Origin: Cryptosporangium phraense
GTDB taxonomy: Bacteria > Actinomycetota > Actinomycetes > Mycobacteriales > Cryptosporangiaceae
Length of the DNA: 64,000 bases
Assembly: GCF_006912135.1 (NCBI RefSeq)
Contig: NZ_VIRS01000009.1
Coordinates: forward strand, 62,001-126,000
Direction of reading: 5' to 3'
The notes under the pieces were generated by a model that was given only the letters and a program-made list of their open reading frames with translations, made no database searches and was not told the DNA's origin. Positions 1 through 64,000 of the stretch are shown in pieces; positions within the stretch are counted from its first letter, which is position 1; each line of letters opens with the position of its first letter. Made by a program: the position numbers and the translations under genes.

Positions 1-512
1 TCGGCCGGGAGGCCGACCGGTACCAGGGGTTCGTCCGGGGCCTGGAGGCCGAGGGCGTGCCGGCCGACCTGGCCGACCGCGTCACCGCCGCGCTCTACGG
101 GTTCGGCCTGCTCGACGTCGTCGAGCTCTCGCACCACACCGAACTGTCCGGACGCGACGTGGCGACGCTGTACTATACGCTGTCCGAGCGCTTCCGGGTG
201 GACGAGATGCTCGACCGGATCTCGGCGCTGCCCCGGGCCGACCGCTGGCAGGCGCTGGCCCGGCTCGCGCTGCGCTACGACCTGTACAGCGCGCTCGACA
301 GCCTCACCCGCGAGGTGCTGCGCCGGGTGCCGGGCCGGATGACGGCCGAGGAGCGGGTCAGCCGCTGGGCCGACGCGAACGCGGACACGATCAGCCGGGC
401 CCTGACGACGCTCGCGCTGCTGGCCGAGGACGCGCCCTCGGACCTGGCCACGCTCACGGTCGTGCTGCGTCAGATCCGGACCGTGGTGCGGGCCTCGTCG
501 GCGCACACCTAA
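1..512 (+). CDS. gdh: NAD-specific glutamate dehydrogenase (large type), C-terminal end
   Basis: The reading frame is open from base 3, so the 5' part lies outside the window; about 169 C-terminal residues are seen. The all-helical sequence, with LADRVTAALYGFGLLDVVEL, a YYTLSERF-like segment and LPRADRWQALARLALRYDL, matches my memory of the C-terminal tail of the roughly 1,600-residue NAD-dependent glutamate dehydrogenases (glutamate to 2-oxoglutarate plus ammonium, cytoplasmic). The catalytic domain is not visible, so the assignment rests on the tail only. The stop overlaps the stop of the convergent kinase gene by 4 bp, leaving no room for a terminator between them. Confidence 0.8.
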   Translation, partial: GREADRYQGFVRGLEAEGVPADLADRVTAALYGFGLLDVVELSHHTELSGRDVATLYYTLSERFRVDEMLDRISALPRADRWQALARLALRYDLYSALDSLTREVLRRVPGRMTAEERVSRWADANADTISRALTTLALLAEDAPSDLATLTVVLRQIRTVVRASSAHT

Positions 513-2632
513 GCCAGCTGCCAGAGTTTGACGGTGTGGTCGGCGCCGGCGGTCGCGATCTCGCGGCTGTCGGCGCTGAACGCCACGTTGTAGATCAGGT
601 CGGAGTGGTAGGTCGCGACGAAGCTGATCAGGCGGCCGGTGTTCGGGTTCCAGAGACCGAGCGACTTGTCCTCGCCGGCCGAGGCCAGCAGTCGGCCGTC
701 GGGGCTGAACGCGACCGTGTCGACGCCCTCGTTGTGGCCGGTGAGCGCCGAGCCGACCTGGGCCCGGGTGGCGACGTCCCAGAGCCGGACCGTGCCGTCG
801 TCGGACGCGGTCGCGAGCCGGTTGCCGTCCGGGTTGAACGCGACCGACCAGACCTCGGCCGTGTGGCCGGTCATCGGGCCGCCGATCGCCGCGCCGGTCG
901 CCGCGTTCCAGAGGCGGACGGTCTTGTCCGAGCTGACCGACGCGACCAGCCGGCCGTCGGGGCTGAACGCGACCCAGGTGACCTCGGCGGTGTGCCCCTT
1001 GAGCGCGGGGACGGTCTGCTTGCCGGTGGCCAGGTCCCAGATGCGCACGGTCTTGTCGTTGCCGGCCGAGGCGATGAGGGTCCCGGCCCGGTTGACCGCG
1101 ACCGCGTTGACCGCGCCGTCGTGGCCGGTGAGCGCGTCTCCGCGGCGCTGGCCGATCTGGGGGTCCCAGAGCAGGATCGTGCCGTCGGACTGGGACGTGA
1201 CGAGCGTACGGCCGTCGGCGGTGTAGGCGAGGCCGTCGACGTTGCCGTGCTGGCTCGGGCGGGCCGGCCCGATCGGGTCGCCGGTGCGGGTGTTCCAGAA
1301 GCGGATCGAGCCGTCCTTGCCGCCCGAGGCGATCACCGGGCGTTTCGGGTCGAAGGCCACCGCGTAGATGTCGTCGGTGTGGCCGCTGAGGGTCTTCACG
1401 AGCGTCGCCGTGGTGGGGGTGGGGCGCGGGGCCGGCGCGGAGGAGACGGGCGCCGTCGCGCCGGCGCGGACGTCGGCCGAGGGCGAACCGAGGCGGGACC
1501 CGACGTAGCCGGCGGTGAGGACGAGCGCTACGACCGCGAGCCCGGCCGCGGCGACCAGCCACGCCGTGCGCCGGCCCGTGCGGGGCCGCGCAGGCGGGAC
1601 GGAGAGCGCAGCGGGCGCCGGAGCCGCGGGCGGGGCGGCGAGGGCCACGGGCGCGGCGGCGAGAGCCGCGGGCGCGAACGCCGGGGACAGGCCGCCGGAG
1701 ATCCGCGTCGGGACGTCCGGCTGGGGAGTGGGGGCCGGCGGTGCGGGTTCGTCGAGGAGCACTCGGGGGTCCACGCGGAGCGGCACGCCGGTCGTCGTGA
1801 TCCAGCCCCGGCCGAAGGAGTCCCGGGCCGCCCGGGCCAGCTCCACCGCGAACTCCTGCGCCGATGCCGGCCGATCCGACGGCTTCTTCGCCAGCGCCCG
1901 CATCACCACCGCCGCGACCCGCGACGGGACGTCGTCCAGTGGTGCCGGCTCCCTCTCGATCACCTGCCGGACCACCGCGGCGAGCGACAGGTCGGTGCCC
2001 ACCGGCGTCCGATCGGCCAGCGCCCGGTACAGCGTCGCGCCCAGCGAGTACAGGTCGGCGGCCGGCCCCACCGGCGCGCCGAGGAACTGCTCCGGCGCCA
2101 TGTAGATCGGCGTCCCGAGCAGGCCGCTGGTCGAGGCGGCGGTGCCTTCGAACAGCTTGGCGATCCCGAAGTCCGAGAGCTTCGGCGCCCCGCCCGCGGT
2201 GAACAGCACGTTGTCGGGCTTGATGTCCCGGTGCGCGACCCCGCGCTCGTGCGCGGCCTGCAACCCGTCGGCGATCGCCAGTGCCCAGGCGCAGACCCGC
2301 TCCGGCGTCACCGGCTGGTGCAGCCGCTGCCCCAGCGTCCCGCCCGCGAGGTACTCCATGACGAGCAGCCGGACCGACCCGTGCTCGGCGTACTCGAACA
2401 CCCGGACCAGGTGTGGATGGTCCAGTTCGGTCATCAACTGGGCCTCGGACAGGAACCGGCGGGACAGCTCGGCGTCGTCGACCTCGGGCGCCACGATCGC
2501 TTTGACCGCACGCGTGACACCGAGCCGCCGGTGTCTCGCCGTGAACACCAGCCCGAACCCGCCACGGCCGATCTGGCCGCCGATGTCGTACCCCGGTAAC
2601 GCCCGCTCGATCTCCGCGCGGTCGATCAGCAT
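509..2632 (-). CDS. Membrane Ser/Thr protein kinase with C-terminal WD40 propeller
   Basis: 707 residues. A Hanks-type kinase domain covers about 14-270, with the glycine loop GRGGFG at 22-27, the ATP lysine at K44, HRDIKPDN at 134-141, DFG at 154-156 and APE near 179, so it looks catalytically complete. A Pro/Ala-rich linker leads to one transmembrane helix at about 357-377. Seven WD40 repeats (412-707, each with a GH...LW-D/N pattern) then form a predicted extracytoplasmic propeller, presumably a sensor or binding module. The ATG at 2632 is followed directly by the domain. The gene lies next to the alpha-glucan operon, but no target can be read from sequence. A 14-bp hairpin at 2675-2707 separates it from the upstream small gene. 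Confidence 0.93.
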   Translation of the reverse strand: MLIDRAEIERALPGYDIGGQIGRGGFGLVFTARHRRLGVTRAVKAIVAPEVDDAELSRRFLSEAQLMTELDHPHLVRVFEYAEHGSVRLLVMEYLAGGTLGQRLHQPVTPERVCAWALAIADGLQAAHERGVAHRDIKPDNVLFTAGGAPKLSDFGIAKLFEGTAASTSGLLGTPIYMAPEQFLGAPVGPAADLYSLGATLYRALADRTPVGTDLSLAAVVRQVIEREPAPLDDVPSRVAAVVMRALAKKPSDRPASAQEFAVELARAARDSFGRGWITTTGVPLRVDPRVLLDEPAPPAPTPQPDVPTRISGGLSPAFAPAALAAAPVALAAPPAAPAPAALSVPPARPRTGRRTAWLVAAAGLAVVALVLTAGYVGSRLGSPSADVRAGATAPVSSAPAPRPTPTTATLVKTLSGHTDDIYAVAFDPKRPVIASGGKDGSIRFWNTRTGDPIGPARPSQHGNVDGLAYTADGRTLVTSQSDGTILLWDPQIGQRRGDALTGHDGAVNAVAVNRAGTLIASAGNDKTVRIWDLATGKQTVPALKGHTAEVTWVAFSPDGRLVASVSSDKTVRLWNAATGAAIGGPMTGHTAEVWSVAFNPDGNRLATASDDGTVRLWDVATRAQVGSALTGHNEGVDTVAFSPDGRLLASAGEDKSLGLWNPNTGRLISFVATYHSDLIYNVAFSADSREIATAGADHTVKLWQLA

Positions 2633-2674
2633 GCCTCGGGAATACGCGGACGCTATATACGAAAGCTACACACG

Positions 2675-2707
2675 GAGAAGGTCCCGGGGACCACCCGGGA
2701 CCTTCTC
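2675..2707 (-). terminator. Perfect 14-bp hairpin at the end of the 82-residue gene
   Basis: The arms at 2675-2688 (gagaaggtcccggg) and 2694-2707 are exact reverse complements with a 5-nt loop. The downstream arm overlaps the TGA of the minus-strand gene 2706-2954. No T-run follows on either strand, so this is a terminator-like hairpin rather than a classic intrinsic terminator. It also lies about 45 bp upstream of the kinase start. Confidence 0.55.
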
Positions 2708-2954
2708 AGAGCAACTCTTCGTCTTCCTCGGGGAAGTAGTAGTAGAGCGTCACGTGAGGACGGTTAGCGCCGGCCTCGAGGTCGTAGTGCAGCAACACGT
2801 CCATCACGCCGATGGGACCGTCGGTCTCCATCTCCTCGATGGTGGCCGCAGCCGCCCTGAGCAGGTCGGGTATCCGGTCCTGGCCCGGCCCCTCGGGCAA
2901 GGCGATATTCACGTGACGGCACTGGAAGCCGTGGTGGATCCGATCGTGTGGCAT
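2706..2954 (-). CDS. Small acidic protein of unknown function (82 aa)
   Basis: I do not recognise a family. The product begins MPHDRIHHGFQC and ends in a very acidic tail (FPEEDEELL). The middle (LLRAAAATIEEMETDGP, then MDVLLHYD and HVTLYYYF) reads like a small mixed alpha/beta domain with no membrane segment or signal peptide. Codon use fits the neighbours. It sits alone between the glgB operon (ending 130 bp upstream) and the WD40 kinase on the same strand, and it ends inside a perfect hairpin. I judge it a real gene from its protein-like composition and the hairpin at its stop. Confidence 0.55.
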   Translation of the reverse strand: MPHDRIHHGFQCRHVNIALPEGPGQDRIPDLLRAAAATIEEMETDGPIGVMDVLLHYDLEAGANRPHVTLYYYFPEEDEELL

Positions 2955-3084
2955 CGACTGTGATCATGCCGTGTAGGTAGGGGATGTCTGCAACCGGCTC
3001 GGGAGAGTCGGTGCACATGCACTTCTCGTCCTGCTCACAAAGGTGACTTTCCGTCCTGATTTCGTTGTGGGAGAGGTACGGAGC

Positions 3085-5421
3085 TTAGTCTTCCTCGGAG
3101 CCGGAGGGGGTGCCAGGAACAACTCCCGGGTCCGCTCCGGGGTCCCGGCCCGCGGCCGCGCCCGGTCCGCTCTCGACCGGCGCTGCGGCCTCGGAGGACG
3201 ACGCAGGCGCCGCGGCCGACGCAGCAGCCGACGCGGACGGGCGTAGCCAGATCACGCCCAGCGGAGGCAGCGTCACCGAGGCCGACGCGGGCTCGCCGTG
3301 CCAGGGCCGGGCCTCGGCGACGACCTCGCCCAGGTTGCCGACGCCCGACCCGCCGTACAGATCGGAGTCGGTGTTCACGACCTCGTCCCAGGTACCGACC
3401 AGCGGCAGGCCGATCCGGTAGTCGTGGTGCGGGTGCCCGGCGAAGTTCGCCACGCAGGCCAGCACCGACCCGTCGGCGCCGTGACGCAGGAACGAGAAGA
3501 CGTTGCTCGCCGCGTCGTTGGCGTCGATCCACGAGAAACCGGCCGGGTCGACGTCCTGGGTCCACAGCGCCGGGCTCTCCCGGTAGACCCGGTTGAGGTC
3601 ACCGACGAGCTTCTGGACGCCCGCGTGGTCGGGGTTCTCGAGCGCCCACCAGTCGAGCGAGCGGTCCTGCGACCACTCGCCCTCCTGCGCGAGCTCGCCG
3701 CCCATGAACAGCAGCTGCTTGCCGGGGTGGGCCCACATGTAGGCGTACAGCGCCCGGAGCTGGGCCAGCTTGCGCCAGCGGTCGCCGGGCATCTTCCCGT
3801 AGAGCGAGCCCTTGCCGTGCACGACCTCGTCGTGCGACAGCGGCAGGACGAAGTTCTCGCTCCACGCGTAGACCAGCGAGAACGTCATCTGGTGGTGGTG
3901 GTACTGGCGGTGGATCGGGTCGCGGCTGAGGTAGTCGAGCGTGTCGTGCATCCAGCCCATGTTCCACTTGAACCCGAAGCCCAGCCCGCCGACGTGGGTG
4001 GGGCGGCTGACGCCGGGCCACGACGTCGACTCCTCGGCGACCATCATCGTGCCCGGGTGGTGCCGGTAGACGGTGGCGTTGAGCTCCTGCAGGAACTTCA
4101 CCGAGTCGAGGTTCTCCCGGCCGCCGTACTCGTTCGGCAGCCACTCCCCGTCCTTGCGTGAGTAGTCCAGGTAGAGCATCGAGGCCACCGCGTCGACCCG
4201 GAGGCCGTCGACGTGGAACTCCTCGAGCCAGTAGAGCGCGTTGGCGACCAGGAAGTTGCGCACCTCGTTGCGGCCGACGTCGAAGACGTAGGTGCCCCAG
4301 TCGGGGTGCTCGCCGCGGCGCGGGTCGGCCGGCTCGTAGAGCGGCGTCCCGTCGAAGCGGGCCAGCGCGAACGCGTCCTTGGGGAAGTGGGCGGGCACCC
4401 AGTCGACGAGGACGCCGATGCCGGCGGCGTGCAGCCGGTCGACCAGGTACCGGAAGTCGTCGGGGACGCCGAACCGGGAGGTGGGGGCGTAGTAGCCGGT
4501 GACCTGGTAGCCCCACGAGCCGCCGAACGGGTGCTCGGCGACCGGCAGGAACTCGACGTGGGTGAAGCCGAGGTTCGTGACGTACTCGACCAGCTCGTCG
4601 GCCAGCTGCCGGTAGGAGAGCCCCTGCTTCCACGAGCCCAGGTGCACCTCGTAGACGCTGACCGGCTTGGCGTGCCAGCCACCCTGGTCGCGCGTGGCCA
4701 CCCACTCGGCGTCGCTCCACTCGAACGACGACTCGGTGACGACGCTGGCGGTGGCCGGCGGCACTTCGGTCGCGAAGGCCAGCGGGTCGGCCTTCTCCCG
4801 CCAGTGCCCGTCCGGGCCGAGGATCTGGAACTTGTACCGGGCGCCGACGCCGACGTCGGGCACGAACAGCTCCCAGACGCCGCTGGAGCCCATCGAGCGC
4901 ATCGGGAGGCCGCGGCCGTCCCAGAACGTGAAGTCACCGGTGACCCGGACGCCCCGGGCGTTGGGCGCCCACACCGCGAAGCTGACGCCGGAGACCATTC
5001 CGCCGGGCGTCCCGTAGTGCCGGAGGTGGGCACCGAGGACGTCCCAGAGCCGTTCGTGCCTGCCCTCGCTGATCAGGTGCAGGTCGACCTCGCCGAGCGT
5101 CGGCAGCCAGCGGTAGGGGTCGTCGGTGACGTGCGCGCCGTGCCCCGGACCGTGGTCGTACCGCACCTCGAGCCGGTAGTCGCCCGGCTGCTCGGCGAAG
5201 TCCACCGCGAAGACCCCGCCGTCGTGGATCCGGGTCATCTCCCGGCGCTCGTCGCCGCTGACCAGCGTGACCGCGGCGGCCTCCGGCCGCAGCGTCCGGA
5301 CCACCCAGCCGCCGCTCTCCAGGCGATGGACGCCCAGAACACCGTGGGGGTTGTGGTGCTCGCCGCGGATCAGCTGATCCAGCTCGATCCGGCTCACTGA
5401 CATGTCGGGCTGAATGGTCAT
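3085..5421 (-). CDS. glgB: 1,4-alpha-glucan branching enzyme GlgB
   Basis: 778 residues from the ATG at 5421, which has a GAGAGG ribosome site just upstream; the frame is open further upstream but that part reads as shadow sequence. The order is an N-terminal carbohydrate-binding region ([10 protein letters not shown]), a CBM48 module ([17 protein letters not shown]), then a GH13 barrel with [12 protein letters not shown] (nucleophile Asp), a [10 protein letters not shown] acid/base region and [13 protein letters not shown]. An Ala/Pro/acidic low-complexity tail of about 50 residues (ending SGSEED) follows the catalytic part. It introduces alpha-1,6 branches and is the last gene of the glgE-treS-mak-glgB operon, 26 bp after mak. 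This is the GlgE-pathway arrangement known from mycobacteria and streptomycetes. Confidence 0.97.
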
Positions 5422-5447
5422 GACCTCTCGGTTTCCCAGTGACGGGA

Positions 5448-6848
5448 TCAGGTAGTCGCGAGTCTGGCGATCGAGCGGAGGGGGATGTCGACCCAGCTCG
5501 GCCGGTTGTCGTACTCGTAGGCCACCTCGTAGACGGCCTTGTCGAGCTCGAGCGCGCGCAGCAGCGCCGGGTTGGCCTCCGGGTCGGCGAGCGTGATGCC
5601 GTCTTTCGCGTAGCCCTCGATGAACGCGGCCCGGTTCCGGTCGGCCCACTCGACGACCCGCTCGTCGACCGACGGGTCGATCTCCTCCGCCTCGACGTGC
5701 CCGACGAGGAGGTGGTGGGCTGCGTAGTCGAACGAGCGGAGCATCCCGGCGACGTCACGCAGCGGCGACATCTTCGCGACCCGCTCCGGCAGCGGACGGG
5801 CGGGCTCGCCCTCGAAGTCGATGAGCACCCAGCCCTGCAGCGTCCGCAGTACCTGACCCAGGTGCAGGTCACCGTGGATGCGCTGGACGATGACCGGCTC
5901 GCCGTGGTCGGCGACCTCGGCGAAGACCCGGCGGATGCCGGGCTCGAACGGAGCCAGCCCGCTCACCCGGCGCAGCACGGCGTCCAGCCGGGCGTTCATC
6001 CCGGCGACGACGCTGTCCAGCCGATCGACCGGCACCACTTCGGTGCCCAGCGCGGTCACCAGGTCGCGGTGCACCGCGGCGACTGCCTGACCGAGGCGGC
6101 AGGCCTCGGTGGAGAAGTCGCTGCCGAGCTCGGCGATCGGCGTCTCGGGCTCGTTGATCAGGTCGCGCACCGACGCGGTGGCCATCGCCCAGCCGTCGGC
6201 GGTGTTCGCGAAGAACTTCTGCAGCAGGCCGTAGGTGACCGGCGCGTCCTGCAGCTCGCCCTCGATCGCGCCGTACAGCTCGGCGATGTGCTCGCTGCCG
6301 ACGCTGCGCAGCGCCCGGTGCAGCTCGAGGTCGGGGCTGACGCCCCGGTCGAGCTTCCGGAACAGCTTCATGATGTATTCGCCGCCGAACACCACCGAGG
6401 TGTTGCTCTGCTCGGCCGAGATCGGCCGGCTGGCCAGGTCGGTGTCGATGACGGCGCCCGGCTCGTGCCGGAACCGCACGCCGCCGACGTCCTTGTTCGC
6501 CGCGATCAGGTCGCGGATCTCCCCGGTCAGGTCGAGGTCGTGGGCCGCGTCGTAGGCGACGAGATCCTCGACCGGACCGATCCGGGCGTGGTCGAGCCGT
6601 TCCGGCAGCTCGCCGCGGCGCAGCCCGACGAGCAGCTGGTACCGCTCGACCCGCCCGCCGGAGGCCACCCCCACCACGACGTGGTCGAGGCGGGGGCCGC
6701 CGGACGGCAGGTCGTCGAACCACGTGTCGGCCTTCACGACCGACACGTCGTCGATGTGGCTCTGCTTGTCGCCGAACCATCGCTGTTTCGGTAGCCACGA
6801 GGAGAGCAAGCCGGTGAGGGCTTCGGCATGCGTGACCAGCGCTGTCAT
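5448..6848 (-). CDS. mak: Maltokinase (Pep2/Mak)
   Basis: 466 residues, a size typical for actinobacterial maltokinases. The start [20 protein letters not shown] is followed by KQRWFGDK, characteristic of the maltokinase N-terminal lid. The aminoglycoside-phosphotransferase-like core has [11 protein letters not shown] (catalytic loop) and [13 protein letters not shown] (metal-binding DFE). It phosphorylates maltose with ATP to maltose-1-phosphate, the GlgE donor precursor, and in mycobacteria it works in complex with TreS. A GGGAGGT ribosome site precedes the ATG. treS lies 58 bp upstream and glgB 26 bp downstream, so one operon is likely. Confidence 0.95.
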
Positions 6849-6906
6849 CCGATACCTCCCGTGCGGTTCCCGGTCGTCCGCGCGCTCGGTGGATTCACCA
6901 CGTCGC

Positions 6907-8721
6907 CTAGCCGCGCTCTTCGTGCGGGGTGAGCTGGAACCAGTAGAAGCCGTGGCCGGGCAACGTCAGCAGATACGGCAGCTCGCCGATCGGCGGGAAG
7001 TGCACCCGGCCGGTGAGCTCCACCGGCGTGCAGCCGCGGAACCGGCCGAGGTCCAGCTCGACCGGCTGGGGGAACCGCGACAAATTGTTGACGCATATCA
7101 CTACGTCATGTTCCCCGTCCGGCCCGACGTATTCACGGACATACGCCAGCACTGTCGGGTTCGACCCGCCGAGGTCGGTGAACGACCCGAGTGGGAACGC
7201 CGGGTGCTGCTGCCGGATCTCGATCATTCGGCGCGTCCAGTGCAGCAGCGACGCGCTCGCGCCGAGCTGGGCCTCCACGTTGGTGACCTGGTAGCCGTAG
7301 ATCGGATCCATGATCACCGGCAGGTAGATCCGGCCCGGGTCGCAGACCGAGAAGCCCGCGTTGCGGTCCGGCGTCCACTGCATCGGCGTGCGGACGCCGT
7401 CCCGGTCACCGAGCCAGATGTTGTCGCCCATCCCGATCTCGTCCCCGTAGTAGAGGACGGGGGAGCCGGGCAGCGACAGCAGCATGGCGGTGAACAGCTC
7501 GATCTGGTTGCGGTCGTTGTCGAGCAGCGGCGCGAGCCGGCGGCGGATGCCGACGTTGGCCCGCATCCGCGGGTCCTTGGCGTACTCGGTGTACATGTAG
7601 TCGCGCTCTTCGTCGGTGACCATCTCGAGCGTCAGCTCGTCGTGGTTCCGCAGGAAGATGCCCCACTGCGCGCCCTCGGGAATGTCGGGCGTCTGGGCCA
7701 GGATCTCCGAGATCGGGAACCGGGACTGGCGGCGGACGGCCATGAAGATGCGCGGCATCAGCGGGAAGTGGAACGCCATGTGGCACTCGTCGCCGCCGAC
7801 GCTCGGGTCGCCGAAGTACTCGACCACGTCGGCCGGCCACTGGTTCGCCTCGGCCAGCAGCACCCGGCCCGGGTACTCGTCTTCGACGACCTTGCGGCAC
7901 CGCTTGAGGAACTCGTGGGTGCGCGGCAGGTTCTCGCAGTTCGTGCCCTCCTCCTCGAAGAGGTAGGGCACCGCGTCGAGCCGGAAACCGTCGATCCCGA
8001 GGTCGAGCCAGAACCGCAGGACGTCGAGCATGGCCTCCTGGACGGCCTCGTTCTCGAAGTTCAGGTCGGGCTGGTGACTGAAGAACCGGTGCCAGTAGAA
8101 CTGCCCGCGCACCGGGTCGTAGGTCCAGTTCGACGATTCGGTGTCGACGAAGATGATCCGGGCGTCGGCGTACTTCGAGTCGTCGTCGCTCCAGACGTAG
8201 AAGTCGCCGTACGGGCCCTCCGGGTCGCGCCGCGACTCCTGGAACCACAGGTGCTGGTCCGACGTGTGGTTCATGACCAGGTCGGTGATCACGCGGATCC
8301 CGCGCTTGTGGGCCTCGTCGAGGAACGTCACGAACTCCTCGAGCGTGCCGAACTCCGGCAGCACCGCGCGGAAGTCGCTGATGTCGTAGCCGCCGTCGCG
8401 CAGCGGCGAGTCGTAGAACGGCGGCAGCCACAGGCAGTCGACGCCCAGCCAGGCCAGGTAGTCGAGCTTCGCGGTCAGGCCCTGGAGGTCGCCGGTGCCG
8501 TCGCCGGACGAGTCGTAGAAGGCCCGGATCAGGACCTCGTAGAAGACCGCGCGCTTGTACCACTCGGGGTCGAGCGGCATCTGACGCGCGTGCTTGTAGC
8601 TCTCGGACTGGGGTTCGACGAGATGCCCGTCGGCCGTGTGCGGGTGCGCGGCGGCGTCTTCGACGGTGCGCTCCGGGGTGTGGGCGCGCAGTCTGGGCGG
8701 GTGAGGCAGTGAGATGGTCAT
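6907..8721 (-). CDS. treS: Trehalose synthase (maltose alpha-D-glucosyltransferase) TreS
   Basis: 604 residues of GH13 type. [20 protein letters not shown] and [20 protein letters not shown] are hallmark TreS segments. The catalytic Asp lies in [16 protein letters not shown], the acid/base Glu in [12 protein letters not shown], and the third acid in [12 protein letters not shown]. The enzyme interconverts trehalose and maltose and feeds maltose to Mak. It carries an N-terminal extension of about 45 residues before the family core ([18 protein letters not shown]). There is no fused maltokinase domain; the kinase is the separate next gene. It starts only 8 bp after the glgE stop, so the two are surely cotranscribed. 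Confidence 0.97.
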
Positions 8722-8729
8722 GTGCGCCC

Positions 8730-10703
8730 TCAGGACGTCTGGCTGTGGATCGAGAACACGTGCGCGACCTGCTGATACGGGTCGAGTCGGACGGCGTTGT
8801 GCTGTCCCCAGTCGAAGCTTGCCCCGGTGAGCTCGTCGACTACCCGGAACCGGTCGTGCCAGTCGAGCCCGAGAGCGGGCATGTCGAGCGCGGTGTTACC
8901 CCAGTGCGTGTTGTGCGGGTCGAGCGTGCACACCACCAGGACCGTGTCGGCCCCCTGCTGCTTGGAGAAACACAAAATCGCGTCGTTGTCGACGTGGTGG
9001 AAACGCAGGTTCCGGAGCCTCTGCAGCGCCGGGTGAGCTCGGCGCAACTCGTTGAGCCGACCCAGGAACGGCGCCAGCGTACGCCCTTCCGCTTCGGCCT
9101 GCTTCCAGTCCCGCGGACGGAGCTGGTACTTCTCCGAGTCGAGGTATTCCTCCGACCCCGGACGCACGGCGACGTGCTCGTAGAGCTCGAAGCCGGAGTA
9201 GACGCCCCAGGTCGGCGACATCATGCTGGCCAGCACGGCCCGGATCGCGAACATCGCCGGACCGCCGTACTGCAGCGACGCGTGCAGGATGTCGGGGGTG
9301 TTCACGAAGAAGTTCGGGCGCATGTAGTGCCCGGACTCGACGAGCTCGCGCCCGTACTCCTCGATCTCCCACTTGGCCGTGCGCCAGGTGAAGTACGTGT
9401 ACGACTGGGTGAACCCGATCTCGGCCAGGTGGTGCATCATCGCCGGCCGGGTGAACGCCTCGGCGAGGAACAGCACGTCCGGGTGGACCTTCTTGACCTC
9501 CCAGATCAGCCAGTGCCAGAAGTCGGTCGGCTTGGTGTGGGGGTTGTCGACGCGGAAGATCTTCACGCCGTGCTCGACCCACAGCAGCACGACCCGGAGC
9601 ATCTCGGCGTAGATGCCGTTCCGGTCGTTGTCGAAGTTCAGCGGGTAGATGTCCTGGTACTTCTTGGGCGGATTCTCGGCGTAGGCGATCGTCCCGTCGG
9701 GCAGCGTCGTGAACCACTCCGGGTGCTCGGTGACCCAGGGGTGGTCGGGCGCGCACTGCAGCGCCAGGTCGAGCGCGACCTCCATGCCCAGCTCGCGCGT
9801 ACGGGCCACGAACGCGTCGAAGTCGTCGAACGTCCCCAGCTGGGGGTGGATGGCGTCGTGGCCGCCCTCGGAGGCACCGATCGCCCACGGCGAACCGACG
9901 TCGTCGGGCGTCGGGGTGAGCGTGTTGTTCTTGCCCTTGCGGTTGACCCGGCCGATCGGGTGGATCGGCGGCAGGTAGACGACGTCGAAGGCCATGTCGG
10001 CGATCGCCGGCAGGCGACGCGCGGCGGTGCGGAACGTGCCGTGCACCGGCGGGCCGACGGCGTCGGTGCCCGCGTCGGGGACGACCGCGCCCTCCGACCG
10101 GGGGAAGAACTCGTACCAGGAGCCGTAGAGCGCGCGCTCGCGGTCGACCCAGACGCTGAACGCGGGTGAGCGGGTCACCAGGTCACGCACCGGACGCTCG
10201 GCCATCGCCGGCCCCAGCGACAGCCCGAGCTCGACCCGCTCGGCCAGCGGCTTGGTCGTGTCACGCAGTGCGGCCGCGGCCTCGAACAGCTCGTCCCGGC
10301 GCTGGCGCGGTGCGAACCGGCCGGCCTTGAGGAAGAGCCGGGCCCCGGTCTCGAGGTCGTTGGCGAGCTCGACCGCCGACTGGCCGGCCGCGACCTTCAC
10401 CTCGACCGCGTGGTGCCAGGTCTCGAACGGGTCGCCCCAGGCCTCGACGACGAACGTCCACCGGCCGGGAGCGTCGGGAACGACCGAGGCGTGCCACCGG
10501 TCGTTCTCGCCCTTGACCATCGGCGTGAACGGTGTTCGCCGCCCGTCGGGCGCGGTCCACACCACGTTCGCGCCCACGGCGTCGTGTCCCTCGCGGAACA
10601 CCGTGGCGGAGACGGGCATCAATTCACCCACGACGGCGCGCGCTGGATACGAACCAGCAGCCACGACGGGGGTGATGTCTTCGATCGCGAAGCGTCCGGT
10701 CAT
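8730..10703 (-). CDS. glgE: Alpha-1,4-glucan:maltose-1-phosphate maltosyltransferase GlgE
   Basis: 657 residues from the ATG at 10703; the frame also has a TTG directly before it. An N-terminal Ig-like/CBM region ([20 protein letters not shown]) precedes a helical insert and the GH13 barrel: [51 protein letters not shown] (nucleophile Asp) and [14 protein letters not shown] (acid/base Glu). It transfers maltosyl units from maltose-1-phosphate to growing glucan and is a validated drug target in Mycobacterium. It is the first gene of its operon. A TACGGT hexamer lies 8 nt upstream of the start, so the transcript may be leaderless. It diverges from glgP across about 200 bp. Confidence 0.97.
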
Positions 10704-10897
10704 CAAGGCCTACCGTATCGAGTCAGAGGGACGGTCGCGGTGACGGTCCAGGGGCTTGCGTTGCACCCGGTCCAAGGGTCTCAAGTACACGATGGCCGAG
10801 AGTCCCTGGGGAGGTATAGCCGCCCGGAGCGGAAAATACTTGCGGGACACGGACGCAATGTTCGCGCCCGTGACACGGGAACCGACCCGGGCGTCGG

Positions 10898-10910
10898 TAG
10901 GGTGCGGCCC
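10898..10910 (+). promoter_or_regulatory. Leaderless promoter -10 element of glgP
   Basis: TAGGGT at 10898-10903 is followed by exactly 7 nt and then the GTG at 10911. This is the spacing of actinobacterial leaderless transcripts, in which transcription starts at the start codon. No Shine-Dalgarno sequence lies before the GTG. Confidence 0.6.
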
Positions 10911-13472
10911 GTGAGAGCCCTACGTCGTTTTACCGTGCGGGCCAAGCTGCCCGAACCGCTGGCCCCGCTCGGTGAGCTCGTGATGAATTTGCGGTGGTCG
11001 TGGAACCCACCCACGGTTGATCTTTTCTCTTCCGTGGATCCCAGAGTCTGGGAACAGGTGCGCCAGGACCCGGTCCGTCTACTGGGGGAGGTCTCCGGTC
11101 AGCGACTGGAGGCGCTCGCCGCGGACCCGGACTTCCTCGGCCGCCTGCGGGACGCCCACGCCGACCTGCAGCGCTATCTCACCGAGCCACGCTGGTACCA
11201 GGAGCACGCCCAGGCCGAAGCCGACGCCGGGAAGCCGCTGCCCGCGTCGATCGCCTACTTTTCCCCGGAGTTCGGCATCACCGAAGTGCTGCCGCAGTAC
11301 TCCGGCGGTCTGGGAATCCTGGCCGGCGACCACCTCAAAGCCGCCAGCGACCTGGGTGCGCCGATCGTCGGGGTCGGCCTCCTGTATCGATCCGGATACT
11401 TCAGTCAGGCGCTCACCGCCGACGGCTGGCAGGCCGAGCACTACCCGCCGCTCGACCCGCACGGCCTGCCGCTGCAGCGGCTGACCGGCGCCGACGGCGC
11501 TCCGCTGCGGATCTCGGTGAACCTGCCCGAGCACCGCACGCTGCACGCGCACATCTGGAAGGCGCAGGTCGGCCGGGTCCCGCTGCTGCTGCTCGACTCC
11601 GACATCGAAGACAACGGCCCGGCCGAGCGCGGGGTCACCGACCGCCTGTACGGCGGCGGCGCCGACCACCGGCTGCTGCAGGAGATCCTGCTCGGCATCG
11701 GGGGCGTCCGGGCGCTGCGCGCGTACGCCGAGCTGACCGGCGAGCCCGCACCCGAGGTCTTCCACACCAACGAGGGCCACGCCGGCTTCCTCGGGGTGGA
11801 GCGCATCCGCGAGCTCGTCCAGGGCACCGGCCTGACGTTCGACCAGGCGCTGTCGGCGGTGCGGGCGGGCACGGTGTTCACCACGCACACACCGGTGCCG
11901 GCCGGCATCGACCGGTTCTCCCGTGACCTGATCGCGCACGTGTTCGGCGCGGGTGTTCTGGCCGACGTGCCCGACATCCCGATCGAGCGGCTGCTCGGGC
12001 TGGGTGCCGAAGACGACCCGGGCGTGTTCAACATGGCCCACATGGGCCTGCGGCTGGGCCAGCGCGCCAACGGCGTCAGCAAGCTGCACGGGATCGTCAG
12101 CCGGGACATGTTCAAGGGGCTCTGGCCGGGCTTCGAGAACTCCGAGGTGCCGATCACGTCGGTCACCAACGGCGTCCACGCGCCGACCTGGGTGGCCCGC
12201 GAGACCGCGGCGATCGGGTCGGGCGCGGTGAACGACGACCTCTGGGCGGCGATCGGCCAGGCGCCGAACCAGCAGCTCTGGGAGACCCGCCGGGCGCTGC
12301 GCAGCAAGCTGGTCGAGGAGGTCCGCCGCCGGCTGCGGGCCTCGTCGCTACGGCGCGGGCACACCGACGCCGAGCTCGGCTGGATCGACTCGGTGTTCGA
12401 CCCGGACGTGCTGACGATCGGGTTCGCCCGCCGGGTGCCGTCGTACAAGCGTCTGACGCTGATGCTGCGCGACCCCGACCGGCTGCGCGCGCTGCTGCTG
12501 GACCCCGACCGTCCTCTGCAGATCGTCATCGCCGGGAAGAGCCACCCGGCCGACGAGGGCGGCAAGATGCTGATCCAGCAGATGGTGCGGTTCACCGACG
12601 ACCCGGCCGTGCGCAACCGGATCGTGTTCCTGCCCGACTACGACATCGGCATGGCCCGGTACCTGTACTGGGGCTGCGACGTCTGGCTGAACAACCCGCT
12701 GCGTCCGCTCGAGGCCTGCGGGACGTCGGGCATGAAGGCGTCGCTCAACGGTGGCCTCAACCTGTCCATCCGGGACGGGTGGTGGGACGAGATGTACGAC
12801 GGCCAGAACGGCTGGGCGATCCCCACCGCCGACGGCGTCATCGACCCGGACCGGCGCGACGACCTGGAGGCGGCGGCGTTCTACGACCTGCTGTCCACCC
12901 ACGTCCGGACGCTGTTCTACGAGCGCGGCGACGACGGCGTCCCGGCCCGCTGGCTGGAGATGGTGCGCCACACGCTCAGCTCGCTCGGCCCGAAGCTCAC
13001 CGCGACGCGGATGGTGGCCGAGTACGTCGACCGGCTGTACGCGCCGGCCGCACGGAGCTCGGCCCGGGTGCTCGCGGACAATTTCGCGGGCGCGCGCGAG
13101 CTGGCCTCCTGGCGGGCCGACGTCGCGCAGCACTGGACCGGCGTCAAGGTGGCGCACGTGGAGTCGTCGGGGATCGGCGACACGCCCGAGCTCGGCGCGA
13201 CCGTCAACATCCGGGCCGAGGTCAACCTCGGCGGGCTGGCGCCCGAGGCGGTGGCGGTCCAGGCCTGCTACGGCACGGTGGACTCCGACGACGTCCTGCA
13301 CGAAGTCGCCACCGTACCGATGCGTCCGCTGGGCAACGGGGGAGACACCTACCGGTACGAAGCCGACATCCCGCTGGAGCAGGCCGGTCCGTTCGGGTAC
13401 ACCGTGCGTGTCCTTCCGCACCACGAGTTGTTGACCGATCCGGTCGAGCTCGGTCTAGTCACGACCGCCTAG
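10911..13472 (+). CDS. glgP: Alpha-glucan (glycogen) phosphorylase GlgP
   Basis: 853 residues from the GTG at 10911. The frame is open about 500 bp further upstream, but that part is antisense to glgE. The leaderless -10 and the family-typical beginning (RRFTVRAKLPEPLAPLGELV, then NLRWSWNPP) fix the start. Family features are AYFSPEFGITEVLPQYSGGLG, GDHLKAASDLG, VFHTNEGHAGFLGVERI, the PLP-site region EACGTSGMKASLNGGLNL, and FARRVPSYKR. It releases glucose-1-phosphate from alpha-1,4-glucan using phosphate. It belongs to the shorter Thermotoga/mycobacterial class of phosphorylases rather than the E. coli MalP class. It is divergent from the glgE operon, which places glucan breakdown beside synthesis. 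Confidence 0.95.
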   Translation: MRALRRFTVRAKLPEPLAPLGELVMNLRWSWNPPTVDLFSSVDPRVWEQVRQDPVRLLGEVSGQRLEALAADPDFLGRLRDAHADLQRYLTEPRWYQEHAQAEADAGKPLPASIAYFSPEFGITEVLPQYSGGLGILAGDHLKAASDLGAPIVGVGLLYRSGYFSQALTADGWQAEHYPPLDPHGLPLQRLTGADGAPLRISVNLPEHRTLHAHIWKAQVGRVPLLLLDSDIEDNGPAERGVTDRLYGGGADHRLLQEILLGIGGVRALRAYAELTGEPAPEVFHTNEGHAGFLGVERIRELVQGTGLTFDQALSAVRAGTVFTTHTPVPAGIDRFSRDLIAHVFGAGVLADVPDIPIERLLGLGAEDDPGVFNMAHMGLRLGQRANGVSKLHGIVSRDMFKGLWPGFENSEVPITSVTNGVHAPTWVARETAAIGSGAVNDDLWAAIGQAPNQQLWETRRALRSKLVEEVRRRLRASSLRRGHTDAELGWIDSVFDPDVLTIGFARRVPSYKRLTLMLRDPDRLRALLLDPDRPLQIVIAGKSHPADEGGKMLIQQMVRFTDDPAVRNRIVFLPDYDIGMARYLYWGCDVWLNNPLRPLEACGTSGMKASLNGGLNLSIRDGWWDEMYDGQNGWAIPTADGVIDPDRRDDLEAAAFYDLLSTHVRTLFYERGDDGVPARWLEMVRHTLSSLGPKLTATRMVAEYVDRLYAPAARSSARVLADNFAGARELASWRADVAQHWTGVKVAHVESSGIGDTPELGATVNIRAEVNLGGLAPEAVAVQACYGTVDSDDVLHEVATVPMRPLGNGGDTYRYEADIPLEQAGPFGYTVRVLPHHELLTDPVELGLVTTA

Positions 13473-13487
13473 TCCATAATCTGGGCT

Positions 13488-14179
13488 ATGGCCTCTGTAA
13501 CCGGTGGTGGTCGGTCCGCCACGAGCTCCGAGGAGCCCGTGGCGGACCGGCCGACGGGCGAGCCCGAGCTGAGGATCCTCGACGACCAGCTCCGCGTCGT
13601 CGACTCCAAGATCCAGCAGCACCGGCGCCGGATGCGGGCCGCGATCGACGTGTTCGGCCTGCTCGGGTTCGGGCTCGCGTTCGTCGGGCTGATCGTCGTG
13701 GCCAGCCTGGCCGCGGTCTCGTTCGCGTCCGACGAGCCCGGCGTCGGGATGTTGTTCAGCGCGCTGACCGTCGTCGCGCTGCCGATCGTCGGCATTGCCG
13801 CCTGGCACGCGTTCGGTGGCCTCTGGGGGCTCTCGCTGGAACTGCGCGACCTGCGGAAGCGGCAGGCCGAGCTGTACACCCAGATCTCCCGGGCCGAGGC
13901 CGCGTCGCCGGTCGACGCCGGCCGGGCCCGGCTCGACGACACCCGGGTCGACACCGGGCCGCCCTCCGGCCTGGGCGGGTTCATGGGCGGGCTCGGGCGT
14001 GGCGCGCCCCGGGTCGCGCTGCGCGAGCCGCCGGCCGGCAACAGCCCCGACGGCTACCGCGAGATCAACGACCAGAACCGGGGCATCTTCGGCCGCACGG
14101 CCGCCCTCTGGTTACTCGTCGCGTCCGGGATCCTGTTCCTGATCTTCATCGTCGGCGTCGCGCTGGGCACGGCCACCAC

Positions 14180-14183
<4 letters not shown>
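13488..14183 (+). CDS. Membrane protein of unknown function with central coiled region (231 aa)
   Basis: I do not recognise a family. An N-terminal cytosolic stretch (VADRPTGEPELRILDDQLRV, helical) leads to two adjacent transmembrane helices at about 55-108 (IDVFGLLGFGLAFVGLIVVA; FSALTVVALPIVGIAAWHAF). A charged helical segment (LELRDLRKRQAELYTQISRA) that could form a coiled coil comes next, then a Gly/Pro-rich stretch and a last transmembrane helix at the C terminus (LWLLVASGILFLIFIVGVAL). The start ATG lies 15 bp after the glgP stop, and CATAAT sits 7 nt before the ATG, suggesting its own leaderless promoter. Its stop overlaps that of the convergent glgX by 4 bp. Confidence 0.75.
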
Positions 14184-16315
<2,132 letters not shown>

Positions 16316-16452
16316 TGCGCCCCCTAGCAGCCTGTTGTGCACAGATTAGGGGTCTGCTCGGGTAAACGTAACTAGACCTCCCAAGATGTGACTGCGCGCC
16401 TGGTTCTGTTGGGTACCACGCGGCGCGCCGAGACGGGGGAGGGCGTCCGAGG

Positions 16453-17418
16453 TTGGCCGACGTGTTGTTGGATGGGGGCGTGCCTGCTGTTGGTCGCGCC
16501 TCCGTGCCTCCCGCGTCCGTTTCGCCGATCTTCTCGGTGACGTCCGGTGTATCGGTCGTCCCCGATGCGGCGCTGCCTGCGAAACCGCGGAAGGTCGTGG
16601 CGCCGGAGGCGCCGCGGACGTATCCGGAGCCGGACCCGGACGCGGTGCTCGACCTGGCCGGCGTCACGGTGACCCGGAGCGGCAACGACCTGCTCGACGA
16701 GATCTCCTGGAAGGTCGCCCCGGAGGACCGGTGGGTGGTCCTCGGGCCGAACGGCGCGGGCAAGACCACGCTGCTCTCGGTCGCCGCGGCGCGGCTCCAC
16801 CCGACCCGCGGCCGGGTCGCGATCCTCGGCGAGCAGCTCGGCAAGGTCGATGTCTTCGAGCTCCGGCCGCGGATCGGCCTCTCGTCCGCGTCGCTCGCGG
16901 AGCGCATCCCGTCCGACGAGACGGTGGCCGACGTCGTGGTCACGGCCGCGTACGCGGTGGTCGGCCGCTTCAACGAGCAGTACGACGGTCTGGACGCTAC
17001 GCGGGGCCGGGGTCTGCTGGCCCAGTTCGGTGTGGAGCACCTGGCCGATCGGCTGTACGGGACGCTCAGCGAGGGCGAACGCAAGCGGGTCCAGATCGCC
17101 CGGGCGCTGATGACCGACCCCGAGGTGCTGATGCTCGACGAGCCGGCCGCCGGGCTCGACCTGGGTGGGCGGGAGGACCTGGTCCGTCGCTTGTCGACGC
17201 TCGCGCGGGACCCGTACTCGCCGGCGCTGATCCTGGTGACGCACCACGTCGAGGAGATCCCGCCGGGCATCACGCACGCGTTGCTGCTGCGCAAGGGCGC
17301 GGTAGTTGCGGCCGGGCCGGTGGAGTCGGCGCTGACCGCCGAGACGCTGTCGTCGACGTTCGGGCTGCCGCTGCGTCTCGACCAGCGCGACGGAAGGTAC
17401 AGCGCCCGCGCGCTTTGA
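16453..17418 (+). CDS. ABC transporter-type ATP-binding protein
   Basis: 321 residues if started at the TTG at 16453; a GTG at 16462 and later starts are possible, because the ABC domain only begins near residue 60 (VLDLAGVTVTRSGNDLLDEI). It has Walker A GPNGAGKTTLL, signature LSEGERKRVQIARALM, Walker B VLMLDEPAAGLDL and the switch histidine in LVTHHVEEIPPG, so it is a complete ATPase. No permease or binding protein gene is adjacent. It resembles stand-alone YlmA/ModF-like ATPases of actinobacteria. Substrate and partner are unknown. The first 60 residues are Pro/Val-rich and may not be translated. Confidence 0.85.
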   Translation: MADVLLDGGVPAVGRASVPPASVSPIFSVTSGVSVVPDAALPAKPRKVVAPEAPRTYPEPDPDAVLDLAGVTVTRSGNDLLDEISWKVAPEDRWVVLGPNGAGKTTLLSVAAARLHPTRGRVAILGEQLGKVDVFELRPRIGLSSASLAERIPSDETVADVVVTAAYAVVGRFNEQYDGLDATRGRGLLAQFGVEHLADRLYGTLSEGERKRVQIARALMTDPEVLMLDEPAAGLDLGGREDLVRRLSTLARDPYSPALILVTHHVEEIPPGITHALLLRKGAVVAAGPVESALTAETLSSTFGLPLRLDQRDGRYSARAL

Positions 17419-17456
17419 GCTATTAGGCATTGCTTCGCGGCCTAGAGTTGATGGAT

Positions 17457-19973
17457 ATGGGCCGACACGACCAGATGCTCCTCGAGATCGGGGAAGACAT
17501 CGCCGGGTACACGGTGGAGTCGTTCGTCGCCCGCGGTGGGATGGCCGTGGTGTACAAGGCGGTCGACAAGCGCCTCGGGCGGCCGGTCGCGCTCAAGCTG
17601 ATCGCGCCGGAGCTGGCGTCGGATCCGACGTTCCGGGCCCGGTTCACCCGGGAGAGCGAGCTCGCCGCGTCGCTCGACCATCCGAACGTGCTGCCGGTGT
17701 ACCAGGCCGGTGAGTTCGACGGGATGCTGTACGCGGTTCTGCGCTATGTGGACGGCGAGGACCTCGACCGGGTGATCAGGCGCCGGGGCCGGCTGACGCC
17801 GGGGGAGACGATCACGATCTTCTCCGCGGTGGCGGCGGCTCTGGACGCGGCCCACGAGCGGCAGCTGGTGCATCGGGACGTGAAGCCGGGCAACGTGCTG
17901 CTGACCGGTTCGGACGATCAGTACGGGATGAACCTCGCCCAGCGGCACGTGTACCTGACCGACTTCGGGCTGACGAAGCGCGCCGCGGACGTGACCGGGC
18001 TGACGACGGCCGGCCAGTTCCTCGGGACGATCGCCTACGTCGCGCCCGAGCAGATCGCGAACCAGCCGGTCGACCATCGGGCGGACGTGTACTCGCTCGG
18101 GTGCGTGCTGTACCACGTGTTGAGCGGGTCGGCGCCGTTCGATCGGCGCGATTACGTGGCGATGATGTGGGCGCACATCTCGTCACCGCCGCCGTTGCTG
18201 TCGGACGCGGTGGAAAACGTGCCGCCGGCCGCGGACGCGGTGTTGCAGTCGGCGATGGCGAAGCGGCCGGGGGCTCGGCCGGACAGCTGCAGTGCGCTGA
18301 TCGGTCAGTTGCGGGATGCGTTCGGGCTCGGGGTGGATGCGCCGCTGCGGTTGGCCGAGAAGAGGATCCGGCCGACGCCGGGGGTCCGGGAGCGGTTCGC
18401 GGGGGAGCCTGCGGACGACCGGCCGACGATCAAGCGCACCGGCCCGCCTACGGGCGGGACGCCCGCGGGAGCACAGCCATCGCCGCCGACCGGCCACCCG
18501 AACGGCTCCACCCCCGCCCCCGAGGCCCCGCCGGCCCCGCCTCCGGAACCGGCCGTGCCCGCTGGGCCCGATTCGAGTGCCGAGACGACTCTCCTCGCGT
18601 CTCCCGGCCCCGCCGACGCCCCCGCGGCCACCGGAGCGCCGTACTATCCCGCGCCGCCCGAGGTGGCTCCCTGGACGACCGGGGCCGACAGCGGCCCTCC
18701 GCCGAGCTTGGGCGACGTCCTGCGAACACCGTCGCCCTCGCCGGAACCCGAGGTCGCATTCCGGGCCGAGGCCCCGGCCGCGCCGACCGAGAAGCGCCCC
18801 CGCCCGGAGCCCGAGCGCGACACCCCACAAACCCTGCTGAGCCACCGCCGCGACCCCGAACCACCCCGCCCGGGCACCCGCTCCTGGCGCATCCCGGTCC
18901 TGGCCGGCGTCGTCGTCCTGGTGATCCTCCTCGGGGTGGCCGCGTTCATCGTGCTCGGCCCGGACGACGACAACGACTCGAACAACGCCGCCACCCCGAC
19001 TCCGACGGCCGGCGCGAGCGTCACCCCGTCCGCTACCGCCTCGATCCCGGCCAGCCTCGCCCAGCCGACCGTCCAGAAGACGATCCCGGTCGGCCGGGGC
19101 CCCCAGGGCATCGCGTTCGCCCCCGACAACCGCTTCGTCTACGTCGCCAACAGCGACAGCCGCACGGTCTCGGTCGTCGACACCGAAGAGCTCGGCCAGG
19201 TCGCCACGATCCCCACCCGCGACCAACCCCAGTACCTCGCGATCAACCGCGACGGCACCAAGCTCTACGTCTCAACCCACAACGACAACGGCACCGGCAA
19301 CACGGTCGCGGTCGTCGACACGAAGACCCGCCAGGTCACCAAGCGCATCAACGTGGGCAATCCCGACCAGCCGTCCAACCCGTACGCGCTGGCGCTCTCG
19401 CCCGACGGCGCTCTCCTCTACGTGCCCGACCACGAGCGCAGCGTCATCACGGTCATCGGCACCGCTCAGGAGCAGGTCCTGATGACGCTCGGGGTCAAGC
19501 CCAAGCCGCACTGGGTGACGTTCGCCCCGGACGGCCGGTCCGCGTACGTCGCCGACCACGAGTCGAACCTGATCTCGGTGATCGACACCGCGAAGACGAC
19601 GGTGACGGCCACGATCCCGGTCGGGAAGAGCCCGCACAGCGTCGCCGTGACCCCCGACGGCACGACGGCCCTCACCGCGAACTTCGACGTCGACACGTCG
19701 TCGGTCGTCGATCTGAAGACGAAGAACGTCCGCACGGTGAACGTCGGCAAGAACCCTCGGTGCGTGGCGGTGTCCGCGGACGGGAGGCACGCGTACTACG
19801 CGGCCACCGGAGACGGTCGGCTGACCGTGATCGACATCAAGACCCTCCGACGCACGGCGAGCCTGGCCGTGGGGCAGGAGCCGTGGGTCGTGGCGGTCTC
19901 GCCGGACGGGTACACCGGGTGGGTGAGCAACCGGGCGTCGAACACGGTGTCCGTGGTCACGCTCGCGCGGTGA
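17457..19973 (+). CDS. Membrane Ser/Thr protein kinase with C-terminal YVTN beta-propeller
   Basis: 838 residues from the ATG at 17457, chosen because TAGAGT lies 8 nt upstream (leaderless spacing); an ATG at 17451 is also in frame. The kinase domain (about 17-270) has ATP lysine K47 in VALKLI, HRDVKPGN with Asp141, DFGLTKR at 169-175 and APEQ. A Pro-rich linker of about 170 residues leads to a transmembrane helix at 479-500 (PVLAGVVVLVILLGVAAFIV). An acidic spacer and six to seven YVTN-type repeats (NRFVYVANSDSRTVSVVDT and similar, to the C terminus) form a predicted extracytoplasmic propeller. A hairpin at 20016-20035 follows the gene. It is paralogous in design, not in sensor type, to the kinase at 509-2632. 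Confidence 0.93.
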   Translation: MGRHDQMLLEIGEDIAGYTVESFVARGGMAVVYKAVDKRLGRPVALKLIAPELASDPTFRARFTRESELAASLDHPNVLPVYQAGEFDGMLYAVLRYVDGEDLDRVIRRRGRLTPGETITIFSAVAAALDAAHERQLVHRDVKPGNVLLTGSDDQYGMNLAQRHVYLTDFGLTKRAADVTGLTTAGQFLGTIAYVAPEQIANQPVDHRADVYSLGCVLYHVLSGSAPFDRRDYVAMMWAHISSPPPLLSDAVENVPPAADAVLQSAMAKRPGARPDSCSALIGQLRDAFGLGVDAPLRLAEKRIRPTPGVRERFAGEPADDRPTIKRTGPPTGGTPAGAQPSPPTGHPNGSTPAPEAPPAPPPEPAVPAGPDSSAETTLLASPGPADAPAATGAPYYPAPPEVAPWTTGADSGPPPSLGDVLRTPSPSPEPEVAFRAEAPAAPTEKRPRPEPERDTPQTLLSHRRDPEPPRPGTRSWRIPVLAGVVVLVILLGVAAFIVLGPDDDNDSNNAATPTPTAGASVTPSATASIPASLAQPTVQKTIPVGRGPQGIAFAPDNRFVYVANSDSRTVSVVDTEELGQVATIPTRDQPQYLAINRDGTKLYVSTHNDNGTGNTVAVVDTKTRQVTKRINVGNPDQPSNPYALALSPDGALLYVPDHERSVITVIGTAQEQVLMTLGVKPKPHWVTFAPDGRSAYVADHESNLISVIDTAKTTVTATIPVGKSPHSVAVTPDGTTALTANFDVDTSSVVDLKTKNVRTVNVGKNPRCVAVSADGRHAYYAATGDGRLTVIDIKTLRRTASLAVGQEPWVVAVSPDGYTGWVSNRASNTVSVVTLAR

Positions 19974-20015
19974 GCCCGACTACCCGCCGGTAGGCTGCCG
20001 CCAACGGCATCGAGG

Positions 20016-20035
20016 CCGGACGGCTGCCCGTCCGG
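20016..20035 (+). terminator. 8-bp hairpin between the YVTN kinase and the hydratase gene
   Basis: ccggacgg (20016-20023) and ccgtccgg (20028-20035) are perfect inverted arms with a 4-nt loop. No T-run follows. It could be a weak terminator or a leader hairpin just before the ribosome site of the next gene. Confidence 0.35.
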
Positions 20036-20054
20036 AGAAGGGTGGTCGGGGCGG

Positions 20055-20837
20055 ATGACCGGCGAATTCGTGACGCTCGAGGTGACGGACAAGATCGGCA
20101 CGATCCGGCTGGACCGGCCGAAGATGAACGCGCTCAACACCCAGGTGCAGCAGGAGTTGCGGGCCGCGGCCCAGGAGGCGACCGAGCGGGACGACGTGCG
20201 CGCGGTCGTGCTCTACGGCGGGCCGAAGGTGTTCGCGGCCGGTGCCGACATCAAGGAGTTCGCCGAGACCGACTACACCCGGATGGTGGCTCGGGCCGAG
20301 GCGCTGACCGGGTCGCTGACCGCGGTCGCGCGGATCCCCAAGCCGGTGATCGCCGCGGTCACCGGGTTCGCGCTCGGCGGTGGGTGCGAGCTGGCGCTGA
20401 CCGCGGACTTCCGGGTCGCGGGCGACAACGCGAAGCTCGGCCAGCCGGAGATACTGCTCGGGATCATCCCGGGCGCCGGTGGCACGCAGCGGCTGACCCG
20501 GCTGGTCGGTCCGGCCAAGGCCAAGGACCTGATCTACTCCGGGCGGTTCGTCGACGCGGCCGAGGCGCTGGCGATCGGCCTCGTCGACAAGGTCGTCGCG
20601 CCGGACGACGTGTACGCGGCCGCGGTCGAGTGGGCGTCGCAGTTCGCGAACGGGCCGGCCTGGGCCCTGCGAGCCGCGAAGGCGGCGATCGACGGCGGGC
20701 TCGACGTCGACCTGGAGACCGGGCTGCGGCTGGAGAGCCAGCTGTTCGCGGGTCTGTTCGCGACCGAGGACAAGCGGATCGGCATGGAGTCGTTCCTGGC
20801 CAACGGCCCGGGCAAAGCCGAGTTCACCGGCGCCTAG
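20055..20837 (+). CDS. Enoyl-CoA hydratase/isomerase family protein
   Basis: 260 residues, standard crotonase length. The oxyanion-hole motif AAGADIKEF and the second loop GFALGGGCELALTADFRVAG are present. The catalytic glutamate region reads LGQPEILLGIIPGAGGTQRL, so both acid residues of true hydratases (E in PEI and E in the GGGCELA context) appear kept. It hydrates 2-enoyl-CoA in beta-oxidation or a related pathway and has a soluble, cytoplasmic appearance. GAAGGGTGG about 10 nt upstream can serve as ribosome site. The stop overlaps the convergent acyltransferase gene by 4 bp. No other fatty-acid gene is adjacent, so the exact substrate is open. Confidence 0.93.
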   Translation: MTGEFVTLEVTDKIGTIRLDRPKMNALNTQVQQELRAAAQEATERDDVRAVVLYGGPKVFAAGADIKEFAETDYTRMVARAEALTGSLTAVARIPKPVIAAVTGFALGGGCELALTADFRVAGDNAKLGQPEILLGIIPGAGGTQRLTRLVGPAKAKDLIYSGRFVDAAEALAIGLVDKVVAPDDVYAAAVEWASQFANGPAWALRAAKAAIDGGLDVDLETGLRLESQLFAGLFATEDKRIGMESFLANGPGKAEFTGA

Positions 20838-22009
20838 AGTGCCCGCCCGACCGGTGTGAGGCCGGAGTAGGCCGCCAGCGCCCGCGCCTCGGTGTCGACC
20901 GTCCGTGGCGCGCTGCGCGTGTGCTGTCGGCTGCGCTCTTTCAGAGCGCGGCTCATCCGACGGCTGCCGGGTTCCTCGACGTACCGGTTGAGGGCCCAGG
21001 CCAGTCCGACGACGACCAGGCCGACGAAGACGAGCACGAACCAGCGGTTGAGCCCGAGCCGCACGTTGCCGATCGTCAGCAGCGTGTAGCCGATGTTCTC
21101 GTGCAGCAGGTACAGCGGGTAGGTGAGCGCGCCGAGGAACGCGATCCGGGCCGCGCCCGGCACGCGCACGCCGCCGACCAGCAGCGCGAACGCGACGAAC
21201 GTCGTCAGCAGCACGGCGCACACCACCCAGCCCGAGAACGGCAGCCCGTACTTGCGGGTCAGCGCGTTCGCGAACGACACGCCCCGCACCAGCGCCCAGC
21301 CGCAGGACGCGAGCGTGATGCCCAGCGCCACCCAGCGTTGCCGCCGGCTCAGCGACGCGCCCGGCCCCTCCTTGGCCAGCAGCGCGAACCCCACCCCGGC
21401 GGTGAAGTACGGCGTCCACTCCGGGACGAACAGCCGGGCCCAGCCGTCGGACATCGACCAGAACGAGTGCACCAGCGAGATCCCCAGCCAGAGGCCGGCC
21501 CCGGCCAGCACCCGGTTCACGGTCAGCCCGACGACCGTGCCCACCGCGACCAGCCCGTAGAACGCGAGCTCGACCAGCAACGTCCAGTACACCCCGTCGA
21601 CGTAGGTGACGCCGAACGCCTCGCTGCCCATCGTCAGGTTGGCGGCCCACTGACCGAACGAGACCGACAGCCGGTCGCCGGGCAGGAGCGTCACCGCCAG
21701 CGCGGTGACCGTGCAGGCGACCCAGAACGCCGGGTACAGCCGGCCGGCCCGGTTGAGCAGGAACGTGCCCGCGGTGCGCCCCCAGGCGCTCCGGAGGATG
21801 ACGAACCCGCTGATCACGAAGAACACGTCGACGCCGAGGTAGCCGTACCGGAACAGGGCCGCGTGGCCCTCGAAGCCGGTGGTCGCCAGCGGGGTCGACC
21901 CGGTGGTCGAGCGGAACATCCAGTGGAACGCGACGACGGCGGCCGCCGCGAGGAAGCGGAGGACGTCGAGTTCATGGCAGCGTCGTAACTGGCCGGTTGT
22001 AGCACGCAC
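20834..22009 (-). CDS. Membrane acyltransferase, OafA/YrhL (acyltransferase-3) family
   Basis: 391 residues from the GTG at 22009 (VRATTGQLRRCHELDVLRFL); the frame is open about 100 bp further upstream without family similarity. RFLAAAAVVAFHWMF carries the conserved His, and YGYLGVDVFFVISGFVI is the diagnostic second segment. About ten transmembrane helices follow. The Arg-rich C terminus (EEPGSRRMSRALKERSRQHT) is cytosolic. Family members move acyl groups onto exported sugars, peptidoglycan or antibiotics; the substrate here cannot be inferred. It is a single gene, divergent from the proline-rich protein gene at 22178. Confidence 0.9.
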   Translation of the reverse strand: MRATTGQLRRCHELDVLRFLAAAAVVAFHWMFRSTTGSTPLATTGFEGHAALFRYGYLGVDVFFVISGFVILRSAWGRTAGTFLLNRAGRLYPAFWVACTVTALAVTLLPGDRLSVSFGQWAANLTMGSEAFGVTYVDGVYWTLLVELAFYGLVAVGTVVGLTVNRVLAGAGLWLGISLVHSFWSMSDGWARLFVPEWTPYFTAGVGFALLAKEGPGASLSRRQRWVALGITLASCGWALVRGVSFANALTRKYGLPFSGWVVCAVLLTTFVAFALLVGGVRVPGAARIAFLGALTYPLYLLHENIGYTLLTIGNVRLGLNRWFVLVFVGLVVVGLAWALNRYVEEPGSRRMSRALKERSRQHTRSAPRTVDTEARALAAYSGLTPVGRAL

Positions 22010-22177
22010 CGTTCCCAGGTATCCACGCGCGGTGAAGAACGAACTAAGGAACCATCGATGTGAGGAAGTTCGCGCGGTGGAGCGAGTCCGCTTCCCGACC
22101 CCGGGATGGGACATTCACAGGTGTCGCCTACCCTGACGGCGCCAAGCGTCCGCGCGGCCGCGGTGGAGGAGAACGGG

Positions 22178-23158
22178 ATGACGTACCCACAGGACCCGCA
22201 AGGGTACGGGCAGCAACAGCCCGGGGCCTATGACCCCAGCGGCGCCGGTTACGGCGACCCGTACGCCCAGCCCGGGTCCTACCAGCCGGCGTACGACCCG
22301 ACCACGGGCCAGCCGCTGCCGCCCGGCCAAGTGCCGCCGGGTCAGGTGCCGCCGGGTCAGGTGCCGCCGGGCAGCCCGTTGACGCCGGGCTACGACTACA
22401 ACCAGCCGCAGTACCCGCAGCAGCCGACGTCGGGATATCCCGGTGCGCCTACGTCGGGATATCCGGGTTACCAGCAGCCGGCGTACCCGCAGCCCGGGTA
22501 TCAGCAGCCGGCCTACCCGCAGCCCGGGTACGGCTATCCGCCGGTGCCGCCGCCGAAGAAGAGCAACACCGGGCTGATCCTCGGCATCGTCGCGGGCGTC
22601 GTCGTGCTGCTCGTGGTCGTGGTCTCGCTCGGCCTCTGGGCGATCTCCGGCGACGACCCGCCGACGCCCAAGCCGACGATCGCCGCCCCGTCGCCGTCGG
22701 TCTCGACGTCCCCGTCGCCGTCCGACCCGCCGTTGCTCTCCCAGTTCAAGGATCCCGACCTGCGCGACTTCGCCCGCCACGGCACGGCGACGGCCACCAC
22801 CTGCGAGGTCGTCACGTCGACGATCCCCGGGGCGAACGCCGCCAACGAAGCGCTGAAGTGCTCGTACACCGGGTCGTTCGAGGTCTACTACCTGCGCTAC
22901 AAGACGCTGGCCGACCGCGACTCGTACGCGAAGTCCGCCCGCAACGGCTTCTCCGACGACACGCTGGTCGTCGACGGCGACACGTTCTGGACCGACGACC
23001 AGCAGACCCGTCAGGGCAACTACATCACCGGCCACGCCACGAAGGACGGTGGCCGCTACATCTACTGGGACGTTCCGGGCAAGCCGGTCTCGGGCGAGAT
23101 CTACACGACGACCACCGACGCGGCCGCGACCGAGGCGTTCTGGAAGAAGATCCGCTGA
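22178..23158 (+). CDS. Pro/Tyr/Gln-rich membrane-anchored protein with exported C-terminal domain
   Basis: 326 residues from the ATG at 22178, which follows a strong GGAGGA site. Residues 1-125 are low complexity: PPGQV units, then TSGYPG and QQPAYPQPGY repeats. One transmembrane helix comes next (TGLILGIVAGVVVLLVVVVS), then a Pro/Ser/Thr linker. The C-terminal domain of about 140 residues has two cysteines (TTCEVVTST; EALKCSYTG) that could form a disulfide. Such architectures are common in actinomycetes, often near kinases. I do not recognise the C-terminal domain. The single-helix topology puts it outside. A TACCCT hexamer at about 22130 could be the -10. Confidence 0.85.
   Translation: MTYPQDPQGYGQQQPGAYDPSGAGYGDPYAQPGSYQPAYDPTTGQPLPPGQVPPGQVPPGQVPPGSPLTPGYDYNQPQYPQQPTSGYPGAPTSGYPGYQQPAYPQPGYQQPAYPQPGYGYPPVPPPKKSNTGLILGIVAGVVVLLVVVVSLGLWAISGDDPPTPKPTIAAPSPSVSTSPSPSDPPLLSQFKDPDLRDFARHGTATATTCEVVTSTIPGANAANEALKCSYTGSFEVYYLRYKTLADRDSYAKSARNGFSDDTLVVDGDTFWTDDQQTRQGNYITGHATKDGGRYIYWDVPGKPVSGEIYTTTTDAAATEAFWKKIR
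22331..22371 (+). repeat. 15-bp tandem repeat coding PPGQV
   Basis: gtgccgccgggtcag occurs exactly at 22331-22345 and 22346-22360, and a third partial copy runs to 22371. It encodes PPGQV units in the cytosolic tail of the protein at 22178. This looks like slippage-type expansion, not a CRISPR array. Confidence 0.9.
22469..22528 (+). repeat. 30-bp tandem duplication coding YQQPAYPQPG
   Basis: Two copies of a 30-bp unit (22469-22498 and 22499-22528) differ at only two positions. Each encodes YQQPAYPQPG in the cytosolic low-complexity tail of the protein at 22178. Confidence 0.9.
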
Positions 23159-23216
23159 CTCGGTTACCTCTGAGTAGGGTTCGCCTGAGAAAGGTTGGAC
23201 CGACGAGAGGAATCCG

Positions 23217-24836
23217 ATGACCGAGCTGGAAGGACACGGCGGGGAGCTGGCGCTGGCCGCGCTGCGGGCCCGCGGTGTCGAGGCGATGTTCACGCTCTCC
23301 GGTGGGCACGTCTTCCCGCTCTACGACGCGGCCCACACCACCGGTTTCCGGCTGATCGACGTCCGGCACGAGCAGAGCGCGGTGTTCGCGGCCGAGGCGA
23401 CCGCGAAGCTCACCCGTCGGCCCGGGCTCGCGGTGCTCACGGCCGGTCCGGGCGTGACGAACGGGGTCTCGGGCGTCACGTCGGCCAAGTTCAACGGCTC
23501 GCCGATCGTCGTCCTGGGCGGGCGGGCGCCGCAGATGCGCTGGGGCGCCGGGTCGCTGCAGGAGTTCGATCACGTCCCGGTGCTCGCGCCGATCACCAAG
23601 CACGCGGCGACGGTCACCGACGTCGGGGCGATCGCCGCCGACGTCGGCGCGGCCGCCGACCTGGCGCTGGCCCCGCACCGCGGTCCGGTCTTCCTCGACC
23701 TGCCGATGGACGTGATCTTCGACCGGGCCCGGTCGGAGATCACGCCGCCGGCGCCGCCCGCGGGCGGCGAGGCCGACCCGGCGGAGGTCTCGGCCGCCGC
23801 CGCGCTGATCGCGAGCGCCGAGCGTCCGGTGCTGATCGCCGGGTCGGACGTCTACGCCGGATCGGCCGAGCAGGCGCTGGTCGCGGCGGCCGAGGCGCTG
23901 CGGGTGCCGGTGTTCAGCAACGGGCAGGGTCGCGGGTGCATCCCGGCCGACCACCCGCTGGCGTTCGCCCGGGTCCGGGGCAAGGCGTTCAAGTCGGCGG
24001 ATCTCGTCGTGGTCGTCGGGACGCCGCTGGACTTCCGGCTCGGGTTCGGGGCGTTCGGCGAGGCGGCGGTCGTACACGTCGTCGACTCGCCGTCGCAGAA
24101 GGCCGGGCACGTGACGACGGCGGCCGCGCCGGTCGGCGACCTGGCGACGATCCTCACCGCGTTCGCCGACTACACCGGGCCGCGGGCCGACCACGAGAGC
24201 TGGATCGCGTCGCTGCGCGACCTCGAGGACGCGGCCCGGTCGGCCGAGCTGGACGTGCTGCGGGCCGACACCGATCCGATCAAGCCGGCCCGGATCTACG
24301 GTGAGCTGCGCTCGGTGCTCGACCGGGACGCGGTCGTGATCTGCGACGGCGGTGACTTCGTGTCGTACGGCGGGCGGTACCTCGACTCGTACACGCCCGG
24401 CTGCTGGCTCGACCCGGGGCCGTACGGCTGCCTCGGCACCGGAGCCGGGTACGCGATCGGGGCCCGGGTGGCCCGGCCCGACAAGCAGATCTGCGTGCTG
24501 TTCGGTGACGGCGCGGCCGGGTTCTCGCTGATGGACGTCGAGTCGTTGGTGCGCCAGAAGCTGCCGGTCGTGATGGTGGTCGGGAACAACGGGATCTGGG
24601 GGCTCGAGAAGCACCCGATGCAGGCGGTGTACGGCTACGACGTGGCGGCGGATCTGCAGCCTGGGCTGCGGTACGACGACGTCGTGAGCGCACTCGGGGG
24701 CGCGGGGGAGACCGTCGAGAAGCCGGGCGATCTGGGTCCGGCCCTGCGCCGAGCCTTCGACGCCGGAGTCCCGTACCTGGTGAACGTCCTGACCGATCCG
24801 TCCGACGCCTACCCCCGCAGTTCGAATTTGGCGTGA
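23217..24836 (+). CDS. ThDP-dependent acetolactate synthase-like enzyme (IlvG type)
   Basis: 539 residues in three domains. The Pyr domain has the cofactor-activating Glu in DVRHEQSAVFAAE and TAGPGVTNGVSG. The central domain has VLIAGSDVYAG. The PP domain has GDGAAGFSLMDVESLVRQ with the metal-binding GDGA...N pattern (VVGNNGIWG). FTLSGGHVFPLYD and VLGGRAPQMRWGAGSLQE closely recall mycobacterial IlvG, a catalytic-subunit paralogue of acetohydroxyacid synthase whose role is uncertain. No ilvN-like subunit follows. GAGAGGAA precedes the ATG, and TAGGGT at 23173-23178 could be the -10. A true ilvB lies at 62565. Confidence 0.85.
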   Translation: MTELEGHGGELALAALRARGVEAMFTLSGGHVFPLYDAAHTTGFRLIDVRHEQSAVFAAEATAKLTRRPGLAVLTAGPGVTNGVSGVTSAKFNGSPIVVLGGRAPQMRWGAGSLQEFDHVPVLAPITKHAATVTDVGAIAADVGAAADLALAPHRGPVFLDLPMDVIFDRARSEITPPAPPAGGEADPAEVSAAAALIASAERPVLIAGSDVYAGSAEQALVAAAEALRVPVFSNGQGRGCIPADHPLAFARVRGKAFKSADLVVVVGTPLDFRLGFGAFGEAAVVHVVDSPSQKAGHVTTAAAPVGDLATILTAFADYTGPRADHESWIASLRDLEDAARSAELDVLRADTDPIKPARIYGELRSVLDRDAVVICDGGDFVSYGGRYLDSYTPGCWLDPGPYGCLGTGAGYAIGARVARPDKQICVLFGDGAAGFSLMDVESLVRQKLPVVMVVGNNGIWGLEKHPMQAVYGYDVAADLQPGLRYDDVVSALGGAGETVEKPGDLGPALRRAFDAGVPYLVNVLTDPSDAYPRSSNLA

Positions 24837-24842
24837 GAAGAG

Positions 24843-24871
24843 TGTCGTAGCGCGGCCCGGGTGTTCGTGGT
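24843..24871 (+). promoter_or_regulatory. Candidate ECF-type promoter of the first RibD-DGPF-sigma operon
   Basis: TGTCGT (24843-24848), a 17-nt spacer and CGTGGT (24866-24871) lie 38 bp before the first ATG. ECF42 sigma factors are reported, as I recall, to use a TGTCGA-type -35. The related box before the mirror operon (32146-32174) has the same 17-nt spacing. This is inference from two sites only. Confidence 0.35.
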
Positions 24872-24897
24872 GAGGGTGTAAGCCACCAACACCCGGG
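24856..24897. promoter_or_regulatory. Long interrupted palindrome upstream of the RibD-DGPF-sigma operon
   Basis: cccgggtgtt (24856-24865) and aacacccggg (24888-24897) are perfect 10-bp inverted arms. An inner GTGG/CCAC pair (24867-24870, 24883-24886) extends the stem. The distal arm touches the GGGAGGA ribosome site at 24895-24901. It could be a terminator for the ThDP gene, an operator, or an RNA hairpin that masks the ribosome site. Confidence 0.55.
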
Positions 24898-24908
24898 AGG
24901 ACGTACCG

Positions 24909-25547
24909 ATGAAGCTCAGCGTCAATCTGTTTCTCACGCTCGACGGGGTCGCGCAGGGGCCGGGCGGGCGGGAGGAAGACACCTCGGGCAAGTTCGACCG
25001 CGGCGGCTGGGTCGTGCCGTACTTCGACGAGGCCGGCGGTGCGTTCGTGAGCCGCTACTTCGCCGAAGCCGAGGCGTTCCTCTACGGCCGCCTCACCTAC
25101 CAGATCATGGCCGCCCACTGGCCGCTGGTCACCGACCCCGCCGACCCGGTCGCCGGCCGGCTCAACACCTACCCCAAGTACGTCGTCTCCAGCACCCTCA
25201 CCGACGCCGACGCGAGCTGGGCCAACAGCACGGTCCTGCGCGGCGACTTCCTGGCCGCGATCCGCGACCTGAAGAAGCAGCCCGGCGGCGAGCTCCAGGT
25301 CCACGGCTGCGCCCAGCTGGCCCGGACCCTGCACGAGGCCGGCCTGATCGACGTCTACCGGCTGATGATCTTCCCGGTGACCGTCGGCGACGGTAAGCGC
25401 CTGTTCTCGCCCGACGCCCCGCCGACCGGCTTCCGTACGGTGAGCGCGGAAACCACGCCCACCGGGGTCTCGCTGCTGACGCTGGAACCGGTACCGTTCG
25501 CCGCCGGCGACTTCGAGGTCATCGACGGCGAGTCACGCGCCCGATAA
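24909..25547 (+). CDS. Dihydrofolate reductase/RibD C-terminal family protein
   Basis: 212 residues. The beginning [20 protein letters not shown] and the segments [29 protein letters not shown] and [20 protein letters not shown] followed by [12 protein letters not shown] are diagnostic of stand-alone RibD_C reductase-fold proteins. They probably bind NADPH; substrates are generally unknown. Family members often sit beside DGPF/YCII and ECF42 genes, as here: the DGPF gene starts 17 bp downstream after a GAGGAG site. A second, shorter homologue is at 31567-32103 in a mirrored set. Confidence 0.9.
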
Positions 25548-25564
25548 CGCGAGGAGAAACAGTC

Positions 25565-25915
25565 ATGGCACAGCAGTACATGCTCTCGGTCTGGCACGTC
25601 GGCGGGTACCCGGAGCTTCCCCCGGACGAGATGCAGGCCCAGTTCGAGGCCGTCGGCGCGTTCAACCAGGAGGTCATGGACGCCGGCGCCTGGGTGTTCG
25701 CCGGCGGCCTGATGCCCCGGGACACCGCGACGACCGTCGACAACACCGGCGCCGAGACGATCCTGGCCGACGGCCCGTTCGCCGAGACCAAAGAGCACAT
25801 CGGCGGCTTCTGGGTGATCACGGCCGAGAATCTCGACGAGGCGCTGCGCTGGGCGGCCAAGGGCTCGAAGGCGTGCGCGGGCAAGGTCGAGGTCCGGCCC
25901 TTCCAGAGCGAATGA
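25565..25915 (+). CDS. DGPF/YCII-domain protein
   Basis: 116 residues with the motif ADGPFAETKEHIGGFWVI, which gives the DGPF family its name, in a ferredoxin-like YCII fold. These small proteins are the characteristic partners of ECF42 sigma factors. Their biochemical role is unsettled, with dehydrogenase- or enzyme-like activity proposed. GCGAGGAG lies upstream. The last four bases ATGA are shared with the start of the sigma factor gene, so translation is coupled. Confidence 0.92.
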   Translation: MAQQYMLSVWHVGGYPELPPDEMQAQFEAVGAFNQEVMDAGAWVFAGGLMPRDTATTVDNTGAETILADGPFAETKEHIGGFWVITAENLDEALRWAAKGSKACAGKVEVRPFQSE

Positions 25916-27114
25916 CCGCGTCCGACGAGGACATCGAGCGCATCGTCCGGGCCGAGTACGGGCGGGTCGTGGCGACGCTCGTCCGCCGCTTCTCCGACGT
26001 CGACATCGCCGAGGAAGCGGCCGGCGAGGCGCTCGTCGTCGCGGTGCAGACCTGGCGGCGGGACGGGCTGCCGCCGAACCCCGGCGGCTGGCTCGTCACC
26101 ACGGCCGGCAACCGGGCCATCGACCGGATCCGACGCGAGTCCACCCGGGACGCCCGCCAGAAGGAGGCGGCCATGCTCACCCCGCCCGACTCCGATCCAC
26201 TCGGCGCGGTCGACGACGACCGGCTCCGGCTCATCTTCATGTGCTGCCACCCGGCGCTGGCCGTCGAAGCCCGGGTCGCGCTGACGCTGCGGCTGGTCGT
26301 CGGCCTGTCGATGGCCGAGATCGCGGCCGCGTTCGTCGTCGAGGAGACGACGATGGCGCAGCGTCTCACCCGGGCCAAGCGGAAGATCAAGGCGGCCCGG
26401 ATCCCGTTCGGGGTCCCGTTCGCCTCCGACCTGCCGTCCCGGCTGAGCTCGGCGATGGCCGTCGTCTACCTGGTCTTCAACCAGGGCTACTTCGCCACCA
26501 CCGGTGACGTCCCGCTCCGGGGCGAGCTCTGCGCCGAGGCGATCCGGCTGGCCCGGCTGCTCCGGCAGCTGCTGCCGGACGAGCCGGAGACGTCCGGACT
26601 GCTGGCCCTGCTCCTGCTGACCGACGCGCGTCGGCCGGCGCGGTTCGAGGGGACGACACTCGTACCGCTGGCCGAGCAGGACCGTACCCGGTGGATCCGG
26701 CCGTCGATCGACGAGGGGCACGACCTGGTCCGGCAGTGCCTGAAGCTCCAGCGCCCGGGTTACTACCAGATCCTGGCCGCGATCAACGCCGTGCACACCG
26801 ACGGCCCGGCGAGCGACTGGCGGCAGGTGCTGGCGCTCTACGACCAACTGATGGTCGTGGCCCCGTCGCCGGTCGTCGCACTGAACCGGGCGGTCGCGCT
26901 GGCCGAGGTCGAGGGGCCGGCGGCCGCGTTGACGGCCGTCGACGCGCTCGACCTCGTGCCGTACCACGCCTGGCACGCGACCCGGGCCGACCTGCTCCGC
27001 CGGCTCGGTCACGACCGGGACGCCGCCGCGGCCTACGAGTCGGCGATCGCGCTGGCCGACAACCCGGCCGAGCGGGACTTCCTGACCACGCGTTTGGCTT
27101 CAGTCCGCGGCTAG
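25912..27114 (+). CDS. ECF42-type RNA polymerase sigma factor with C-terminal extension
   Basis: 400 residues from the ATG at 25912, overlapping the DGPF gene by ATGA. Sigma region 2 is at about 5-75 (ADIAEEA-like stretch, NPGGWLVTTAGNRAIDRIR) and region 4 at about 110-165 (LTLRLVVGLSMAEIAAAFVV, MAQRLTRAKRKI). A helical, TPR-like extension of about 230 residues (VYLVFNQGYFATTGD; ALNRAVALAEVEGPAAAL; AYESAIALADNPAERDFL) is typical of ECF42, where it replaces an anti-sigma factor in control. Its product pairs with the DGPF protein. The first diguanylate cyclase gene begins 11 bp after the stop. Confidence 0.92.
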   Translation: MTASDEDIERIVRAEYGRVVATLVRRFSDVDIAEEAAGEALVVAVQTWRRDGLPPNPGGWLVTTAGNRAIDRIRRESTRDARQKEAAMLTPPDSDPLGAVDDDRLRLIFMCCHPALAVEARVALTLRLVVGLSMAEIAAAFVVEETTMAQRLTRAKRKIKAARIPFGVPFASDLPSRLSSAMAVVYLVFNQGYFATTGDVPLRGELCAEAIRLARLLRQLLPDEPETSGLLALLLLTDARRPARFEGTTLVPLAEQDRTRWIRPSIDEGHDLVRQCLKLQRPGYYQILAAINAVHTDGPASDWRQVLALYDQLMVVAPSPVVALNRAVALAEVEGPAAALTAVDALDLVPYHAWHATRADLLRRLGHDRDAAAAYESAIALADNPAERDFLTTRLASVRG

Positions 27115-27125
27115 CCCGCCGATGG

Positions 27126-28547
27126 GTGGGCGTGCTGTCGCGTCGAGCCCGGGCGCTGGCCCACTCGGTGCTGGTCGGCACCGTCGTCATGTCGCTGATC
27201 GTCGTGCTGCGGGTGCTCGGCCTGGCCGGGACGACCCCGCTGTGGGTGTTCGCCGTGCTCGTCGTCGTCGGAACGACGTTCCACGAGCCGGCGCTGCACC
27301 GCGCGCTCAGCGGCGGCGACCTCAGCCGGCGGCTCTGGCCGCGGGTCGCGATGCGGTACCTGGTCAACACCGCGACGATCTACGCGACCGGCTGGGGCCC
27401 GGTGCTGGCCGTGACCCACCTCGTCCTGCTGTCGGAGTTCACCGGCCAGTCCGGCTCGCGGGCCTGGCGGCCGGCCGCGGTGTGCAGCGCCGTGACGATC
27501 GGGCTCGGCGAGCTGGCGATCAACGCCGGCCTGTACAGCTACCTCCCGGAGCCCCAGGTGCACGGGGTGGCCGTGCTGGTCGCGGCCGGCACCGTGCTCG
27601 CCTGCCGGTTCTTCGGAGCCGCCGTCCGGGCCCGCGAGCAGGTGGAGACCGCGCTGCGCGGGAGCGAGGAACGGTTCCGGTCGGTCGTCCAGGACGGGTC
27701 GGACATGGTCACGTTCACCGATCGGGACGGCGTCCTGCGGTACGTGAGCCCGAACTCGTCCCGGGTCGTCGGACACGAGCCCGAGGTCCTGCTCGGCGAC
27801 GGCCTGTGGAAGCTCATCCACCCCGACGACCGGGACCTCGCCCACGAGTTGCGGGCCCGGATCCGCGAGCAGCCGGACACCGAGCACTCGGCCGAGCTGC
27901 GATTCCGGCGGGCCGACGGCGTCTGGCGATGGCACGAGGTCGTGGTCCGCAACCTGCTCGACCGTCCCGAGGTCGACGCGGTCGTCGGCCACCAGCGGGA
28001 CGTGCACGACCGGCGGACCGCGCAGGACCGGATCGCCTACGCGGCGACCCACGACGCGCTCACCGGCCTGCTCAACGCGTCGGCGTTCCAGCTGGCGCTG
28101 GAGGAGACGCTCGGGCACTCCTACCCGGTGGGCCTGCTGTTCCTCGACCTGGACGGGTTCAAGCAGGTCAACGACGTCCTCGGGCACGCGGCCGGTGACG
28201 AGAGGCTGCGCCTGGTCGCCGACGTGCTGCGGACGTGCGGCCGGGAGCGGGACGTGCTCGGCCGGCTCGGGGGCGACGAGTTCGTCGTCGCGCTGAACGG
28301 CGTCGGCGGGAGCGCGCAGGCCGAGGCGATCGCCGCGGCGATCATCCAGGGCATCGACGCGGCCCAGCCGCCCGACGACGGGGGCACGCGGGTGGGGTGC
28401 AGCATCGGCATCGCGCTGGCCCAGCCGGGCGAGGTGGACGCCCGCGGCCTGGTGCGCCGGGCCGACGCGGCGATGTACACCTCGAAGCGCCGGCGGCGGA
28501 ACGGGTACGAGCTCTCCGCCGGATCGATGCCGGCCGTGGCCGGGTGA
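27126..28547 (+). CDS. Membrane PAS-GGDEF diguanylate cyclase (first of pair)
   Basis: 473 residues from the GTG at 27126; a GTG at 27132 is also possible. About four to five transmembrane helices cover 1-155 (VLVGTVVMSLIVVLRVLGLA onward). A PAS domain at 175-300 (FRSVVQDGSDMVTFTDRDG; PEVLLGDGLWKLIHPDD; WRWHEVVVRNLL) is followed by a GGDEF domain at 310-470 with FLDLDGFKQVNDVLGH and RLGGDEFVV. An RERD inhibitory site lies five residues before GGDEF, so it should make cyclic di-GMP under product inhibition. Eleven bp separate it from the sigma factor gene, and the next cyclase overlaps it by GTGA. Confidence 0.92.
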   Translation: MGVLSRRARALAHSVLVGTVVMSLIVVLRVLGLAGTTPLWVFAVLVVVGTTFHEPALHRALSGGDLSRRLWPRVAMRYLVNTATIYATGWGPVLAVTHLVLLSEFTGQSGSRAWRPAAVCSAVTIGLGELAINAGLYSYLPEPQVHGVAVLVAAGTVLACRFFGAAVRAREQVETALRGSEERFRSVVQDGSDMVTFTDRDGVLRYVSPNSSRVVGHEPEVLLGDGLWKLIHPDDRDLAHELRARIREQPDTEHSAELRFRRADGVWRWHEVVVRNLLDRPEVDAVVGHQRDVHDRRTAQDRIAYAATHDALTGLLNASAFQLALEETLGHSYPVGLLFLDLDGFKQVNDVLGHAAGDERLRLVADVLRTCGRERDVLGRLGGDEFVVALNGVGGSAQAEAIAAAIIQGIDAAQPPDDGGTRVGCSIGIALAQPGEVDARGLVRRADAAMYTSKRRRRNGYELSAGSMPAVAG

Positions 28548-29980
28548 GCCCGTTGCGCCATCTCCGCAACGCGGCCGAGCAGGTGGTCGTGCTACTCGTG
28601 CTCGCCGTGCTGCGGTTGTTCGACCTGGTCGGCCCCACGCCGTTCTGGGTGTTCGTCGCGCTGCTGGGGGCGGGCGCGGTCCTGCAGCAGCCGGGGGTGC
28701 AGGACCGGCTGGGCGGCGGGACCGGCGAGCGGCTGTGGCTGCGCGTCGGGTCGCGGATCGCGATCAACACGACGCTGATCTACGCGATCGGCTGGGGCGC
28801 GATGCTGGCCGTCGCGCACCTCAACGTGCTGTCCCGGTTCGTCCGGCAGGACGGTTCCCGGGCCTGGCGGCCGCTGGCCGTGTGCAGTGCGGTGTCGCTG
28901 CTGATCGGCCAGGTCGCGATCGGCTGCGGGCTGTTCAGCTACCTGCCGCTCCCCGAAGGGCACGGGGTCGCGCTGTTGATCGGGCTCGGCGTCGTCAGCA
29001 CGAGTGCGGTGCTCGGGGAGGCCGTCCGCCGGAGGGAAGAGGCGGAAGCCGCGCTCCGCGCGAGCGAGGGCGCCCTCCGCGCGAGCGAGGAGCGCTTCGC
29101 GGCGCTCCTGTACGACGGGGCCGACATCATCACGCTGACCGACGCCGACGGGCAGGTCGTCTACGTGAGCCCGACCGCCGCGCGGATCACCGGGCACGAC
29201 CCGGCGAGCCTGCTCGGCGACGGCCTGTGGACGCACCTCCACCCGGACGACTACGCGGCCGCCGCGGAGTTCAACGCCCGGATCCGCGCCGAGCCGGACG
29301 TCGTGCACGCCCGGGAGCTGCGGATCCGGCACGCCGACGGGTCGTGGCGCTGGCACGAGTTCGTCACCCGCAACCTGCTGACGCACCCCGGCGTGCGGGC
29401 GATCGTCGGCCACCACCGGGACATCCACGACCGGCGGACCGCCCAGGAACAGATCCTGTACGCGGCGACGCACGACGAACTGACCGGCGTCCTGAACAAC
29501 TCGGCGGTCAAGCTCATGATCGAGCAGACGCTGGCCGGCGCGGCCGAGGGCGGGTACCCGGTCGGGCTGCTCTTCCTCGACCTGGACGGGTTCAAGCAGG
29601 TCAACGACGACCACGGGCACGCCGCCGGGGACGAGAAACTGCAGCTGGTCAGCCGGGTCCTGGAGTCGACCGGCCGGGAGCGGGACGTGATCGGGCGGAT
29701 CGGCGGCGACGAGTTCGTCGTGCTGTGCAACGGCGTGGCCGGGCCGGAGCAGCTGGAGGCCCAGGCCCGGCTGATCCTGGCCGGGATCGCGGACGCCCAG
29801 CCGCCCGGGGAGAGCGGTGCCCGGGTCGGGTGCAGCATCGGGATCGCGCTGGCCGACCCGGGCACGCTGGACGCCAAGGCGCTGCTGCGCCGAGCGGACG
29901 CGGCGATGTACGTGTCGAAGCGACGCGGCCCCAACGGCTACGAGGTGTTCGCCGACTCGATGATCGCCAACGCCGGTTAG
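28544..29980 (+). CDS. Membrane PAS-GGDEF diguanylate cyclase (second of pair)
   Basis: 478 residues from the GTG at 28544, overlapping the previous stop (GTGA). It has the same architecture as the upstream gene: about four to five N-terminal transmembrane helices, a linker, PAS (FAALLYDGADIITLTDADG; WRWHEFVTRNLL) and GGDEF with FLDLDGFKQVNDDHGH, an RERD inhibitory site and RIGGDEFVVL. Long stretches are shared with its neighbour (for example GSRAWRPLAVCSAVSL against GSRAWRPAAVCSAVTI), so they arose by tandem duplication. The helix before PAS contains a fresh internal repeat (ALRASEG, ALRASEE). The stop overlaps the convergent second ECF42 gene by 4 bp. Confidence 0.92.
   Translation: MSPLRHLRNAAEQVVVLLVLAVLRLFDLVGPTPFWVFVALLGAGAVLQQPGVQDRLGGGTGERLWLRVGSRIAINTTLIYAIGWGAMLAVAHLNVLSRFVRQDGSRAWRPLAVCSAVSLLIGQVAIGCGLFSYLPLPEGHGVALLIGLGVVSTSAVLGEAVRRREEAEAALRASEGALRASEERFAALLYDGADIITLTDADGQVVYVSPTAARITGHDPASLLGDGLWTHLHPDDYAAAAEFNARIRAEPDVVHARELRIRHADGSWRWHEFVTRNLLTHPGVRAIVGHHRDIHDRRTAQEQILYAATHDELTGVLNNSAVKLMIEQTLAGAAEGGYPVGLLFLDLDGFKQVNDDHGHAAGDEKLQLVSRVLESTGRERDVIGRIGGDEFVVLCNGVAGPEQLEAQARLILAGIADAQPPGESGARVGCSIGIALADPGTLDAKALLRRADAAMYVSKRRGPNGYEVFADSMIANAG
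29051..29092 (+). repeat. 21-bp tandem duplication in the PAS linker
   Basis: Two 21-bp units (29051-29071 and 29072-29092), differing at three positions near their ends, encode ALRASEG and ALRASEE. The paralogue upstream has a single copy (ALRGSEE). It adds two helical turns to the signalling helix between membrane and PAS domain. Confidence 0.8.
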
Positions 29981-31209
29981 GAATGTCCGGCCGCGCACTC
30001 GGACGCCCGGCGTTGCATCGTCGAGCGGTCGGCCGCGTTCTGGGTCCGGGCGGCCGCGGTGAGGAAGTGTTCGCGGGCGGTGGCGTGGTCGCCGTGGCGG
30101 CAGTGCAGGTCACCGGCTACGGCGTTCAGGAGGTGGTACTGCGCCAGGCTGGGCAGGGCGAAGAGCGGCTCGAGCACCTCCAGACCCGCGGCCGGGCCGA
30201 ACGCCCGGGCAGTCGCGACCGCCCGGTTGAGCTCCACGACCGGCGACGGGCTGATCCGGGCCAGCCCGTCGTAGAGCGCGGTCATCCGCTCCCAGTCCGT
30301 GTCTTCGTAGCGGGCCGCCCTGGCGTGGCAGGACGCGATCGCCGCCTGCAGCGCGTACGGGCCGGTCGTGCCGCCGAGCTGCTCGATCCGGTCGAGGGTG
30401 GCCAGGCCGCGCCGGATCAGCAGCCGGTCCCAGCGGGTGCGGTCCTGGTCGTCGAGCATGATCGGCTCGCCGTCCGGCGTCTCCCGGGCCCGCAGCCGGG
30501 ACGCCTGGATCTCGATCAGCGCGAGCAGGCCGAGCGTCTCGGTGTCGTTCGGGGTCAGCGCGGCCAGCATCCGGCCCAGCCGCAGTGCCTCCGCGCACAG
30601 GTCGCCCCGGATCCACCGGTCTCCGCTGGTGGCCGCGTAACCCTCGTTGAACACTAGGTAGATCACCTCGCGGACGGCGTCCGTACGAGGCTTCCGGTCG
30701 TCGGGAAGCTCGAAGCGGACCTTGGCCGCGGCCAAGGTCTTCTTGGCCCGGACGATGCGCTGCGCGATCGTCGGGACCGGGGTCAGGAACGCGCGGGCGA
30801 CGTCCTCGGTGCTCAGGCCGCAGACGAGCTTGAGCGTGAGCGCGGACCGCGCGTCCGGCGACAGGATCGGGTGGCAGGCCATGAAGATCAGCCCGAGCAG
30901 GTCGTCGGCGAGCGTTTGGTCTTCCGAAACCTCGTACGTCTCCGGCTCCGACGCCGCCACCAGCCGGTACTTGCCCCGCTGGACGTCCCGGCGGCGGAGC
31001 CGGTCGATCGCCAGGAACTTCGCGGTGGTGTTCAGCCAGGCCGCCGGGTTGTCCGGGACGCCCTCGCTCCGCCACTTCTCGATCGCGGAGACGAAGACGT
31101 CCTGGGCGAGCTCCTCGGCGGTGTCGAGATCACCGACCAGACGCATCAACCGGGCGATGACCCGTGGCGACTCGACCCGCCACAGGACATCGATCCGGTC
31201 GTCGGTCAC
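29977..31209 (-). CDS. ECF42-type RNA polymerase sigma factor (mirror copy)
   Basis: 410 residues. Region 2 has LDTAEELAQDVFVSAIEKW and NPAAWLNTTAKFLAIDRLRR; region 4 has LTLKLVCGLSTEDVARAFLT and TIAQRIVRAKKTL. The long helical C-terminal extension (VIYLVFNEGYAATSGD; LNRAVATARAFGPAAGLEVL) marks ECF42. It shares layout with the factor at 25912 but is clearly diverged, so it may recognise a different promoter. The ATG overlaps the stop of the DGPF gene upstream (ATGA), and its own stop overlaps the cyclase gene on the other strand. Confidence 0.92.
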   Translation of the reverse strand: MTDDRIDVLWRVESPRVIARLMRLVGDLDTAEELAQDVFVSAIEKWRSEGVPDNPAAWLNTTAKFLAIDRLRRRDVQRGKYRLVAASEPETYEVSEDQTLADDLLGLIFMACHPILSPDARSALTLKLVCGLSTEDVARAFLTPVPTIAQRIVRAKKTLAAAKVRFELPDDRKPRTDAVREVIYLVFNEGYAATSGDRWIRGDLCAEALRLGRMLAALTPNDTETLGLLALIEIQASRLRARETPDGEPIMLDDQDRTRWDRLLIRRGLATLDRIEQLGGTTGPYALQAAIASCHARAARYEDTDWERMTALYDGLARISPSPVVELNRAVATARAFGPAAGLEVLEPLFALPSLAQYHLLNAVAGDLHCRHGDHATAREHFLTAAARTQNAADRSTMQRRASECAAGHS

Positions 31210-31562
31210 TGCAGGTCGTCGAACTCGTTGACCTTGCGGACGTCGACCCGCTCGACGCCGATCAGCAGCGCGTACCGGCGGGCGTGCTCGATCGCCTCGG
31301 CCAACGAGTCGACCTCGAGGATCGCGAAGCCGCCGATCAGCTCCTTGGCCTCGGCGAACGGCCCGTCGATCACCCGGACGTCGCCGTTCTCGACCTCCAG
31401 CCGGGCGCCCTGCTTGCTGGACGCGACGCCCTCGCCGGCCAGGAGCACGCCGGACATCGACAGCTCCTGGACGTACTCGCCCACCTTCGCGATCGTCTCC
31501 GGCGTCGGCTTGACGCCGTCCTCGTCGGCCTGGGTCTCGTAGTGCATGAGCATGTAGCGCAT
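31206..31562 (-). CDS. DGPF/YCII-domain protein (mirror copy)
   Basis: 118 residues beginning MRYMLMHYETQADEDG, with VIDGPFAEAKELIGGFAIL, the DGPF motif. It is only 4 bp downstream of the RibD-type gene and is coupled by ATGA to the following ECF42 gene, the same order and overlap as in the plus-strand set at 25565-25915. The two DGPF proteins have low overall similarity outside the motif, which argues for an old duplication or independent acquisition. Confidence 0.92.
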   Translation of the reverse strand: MRYMLMHYETQADEDGVKPTPETIAKVGEYVQELSMSGVLLAGEGVASSKQGARLEVENGDVRVIDGPFAEAKELIGGFAILEVDSLAEAIEHARRYALLIGVERVDVRKVNEFDDLQ

Positions 31563-31566
31563 CAGT

Positions 31567-32103
31567 TCACTCCGCGGGTGCGTAGACGGCGTGCACGACG
31601 CCGGTGCCGAACGTGGTCGAGGACAGCAGGGAGAGTTTCACGGTCGGGCCGTCGGCGCCGAACAGCTTCTGCCCGTGCCCGACGACGATCGGGTGGACCA
31701 GCAGGTGCAGCTCGTCGATCAGCGCGTTCTCGACCAGCCAGCGGACGAGGCTCGCGCTGCCGGTGACGCCGAGCCGGGTGCCCTTCTTCAGCTCGCGCAG
31801 CTCGGCGGCCACGTCCCCGCTGATCACCGTCGTGTTCTCCCAGGTCGCCTCGGTGAGCGTGGTCGAGACGACGTACTTCTTCGCGCCGTTCATCTGCGCG
31901 GTCATCGGGTCGTTCGGGTCGGCCTTGGGCCAGAACTCGGCGAAGCCGTCGTAGGTGCGCCGGCCGAGCAGCGTGGCGTCGTTGTCCATCAGCCCGCCGA
32001 CGGCCGCGCCCATCGCGTCGTCGAAGTACGGGAAGTGCCACGTCTCCGGCGCCTCGATCACGCCGTCGACGGAGATGAACAGACCGGCCTTGATGTATCC
32101 CAT
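31567..32103 (-). CDS. Dihydrofolate reductase/RibD C-terminal family protein (mirror copy)
   Basis: 178 residues: [49 protein letters not shown]-like VVSTTLTEATWENTTVISGD and VHPIVVGHGQKLFG. These are the standard signatures of stand-alone RibD_C reductase-fold proteins. The ATG follows a GAGGAGC ribosome site. First gene of the minus-strand RibD, DGPF, sigma operon. A TGTCGA box about 70 bp upstream (32169-32174) could be its sigma-dependent promoter. Confidence 0.9.
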   Translation of the reverse strand: MGYIKAGLFISVDGVIEAPETWHFPYFDDAMGAAVGGLMDNDATLLGRRTYDGFAEFWPKADPNDPMTAQMNGAKKYVVSTTLTEATWENTTVISGDVAAELRELKKGTRLGVTGSASLVRWLVENALIDELHLLVHPIVVGHGQKLFGADGPTVKLSLLSSTTFGTGVVHAVYAPAE

Positions 32104-32145
32104 GGGGTGCTCCTCGTTCGGGCTCGTCGTGGTGCTTCACCCGGT

Positions 32146-32174
32146 ACGCCGAACGACGACCGCGGGATTCGACA
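32146..32174 (-). promoter_or_regulatory. Candidate ECF-type promoter of the mirror operon
   Basis: On the minus strand TGTCGA (32174-32169), a 17-nt spacer and CGGCGT (32151-32146) lie about 45 bp before the ATG at 32103. TGTCGA is the -35 I recall for ECF42 sigma factors. It compares with TGTCGT, 17 nt, CGTGGT before the other operon. Confidence 0.4.
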
Positions 32175-32191
32175 CGTCTCCGAAAGTTTTT

Positions 32192-33667
32192 TTATTCGAC
32201 GACGACGTGGGCCAGACCGAGTGGGGGCGCGCCGAGCGAGAGCAGAGCCTGGTGGAATTCTCGCAGGTCGGACCGCGTGCGCGCGCGGAGGTCGCGCAGC
32301 ACGAGCTTGCCCCAGGTGTACCGGCCGTACGTGGGGTCGAACGTGCCCCGCCGGGCCTCGGACAGCGCGGCCGGCCCGGAGAGGAACGCCTGCTCGGTGA
32401 AGAGCGCGGTCGCGTCGGGCACGGTCATCGACCCGGTGTGCAGCCCGATCGCGCAGAGCAGCCGGACGACCCGCACCAGCGCCTCGAGCGCGACCCCGGC
32501 CGCGAACCGCGGGTCACCGTCGCGGAACCCCTGTTCGAGCGCCACCTCCTCGACGTAGTGGGCCCAGCCCTCGACGAACGCGTCGGAGAGCAGCAGCCGC
32601 CGGACGTCGGAGTCGAGCCGGCGCAGGGCCCGGCCGTGCGTGTAGTGGCCGGGCGCGACCTCGTGGACGGTGATCGCCGGGAGGCTCGAGGAGTTGAACA
32701 CCGACAGCCACTCGGCCTGCTCGGCCGCCGGCCAGGCCGGGTCGGGCGGCGTGACGTGGTACCACGACGGCGCGTCGGGCTCGAAGGGCGCGGCCCAGTC
32801 CATCATCGCCATCGCCCACTGCCGCGACTCGGGCGCCGGGCCGACGTAACACTCGCCGTCGGTCTCCGGGAACAGGCCGGACGCGTTGCTCCAGGCGATG
32901 GCCTCGTAGGTCTCGGCCTGGGCCGTGCTGATCACGCCGCTGATGTCGGGGTGGTCGGCGAGCAGGGTCCGCACGGTGGTGGCGGTCGGCTGCCCGGGCG
33001 CGATCCGCGCGCAGGCGTCGTCGAGCAGGGCCCGGAGGCGGTCGAGCTCGGCCTGACCGGCGGCGGCGAGTTCGGTCAGGTTCACCGGCAGGGCCTCGGC
33101 GCTGGAGAGCAGCGCGGTCAGCCCGTCGGCGCCGAGTTCGACCGGGGCCTCGCTGGTGGCGGCCGCGTTCGTCAGGTGTTCGACCAGGCGTTGCTGGGCC
33201 GCCAGGGCCTTGGCGTCCTTGACCGGGTCCAGGCCCGCGGCCAGGCCGGTCGCGCTGCCCAGGCTCGCCTCCGCGACCGCGGCCGGCACGGCGTCCAGCG
33301 CCTCGATCGACGCGTCGACCGCGTCCGGCCAGCCGGTCAGGTGCCTGGCGCGGGCCTCGGCCCGCTCGGCGGCCGGGGCGTACTCGCGGTCGTAGCAGGC
33401 CAGGTCGAGGTTGGAGAGGTGGGCGAGCGGGTTCCGGCGGTGCAGCGCGAGGTCGCCGAGGGCGACCCGGGCCCGCTGCTCGAACGCGACGACGTGCGCC
33501 TCGTCGTGCGGGTCGGGGTACGCCGGTCCGTCGTTCAGGCGCGCCAGCCCCATTCGGACGCCGTCCGGCGACAGGTCCTGCACGGTGCCGTCGTACTCGT
33601 GCCGCCCACACCCCTCGCGGGTTCCGGCGACGTCCAGATCAGCCAGTGCACGCAGTCGAGAGTCCAC
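32192..33667 (-). CDS. DUF885 family protein (putative metallohydrolase)
   Basis: 491 residues from the GTG at 33667 (VDSRLRALADLDVAG); the frame is open further upstream, but that sequence is antisense to the methyltransferase. The motif VHEVAPGHYTHGRALRRL (HExxPGH) is the signature of DUF885, thought to be a zinc-binding hydrolase related to carboxypeptidases. YGRYTWGKLVLRDLRART and the alpha-helical rest also fit. No signal peptide, so it is probably cytoplasmic. It starts 10 bp after the methyltransferase stop, so the two genes are likely cotranscribed, though they share no obvious pathway. Confidence 0.85.
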   Translation of the reverse strand: MDSRLRALADLDVAGTREGCGRHEYDGTVQDLSPDGVRMGLARLNDGPAYPDPHDEAHVVAFEQRARVALGDLALHRRNPLAHLSNLDLACYDREYAPAAERAEARARHLTGWPDAVDASIEALDAVPAAVAEASLGSATGLAAGLDPVKDAKALAAQQRLVEHLTNAAATSEAPVELGADGLTALLSSAEALPVNLTELAAAGQAELDRLRALLDDACARIAPGQPTATTVRTLLADHPDISGVISTAQAETYEAIAWSNASGLFPETDGECYVGPAPESRQWAMAMMDWAAPFEPDAPSWYHVTPPDPAWPAAEQAEWLSVFNSSSLPAITVHEVAPGHYTHGRALRRLDSDVRRLLLSDAFVEGWAHYVEEVALEQGFRDGDPRFAAGVALEALVRVVRLLCAIGLHTGSMTVPDATALFTEQAFLSGPAALSEARRGTFDPTYGRYTWGKLVLRDLRARTRSDLREFHQALLSLGAPPLGLAHVVVE

Positions 33668-33677
33668 CCCGGCCACC

Positions 33678-34238
33678 CTAGATTCGAATGGCGATCGCGA
33701 AGAGGTCGAGGGCGTCGTCCGTCGTGTTCTCGGCGAAGTGGAAGTCGCGGTGGGACACGGTCGCGGGGTTGCGGCGGCGGAGCCGGCGGCGCGGGTGGAC
33801 GCCGTACAGGCGGTCGACGCGGAAGTGTGGGGCGAGCAGGTCGGGGAGGTCGACCTCACCGCTGTTGGGCGTGCTCACGACCAGCGTGCCGGCCGAGCGG
33901 AGGACCCGCGCGCACTCGGCGACGAACCCCGGCCGGTCGGCCAGCCGGTGGACGGTCTGCAGGCTCACCACGGCCTCGACGCTGCCGTCGGCGATCGGCA
34001 GCTCGGTGAGGTTCGCCCTGGTCACGGTGAGGCCCGGATACGCCTTGGCGGCGTACTCGCACGCGGCCGCGTCCGGATCGACCGCGATCACCCGGCGGGC
34101 GACCCGGGAGAGGATGTCGGCGCCGTAGCCCTCGCCCGCCCCGGCCTCGAGCACGGTCGCACCGCGAATCCAGGGACGAGCGGCCAGGTACGCGACCTCG
34201 TGCCGCCGGAACCGGTAGTTGTCCGCCACGATTTCCAC
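33678..34238 (-). CDS. Class I SAM-dependent methyltransferase
   Basis: 186 residues from the GTG at 34238. This start is preferred because TACAGT lies exactly 7 nt upstream (leaderless); an in-frame GTG at 34247 would lie inside that box. The Rossmann motif I VLEAGAGEGYGADIL, the acidic motif II VIAVDPDA, LPIADGSVEAVVSLQTVHRL and RSAGTLVVSTPN show a methyltransferase of the ubiquinone/DUF-type group. In mycobacteria, as I recall, a methyltransferase gene also sits divergent to etfBA (the Rv3030 position), and the same layout holds here. The substrate is unknown. Confidence 0.85.
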   Translation of the reverse strand: MEIVADNYRFRRHEVAYLAARPWIRGATVLEAGAGEGYGADILSRVARRVIAVDPDAAACEYAAKAYPGLTVTRANLTELPIADGSVEAVVSLQTVHRLADRPGFVAECARVLRSAGTLVVSTPNSGEVDLPDLLAPHFRVDRLYGVHPRRRLRRRNPATVSHRDFHFAENTTDDALDLFAIAIRI

Positions 34239-34410
34239 CGCGCGCACTGTAGTGCACCGCCGCGCGGGCCCGATGCGTGAGCGGAGACACGCTGACGTAG
34301 CCGCCCGGACGTGGTGATATGGCTAACAAGCCCCGGATGCACAAGAATGCTACCGGCGGGTAACATCACTCGTGACTGTATTACCCAGCGTGCGCGCGAC
34401 CTGAGCAGGA

Positions 34411-34424
34411 GGTCTGAACAGACC
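34411..34424 (+). promoter_or_regulatory. Short hairpin over the etfB ribosome binding site
   Basis: ggtctg (34411-34416) and cagacc (34419-34424) are perfect inverted arms with a 2-nt gap, ending one base before the ATG. The first arm overlaps the AGGAGG ribosome site (34407-34412). With a 2-nt loop the stem can only form partly, so an effect on translation is speculative. Confidence 0.3.
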
Positions 34425-34425
34425 C

Positions 34426-35205
34426 ATGAACATCGTCGTACTGGTCAAGCAGGTTCCGGACTCCGGTACCGAACGGTCTCTCCGCGCAGACGACAAGACC
34501 GTGGAGCGTGACTCGGCCAACCTCGTGATCAACGAGATGGACGAGTACGCGATCGAAGAGGCTCTCAAGGTCAAGGAAGCGGTCGGCGGGACCGTCACCG
34601 TGCTGACGATGGGTCCCGACAAGGCGACCGAGTCGATCCGCAAGGCCCTGTCGATGGGCCCGGACGGCGCGGTGCACGTCAACGACCCCGCGCTGCACGG
34701 TTCGGACGCCCTGGCCACCTCCAAGGTGCTGGCCGCGGCGCTGTCCGGGCTGGAGTGGGACCTCGTCATCTCCGGCGCCGAGTCGACCGACGGCCGCGCG
34801 GCCGCGATGGCCGCGATGCTGGCCGAGCGCCTCGGGGTGGCCGGCCTCACCGGCGCCCGCAAGCTCACCGTCGACGGCAGCACGCTCACGATCGAGCGTC
34901 AGCTGGAAGACGGCTACCAGGTCGTCGAGGCGCAGACCCCGGCGATCGTGAGCGTCTGGGACACGATCAACGAGCCGCGGTACCCGTCGTTCAAGGGCAT
35001 CATGGCCGCGAAGAAGAAGCCGGTCGACACGAAGTCCCTCGCGGACCTCGGGGTGGACGCGGCCTCGGTCGGAGCCGGTGCCGCCACGAGCGCGGTCGTC
35101 GACGCGAACCCGCGGCCGCCGCGTGCGGCCGGCGAGAAGATCACCGACGAGGGCGACGCCGGCTCGAAGCTGGTCGCGTACCTGGCCGCCGAGAAGATCG
35201 TCTGA
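34426..35205 (+). CDS. etfB: Electron transfer flavoprotein beta subunit
   Basis: 259 residues: MNIVVLVKQVPDSGTERSL, NEMDEYAIEEALKVKE, VTVLTMGPDKATESIRKALS, DLVISGAESTDGRAAAMAAM and AQTPAIVSVWDTINEPRYPS are standard EtfB/FixA segments, including AMP-binding regions. With EtfA it accepts electrons from acyl-CoA and other dehydrogenases and passes them to the respiratory chain. AGGAGG precedes the ATG. etfA follows after 14 bp. The pair, next to a methyltransferase and iscS-mnmA, matches the mycobacterial fixA-fixB locus. Confidence 0.97.
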   Translation: MNIVVLVKQVPDSGTERSLRADDKTVERDSANLVINEMDEYAIEEALKVKEAVGGTVTVLTMGPDKATESIRKALSMGPDGAVHVNDPALHGSDALATSKVLAAALSGLEWDLVISGAESTDGRAAAMAAMLAERLGVAGLTGARKLTVDGSTLTIERQLEDGYQVVEAQTPAIVSVWDTINEPRYPSFKGIMAAKKKPVDTKSLADLGVDAASVGAGAATSAVVDANPRPPRAAGEKITDEGDAGSKLVAYLAAEKIV

Positions 35206-35219
35206 GGAGGATCACACCA

Positions 35220-36170
35220 ATGGCTGAAGTGCTGGTTCTCGTCGAGCACGTCGACGGCGCCGTCAAGAAGATCACGACCGAGCTGCTCACCGCGGCACGG
35301 GCGCTGGGCGAGCCGTCGGCGGTCGTCGTCGGCACGCCGGGCACGGCCGCCGGTTACGCGGACACGCTGAAGGAGTTCGGCGCGGCGAAGATCTACGCCG
35401 CCGAGTCCGACGACGTGCTCTCGTACCTGGTGGCGCCCAAGGCGTCGATCCTGGCTTCCCTTGCTACGGATGCGGCCGCGATCCTGATCGCCGCTACTGC
35501 GGAAGGCAAGGAGATCGCCGGGCGGCTGTCGGTCAAGCTCGAGTCGGGCCTGCTCTACGACGTCGTCGGGCTCGAGGGCGACACCGCGACCCAGGCGATC
35601 TTCGCCGGTCAGTGGATCGTGAAGTCCAAGGTCACGACCGGCACGCCGATCTACGTGCTGAAGGGCGGGGCCGTGGACGCGTCCCCGGCGCCCGCGGCCG
35701 GCGAGCTTGTCCCGGTGGACGTGGCCCTCGACGAGTCCGCGACCAAGGCGAAGATCCTCGACCGGGTCGTGGAGTCCAGCGGCTCGCGCCCGGAGCTGAC
35801 CGACGCGAACATCGTCGTCTCCGGTGGCCGGGGCGTCGGCTCGGCCGACAACTTCAAGGTCGTCGAGGAGCTGGCCGACTCGCTCGGCGCCGCGGTCGGG
35901 GCCTCGCGCGCGGCCGTCGACTCGGGCTTCTACCCGCACCAGTTCCAGGTCGGGCAGACCGGCAAGACCGTGTCGCCGCAGCTCTACGTGGCACTCGGCA
36001 TCTCCGGGGCGATCCAGCACCGGGCAGGAATGCAGACCTCGAAGACGATCGTCGCGGTCAACAAGGACGCCGAGGCGCCGATCTTCGAGCTCGCCGACTT
36101 CGGCGTCGTCGGGGACCTGTTCGCGGTGGCTCCGCAGGCCGCGGACGAGGTCCGCAAGCGCAAGGGCTGA
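35220..36170 (+). CDS. etfA: Electron transfer flavoprotein alpha subunit
   Basis: 316 residues from the ATG at 35220, preceded by GAGGAG. The N-terminal domain begins [21 protein letters not shown]. The FAD-binding C-terminal half has [40 protein letters not shown] and [20 protein letters not shown], ending in the VGDLFAVAP region. Together with EtfB it forms the FAD/AMP-containing heterodimer. A hairpin with 9-bp arms at 36181-36214 follows the stop and probably ends the operon. Confidence 0.97.
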
Positions 36171-36180
36171 ATTTGCGCAC

Positions 36181-36214
36181 ACGGCCGGGTTCCCTGTCCA
36201 GGGGGCCCGGCCGT
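36181..36214 (+). terminator. Hairpin after etfA
   Basis: acggccggg (36181-36189) and cccggccgt (36206-36214) pair perfectly, and an inner CCCT/AGGG pair (36192-36195, 36200-36203) can extend the stem. It begins 10 bp after the etfA stop. Only a weak T-rich stretch follows (ttcgtgat). Confidence 0.55.
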
Positions 36215-36272
36215 TCGTGATCGTGCGAACAGTACGGAAAATCCGTCGTAGCGTCGTCGTAACGTTCATAGG

Positions 36273-37676
36273 GTGACATCGACCGCTGCGCCGCCCTTAC
36301 CCACTGTGTTCGGCAAGGGGCTGCGCGCGACGACCGCCGGGATCCTGTTGATCGTCCTGATCGTGGCGTTCGAAGCGATGTCGGTCACCACCGCGATGCC
36401 CACGGTCGTCGAGTCGCTGCACGGCATGGCGTTCTACGCCTGGCCGTTCTCCGCGTTCATGGTCGCGAACCTGCTCGGCATGGTGCTGGCCGGCGAGATC
36501 TCCGACCGCATCGGGCCGGGCAAGCCGCTGATCGCCGGGCTGGTGCTGTTCGGCGCCGGGCTGGTCATCGCCGGCACCGCGACGACGATGGCCCAGCTGG
36601 TGGCCGGGCGGATGGTGCAGGGGCTGGGCGGCGGCGTGCTGATCGTCGTCATGTACGTGCTGATCGGGGCCGGGTACCCGCCCGAGCTGCACCCCCGGGT
36701 GTTCGGGATGACCGCGGTCGGCTGGGTGCTGCCGTCGCTGGTCGGTCCGGTCGTCGCGGGCACGCTGGCCGAGCACGCGCACTGGCGGCTGGTGTTCCTC
36801 GGGCTGGTGCCGCTGGTGGTGGTCGGGGCCGCGCTGGTGCTGCCCGGCCTGCGCCGGTTGCCGTCGGATCCGCCGCGCGAGGCGGCTGGGGCGTCGGCGG
36901 CCTATCGCGGGGGTGGCCGGTCGCGGTGGCCGTTCGCGCTGCTCGCCGGGGCCGGCGTCATCCTGCTGCAGGTCGCGGGCAACCGGCTCGACGTCGTTGC
37001 GGTCCCGCTGGCGCTGGTGGGCCTGGCCGCGATCGTCGTCGCGATCCGGATGCTGTTCCCGGTCGGTACGGCGACGGCGCGCTCGGGCCTGCCGACCGTC
37101 GTCCTGCTGCGTGGGCTGGCGGCCGGTTCGTTCTTCGCGGTCGACGCGCTGGTCCCGCTCACGCTCGCGTCGGTGCACGGCTGGAGCCCGGCCGCGTCCG
37201 GCCTGCCGCTGACGATCGGCGCGCTCGGCTGGTCGGGCGCGTCGTGGATCCAGGGGCGGTATCCGTCGGTGGCCCGGTCGCTGGTCGTCGGCACCGGCCT
37301 GGGGTGCGTCGCGGTCGCGTGCGCGCTGATGGCGTTCGTCGCCTGGACGCCGGGGTCGGGCTGGGTGGCCTACCCGGCCTGGATCGTCGGCGGCCTCGGG
37401 ATGGGCCTGATCATGCCGTCGCTCTCGGTGCTGCTGCTCGAGTTCTCGTCGGCCGACGACCGCGGCCGCAACAGCGCGGCCATGCAGATCGCCGACGCGC
37501 TGCTCAGCTCGCTGACGATCGGCTTCACCGGGGCCGTGGTGGCGGCGGCCACCGCGGGGGCGTTCGGGCTGCCGACGGCCATCGGTTCGAGCAACCTCGT
37601 GATGGCGGCGATCGCGGTCGGCGCCATCCTCGTCGCGGCCCGGCTTCGGCGCCGGGTGAGCGTCGGCGCCCGATAG
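36273..37676 (+). CDS. MFS multidrug-type transporter
   Basis: 467 residues from the GTG at 36273. TAACGT at 36260-36265 sits exactly 7 nt upstream, so the mRNA is probably leaderless. The first helices contain [20 protein letters not shown], a DHA2-type beginning. The loop 2-3 motif [13 protein letters not shown] and [20 protein letters not shown] (motif C, antiporter) follow, then about 12-14 transmembrane helices in all. Proton-driven drug export or a similar role is likely; the substrate is not readable. The -10 of the following iscS gene (TAGTCT at 37674-37679) overlaps its stop. Confidence 0.9.
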
Positions 37677-37689
37677 TCTGAAGGGTGCC

Positions 37690-38862
37690 ATGGCGTACCT
37701 CGATCATGCGGCGACCACGCCGATGCTGCCGGAGGCGGTTGCCGCTCTGACCGGCGCACTCGGCTCCGTCGGCAACCCCTCGTCCCTGCACGCGGCCGGG
37801 CGTCGAGCCCGGCGGGCCGTGGAGGAGGCGCGCGAACGGCTCGCCGCCGCGCTCGGGGCCAGACCGTCCGAGGTGCTGTTCACCGGCGGCGGCACCGAAA
37901 GCGACAACCTGGCCGTCAAGGGCATCTTCTGGGCCCGGCGCGACGCGGATCCGCGTCGCACGGTCGTGCTCGCCTCCGCGGTCGAGCACCACGCGGTGCT
38001 CGACGCGGTCGACTGGCTCCGCGACCGCGAGGGCGCGACCGTCGAACTGCTCCCGGTCGACGCCTCCGGGACGGTGGCCCCGTCGACGTTGGCCGACGCC
38101 CTCGAACGACATGGGGACGCCGTCGCGCTGGTCACCGTGATGTGGGCGAACAACGAGGTCGGCACCGTGCAGCCGATCGCCGAGCTGGCCGCGATCGCCA
38201 GGGCGGCCGGGGTGCCGTTCCACAGCGACGCGGTACAGGCGGTCGGGCAGGTGCCGGTGGACTTCACCGCGTCCGGTGTGGACGCCCTGACGCTGACCGG
38301 GCACAAGGTCGGGGGCCCGCTCGGCGTCGGCGCGCTGCTGCTCGGGCGGGACGTGCCGTGCGTCCCGCTGATGCACGGTGGCGGCCAGGAGCGCGACGTC
38401 CGGTCGGGCACGCTGGACACGCCGGCGATCGTCGCGTTCGCGGTGGCGGTCGAGACCGTGGTGAAGGCGCAGGAATCGTACGCGGAGCGGGTGTCGGGGC
38501 TGCGCGATTCGTTGGTCTCGCGGCTGGTCGCCGAGGTGCCCGACGCGGTGCTGAACGGGTCGCGGTGCGATCGGTTGCCGGGCAACGCGCACTTCTCGTT
38601 CCCGGGCTGCGAGGGCGACGCGCTGCTGATGCTGCTCGACGCGCGTGGAATCGAGTGCTCGACCGGGTCGGCGTGCTCGGCCGGCGTGGCCCAGCCGAGT
38701 CACGTGCTGGTCGCGATGGGGTCGGGCATCGAGCGGGCGCGCGGTTCGCTGCGGTTCTCGCTCGGGCACACGTCGACCGAGGCGGACGTGGACGCGCTGG
38801 TGGCGGAGATCGCCGGGGTCGTGGAGCGGGCCCGCCGGGCCGGGGCGGTCCGCAAAGCCTGA
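37690..38862 (+). CDS. iscS: Cysteine desulfurase (IscS/NifS family)
   Basis: 390 residues. [20 protein letters not shown] opens the PLP fold. SVEHHAV-like [13 protein letters not shown], the PLP lysine in [18 protein letters not shown], and the catalytic cysteine in [19 protein letters not shown] are present; the short loop places it in group I (IscS-like). It provides persulfide sulfur, and mnmA about 1.4 kb downstream is the expected user for tRNA 2-thiouridine. In mycobacteria, as I recall, iscS and trmU are adjacent; here an XRE/ClpP-like pair lies between them. Confidence 0.95.
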
Positions 38863-38889
38863 GTTGGGTCGGGGTTCGCTCTCGGCTGA

Positions 38890-38918
38890 GTGACGGTATC
38901 TCAATTTCGAGATACCGT
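38890..38918 (+). promoter_or_regulatory. Promoter and perfect palindromic operator of the XRE regulator
   Basis: GTGACG (38890-38895), 17 nt, and TACCGT (38913-38918) form a promoter whose -10 lies 7 nt before the ATG at 38926. A perfect 10-bp inverted repeat acggtatctc (38893-38902) / gagataccgt (38909-38918), 6-nt spacer, covers both elements. A bound dimer would block polymerase, so autorepression is the natural reading. Confidence 0.7.
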
Positions 38919-38925
38919 TCTTGAT

Positions 38926-39378
38926 ATGGACGACGATCTGCCCCGGATGCCGGGTATGCGGGAAGCGGCGCTGCGGCGTCGGCGGGAGACCGCTGGTGCG
39001 CTGGCCGACCAGCGGCGGGCCGCCGGGCTCTCGCAGACCGAGGTCGCGGCCCGGATGGGCACGTCGCAGTCGTCCGTGGCCCGGCTGGAGGCGGGGGAGG
39101 TGGATCCGCGGATGTCGACGCTGGATCGGTACGCCGAGGCGTTGGGCGGGCGGCTCGACGTGTCGTTGCGGTTCGAGCCCGGGCATTCCGCGGGTCGGCC
39201 GTTCGCTTCGCCGGTGCGCCCGTTCCCCGGCGTCGTCGCGCCGGGTTTTCGTCCGGATCCCGGGGTGGGTGCGGGGCCTGATGCGGCGCCGGTGCGGCCG
39301 GCGGCGGCGCATCTGCCTACCTCGCCGGTGGCCGGCGACTCACCTACCCCGCGGAACCCCAACGATCGACGGTGGTGA
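38926..39378 (+). CDS. XRE-family helix-turn-helix regulator
   Basis: 150 residues from the ATG at 38926; an in-frame GTG at 38890 lies inside the promoter and is rejected. The HTH covers about residues 22-75: LADQRRAAGLSQTEVAARMG, TSQSSVARLEAGEVDPRMST, then LDRYAEALGGRLDVSLRFE, the pattern of HigA/Xre-type repressors. A Pro/Ala-rich tail of about 65 residues follows with no clear domain. The operator over its promoter suggests autoregulation. The ClpP-like gene starts 5 bp after the stop, so regulator and pseudo-protease form one operon, transcribed between iscS and mnmA. Confidence 0.88.
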   Translation: MDDDLPRMPGMREAALRRRRETAGALADQRRAAGLSQTEVAARMGTSQSSVARLEAGEVDPRMSTLDRYAEALGGRLDVSLRFEPGHSAGRPFASPVRPFPGVVAPGFRPDPGVGAGPDAAPVRPAAAHLPTSPVAGDSPTPRNPNDRRW

Positions 39379-39383
39379 TCCTC

Positions 39384-40118
39384 ATGTCTTCCGCAACCTG
39401 GTTCCCTCCCGAGCGCCCGTCCCGCCCCTGGCCGGGCGAGCCGACGCAACCCGAGTGGCGCCCGCCGGGCTGGCAACCGCCGCCCCAGCCGCCGGAGACC
39501 CCTCGGCCCCAGCCGTTCTGGCCGCCGACCCCGCCGCCCCAGCCTCCGCAGCCTCCGCAGTCTCCGGCCGAGGACGTCCGCGAGCTCTGGGAGGACCGCC
39601 TCCTCGACCAGCGGATCGTGCAGGTCAACGGCCCGATCGACGCCGACTCCGCGAACCGGATCGCGTCCCGGCTGCTGCTGCTCGACACGCGCACGACCCG
39701 CCCGGTGACGCTCCGGCTCAACAGCGGAACGGCCGATCTCTCCGCGGTCTGGACGGTCGTCGACACGCTCGACGCGTTGGCCGTCCCGGTGCACGCGCTG
39801 GTCGTCGGCGAGCTGGGCGGCGGCAGCCTGGCGCTGCTCACCGCGGTCGCCGAGCGGTACGCGCACCCGCACGCACGGTTCCGGCTGTCGGAGCCGTCGC
39901 TGCCGTCGATCACCGGCACGGCCGGAGAGCTGGCCGGCGAGGCGGCGGCCAACCAGAAGCTCGTCGAGTCGTTCCACGCGAGGCTGGCCGAGCTGACGGG
40001 AAGGCCGCTGGACGACATCGAGGCCGATTTCCGTCGCGGCCGGTTCCTGACCGCCGACGACGCCATCGAGTACGGCCTGATCACCGACGTCCGCCCGAGG
40101 TCCGTCCGGCCCTCGTAG
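39384..40118 (+). CDS. ClpP-fold protein without catalytic triad (pseudo-protease)
   Basis: 244 residues from the ATG at 39384; a GTG at 39375, overlapping the regulator stop, is also possible. Residues 1-62 are Pro/Trp-rich and probably disordered. Residues 65-237 align with ClpP: VNGPIDADSANRIASRLLLL, VVDTLDALAVPVHALVVGEL, PHARFRLSEPS and FLTADDAIEYGLI. Compared with ClpP (GQAAS, IHQP, RDRF), the triad positions read Gly146, Ser169 and Gly219. No proteolysis is expected; an assembly or binding role is more likely. It forms an operon with the XRE regulator. No Clp ATPase gene is nearby. Confidence 0.85.
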   Translation: MSSATWFPPERPSRPWPGEPTQPEWRPPGWQPPPQPPETPRPQPFWPPTPPPQPPQPPQSPAEDVRELWEDRLLDQRIVQVNGPIDADSANRIASRLLLLDTRTTRPVTLRLNSGTADLSAVWTVVDTLDALAVPVHALVVGELGGGSLALLTAVAERYAHPHARFRLSEPSLPSITGTAGELAGEAAANQKLVESFHARLAELTGRPLDDIEADFRRGRFLTADDAIEYGLITDVRPRSVRPS

Positions 40119-40229
40119 CCGCCCGAGGCGGTGTGCGGTCCGGCGACCCATAGCTCGCCAAACCGCACGACGTCTCGCGCGGCGCGCCCCGGTACGCTCG
40201 TACCGAGCCCAATCGGGAGGAGCAGGGAA

Positions 40230-41306
40230 ATGCGCGTGCTGGCGGCGATGTCCGGCGGGGTCGACTCCGCGGTGGCGGCTGCCCGCGCCAAAGACGCCGG
40301 GCACGACGTCACCGGCGTCCACCTCGCGCTCTCGCCCTCCCCGCAGCAGCACCGCCTGGGCGCCCGCGGCTGCTGCACGGTCGAGGACTCCCGCGACGCG
40401 TCCCGCGCCGCCGACGTCATCGGCATCCCGTTCTACGTCTGGGCCATGGCCGACGAGTTCGGCCGGGACGTCGTCGACGACTTCGTCGCCGAGTACGCGG
40501 CCGGGCGCACGCCGAACCCGTGCCTGCGCTGCAACGAGAAGATCAAGTTCGAGGCGGTCCTCGACCGCGCGATCGCGCTCGGCTTCGACGCGGTCGTCAC
40601 CGGCCATCACGCCCGGCTCGAGCAGGGCGTTCTGCGCCGCAGCGTCGACGAGGGCAAGGACCAGTCGTACGTCCTCGCGGTGCTGCGTCCCGACCAGCTC
40701 GCGCACGCGATGTTCCCGCTCGGCGACTCCACCAAGGCGCAGGTCCGCGAGGAGGCCGCACGCCGCGGCCTCGGCGTCGCCGAGAAGCCCGACTCGCACG
40801 ACATCTGCTTCATCCCCGACGGCGACACGGCCGGCTTCCTGCGCAAGCACCTCGGAGACAGCCCCGGCGACATCGTCGACGACACCACCGGCGAGGTGCT
40901 GGGCAGCCACAGCGGCGCCTTCGCGTACACCGTCGGCCAGCGCCGGGGCCTCAAGCTCGGCCGCCCCGCCGCCGACGGCAAGCCCCGCTACGTCCTCGAC
41001 ATCTCCCCGGTGTCGAACACGGTCCGCGTCGGTCCGGCCGAGGCCCTCGACGTCGACGAGGTCGTCGGCGTGCGACCGGTCTGGACGAACGGCCCGCGCA
41101 CCGAGCCGTTCGAGTGCCTCGCCCAGCTGCGCGCCCACGGCCAGGTGTTCCCGGCCACCGCGTCCCCCGACGGCGACCGCTGGATCGTCCGCCTCCACGC
41201 CCCGGCGCGCGGTATCGCCGCCGGTCAGGCCGTGGTTCTCTACGACGGCGACGCCGTCGTCGGCTCGGCCACGATCGACGCCGCCCACAAGACGGTCCCC
41301 GCCTAG
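40230..41306 (+). CDS. mnmA: tRNA-specific 2-thiouridylase MnmA
   Basis: 358 residues from the ATG at 40230 with GGGAGGAG upstream. The PP-loop [20 protein letters not shown], the first catalytic cysteine in [14 protein letters not shown], the second in [18 protein letters not shown], and the C-terminal RRGLKLG and [16 protein letters not shown] regions are all intact. It thiolates the wobble uridine of tRNA Lys, Glu and Gln with sulfur relayed from IscS. A small inverted repeat (GGTACG, CGTACC; 40191-40204) overlaps a TACGCT -10-like element about 30 bp upstream. It is followed by about 200 bp without a gene or clear signal. Confidence 0.96.
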
Positions 41307-41508
41307 AACTACGTGCTTTCTTACGCCTGCCTGGCCGGCCCCGGTCGCTTCCGCACCCGCCGCGCCCACCGTCCGCCGAGACGCCCCGCCACCACGTAGC
41401 GGGTTGCTCACCCACCCTCCGGTTTCTGGGGGTGTGCAGGGGTACCGCTCAGCGAGTTCTCAGTCGTCTCATGGGTACCGATCAGGGCGGCTGCCGATCG
41501 TTGGGCCC

Positions 41509-43491
41509 ATGACCGCGACACTCGCACGTCCCGAGCTCGGCCCCCGATCGTCACCCCACCGGCACGCGCCGCCGCCGGGGCGGGTGAAGCGATTCCTGCG
41601 CGGGCCCGCGCACCAGCCGGGCTGGCATCGGCCCTCGCTGTTCGCGCTGCTGATCGGAACGGCCGCGCTCTACCTGTGGAACCTCTCGGCCTCCGGCTAC
41701 GCGAACGAGTTCTACGCGGCCGCGGTCCAGGCCGCGACCCAGAGCTGGAAGGCCCTGCTGTTCGGCTCGCTGGACAGCGCGAACTACATCACGGTCGACA
41801 AGCCGCCGGCCGCGCTGTGGGTGATGGGCCTCTCCGGCCGGCTCTTCGGCTTCAACTCGTGGAGCATGCTCGCCCCGCAGGCCCTGATGGGCGTCGCCGC
41901 CGTCGGGCTGCTGTACGCCGCCGTGAAGCGGTGGTTCGGGCACGTGGCCGGCCTCTTCGCCGGGGCGGCTCTGGCGCTCACGCCGGTCGCCGTGCTCATG
42001 TTCCGGTTCAACAATCCGGACGCTCTGCTGACGCTGCTGCTGGTGGCCGGCGGGTACTTCATGGTGCGGGCGGTCGAGTCCGGGCGGACGGGCTGGCTGC
42101 TCGCGGCCGGGTCGGCGCTCGGGTTCGGCTTCCTGACGAAGATGCTGCAGGCGTTCCTCGTCTTGCCGGCGTTCGCGCTGGTGTACCTGGTCGCGGGTCA
42201 GCCGCGGACGCGTCGCCGGATCGGGCAGCTGCTGCTGGCCGGGGTGTCGCTGGTGGTCTCGGCCGGTTGGTGGATCGCGCTGGTCGAGCTCTGGCCGGCG
42301 TCGTCCCGTCCGTATGTCGGAGGGTCGGAAGGAAACAGCGCGCTCGAGCTGGCGCTCGGCTACAACGGCCTGAGCCGGCTCACCGGCGGAGAGGGCAACG
42401 GCGGGGGCGGTGGCGGCGGTTTCAGCGGGTCCGCCGGGCTGTTCCGGCTGTTCAACGAGAACATGGGCGGGCAGATCTCATGGCTGTTGCCGGCCGCGCT
42501 GATCGGGCTGGTCGTCGGGCTGGTGCTGACCGCGCGCCGGCCGCGGACCGACCGGACCCGGGCCGCGCTGGTGCTGTGGGGTGGCTGGACGGTGGTCACC
42601 GGGCTGGTGCTCTCGTTCATGGAGGGCACGGTGCACGAGTACTACACGGTCGCGATGGCGCCGGGTGTGGTCGGGACGATCGCGGTGTCGGGCCGGTTGC
42701 TCTGGTCCGAGCGGCGGCGGGTCGTCGGGCGGGTGACGCTGGCGGCGATGGTGGCCGCGACCGGGGTCTGGAGCTACGCGCTGCTGAACCGGACGGCGGA
42801 CTGGTACGCGCCGCTGCGCTACGTGATCGTGGCCGGTGCGGTGGTCGCCGCGGTGGCGCTGCTCGTGGGGACGCGGTGGAAGAAGCTGGCAGCGGTCGCG
42901 CTGATCGCCGGGGTGCTCACCGGCCTGGCCGGCAGCGGCGCCTACGCGGTGCAGACCGCGTCGACCGCGCACAACGGCAGCACGCCGACGGCCGGCCCGG
43001 CCGCCACCGCGACGATGGGCACCGGCGGCCCCGGCGGCGGCACCCGAGGCGGCACCCCGCCCACCGGCGCCCCCTCCACCCAGAACGGCAGCGCCCCCAC
43101 CGCGCGCGCCGGCTCCACGTCGCCAGGCTCAGGGACGTCGGCAAACGCGGGAAACCCGGGTGGCGGAGCCACCAGCGCGGAGCTGACCGCGCTGCTGAAG
43201 AAATCGACCGCGACCTGGGCCGCCGCGGTCGGAACCTCGCAGTCCGCGGCCTCCCTGGAGCTCTCCACCGGAAAGGCGGTCATGTCGATCGGCGGCTGGT
43301 CCGGCAGCGACGAATCGACGACGCTGGCCCAGTTCCAAGCCCTCGTGAAGGCCGGCCGGATCGGCTACTTCATCGCCGGAGGCCAGGGAGGCCAGGGAGA
43401 CGGAGTGCTCAGCCAGATCACGACCTGGGTCGAGGCGAACTACACCGCGACCACGGTCGGCAGCACCACGGTCTACGACCTGACCAGCTGA
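41509..43491 (+). CDS. Polytopic glycosyltransferase, ArnT/PMT (GT39/GT83-like) family
   Basis: 660 residues from the ATG at 41509 (MTATLARPELGPRSSPH). The first loop after helix 1 has SGYANEFYAAAVQAATQSW (acidic catalytic loop) and YITVDKPPAALWVMGLSGRL, both diagnostic of this family. About ten or more transmembrane helices follow. A Gly-rich loop (GEGNGGGGGGGFSG) precedes GLFRLFNENMGGQISWLLP. A Pro/Thr/Gly-rich linker leads to an extracytoplasmic C-terminal domain of about 105 residues (SAELTALLKKSTATWAAAVG onward). It transfers a sugar from a polyprenyl-phosphate donor outside the membrane; the acceptor is unknown. Confidence 0.88.
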   Translation: MTATLARPELGPRSSPHRHAPPPGRVKRFLRGPAHQPGWHRPSLFALLIGTAALYLWNLSASGYANEFYAAAVQAATQSWKALLFGSLDSANYITVDKPPAALWVMGLSGRLFGFNSWSMLAPQALMGVAAVGLLYAAVKRWFGHVAGLFAGAALALTPVAVLMFRFNNPDALLTLLLVAGGYFMVRAVESGRTGWLLAAGSALGFGFLTKMLQAFLVLPAFALVYLVAGQPRTRRRIGQLLLAGVSLVVSAGWWIALVELWPASSRPYVGGSEGNSALELALGYNGLSRLTGGEGNGGGGGGGFSGSAGLFRLFNENMGGQISWLLPAALIGLVVGLVLTARRPRTDRTRAALVLWGGWTVVTGLVLSFMEGTVHEYYTVAMAPGVVGTIAVSGRLLWSERRRVVGRVTLAAMVAATGVWSYALLNRTADWYAPLRYVIVAGAVVAAVALLVGTRWKKLAAVALIAGVLTGLAGSGAYAVQTASTAHNGSTPTAGPAATATMGTGGPGGGTRGGTPPTGAPSTQNGSAPTARAGSTSPGSGTSANAGNPGGGATSAELTALLKKSTATWAAAVGTSQSAASLELSTGKAVMSIGGWSGSDESTTLAQFQALVKAGRIGYFIAGGQGGQGDGVLSQITTWVEANYTATTVGSTTVYDLTS

Positions 43492-43496
43492 CCGGG

Positions 43497-43970
43497 TCAC
43501 GGCTTCCAGACCGAGGCGAAGACCCCGTAGCGCTCCGCGGAGTCGCCGGCGTCCTCGAGACCGTCGATCAGCTTCTCGATCGCGGCCGCGAGGGCGCCGG
43601 CCTGGTCGGCGGTCAGCCGGAGGGTCCGCATCCGCCCACCGATCCGCTCGGCCGAGACGAGCTCGTCGGCGACCGCCCGGGCGATCACCGGGGTGGCGTC
43701 CGGACGGTCGAACGAGATCCGACGCGCCGACCGCTGGTAGTAGTGCTCGGTGCCTCCGCGCACCTGACGGGTCTCGACGATCCGCACCAGCCCGGCCGCC
43801 TCCAGCACCCCGAGGTGGTGCGCGATGTTGCCCTTGCGCTGGTCGAGCCCCTTCGCGAGCTGGCTGATCGTGGCCGGCTGCTGCCCGAGCGCGAACAGCA
43901 GCCGATGCCGCAGCGGATGGCCGAGCGCCCGGTACTGAGCGGCGTCCGAGATCTCGAGGTGTTCGTCCAC
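43497..43970 (-). CDS. ArsR-like winged-helix transcriptional regulator
   Basis: 157 residues from the GTG at 43970 (VDEHLEISDAAQYRALG); earlier starts would lie in the operator. The winged HTH covers 12-75: AQYRALGHPLRHRLLFALGQ, PATISQLAKGLDQRKGNIAH, HLGVLEAAGLVRIVETRQVR. A C-terminal dimerisation/effector part follows (AERIGGRMRTLRLTADQAGA). It has no clustered cysteines, so metal sensing is unlikely. It is divergent from the S41 gene at 44028, and three GTCAAG half-sites fill the gap, so it most likely controls both genes. Its stop is 5 bp from that of the glycosyltransferase on the other strand. Confidence 0.85.
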   Translation of the reverse strand: MDEHLEISDAAQYRALGHPLRHRLLFALGQQPATISQLAKGLDQRKGNIAHHLGVLEAAGLVRIVETRQVRGGTEHYYQRSARRISFDRPDATPVIARAVADELVSAERIGGRMRTLRLTADQAGALAAAIEKLIDGLEDAGDSAERYGVFASVWKP

Positions 43971-43980
43971 GGGTCCAAGA

Positions 43981-44007
43981 GTCAAGACCTCTTGACGCTT
44001 TGTCAAG
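43981..44007. promoter_or_regulatory. Triple GTCAAG operator between regulator and S41 gene
   Basis: Half-sites GTCAAG (43981-43986), CTTGAC (43991-43996) and GTCAAG (44002-44007) alternate in orientation, forming two overlapping palindromes with 4-nt and 5-nt spacers. The middle half-site contains a TTGAC -35-like element. The location between two divergent genes fits a binding site of the winged-helix regulator. Confidence 0.65.
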
Positions 44008-44027
44008 CGCGCTGCTTCACTGCCTAC

Positions 44028-44939
44028 ATGCGACAAGACGAGATCGACGCGATGATCGACCGGACTATCGAGTTACTCGACCGGTACGTGTTCCCCGACG
44101 TGGGCGCCAAGGCGGCCACCGCGGTGCGGTCGGCGCAGTCGGCCGGGCGCTACCCCGACGGCCTCGAGCCGGACGCGCTCGCCGACCTCGTCACCGAGGA
44201 CCTGCAGACGATCAACGGCGACAAACACCTGCGCCTGCAGTTCACGTCCGAGGCGCTGCCGCTGAGCACCGGGGACGAGACCGCCGACGAGGCCGAGGAG
44301 CGCGCCCAGGAGGTCCGGGAGGCTGCCCGCACCGGCGGCGGCTTCGCCAAGGTCGAGCGGCTCGACGGCAACGTGGCCTACCTCGAGATCGACCTGCTCT
44401 GGCCGCCGGAGATCGCCGCGCCGGCCGCGACCGCGGCGATGACGCTGGCCGACGGGGCCGACGGCCTCGTTCTCGACCTGCGCCGCTGCCGGGGCGGGTC
44501 GCCGTACCAGGTCGCGTTCCTCTGCAGTTACCTGTTCGGGCCCGAGCCGGTGCACCTCAACGACCTCTACTTCCGCGCCTCGGACGAGACCCGGCAGTTC
44601 TGGACGTCGTCGTTCGTGCCCGGCCCGCGCTTCGGCAGCGAGCGCCCGGTAGTGGTGCTGACCAGCGGTTCCACGTTCTCCGGAGGAGAGGAGCTGGCCT
44701 GGGACCTGAAGGAGCTCGGGCGGGCGACGCTGATCGGCGAGACCACCCGGGGCGGGGCCCACCCGGTCGATCGGATCCAGGTGCACCCCCACCTGCGGGT
44801 GACGATCCCGATCGCCCGGTCGATCAGCCCCCGCACCGGCCGGAACTGGGAGGGCGTCGGGGTGGTGCCGGACATCGAGGTGGTCGCCTCGGCCGCGCTC
44901 GACCGGGCGCTGGATCATCTGCGGACTCTGACCAGCTAA
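44028..44939 (+). CDS. S41 family peptidase, IRBP/tail-specific type
   Basis: 303 residues. An N-terminal helical domain (MRQDEIDAMIDRTIELLDRY, then FPDVGAKAATAVRSAQSAGR) precedes the S41 core: VAYLEIDLLWPPEIAAPAAT, DGLVLDLRRCRGGSPYQVAF and TSGSTFSGGEELAWDLKELG, the nucleophile Ser being that of TFSGG. The lysine used by Tsp-type peptidases is Gly here (GETTRGGAHP), as I recall for the IRBP-like branch. No signal peptide or PDZ domain is seen, so it is cytoplasmic. It lies divergent from the winged-helix regulator across the GTCAAG operator. Confidence 0.87.
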   Translation: MRQDEIDAMIDRTIELLDRYVFPDVGAKAATAVRSAQSAGRYPDGLEPDALADLVTEDLQTINGDKHLRLQFTSEALPLSTGDETADEAEERAQEVREAARTGGGFAKVERLDGNVAYLEIDLLWPPEIAAPAATAAMTLADGADGLVLDLRRCRGGSPYQVAFLCSYLFGPEPVHLNDLYFRASDETRQFWTSSFVPGPRFGSERPVVVLTSGSTFSGGEELAWDLKELGRATLIGETTRGGAHPVDRIQVHPHLRVTIPIARSISPRTGRNWEGVGVVPDIEVVASAALDRALDHLRTLTS

Positions 44940-44951
44940 TAAGGTTCAGGG

Positions 44952-48187
<3,236 letters not shown>

Positions 48188-48258
48188 AGCTAGGTCTACC
48201 CCGGATCGGCCATCGGCCTCCACTGTGGTGGCCGCGCCGGACCGGCAGGGTCTGGGGT

Positions 48259-48477
48259 ATGACGGTGGTGCAGGTCCTGGCGGTGCTGGGCACGGTGTTG
48301 ATCGCCTGCTGCGAGGAGTTCGGGCGGCCGATCACGATCGTGGCCGGCTCGGTCGTGATCGCTCAGATCGCCGAGATCGTCGCCCGGGTTCAGGCCGCAC
48401 GCGACGACCCCGAGGTTATCCGGGAGCCAGCTTCACCTCCTTGTCGGTCCCGTCCGTCGGGCGCTGGTCGTGGGTGA
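48259..48477 (+). CDS. Possible small membrane protein (72 aa)
   Basis: Weakly supported. MTVVQVLAVLGTVLIACCEE and GRPITIVAGSVVIAQIAEIV form two plausible hydrophobic helices, and CAGGGT lies 7 nt before the ATG. The last 20 residues (PASPPCRSRPSGAGRG) look like random GC-rich sequence, so the true gene may have been longer and altered. The 459-bp gap between ligA and the ArfB gene (48188-48646) otherwise holds no recognised gene; a weak hairpin at 48215-48233 may end the ligA transcript. Confidence 0.35.
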   Translation: MTVVQVLAVLGTVLIACCEEFGRPITIVAGSVVIAQIAEIVARVQAARDDPEVIREPASPPCRSRPSGAGRG

Positions 48478-48646
48478 GCACTGGGCCCCGCCGCCGACGA
48501 TCGCCGCGCCCAGCCAGAACCGGGCCGGCGCGGCGAGCGCGCCGGTCGCCGGCACGCCGTCGGTGATCCGTCCGAAGGCCCAGACGGCGGTGCTCCGGCC
48601 GCATCAGCGGCCGGAAGCGCCGGAACGTCCGAAGGATGAGCGTTGA

Positions 48647-49078
48647 TCAATCGTCGTTGTTACGGCGCAGGCGCTTGGTCTGCGAGCGCCGGGCCTTCTC
48701 GCTCAACCGGCGCTCGACCGAACCGCGGCTCGGCCGGGTCGGCCGGCGCGGACGCGGCGGCGGCGCGATCGCCTCGGAGAGCAGGGCGGCGAGCCGCTCC
48801 TCGGCCGCCAGCCGGTTCCGGTACTGCGAGCGGTGCTCGGACGCGGCGACCGTGACGACCCCGTCGACGAGCCGGCCGGCCAGCCGCTCGCGGGCGCGCT
48901 CCTTCATCACCGGGCCGAGCGCCGAGGAGGCCTCCAGGTCCCAGGACAGCTCGACCCGCGAGTCCGCGGTGTTCACCGACTGCCCGCCGGGCCCGCTCGA
49001 CCGGGAGAACCGCCAGTAGAGCTCGGCCTCCGGTATGACGACCGAGCCTCGAACTTTCAACGGCCCGGGCATATCCAC
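48647..49078 (-). CDS. arfB: Ribosome rescue peptidyl-tRNA hydrolase ArfB (YaeJ/ICT1 type)
   Basis: 143 residues, the family length. The catalytic GGQ motif lies in RFSRSSGPGGQSVNTADSRV. VTVAASEHRSQYRNRLAAEE is the conserved domain helix. The basic tail PTRPSRGSVERRLSEKARRS, then KRLRR, enters the mRNA channel of stalled ribosomes in known ArfB. It releases peptides from non-stop ribosomes independently of a stop codon. It lacks the codon-recognition domains of RF1/RF2, as expected. It is a single gene, divergent from the NAD(P)-binding protein gene. Confidence 0.93.
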   Translation of the reverse strand: MDMPGPLKVRGSVVIPEAELYWRFSRSSGPGGQSVNTADSRVELSWDLEASSALGPVMKERARERLAGRLVDGVVTVAASEHRSQYRNRLAAEERLAALLSEAIAPPPRPRRPTRPSRGSVERRLSEKARRSQTKRLRRNNDD

Positions 49079-49130
49079 AGCCTGCCACGGCCCGCCGACG
49101 CATTTTCCGCCGCACGACTACGGTGGAGGC

Positions 49131-49796
49131 ATGCGAGTCGTCATAGCGGGTGGGCACGGGAAGATCGCACTGCGGCTCGAGCGGTTGCTGAGCTCGGACG
49201 GAGACCAGCCGGTCGGCATCATCCGAAATCCCGATCACGCCGCCGACGTCGAAGCGGCGGGAGCCGAGGCCGTCGTCCTCGACCTGGAGAAGGCCTCGGT
49301 CGACGAGGTCGCCGCGGTCGTCCGGGGCGCCGACGCGGTCGTGTTCGCGGCCGGGGCCGGCCCGGGAAGCGGCGCGGCCCGCAAGGACACGGTCGACCGC
49401 GGAGCGGCCGCCCTGCTCGCCGACGCCGCCGAGGCGGCCGGCGTCGACCGGTACCTCATGGTGTCGGCGATCGGCGTTGAGAAAGACCCGCCGGCGGGCA
49501 CCGACGCCGTCTACTCGGCCTACCTGAAGGCCAAGCGGGCGGCCGACCACGACCTGATGAACCGCAAGCTGGCCTGGACGATCATCCGCCCGGGTGGCCT
49601 CACCGACGAGCCCGGCACCGGCCGGGTCGCGCTCGACGTCGAAGTGGAGCGCGGTTCGATCTCCCGCGACGACGTCGCCGAGGTCCTGCTAGCGGCCCTG
49701 CGCCGTCCGTTCACCGCCGGGCTGGCGCTGGAACTGGTCGAGGGCACGGTCCCGATCGTTCCGGCTCTGACCGACGCGGCCGGCGACCGCATCTGA
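49131..49796 (+). CDS. NAD(P)-binding Rossmann protein (atypical SDR, SDR_a5-like)
   Basis: 221 residues from the ATG at 49131. The nucleotide-binding motif VVIAGGHGKIALRLERLLSS is at the N terminus. GADAVVFAAGAGPGSGAARK, DRYLMVSAIGVEKDPPAG and KRAADHDLMNRKLAWTIIRP (the YxxxK region reads YLKAKRAAD) place it with NAD(P)H-binding sugar-epimerase-like reductases related to YwnB. TACGGT at 49119-49124 lies 6 nt before the ATG, although GGTGGAGG could also bind ribosomes. The substrate is unknown. A 7-bp hairpin at 49821-49838 follows. Confidence 0.88.
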   Translation: MRVVIAGGHGKIALRLERLLSSDGDQPVGIIRNPDHAADVEAAGAEAVVLDLEKASVDEVAAVVRGADAVVFAAGAGPGSGAARKDTVDRGAAALLADAAEAAGVDRYLMVSAIGVEKDPPAGTDAVYSAYLKAKRAADHDLMNRKLAWTIIRPGGLTDEPGTGRVALDVEVERGSISRDDVAEVLLAALRRPFTAGLALELVEGTVPIVPALTDAAGDRI

Positions 49797-49820
49797 TTAC
49801 GCGTACGTAACCATCCGAGT

Positions 49821-49838
49821 GCCCGCCGCGTGGCGGGC
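49821..49838 (+). terminator. 7-bp hairpin between the Rossmann gene and gatC
   Basis: gcccgcc (49821-49827) and ggcgggc (49832-49838) are perfect arms with a 4-nt loop, 25 bp after the stop. No T-run follows. Probable weak terminator before the gatCAB promoter. Confidence 0.4.
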
Positions 49839-49848
49839 GTAACGCGGT

Positions 49849-49877
49849 GTGAGCCACCCCGGCCTGCGCCGTAGGAT
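49849..49877 (+). promoter_or_regulatory. Putative gatCAB promoter
   Basis: TAGGAT at 49872-49877 fits the actinobacterial TAnnnT -10, and GTGAGC 17 nt upstream is a poor -35. It leaves a 5' leader of about 30 nt carrying the GAGGGG ribosome site of gatC. Confidence 0.4.
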
Positions 49878-49914
49878 GCAGCGAGCATTTATCGATACGA
49901 GGGGAACCATTCCC

Positions 49915-50214
49915 ATGCCCGCCATCTCCCGCGAGGAGGTCGCGCACCTCGCCCGGCTTGCCCGGCTCGCGGTCACCGACGACGAACTGGACACGTTCGC
50001 CGGCCAGCTCGACGTGATCCTCGGCTCGGTCGCCCGGGTCAGCGAGGTCGCCGCCGACGACATCCCGCCGACCAGCCACGCGGTGCCGCTCACCAACGTG
50101 CTCCGGGAAGACGTGGTCCGGCCCTCCATCGACCGGGAGATGGTGCTGCTCGCCGCCCCCGCGGCCGAGGACGGGCGATTTCGCGTCCCGCGCATCCTGA
50201 CCGAGGAGGAGTGA
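49915..50214 (+). CDS. gatC: Asp/Glu-tRNA(Asn/Gln) amidotransferase subunit C
   Basis: 99 residues from the ATG at 49915: [40 protein letters not shown] and [10 protein letters not shown] are family hallmarks. It is the small belt subunit that stabilises GatA-GatB. GAGGGGAA upstream serves as ribosome site. gatA starts 2 bp after the stop, and gatB overlaps gatA, giving a tight gatCAB operon. The operon supplies Gln-tRNA(Gln) (and perhaps Asn-tRNA) by transamidation. Confidence 0.95.
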
Positions 50215-50216
50215 GT

Positions 50217-51731
50217 ATGTCCGAGGAGCTCACCCGCCTCACCGCGGCCGACCTGGCCACGAAGATCGCCGGCGGCGACGTCTCGGCCGTCGAGGTCACC
50301 CGCGCGCACCTCGACCGCATCCGCGCCGTCGACGGTGACGTCAACGCGTTCCTGGTGGTCGACGACGACGGCGCGCTCGCCGCCGCCGAGGCCGTCGACC
50401 TCGACATTGCCAACGGTGAGCCGCGAAGCGCGCTGGCCGGCGTCCCGCTGGCGTTGAAGGACGTGGTCGTCACCCGCGGCCTGCAGACGACCTCGGGATC
50501 GAAGATCCTCGAAGGCTGGATCCCGCCGTACGACGCGACGATCACGCGCAAGATGCGCGAGGCCGGGATCGTCATCCTGGGCAAGACCAACATGGACGAG
50601 TTCGCGATGGGGTCGTCCACCGAGAACTCCGCGTTCGGCGCGAGCCACAACCCGTGGGCGCTCGACCGGACGCCCGGCGGGTCGTCCGGCGGGTCCAGCG
50701 CCGCGGTCGCCGCGTTCGAGGCGCCGATCTCGATCGGCACCGACACCGGTGGGTCGATCCGGCAGCCGGCCGCGGTCACCGGCATCGTCGGGCACAAGCC
50801 GACGTACGGCGGCGTGTCCCGGTACGGGCTGATCGCGTTCTCGTCCTCGCTCGACCAGGCCGGTCCGTTCGGCCGCACGGTGCTCGACACCGCGCTGCTG
50901 CACGAGGTCATCGGCGGCTACGACCACTGCGACTCCACCAGCCTGAACGTGCCGGTCCCGCCGGTGGTGGCCGCGGCTCGCGAGGGTGCGCACGGCGACC
51001 TGGCCGGGCTGACCGTCGGCGTCGTCAAGGAACTCGGCGGCGACGGGTACGAGCCCGGCGTCGAAGCGGCCGCGAAAACCGCCTACGCCAAGCTCGAGGA
51101 GATGGGCGCGAAGGTCGTCGAGGTCTCCTGCCCGCACTTCGGGTACGCGCTGGCCGCCTATTACCTCATCGCGCCGAGCGAGGCGTCGTCCAACCTGGCC
51201 CGTTTCGACGCGGTCCGGTACGGCCTGCGGGTCGGCGACGACGGCGTCCGCGACCTCGAAGAGGTCATGTCGCTGACCCGCGAGGCCGGGTTCGGGCCCG
51301 AGGTCAAGCGGCGCATCATGATCGGCACGTACGCGCTGAGCTCCGGTTACTACGACGCGTACTACGGCCAGGCGCAGAAGGTCCGCACGCTGATCGGCCG
51401 CGACTTCGCGGCCGCGTTCGAGACCTGCGACGTGCTGGTCAGCCCGCCGACGCCGACGACCGCGTTCAAGCTGGGCGAGCGCGTCGACGACCCGATGGCG
51501 ATGTACGCGGCCGACCTGTGCACGCTGCCGGCGTCGCTGGCCGGGCTGCCGGCGATCTCGGTGCCGGTCGGGCTGGCGACCGCCCCGGGCACCACCGAGA
51601 ACCTGCCGGTCGGCCTGCAGATCATGGCGCCGGCGCTGGCCGACGACCGGTGCTACCGGGTCGCGGCCGCGGTCGAGGCCGCGCTGGGTGTGCTCTCCGA
51701 CAAGACTCCGCTGCTGGGGGGTGCGAAGTGA
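50217..51731 (+). CDS. gatA: Asp/Glu-tRNA amidotransferase subunit A (amidase)
   Basis: 504 residues from the ATG at 50217 with GAGGAGGAG before it; the GTG at 50211 is also open. The amidase signature has the catalytic lysine in [13 protein letters not shown], the cis-Ser in [20 protein letters not shown] and the nucleophile Ser in [16 protein letters not shown]. It releases ammonia from glutamine and channels it to GatB. C-terminal segments ([36 protein letters not shown]) are standard. Confidence 0.97.
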
Positions 51732-53218
51732 CGGTCACCGCGGTCGGCTTCGACGAGGTGACGACGAGGTACGAGCCGGTGATCGGGCTCGAGACCCACG
51801 TCGAGTTGGGTACGAACACGAAGATGTTCTGCGGCTGCGCGACCACGTTCGGCGCCGAGCCGAACACCCAGGTCTGCCCGGTGTGCCTGGGCCTCCCGGG
51901 CTCGCTGCCGGTCGTGAACGCGGCCGCGGTCGAGGCGACGATCCGGATCGGGCTCGCGCTCAACTGTTCGATCGCGACCTGGTGCCGGTTCGCGCGGAAG
52001 AACTACTTCTACCCCGACATGCCGAAGAACTACCAGATCAGCCAGTACGACGAGCCGATCTGCGTCGACGGCTACCTCGACGTCGACGTCGACGGCGAGA
52101 CGGTGCGGGTCGAGATCGAGCGCGTCCACATGGAGGAAGACACCGGCAAGACGCTGCACGTCGGCGGCGCGACCGGGCGCATCCACGGGGCCACGCACTC
52201 GCTGGTCGACTTCAACCGGGCCGGGATCCCGCTGGTCGAGATCGTGACCAAGCCGGTCACCGGCACCGGCGCCCGCGCGCCCGAGGTGGCTCGCGCGTAC
52301 GTCACCGCGCTGCGTGACGTCATCCGCGGCCTGGACGTCTCCGACGTCCGGATGGAGCAGGGCTCGATGCGGTGCGACGTGAACACGTCGCTGAACCGCC
52401 CCGGGGAGCCCTGGGGGACGCGCACCGAGACGAAGAACGTCAACTCGCTGCGGTCGGTCGAGCGGGCGGTGCGGTCGGAGATGATCCGGCAGGCCGGCCT
52501 GCTCGACAGCGGCGCGAAGATCAAGCAGGAGACCCGGCACTTCCATGAAGACACCGGCGAGACGACGCCCGGGCGGAGCAAGGAGGAGGCGACCGACTAC
52601 CGGTACTTCCCCGAGCCCGACCTGGTGCCGCTGGCGCCGGACGTCGCCTGGGTGGAGGAGCTGAAGAAGACGCTGCCGGAACCGCCGGCCGAGCGTCGGA
52701 AGCGGATCCAGCAGGCCTGGGGGCTCAACGACCACGACTGGGCCTCGGTGGTGAACGCCGGTGCGGTCGAGCTGATCCAGTCGACGATCGACGCCGGGAC
52801 GTCGCCGGAGGCGGCCCGGAAGTGGTGGATGGGCGAGCTGGCCCGGAAGGCCAACGAGACCGGCACCGAACTCGAGTCGCTGCCGATCGCTCCGGCCCAG
52901 GTGGCCGAGGTCCAGGCCCTGGTGGACGCGGGACGGATCAACGACAAGCTGGCCCGTCAGGTGCTCGACGGCGTGCTGGCCGGCGAGGGCACGCCGGAGG
53001 AGGTCGTGGCCGCGCGCGGTCTCGAGGTCGTGAGTGACACCGGGGCGCTGGGCGCCGCGGTCGACGACGCGATCGCGGCCAACCCGGACGTGGCCGAGAA
53101 GATCCGCAGCGGGAAGGTCGCGGCGGCCGGCGCCCTGGTCGGCGCGGTCATGAAGGCCACCAAGGGCCAGGCCGACGCCAAGACCGTCCGCGAACTCATC
53201 ATCCAGAAATTGTCCTGA
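51728..53218 (+). CDS. gatB: Asp/Glu-tRNA amidotransferase subunit B
   Basis: 496 residues from the GTG at 51728, which overlaps the gatA stop (GTGA). [20 protein letters not shown] opens the kinase-like core. The zinc site uses FCGCATTF and [49 protein letters not shown] and [16 protein letters not shown] follow, and a YqeY-like tRNA-binding tail ends the protein. It activates and amidates the misacylated tRNA. Its last 20 bp overlap the convergent aminotransferase gene. Confidence 0.97.
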
Positions 53219-54269
53219 GGGCCAGGTCGACGTCTTCGGGCGTCGTGTAGAGGTGGCAGGAGAAGCGGACTGCGCCCGCCCGTATCGCGGTACGGATACC
53301 GGCGGCGCGCAGCCGCTCCTGGCCGGCCGAATCCATCGGCACCGAGACGATCGCCGAGTTGCCGTCGGGCAGTCCCAGGCCCGTCCGGAGGCGGTTCGCC
53401 ATGGCCACGTTGTGAGCGTGGATCTCGTCCGGATCGAGGTCGGCGAGAAGTTGCAGTGACGTAGCCGTACCCACCCACGAGAACCAGGCCGGCGAGGTGT
53501 CGAAGCGGCGGGCGTCCGGCGCGAGGCGCAGCGGCAGGCCGTAGATCGACGCCCAGATGTCGGCCCCGGCGTACCAGTTGGCCGCGTGCGGCACCAGCGA
53601 GTCGACCCGGTCCGGGCGGACGACGAGGAACGAGCTCCCGCGCGGGGACAGCAGCCACTTGTAGGCGCCGCACACGACGTAGTCGACCCAGGACAGATCC
53701 AGCGGCAGCCAGCCGGTCGCCTGGGTCGTGTCGAGCAGCAACTGGGCGCCCGAGGCTTCGACGGCCGACCGGAGCGCGGGCAGGTCCACCAGCGCCCCGT
53801 CCGCCGACTGCACCGCCGACACGGCCACCAGCGCGGTCGAGTTCCGCACCTCGGCCGCGATCGACGCCAGGGGCACCGACCGGAGGTTCAGGCGGCCCTG
53901 CGCGGCGAACGGGAACAGCAGCGACGTGAAGTCGTCGTCGGCGACCAGCACCTCGGCCCCGGTCGGCACCGCGGCGGCGATCAGCCCGACCAGCGGCGAG
54001 ACCGTCGACCCGGCGGCCACCGACGCCGCCGGCACCCCGGCGATGCGCGCGAACGCCTCCCGGGCGCCGACCACCGAGACGTCGAAGTCCCCGGCGGTCG
54101 CCCGCCCGTGCGACCAGGCGTCGATCGCGTCGCGCACGGCGTCGACCGTGACGCGCGGGGGAGCGCCGAGGCTCGCCGTGTTGAAGAAGCCGGGGTCCGG
54201 GGTGAACTGTTTCCGCACCGTATCGAGGTCCACGTGGTCCGACGCTAGCCGGTCCCGGAACCGGATCAC
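53199..54269 (-). CDS. Class V aminotransferase-fold PLP enzyme
   Basis: 356 residues from the GTG at 54269, which overlaps the preceding stop (GTGA). [60 protein letters not shown] (PLP-binding Asp) and [20 protein letters not shown] (PLP lysine) identify a class V fold similar to kynureninase, cysteine desulfurase or isopenicillin-N epimerase homologues. The cysteine-desulfurase catalytic Cys loop is absent, so sulfur transfer is unlikely. The substrate is unknown. It is coupled to the carboxymuconolactone decarboxylase-family gene and probably controlled by the divergent HxlR regulator. Confidence 0.88.
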
Positions 54270-54817
54270 CGGGCCATTCGGGGTCCAACTGGCCGGGGAA
54301 ATCGCGCGGCCCACTCCTCGAGCGCCAGGTCCGCCGTCCGAATGAGCGTGGAGAGCGTCCGGTACCAGCCGACGACCAGGACGATCTCGATGATCTGTTC
54401 CGGCGTCCTCGCCAGCGCGGTCACCGTCGCCGCGGTGAGGGATCCGGCGAGCAACTCGTCCGCGGCCCGGATCAACGGCGGGTCGTCGAAATCGTCCGGC
54501 GAGCCGTGGACCGTGGCGTGCAGCGCCGCCTCGCCCACCCCGGCCGCGGGCGCCTGCACGACGGCGTGGATGCCCCACTCGTACTCGGCGCCGAGCGCGG
54601 CCGTCGTCCGCAGGATCAGCAGCTCCCGGTCGGCGGCCGGCAGCAGACCATGGTTGAGCAGCCCGGACGCCATCGGCCGGACCCGGTCACACAGCTCCTG
54701 GTGAACGGCGAAGAGCCGGAAGAGCGCCAACGGCGGGGCGTCGAACCCCGGCGGCATCCACTTCTCCAGGAATCGCGCCACGTCCGGCGGGTACGGCGGT
54801 TCCAGCGGGGCCAGCAT
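54266..54817 (-). CDS. Carboxymuconolactone decarboxylase (AhpD-like) family protein
   Basis: 183 residues: a helical protein with LLPAADRELLILRTTAALGA, EYEWGIHAVVQAPAAGVGEA, the AADELLAG segment and VVGWYRTLSTLIRTADLALE. The EYEWGIH helix replaces the CxxC/H motif of AhpD peroxidases, so peroxidase activity is unlikely. Related proteins act in gamma-carboxymuconolactone degradation or remain unknown. A GGAGGT ribosome site precedes the ATG. It is divergent from the HxlR gene across 49 bp with repeated AGCGATAC boxes. Confidence 0.88.
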   Translation of the reverse strand: MLAPLEPPYPPDVARFLEKWMPPGFDAPPLALFRLFAVHQELCDRVRPMASGLLNHGLLPAADRELLILRTTAALGAEYEWGIHAVVQAPAAGVGEAALHATVHGSPDDFDDPPLIRAADELLAGSLTAATVTALARTPEQIIEIVLVVGWYRTLSTLIRTADLALEEWAARFPRPVGPRMAR

Positions 54818-54829
54818 TGCTTACCTCCG

Positions 54830-54859
54830 AGCGATACGGAAAACGTAGCGATACATAAT
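54830..54859. promoter_or_regulatory. AGCGATAC direct repeats and leaderless -10 in the HxlR divergent region
   Basis: AGCGATAC occurs at 54830-54837 and 54847-54854, 17 bp apart, in the 49-bp gap between the two divergent genes. CATAAT at 54854-54859 lies 7 nt before the HxlR ATG. Repressor binding here could control both directions. Confidence 0.45.
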
Positions 54860-54866
54860 TCGTAGC

Positions 54867-55223
54867 ATGACTCCGCTGCCCGGGAAACCTGTTCGTGGGT
54901 CGACGACCGGGCGGCCGGTCATGGCGCTGCTCGACCTGCTCGGGCGCCGCTGGACGCTCCGGATCCTGTGGGAGCTGCGCACCGACGCCCAGGGCTTCCG
55001 CGCACTGCAGAGGGCCTGCGACGGCATGAGCCCGACCGTGCTCGCGACCCGGCTGACCGAGCTGCGCGAGGCCGGCCTGGTCGCGACCGACGAGGTCAAC
55101 CGCCTGACCCCGCTCGGCGACCAACTGATGGCCGCCCTGGGGCCCCTGAACGACTTCGCGAACATCTGGGCCGACGAACTGCAACCGCCGGCCACCCCAC
55201 CGCGTGACAAGAGGTCGTGGTGA
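54867..55223 (+). CDS. HxlR-family winged-helix regulator
   Basis: 118 residues. VMALLDLLGRRWTLRILWEL, FRALQRACDGMSPTVLATRL and LTELREAGLVATDEVNRLTP give the complete HxlR winged helix. It lacks the conserved N-terminal cysteine used by redox-type HxlR members (the start reads MTPLPGKPVRGSTTGRP). It is probably leaderless, and it overlaps the following ECF sigma gene. It likely represses the divergent decarboxylase-family/aminotransferase pair. Confidence 0.92.
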   Translation: MTPLPGKPVRGSTTGRPVMALLDLLGRRWTLRILWELRTDAQGFRALQRACDGMSPTVLATRLTELREAGLVATDEVNRLTPLGDQLMAALGPLNDFANIWADELQPPATPPRDKRSW

Positions 55224-55729
55224 CCCGTGAGAGCGAGTTCGACGACTTCTACGCCCGGCACTTCCCGGGCATCGGCACGCAGATCGCGGCCTATCTGGGC
55301 GACCGGGCCGAGGCCGAAGACATCACCCAGGAGGCGTTCGCGCGGGCCTGGCGGCGGTGGCCACGCCTCTCCGGCTACGCCGACCCGGCCGCCTGGGTGC
55401 GCACCGTCGCCTACCGGCTGGCGGTGAGCCGGTGGCGGCGGGCCCGGGTCGCGTTCGCGCACCGCCGCCAGCAACGGGCCGAGCCGGTGCCGCCACCTGA
55501 TCCGGAGTGGCTCGACCTGGTCCGGGCGCTGGCCACGCTGCCGCCGGCGCAGCGTCGGGCGGTCGTCCTGCACTACCTGGGCGATCTGTCGGTCGACGAG
55601 ATCGCCGCGCGGGAGAAGGTCGCGGCCGGGACGGTCAAGTCCTGGCTCCACCGGGCCCGCGGACGCCTGGCCACGCAGTTGGGTCCCGACGAGATCGCGC
55701 ACCGAGAGAGGGTGTCCCGTGACTACTGA
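55220..55729 (+). CDS. ECF sigma factor, SigE/SigM-like family
   Basis: 169 residues from the GTG at 55220, sharing GTGA with the HxlR stop; a GTG at 55217 is in frame but too close to the GAGGT site. Region 2 has FDDFYARHFPGIGTQIAAYL, AEDITQEAFARAWRRWPRLS and DPAAWVRTVAYRLAVSRWRR. Region 4 has LATLPPAQRRAVVLHYLGDL, SVDEIAAREKVAAGTVKSWL and HRARGRL. It resembles the compact SigE-family factors of actinomycetes. Its last 11 bp overlap the membrane protein gene downstream, which may encode its regulator. Confidence 0.9.
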   Translation: MTRESEFDDFYARHFPGIGTQIAAYLGDRAEAEDITQEAFARAWRRWPRLSGYADPAAWVRTVAYRLAVSRWRRARVAFAHRRQQRAEPVPPPDPEWLDLVRALATLPPAQRRAVVLHYLGDLSVDEIAAREKVAAGTVKSWLHRARGRLATQLGPDEIAHRERVSRDY

Positions 55730-56438
55730 CCACGACGAGGTCACCACCCGATTCGACCGATTCCGGGCGACGACGCCGATGGCCGGCCCCGGTGCGCCGG
55801 AAGCACGCGCGCTGGGTGCCCGGCAGAAGAGGCGCGGCCTGATCACCGTCGCCGCGGTGCTGCTCGTCCTCACCGCGATCAGCGCGGTGATTCTGCGCCC
55901 AGGCCAAGCCCCCGATCGCCTGACCCCGGCCACCGACCAGGCTCCGGCCGACTGGAAGCAGACCGTCCGCAACGCGCGACTCGACCTCCGCGACGACGGC
56001 AACGGCAACTGCACCGGCCCGGTGGTCCAGTTCCACGACGGAACGGGCACCGCGCGCGACCCGATCGGCGACCTCACGACCTACACGATCGAGAGCCGCT
56101 ACCCGATGCTCACCGCCGACATCGACCGCGACGGCCGGGTGGACTACCTCGTCTCGGTCGGGTGCCGGCGGGTTCCCCAGCCGGGCGACCCGGGGACGCC
56201 CTCGACCATCGGAGTCATGCAGCTCTTCGTTCTGCGAGGCACTCCGGAGAACCTCACCTCGATCGGCGGCATCCGCGCGATGACCACGATGATGGACCCG
56301 AGCCAGCTCCACCTCACGATCCGCCCCGACGGCCTGATCCGGATCGAGCAGGACAACGACCCCGGCTACATCCTGATCTGGGGCTACCGCAACGGGCACA
56401 TGGAAGTCATCAAGAGGTGGGTGACACCGACGAAGTAG
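55719..56438 (+). CDS. Membrane-anchored protein, possible partner of the ECF sigma factor
   Basis: 239 residues from the GTG at 55719. A short cytosolic N terminus (TTDHDEVTTRFDRFRATTPM) leads to one transmembrane helix at about 38-58 (GLITVAAVLLVLTAISAVIL). The exported domain of about 180 residues has DIDRDGRVDYLVSVG, which reads like an FG-GAP/calcium-type DxDxDG loop. Co-translation with the sigma gene suggests an anti-sigma or sensor role, but no zinc anti-sigma motif (HxxxCxxC) is present. Convergent overlap of 29 bp with the metallophosphoesterase. Confidence 0.8.
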   Translation: MTTDHDEVTTRFDRFRATTPMAGPGAPEARALGARQKRRGLITVAAVLLVLTAISAVILRPGQAPDRLTPATDQAPADWKQTVRNARLDLRDDGNGNCTGPVVQFHDGTGTARDPIGDLTTYTIESRYPMLTADIDRDGRVDYLVSVGCRRVPQPGDPGTPSTIGVMQLFVLRGTPENLTSIGGIRAMTTMMDPSQLHLTIRPDGLIRIEQDNDPGYILIWGYRNGHMEVIKRWVTPTK

Positions 56439-58122
56439 GCGTGGGAGACGGGATCACCGGCGCGGTGTTCGCCGGAGGAGGCGTCGAGGCGGTGACCGTG
56501 CCGCTCGGCGTCGCGGTCACCGTCGCCGACGGGAACGCGCCGTTCGACTGCCCGACGATCACCCGCCGCAGCTCCACCTGCGACTGCCCCGACCCGCTCA
56601 CCGTGATCTCGTCGTACGCCTTCAGCTCCCCGTCCTGCGCGAAGTACAGCACGGTCATCTCGAACGACTTCGGGGTGTCGCCCTGCAGGCCGCGCAGGCC
56701 CGCGGCGCCGGTCGACCCCTCGATCATCAGCAGCGTGTCCTTGTCGAGCGCCTCGACTTTCCGCTCGTGCGTGTGCCCGGCCAGGATCAGCGGCCCGTGG
56801 TCCTTCAGCGGCTCGGCCGCGGCCGGCTCGTGCACCATCATGACGTCGACCGACTTGTCGTTCTCGCGGTTGTAGCGCAGCACGGTCTTGGCCAGCCGCT
56901 CGCCGGCCTCGGCTTCGACCGCCTTGCCCGCGTTGTCGTCGCCGGTCGTCTTGTCGGGGGTGAACCGGCTGCTGCCGACCCCGGCCACGACCAGCCCGGC
57001 GACCTCCCGGACCTGGTCGTCGAGCACCACCGCGTTGCGGTTCGCCGCGACCGCCCGGGCCACGTCGTCGGAGTCGTGGTTCCCGCGGATGAAGACGTAC
57101 GGGACCTTCAGCGCGGTGATGTTCGACGCGTACAGGTTCGCCTCGGCGGCGCTGCCCCAGTCGGTCAGGTCGCCGGTGTCGAACACCGCGTTGACCTGGA
57201 ACTGGCTGCCGATCGTGCTGATCACCCGCCAGGACGTCGGGTTGTTGTGCAGGTCGCTGACGTGCATGACCCGGATCGTGTTCGGGTCCGGCTGGTAGGT
57301 CGGGAGCGTCGAGACGGCCTCGTAGACCTTGCTCATGTTGGTCAGGATCCCGACCAGCTGGCTCTGGTAGTGGCCGTAGTTGTCGTAGATCGAGCGGGCG
57401 TCACCGATCAGCGCCGGGACGTTCGTCAGCAGGCCCTCGTAGCGCGGCTGGCTCAGGCTGGCCGGGTTGAGCGTGGCCGCGGCGATCCCACCGCTGCCGG
57501 CCAGCAGCACGAGCGAGACCCCGCCGGTGATCAGCGTCCGCCGGACGTCCCGGAACGCGACCGCGCCGAGCAGCAGCGCGCCGAGGAAGCCGGCGCCGAC
57601 CGCGCGCAGCGCGAGCGTGGTGATCGCCGACTTCACGTCGCCGGTCGTGAGGTCGGTGGCCTCCTCGATGCGCGCCGGGTCGGCGATCAGCTGCCGGGTC
57701 TCCGACTCGTTCAGCCCGTCGACCCGGGCGACCAGCCGGACCGGACCGGCGTGATCCTGGATCGAGATCGCGCCGAGCGGCGGGATCCGCAGCTGGGACC
57801 CGCCGTGCAGCGACGGCTGCGCCGCCAGCTGCATCTGGAACGGCCCGATCTCGACCTCGGCGCGCCCGCCGAGCTGCATCCCGATCGTCGCTCCGACGAG
57901 CGCGACCAGGAAGATCGCCACGCTGGTCCGCATCCACCGCGGTGGGATGAACCTCCGTAGCCGATGTCTGCCGTGCGCAGGCGGTTCGGTTTCCGTCTCC
58001 GCCTTGATCGACGCCTGCCCAGCACTGTCGTCCGCTGGTGCGGTCGTCCCGGGCACGGTGCCGGACGCGTCCTCGGCGGCGGAGCCGTCGCCGGAGGGGT
58101 TCGGAATCGAATCAGAGGCCAC
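56410..58122 (-). CDS. Membrane metallophosphoesterase
   Basis: 570 residues from a GTG at 58122. An acidic, disordered N terminus of about 50 residues precedes a transmembrane helix (SVAIFLVALVGATIGMQLGG), a roughly 100-residue extracytoplasmic loop, and two more helices (AVGAGFLGALLLGAVAFRDV; LITGGVSLVLLAGSGGIAAA). The calcineurin-like domain carries all metal motifs: VMHVSDLHNN, DTGDLTDWGSA, FIRGNHDSDD, VMMVHEPAA and LILAGHTHERKVE. A Ser/Thr/Pro tail ends it. The catalytic domain is predicted outside the membrane. The substrate is unknown; nucleotides and lipid or sugar phosphates are typical. Confidence 0.92.
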   Translation of the reverse strand: MASDSIPNPSGDGSAAEDASGTVPGTTAPADDSAGQASIKAETETEPPAHGRHRLRRFIPPRWMRTSVAIFLVALVGATIGMQLGGRAEVEIGPFQMQLAAQPSLHGGSQLRIPPLGAISIQDHAGPVRLVARVDGLNESETRQLIADPARIEEATDLTTGDVKSAITTLALRAVGAGFLGALLLGAVAFRDVRRTLITGGVSLVLLAGSGGIAAATLNPASLSQPRYEGLLTNVPALIGDARSIYDNYGHYQSQLVGILTNMSKVYEAVSTLPTYQPDPNTIRVMHVSDLHNNPTSWRVISTIGSQFQVNAVFDTGDLTDWGSAAEANLYASNITALKVPYVFIRGNHDSDDVARAVAANRNAVVLDDQVREVAGLVVAGVGSSRFTPDKTTGDDNAGKAVEAEAGERLAKTVLRYNRENDKSVDVMMVHEPAAAEPLKDHGPLILAGHTHERKVEALDKDTLLMIEGSTGAAGLRGLQGDTPKSFEMTVLYFAQDGELKAYDEITVSGSGQSQVELRRVIVGQSNGAFPSATVTATPSGTVTASTPPPANTAPVIPSPTPTSSVSPTS

Positions 58123-58161
58123 GAAGGAATCTCATTGCCGAAGTTGTCGGTCCACTAACGC

Positions 58162-59310
58162 CTACAGCACATCCACGCCGCTGGCGCCGGGCGGGATGAT
58201 GCGCAGGATCCGGTCGTCGTCCACGCTCGGTTTGCCCCGGCCGTCCCGGTTGGACGTGGTGACCCAGACCGAGCCGTCCGGCGCCGACATGATCGTGCGC
58301 AGCCGCCCGTACCGGTCCTGCAGCAGCGGCCGGGGCTCGCCCTTGACCTTGCCGGTGTCGGCGTCCAGCGGCACGACCCAGATCCGCTGGCCCTTCAGCG
58401 CGGCGACCAGCAGGTTGTTCCCGACGATCGCCGCGCCGCTCGGGGACGCCTCGTCGGTGCTCCAGGTGACCAGCGGATTCGTGTAGCGCTTGTCGGTGCT
58501 CTTGCCCTCCACCGTCGGCCAGCCGTAGTTGCCGCCCTTGGTGATCAGGTTGACCTCGTCCCACTGGTTCTGGCCGAACTCGGTGGCGTACAGGCGCTTC
58601 TGCGAGTCCCAGGCCAGGCCCTGGACGTTGCGGTGGCCCCGCGACCAGACCAACGAGTTCGGGTACGGGTTGCCCGGGGCCGGCTTGCCCGCCGTCGTCA
58701 TCCGCAGGATCTTCCCGCCGAGGCTCTTGACGTCCTGCGCACGGCCGCGCTGGGACGCGTCGCCGGTGCCCGCGTAGAGGTAGCCGTCCGGGCCGAAGGC
58801 GAGGCGGCCGCCGTTGTGGATGCCGGAGACCGGGATGCCGGTCACGATCGGCACCGGCGGCTGGCCCAGCACCAGCTTGGCGATCCGGTTGTCGGTGCGG
58901 GTCGTGTAGTAGATGTACGCGGTCTTGTCGGTCGCGTACTTCGGCGACACCGCGATGCCGAGCAGCCCGCCCTCGCCGCCGGAGTACGCGTCCTCGATCG
59001 TCTGCACCGGCGTCGAGCGGCCGCCCGGGGTGACCTGCAGGATGCGACGGGTGTCCCGCTCGGTGACCAGCGCGTTCCCGTCGGGCAGGAACGCCAGGCC
59101 CCACGGCACCTGCAGGTTCTTCACCAGGACCTGGACGCCGACCCCGTCGTCCTCGGCCGACCCGCCCGGCGTCGTGGGTGACGCGCTGGGAGTGGGCAGG
59201 TTCGGCGGCTGGCCCTGGTCGGTCTCATCGGGGGCACCGAACGAACAGCCGGTCAGCGCGAGGGTCAGCGCCGTCGCGAGTGCGACCAGCGTCCGTGTAG
59301 GCCCGGGCAT
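58162..59310 (-). CDS. PQQ-dependent sugar dehydrogenase-like lipoprotein
   Basis: 382 residues. The lipoprotein signal peptide MPGPTRTLVALATALTLALT ends in the lipobox LTGC (Cys21). After a Pro/Ser linker, the six-bladed glucose/sorbosone dehydrogenase propeller follows: LQVPWGLAFLPDGNALVTER, GEGGLLGIAVSPKY, IHNGGRLAFGPDGYLYAGTG (PQQ/active-site region), SRGHRNVQGLAWD and FGQNQWDEVNLITKGGNYGW. It probably oxidises aldose sugars at the cell surface; no PQQ synthesis gene is in view. TAGGCT lies 7 nt before the ATG on the minus strand (59318-59323), a leaderless promoter. Confidence 0.92.
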   Translation of the reverse strand: MPGPTRTLVALATALTLALTGCSFGAPDETDQGQPPNLPTPSASPTTPGGSAEDDGVGVQVLVKNLQVPWGLAFLPDGNALVTERDTRRILQVTPGGRSTPVQTIEDAYSGGEGGLLGIAVSPKYATDKTAYIYYTTRTDNRIAKLVLGQPPVPIVTGIPVSGIHNGGRLAFGPDGYLYAGTGDASQRGRAQDVKSLGGKILRMTTAGKPAPGNPYPNSLVWSRGHRNVQGLAWDSQKRLYATEFGQNQWDEVNLITKGGNYGWPTVEGKSTDKRYTNPLVTWSTDEASPSGAAIVGNNLLVAALKGQRIWVVPLDADTGKVKGEPRPLLQDRYGRLRTIMSAPDGSVWVTTSNRDGRGKPSVDDDRILRIIPPGASGVDVL

Positions 59311-59347
59311 GCCAACGAGCCTAACCGGCGACCCCCAGCGTCGTCGG

Positions 59348-59767
59348 TCACGCGTCGGGCACGACTTCCTGAGCGTCCACCGGAGTACGGGCCAGGTTCA
59401 CGCCCTCCAGCAGGCGGGGGAGCGTCGACGGGGTGACGGCGGGAAGCCGGACCAGGCCGCCGCCGGCGGCCTCGGTGAGCTGGGCCGACACCCGGCCGCG
59501 GATCGACACGAAGCCCTCGACGTCGTTCCACGGGAAACGGCGGGTACGCAGCGCGCCGCGGACCGTCAGGTGCTCGGCGTCGACATCGACGCCGGTGCGG
59601 ACCGTCCACCAGAGCGCGGCGATCGGGACCAGCATGATCGGGGCGTACACCCAGGCCTGACCGGCGATCGTGAACGCGCCGATCGCCAGCACGAGGACCG
59701 CGGCGACCGTGGCGAAGCTCTGCCGGAAGCGGACGCGGACCGGGCGGGCCGGGGAGTGGGTGGTCAC
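59348..59767 (-). CDS. PH-domain membrane protein
   Basis: 139 residues from the GTG at 59767 ([20 protein letters not shown]). Two transmembrane helices ([40 protein letters not shown]) are followed by a small bacterial PH-like domain ([35 protein letters not shown]). Such proteins are common in actinobacteria and often adjoin ilvD, as here; the function is unknown. The 212-bp gap to ilvD holds a GGCACC/GGTGCC hairpin near 59847-59864 and no gene. Confidence 0.8.
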
Positions 59768-59979
59768 GCATCCCAGTGTCGCAGGTCGCGTGCCCGGGCG
59801 GCGGCGTAGGCTCGGGTCACCGCGCCGCCTTCCCGCCCCGGACCGACGGCACCCCTCTCGGTGCCCTGCCGCCACCGCGGCCCGGCCTCGGGACGCTCCC
59901 CGCGGCGGACGGTCGGCCCGGCCGGCTGCCCGCTTCACCCGCGCCCTCCACGTCCGGAGGGCCCTGCCGAGGAAGCCGA

Positions 59980-61662
59980 ATGACCCAGGATCACCCACTG
60001 AAACCACGCAGCACCGACGTGACCGACGGGCTGGAGAAGGCCGCCGCCCGCGGCATGCTCCGCGCGGTCGGCATGAAGGACGAGGACTTCGCCAAGCCGC
60101 AGATCGGCGTCGCCTCGTCGTGGAACGAGATCACCCCCTGCAACCTCTCGCTGGACCGGCTGGCCAAGGCGGCCAAGGAGGGCGTGCGCGCCGCCGACGG
60201 CTTCCCGATGGAGTTCGGCACGATCTCGGTGTCCGACGGCATCTCGATGGGACACGTCGGCATGCACTACTCGCTGGTCAGCCGCGAGGTCATCGCCGAC
60301 TCGGTCGAGGTCGTGATGCAGGCCGAGCGGCTCGACGGCAGCGTGCTGCTGGCCGGCTGCGACAAGTCGCTGCCCGGCATGCTGATGGCCGCGGCGCGCC
60401 TCGACCTCGCGTCGGTGTTCCTGTACGCGGGGTCGACGCTGCCGGGCAAGCTCGACGGCCGGACCGTCACCGTGATCGACGCGTTCGAGGCCGTCGGGGC
60501 GTGCGCCCGGGGCCTGATCACCCGGGAGGAGGTCGACCGGGTCGAGCGCGCGATCTGCCCCGGTGAGGGCGCGTGCGGTGGCATGTACACGGCCAACACG
60601 ATGGCGTCGGCCGCGGAGGCGCTGGGGATGTCGCTGCCGGGGTCGGCCGCGCCGCCGGCGCCGGACCGTCGCCGGGATTCGTACGCGGTGAAGTCCGGCG
60701 AGGCCGTGATCAACCTGATCAAGCGGGGGATCACCGCGCGGCAGATCATGACTCGCGAGGCGTTCGAGAACGCGATCACGGTCGTGCAGGCCCTGGGCGG
60801 TTCGACGAACGCGGTGCTGCACCTGATGGCGATCGCCCACGAGGCGCGCGTCGACATCACTCTGGAAGACTTCAACCGCATCGGCCACCGGACCCCGCAC
60901 CTGGCCGACGTGAAGCCGTTCGGTCAGTACGTGATGACCGACGTTGACGAGATCGGTGGCGTGCCGGTCGTCATGAAGGCGCTGCTCGACGCCGGCCTGC
61001 TGCACGGTGACTGCCTGACCGTGACCGGGAAGACGCTGGCCGAGAACCTCGCCGACATCGCGCCGCCGGACCCGGACGGCAAGATCATCCACGCGATGAA
61101 CAACCCGATCCACCCGGTCGGTGGCATCACCGTGCTGCGCGGCTCGCTGGCCCCGGACGGGGCCGTGCTGAAGTCGGCCGGCATCGAGTACGACGTCTTC
61201 GAGGGCACCGCGCGCGTCTTCGACGGCGAGCAGGGCGCGATGGACGCGGTCACGCACAACACGCTGAACAAGGGCGACGTGATCGTGATCCGGAACGAGG
61301 GGCCGAAGGGTGGGCCGGGGATGCGCGAGATGCTCGCGGTGACCGGGGCGATCAAGGGTGCCGGCCTCGGCAAGGACGTGCTGCTGCTGACGGACGGCCG
61401 CTTCTCGGGCGGGACGACCGGCCCGTGCATCGGGCACGTCGCCCCCGAGGCCGCGCACGGCGGGCCGATCGCGCTGGTGCAGGAGGGCGACCGGATCCGG
61501 TTGGATCTGAACGCCCAGACGCTCGACCTGCTGGTGGATGACGCGGAGCTCGAGCGCCGCCGGGCGCAGTGGAAGCCGCTGCCGCCGGCCTACGAGACCG
61601 GAGTCCTGGCCAAGTACGCCAAGCTCGTCGGAAGCGCCGCCAACGGCGCCGTCTGCGGTTGA
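59980..61662 (+). CDS. ilvD: Dihydroxy-acid dehydratase
   Basis: 560 residues from the ATG at 59980: [20 protein letters not shown] is the conserved beginning. Cluster ligands lie in [22 protein letters not shown] and [20 protein letters not shown] (the three-Cys pattern of the [2Fe-2S] class). [20 protein letters not shown] holds the catalytic Ser region. It converts dihydroxyisovalerate and its methyl homologue to 2-keto acids in Ile/Val synthesis. It ends at a strong intrinsic terminator (61676-61708). ilvB lies 0.9 kb downstream, beyond a toxin-antitoxin pair. Confidence 0.97.
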
Positions 61663-61675
61663 GCCGTAGTACCTG

Positions 61676-61708
61676 AGAGGGCCGCCCGGCGACGGGCGGC
61701 CCTCTTTT
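61676..61708 (+). terminator. Intrinsic terminator of ilvD
   Basis: Perfect 12-bp arms agagggccgccc (61676-61687) and gggcggccctct (61694-61705), 6-nt loop, followed by TTT. It begins 13 bp after the ilvD stop and isolates the toxin-antitoxin operon. Confidence 0.9.
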
Positions 61709-61740
61709 GCGCTTGCCACTGAAGTGTACGTGTGTATATG

Positions 61741-61781
61741 TTGAGGCGACCGGCGGGAGCGACGTACAATTTTTTGTACAA
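61741..61781 (+). promoter_or_regulatory. yefM-yoeB promoter with TGTACA operator
   Basis: TTGAGG (61741-61746), 18 nt, TACAAT (61765-61770). The palindrome GTACAA-tttt-TTGTAC (61764-61779), containing TGTACA at 61775-61780, overlaps the -10. YefM repressors are known to bind TGTACA palindromes, so this is an autoregulatory operator; a half-site TGTACG lies at 61725-61730. Confidence 0.75.
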
Positions 61782-61808
61782 GTCGTATTGCAACGCCGGA
61801 GGTCCCTC

Positions 61809-62060
61809 ATGCGCACCATGTCCTACTCCGAGTCACGCGCGCGGTACGCCGAGGTGCTCGACGCCGTGATCAACGACCGAGAGGAAATCGTGATCACCCG
61901 CTCTGGGCACGACCCAGTAGTCATCGTCCCCTTGGACGAGTACGAGTCCATGAAGGAAACGCTCTACCTGTTCCGCAACCCCGCCAACGCCCGTCACTTG
62001 ATCGAGTCGATCGAAGAGCTCGAGGGCGGCGGCGGCATCGTCCGGGACATCATCGAATGA
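61809..62060 (+). CDS. yefM: Antitoxin YefM (Phd/YefM family)
   Basis: 83 residues from the ATG at 61809, after a GGAGG site. The N-terminal DNA-binding/dimer fold reads MRTMSYSESRARYAEVLDAV, then IVITRSGHDPVVIVPLDEYE. The C-terminal helix (LYLFRNPANARHLIESIEEL, then GGGGIVRDIIE) wraps and blocks the toxin in known complexes. It is translationally coupled to yoeB by ATGA and probably represses its own promoter through the TGTACA palindrome. Confidence 0.95.
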   Translation: MRTMSYSESRARYAEVLDAVINDREEIVITRSGHDPVVIVPLDEYESMKETLYLFRNPANARHLIESIEELEGGGGIVRDIIE

Positions 62061-62314
62061 AGCTCGTCTGGAGCACGCGTGCGTGGGACGAGTACGTCTG
62101 GTGGCAGTCGCACGACCGGAAGGTCGTCAACCGGATCAACCTGCTCCTGCAGGACATCCTGCGTAACGGCAACGACGGGATCGGTAAGCCCGAGCCGCTG
62201 AAGTACGAGCGCCACGGGTACTGGGCTCGCCGAATCACGCTCGAGCATCGACTGGTCTACAAAGTCGTCGACGAGGACGTCCGCATCGCCGAATGCCGCT
62301 ATCACTACGAGTGA
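62057..62314 (+). CDS. yoeB: Toxin YoeB (ribosome-dependent mRNA endonuclease)
   Basis: 85 residues, near-identical in length and layout to E. coli YoeB. The residues E46, R65, H83 and Y84, which serve catalysis in YoeB, occupy the same positions here (GKPEPLK; EHRLVYK; CRYHYE). It therefore appears active: it would cut mRNA in the ribosomal A site unless held by YefM. Its ATG overlaps the yefM stop. A 10-bp hairpin at 62320-62350 follows. Confidence 0.96.
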   Translation: MKLVWSTRAWDEYVWWQSHDRKVVNRINLLLQDILRNGNDGIGKPEPLKYERHGYWARRITLEHRLVYKVVDEDVRIAECRYHYE

Positions 62315-62319
62315 CCGAC

Positions 62320-62350
62320 GCGGGGCCGCCCAGCCGGGCAGCGGCCCCGC
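62320..62350 (+). terminator. Hairpin after yoeB
   Basis: gcggggccgc (62320-62329) and gcggccccgc (62341-62350) pair perfectly across an 11-nt loop, 5 bp after the yoeB stop. No T-run. Confidence 0.6.
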
Positions 62351-62383
62351 CGCTCGGCGCGCAGACCACAGAGTGGGATGGGT

Positions 62384-62412
62384 TTGACGGGGGGTGGGAA
62401 GCGGCATAGCGT
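62384..62412 (+). promoter_or_regulatory. ilvB promoter
   Basis: TTGACG (62384-62389), 17-nt spacer, TAGCGT (62407-62412). Transcription would start around 62418-62420, at the GTG of the short leader peptide reading. Confidence 0.7.
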
Positions 62413-62452
62413 GACCATCGTGCGATCCACCCTGATTCTCGTACTCAGCTAG
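62411..62452 (+). CDS. ilvB leader peptide (attenuator)
   Basis: GTG to TAG encodes 13 residues, [13 protein letters not shown], with seven Ile/Val/Leu. If transcription starts at 62420, the in-frame GTG there gives a leaderless 10-residue peptide, [10 protein letters not shown], which still carries the LILVL run. Ribosome stalling at Ile/Val/Leu codons when these amino acids are scarce would set the fold of the following RNA. The classic ilv attenuation design, known from Corynebacterium and enterobacteria. Confidence 0.8.
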
Positions 62453-62482
62453 CGCGTCGACACCGCACCACATCGACGCGCT
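62451..62482 (+). promoter_or_regulatory. Attenuator hairpin 1 (pause/antiterminator element)
   Basis: agcgcgtcga (62451-62460) and tcgacgcgct (62473-62482) pair perfectly over 10 bp. The first arm overlaps the leader stop codon, as in pause hairpins of attenuators. Confidence 0.7.
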
Positions 62483-62484
62483 CA

Positions 62485-62515
62485 CCCCCCGTGCCGCAGG
62501 CACGAGGGGTTTTTT
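62485..62515 (+). terminator. ilvB attenuator terminator
   Basis: A C-rich arm (62485-62495) and a G-rich arm (62499-62509) form an 11-position stem with one C-A mismatch, a 3-nt loop, and then six T residues (62510-62515). It lies 50 bp before ilvB and should stop transcription when branched-chain amino acids are plentiful. I could not identify the competing antiterminator pairing with certainty. Confidence 0.85.
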
Positions 62516-62564
62516 GTTGCCCGAGAACTCGAGACCGCGTCACCGCTACACGAAGAGGCCTGCC

Positions 62565-64000
62565 ATGAATGCACCAGCCACCCCACCGGCCCACGAATCG
62601 GTCACGGGTGCCCAGTCGCTCGTCCGCTCGCTCGAGGCGGTCGGCGCCGAGGTGGTCTTCGGTATCCCGGGCGGCACCATTCTCCCCACCTACGACCCGC
62701 TCTACGACGCGCAGGGCGTCCGGCACATCCTGACCCGTCACGAGCAGGGCGCGGGCCACGCGGCCGAGGGATACGCGCAGGCCACCGGCAAGGTCGGCGT
62801 CTGCATGGCGACGTCCGGCCCGGGCGCGACGAACCTGGTCACCGCGATCGCCGACGCGTACATGGACTCGGTGCCGATCGTCGCGATCACCGGCCAGGTC
62901 AGCACCCCGATGATCGGCACGGACGCGTTCCAGGAAGCCGACATCTGCGGCATCACGCTGCCGATCACCAAGCACAACTTCCTGGTCAAGCACCCCGAAG
63001 AGATCCCCCAGACGATCGCCGAGGCGTTCCACCTGGCCTCCACCGGTCGCCCCGGCCCGGTCCTGGTCGACGTGCCCAAGGACGTCCAGCAGGCGATGAC
63101 CCGGTTCACCTGGCCGCCGCAGCTGAACCTGCCCGGCTACCGGCCGACCGTCCACCCGCACGGCAAGCAGGTGCGCGAGGCCGCGCGGCTGCTGACCACG
63201 TCGAAGCGCCCGGTGCTCTACGTGGGCGGCGGCGTGCTGAAGGCCCGGGCCTCGGCCGAGCTGAAGGTACTGGCCGAGCTGTCCGGCGCGCCGGTCGTCA
63301 CGACGCTGATGGCGCGGGGCGCGTTCCCCGACAGCCACCGGCAGAACCTCGGGATGCCGGGCATGCACGGCACCGTCGCCGCGGTGCAGGCGCTGCAGAA
63401 GGCCGACCTGATCGTCGCGCTGGGCGCCCGGTTCGACGACCGGGTGACCGGCAACCTCGACAGCTTCGCCCCGCACGCGGTGATCGTCCACGCCGACATC
63501 GACCCGGCCGAGATCAGCAAGAACCGCACCGCGGACGTGCCGATCGTCGGCGACGCCCGCGAGGTGATCGCCGAGCTGGTCGTCGCGCTGCAGGCCGAGG
63601 CCCAGGCCGGCCACCGCGCCGACCTGGAGCCCTGGTGGGCGCAGTTGAACTCCACCCGTGACCGCTACCCGCTGGGTTACGAGGAGCAGGCCGATGGCAC
63701 GCTGGCACCCCAGTACGTCATCGAGCGGCTGGGGAAGATCTCCGGACCGGAGACGATCTTCGCCGCGGGTGTCGGCCAGCACCAGATGTGGGCCAGCCAG
63801 TTCATCTCGTACGAGAACCCGTACACCTGGCTGAACTCCGGCGGCGCGGGGACGATGGGATACGCCGTCCCCGCCGCCATGGGCGCCAAGGTCGGTAAGC
63901 CCGACACCACCGTGTGGGCGATCGACGGCGACGGCTGCTTCCAGATGACCAATCAGGAACTGGCCACCTGCGCCCTGGAGGGCATCCCGATCAAGGTCGC
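62565..64000 (+). CDS. ilvB: Acetolactate synthase large subunit IlvB, 5' part
   Basis: The frame runs from the ATG at 62565 past the window end; 478 residues are seen of an expected 600 or so. The ThDP-activating Glu is in [80 protein letters not shown] and the start of the cofactor motif [20 protein letters not shown] are intact. It condenses pyruvate (or pyruvate plus 2-ketobutyrate), the first step of Val/Leu/Ile synthesis. It is controlled by the leader-peptide attenuator just upstream. An ilvN regulatory subunit gene is expected beyond the edge. Confidence 0.97.

Follow-up and report, generated by a model that had tools for sequence, protein, structure and literature searches.

An ECF42–DGPF sigma factor module adjoining diguanylate cyclase genes in Cryptosporangium phraense

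ECF42 sigma factors are widespread, and the targets that they control are mostly unclear. The closest described systems are the ECF42–DGPF modules of Streptomyces venezuelae (Sven_0747/4377/7131) and Sinorhizobium meliloti (RpoE10), in which an ECF factor with a long C-terminal extension is encoded beside a YCII/DGPF gene; targets of RpoE10 have promoters of the TGTCG-N-CGT type. The TPR-type extension, possibly together with the YCII protein, is believed to govern ECF42 activity, and protein interaction is the suspected mode of control, with partners of the extension not yet identified (PMC8999054). The portions of the literature that we drew on link Pseudomonas putida ECF-10, of the ECF42 group, to stress resistance and biofilm formation, and those portions describe no adjacent cyclase (PMC6180224, PMC8999054). 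The ECF factor SigX of Pseudomonas aeruginosa raises c-di-GMP through the cyclase gene adcA (PA4843) (PMC4477172). The locus that we describe here is built like the ECF42–DGPF modules of S. venezuelae and S. meliloti, and its promoter resembles those of RpoE10 targets in type and spacing, but its putative operon extends further, to a pair of genes for diguanylate cyclases. It would resemble SigX in that an ECF factor raises c-di-GMP by transcribing cyclase genes; SigX, however, belongs to a different ECF group, and its cyclase targets, judged from locus numbers, are regulon members outside its own operon.

We analysed a window of 64,000 nt from C. phraense contig NZ_VIRS01000009.1, and all coordinates are positions in this window. 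Pfam scans and ORF boundaries recovered all eight genes named in a preliminary description of this DNA, to which we add three regulatory features:

24843–24868, plus strand: ECF42-type promoter (TGTCGTA-N14-TTCGT) of the plus-strand operon, kept in four species and backed by motif counts
24858–24894, no strand assigned: palindrome across the −10 element and 5′ leader, present in four of four species with differing sequences
24909–25547, plus strand: RibD_A, RibD C-terminal domain, reductase-like (PF01872, E 2e-26)
25565–25915, plus strand: DGPF_A, YCII-related/DGPF protein (PF03795, E 3e-13; DGPF motif)
25912–27114, plus strand: ECF_A, ECF42 sigma factor with DUF6596 C-terminal extension (PF04542, PF08281; PF20239, E 2e-32)
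27132–28547 (alternative start GTG 27126), plus strand: DGC1, predicted membrane region, PAS and GGDEF (PF00990, E 9e-36; PAS_3, E 2e-11; RxxD I-site; GGDEF)
28544–29980, plus strand: DGC2, predicted membrane region, PAS and GGDEF (PF00990, E 1e-35; I-site; GGDEF; 59% identity to DGC1)
29977–31209, minus strand: ECF_B, second ECF42 sigma factor (PF20239, E 6e-35; 43% identity to ECF_A)
31206–31562, minus strand: DGPF_B, YCII-related/DGPF protein (PF03795, E 4e-17)
31567–32103, minus strand: RibD_B, RibD C-terminal domain (PF01872, E 2e-20)
32147–32174, minus strand: weak candidate promoter (TGTCGA-N17-CGGCG) of the minus-strand operon, with a similar site in one other species

The genes are tightly packed. 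DGPF_A and ECF_A overlap by ATGA, as had been reported, and DGC1 and DGC2 overlap by GTGA; the stops of DGC2 and ECF_B share TTAG at 29977–29980, in agreement with the 4-bp stop overlap noted before. The 11-bp gap described between ECF_A and DGC1 corresponds to a start at GTG 27126, whereas GTG 27132, which leaves a gap of 17 bp, is supported as the conserved start by the alignment of two related species. We assigned sigma factors to ECF42 by sigma regions 2 and 4, a C-terminal extension of about 200 residues, a YCII/DGPF neighbour and a typical promoter. Both region domains (PF04542 and PF08281) scored above cut-off in ECF_A (400 aa) and ECF_B (410 aa), both proteins carry the DUF6596 (PF20239) extension, and a PF03795 gene overlaps the start of each sigma gene. 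The source genome contains 12 DUF6596 genes. ECF42 matches that were split or incomplete, and that may be sigma genes in decay, were also observed at G000:C27:42369-43154 and at G001:C1:6600823-6602391. Another ECF-type sigma gene lies in the window at 55217–55729 (plus strand; Sigma70_r2 match), and its product of 170 aa is too short for ECF42.

We compared the source species (G000) with three other species of the genus (G001, G002 and G003). The flanks are syntenic, with ECH, acyltransferase-like and acetolactate synthase (ALS) genes on one side and EtfB and EtfA on the other. The mirror layout recurs in G003 with a single cyclase, and more than 200 bp separate its two facing operons. G002 has the plus-strand module and one cyclase without the minus-strand module. 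In G001 the plus-strand module is present but no cyclase follows, and only RibD_B of the minus-strand module is retained. The pair of cyclases was found in the source species alone; the sigma–cyclase linkage is present in three of four species and the mirror in two. The lack of any cyclase in G001 indicates that the sigma–cyclase link is dispensable.

Both cyclases contain the GGDEF catalytic motif within a PF00990 domain (E ~1e-35), and an RxxD inhibitory site (RERD) lies five residues before it. The catalytic motifs are intact in every cyclase copy at the locus across species. Each cyclase has four or five hydrophobic stretches; the structure model of the membrane part is of low confidence (pLDDT 52), and a family scan of the first 170 residues gave no Pfam match. 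In the cyclase tree, DGC1 fell outside a group that joins DGC2 to the one cyclase each of G002 and G003 (support 95/96), which suggests either an old tandem pair with one copy lost in G002 and G003 or faster change in DGC1. Among 299 genomes of the order, the sole strong relative outside the genus (E at most 1e-60) was a protein of G236 with 44% identity, and the 19-kb stretch around its gene contained no ECF42 or DGPF homologue. A search of contigs from named organisms returned only distant GGDEF matches.

Consistent with an ECF42-driven operon, TGTCGT-N17-CGT precedes RibD_A in each of the four species compared, and the promoter list for S. meliloti RpoE10, an ECF42 factor, has equal spacing (PMC6180224). 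A scan of 41 genomes of the order found the exact TGTCGTA-N14-TTCGT pattern 20 times and a reversed-pattern control twice. Six of the ten exact sites in other genera were just upstream of DGPF–ECF42 genes; at one of these six the sigma factor was matched but DGPF was not, and at two others DGPF alone lay within the stretch examined or was matched. In the source genome the exact motif occurs three times, before the RibD_A operon, another RibD_C gene and a gene for a small predicted membrane protein. Related small membrane protein genes (L164, L166, L173 and L175) are found in four of four species, with the motif ~40–60 bp before the start, and this gene is likely an ECF42 target. The motif permits the prediction of candidate regulon members across actinomycetes. 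The palindrome at the RibD_A promoter, which may serve to bind a repressor or to form a hairpin in the RNA, is also present upstream of RibD_A in L062, L063 and L061, and a palindrome likewise occurs at the second RibD_C promoter (L171). We regard the minus-strand promoter candidate as weak because its pattern has a high genome-wide background, with ~200 matches per genome.

We detected no terminator-like site in 24700–32400, so the cyclases are probably co-transcribed with ECF_A, as the preliminary description had proposed. The short ECF_A-to-cyclase gaps in three species (17, ~29 and ~52 bp) and the promoter kept in four species also support this part of the earlier proposal. An exact TGTCGTA-N14-TTCGT site directly before a cyclase gene was not found, and any sigma dependence of the cyclases would therefore come through read-through. 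A cyclase promoter inside ecf_A could be invisible to scans with poor actinobacterial coverage. We consider it fairly probable that the plus-strand genes form one operon that is driven by its own ECF42 factor, with positive feedback, and that reads into the cyclases. That the locus is an ECF42–DGPF module with its own second-messenger output, in which sigma factor, DGPF protein, RibD-like enzyme and cyclases share one autoregulated transcript, seems to us evenly balanced between true and false. In such a module, ECF_A would become active, probably through its TPR-type extension and with involvement of the DGPF protein. RNA polymerase would start at TGTCGTA-N14-TTCGT, which would raise the amounts of RibD-like enzyme, DGPF protein and sigma factor. 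Transcription would then read on into the two predicted membrane-bound PAS–GGDEF diguanylate cyclases. Stress sensing would then lead to a greater capacity to make c-di-GMP, gated by the sensor domains of the cyclases and by product inhibition. The sequence itself shows the gene content, the intact catalytic and inhibitory motifs, the conserved promoter and sigma–cyclase adjacency, and a history of rearrangement; read-through transcription, sigma dependence, cyclase activity and the nature of the signal are inferred from it.

One alternative is that the cyclases landed behind the ECF42 operon by coincidence and receive some read-through, while having their own promoter and a separate function. 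We think this rather unlikely, although several observations fit it. Assuming ~7,700 genes, the 12 ECF42 genes and ~59 GGDEF-type matches of the source genome give a rough expectation of ~0.2 chance neighbours per genome, and the conserved sigma–cyclase locus is a single evolutionary event. The preliminary description had proposed a search for ECF42 and DGPF genes near GGDEF genes in other genomes; none of 63 other ECF42 loci (genus paralogues together with order- and phylum-level homologues) had a GGDEF gene within ~1.5 kb on either side, whereas 62 had a DGPF gene and six a RibD_C gene. The sole c-di-GMP gene near these loci, close to chance expectation, encodes an EAL-domain (c-di-GMP phosphodiesterase-like) protein at L094 (G067; 2624–3613), directly upstream of DGPF–ECF42 on the same strand. 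Coincidence also fits the species without a cyclase and the rapid divergence of the cyclases, the fastest-diverging part of the locus (60–68% identity, compared with ~83% for ECF_A). Against it, the adjacency of the plus-strand module and cyclase and their orientation are kept in three species despite rearranged genes just downstream, the gaps are short with no terminator detected, and every cyclase copy has retained its catalytic motifs. Because an ECF42-type promoter and synteny are conserved in related species, we read the plus side as more than chance proximity. Signalling might also run in reverse, with local c-di-GMP or the cyclases controlling the ECF42 factor, for example by contact with the TPR extension. 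This would agree with the view that partner proteins control ECF42 extensions (PMC8999054), but a GGDEF neighbour is missing from almost every ECF42 locus, and it is DGPF that is conserved as the partner; we therefore consider it very improbable.

ECF_A and ECF_B are only ~43% identical, and the mirror is therefore two different modules facing each other; this low identity ruled out an inverted duplication. In G002, the interval from the cyclase to EtfB contains a glycosyltransferase gene, a radical-SAM island, a GH57-like gene and a methyltransferase gene (named by reading translations). In mycobacteria, the placement of methyltransferase–GH57–glycosyltransferase genes beside etfBA is ancient. 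The interval from the cyclase to ECF_B in G003 contains 32 bp that align, with two mismatches, to the end of the glycosyltransferase gene of G002; the alignment scored 27, and the highest score among 200 shuffles was 15.5. The simplest reading of these sequences is that the minus-strand module, along with its DUF885-like neighbour, took the place of the glycosyltransferase and GH57 genes. The mirror is probably a product of rearrangement, because the minus-strand module sits at the glycosyltransferase/GH57 site and the 32-bp remnant persists in G003; chance rearrangement accounts well for it. Shared neighbours favour a split of G000 and G001 from G002 and G003 (49 informative sites, against 18 and 17), and this split alone does not yield a single insertion of the minus-strand module. 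The minus-strand ECF42–DGPF–RibD set is probably an independent ECF42 unit that was placed here secondarily, and the mirror-image arrangement itself has little meaning.

This history bears on the dual sigma circuit put forward in the preliminary description, which also suggested that convergent transcription could let each operon dampen the other. In such a circuit the two ECF42 operons would each influence the cyclases, and the minus-strand operon would dampen cyclase expression by convergent transcription. The wiring of the plus side to c-di-GMP is plausible; the dual circuit finds no support in the history and tail-to-tail position of the minus-strand module, and we rejected it as the best explanation on that history. 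The tail-to-tail placement with a 4-bp overlap in the source species and the mirror layout of G003 would fit such a circuit. However, ECF_B lies downstream on the opposite strand with its own, differing candidate promoter, G002 has a cyclase without the minus-strand module, G001 keeps only RibD_B, and the module occupies the place of the glycosyltransferase cluster. Mutual dampening also fits poorly with an overlap that is confined to the source species, the operons of G003 being more than 200 bp apart. We judge the dual circuit improbable.

We read the locus as a genus-restricted variant of the ECF42–DGPF module. An ECF42 factor that probably shares a transcript with c-di-GMP synthases provides a testable output for a factor of this group. 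In related bacteria (Streptomyces), c-di-GMP controls development. If the proposed module is correct, ECF42 factors would gain a defined physiological output through c-di-GMP, and stress sensing would be tied to this second messenger.
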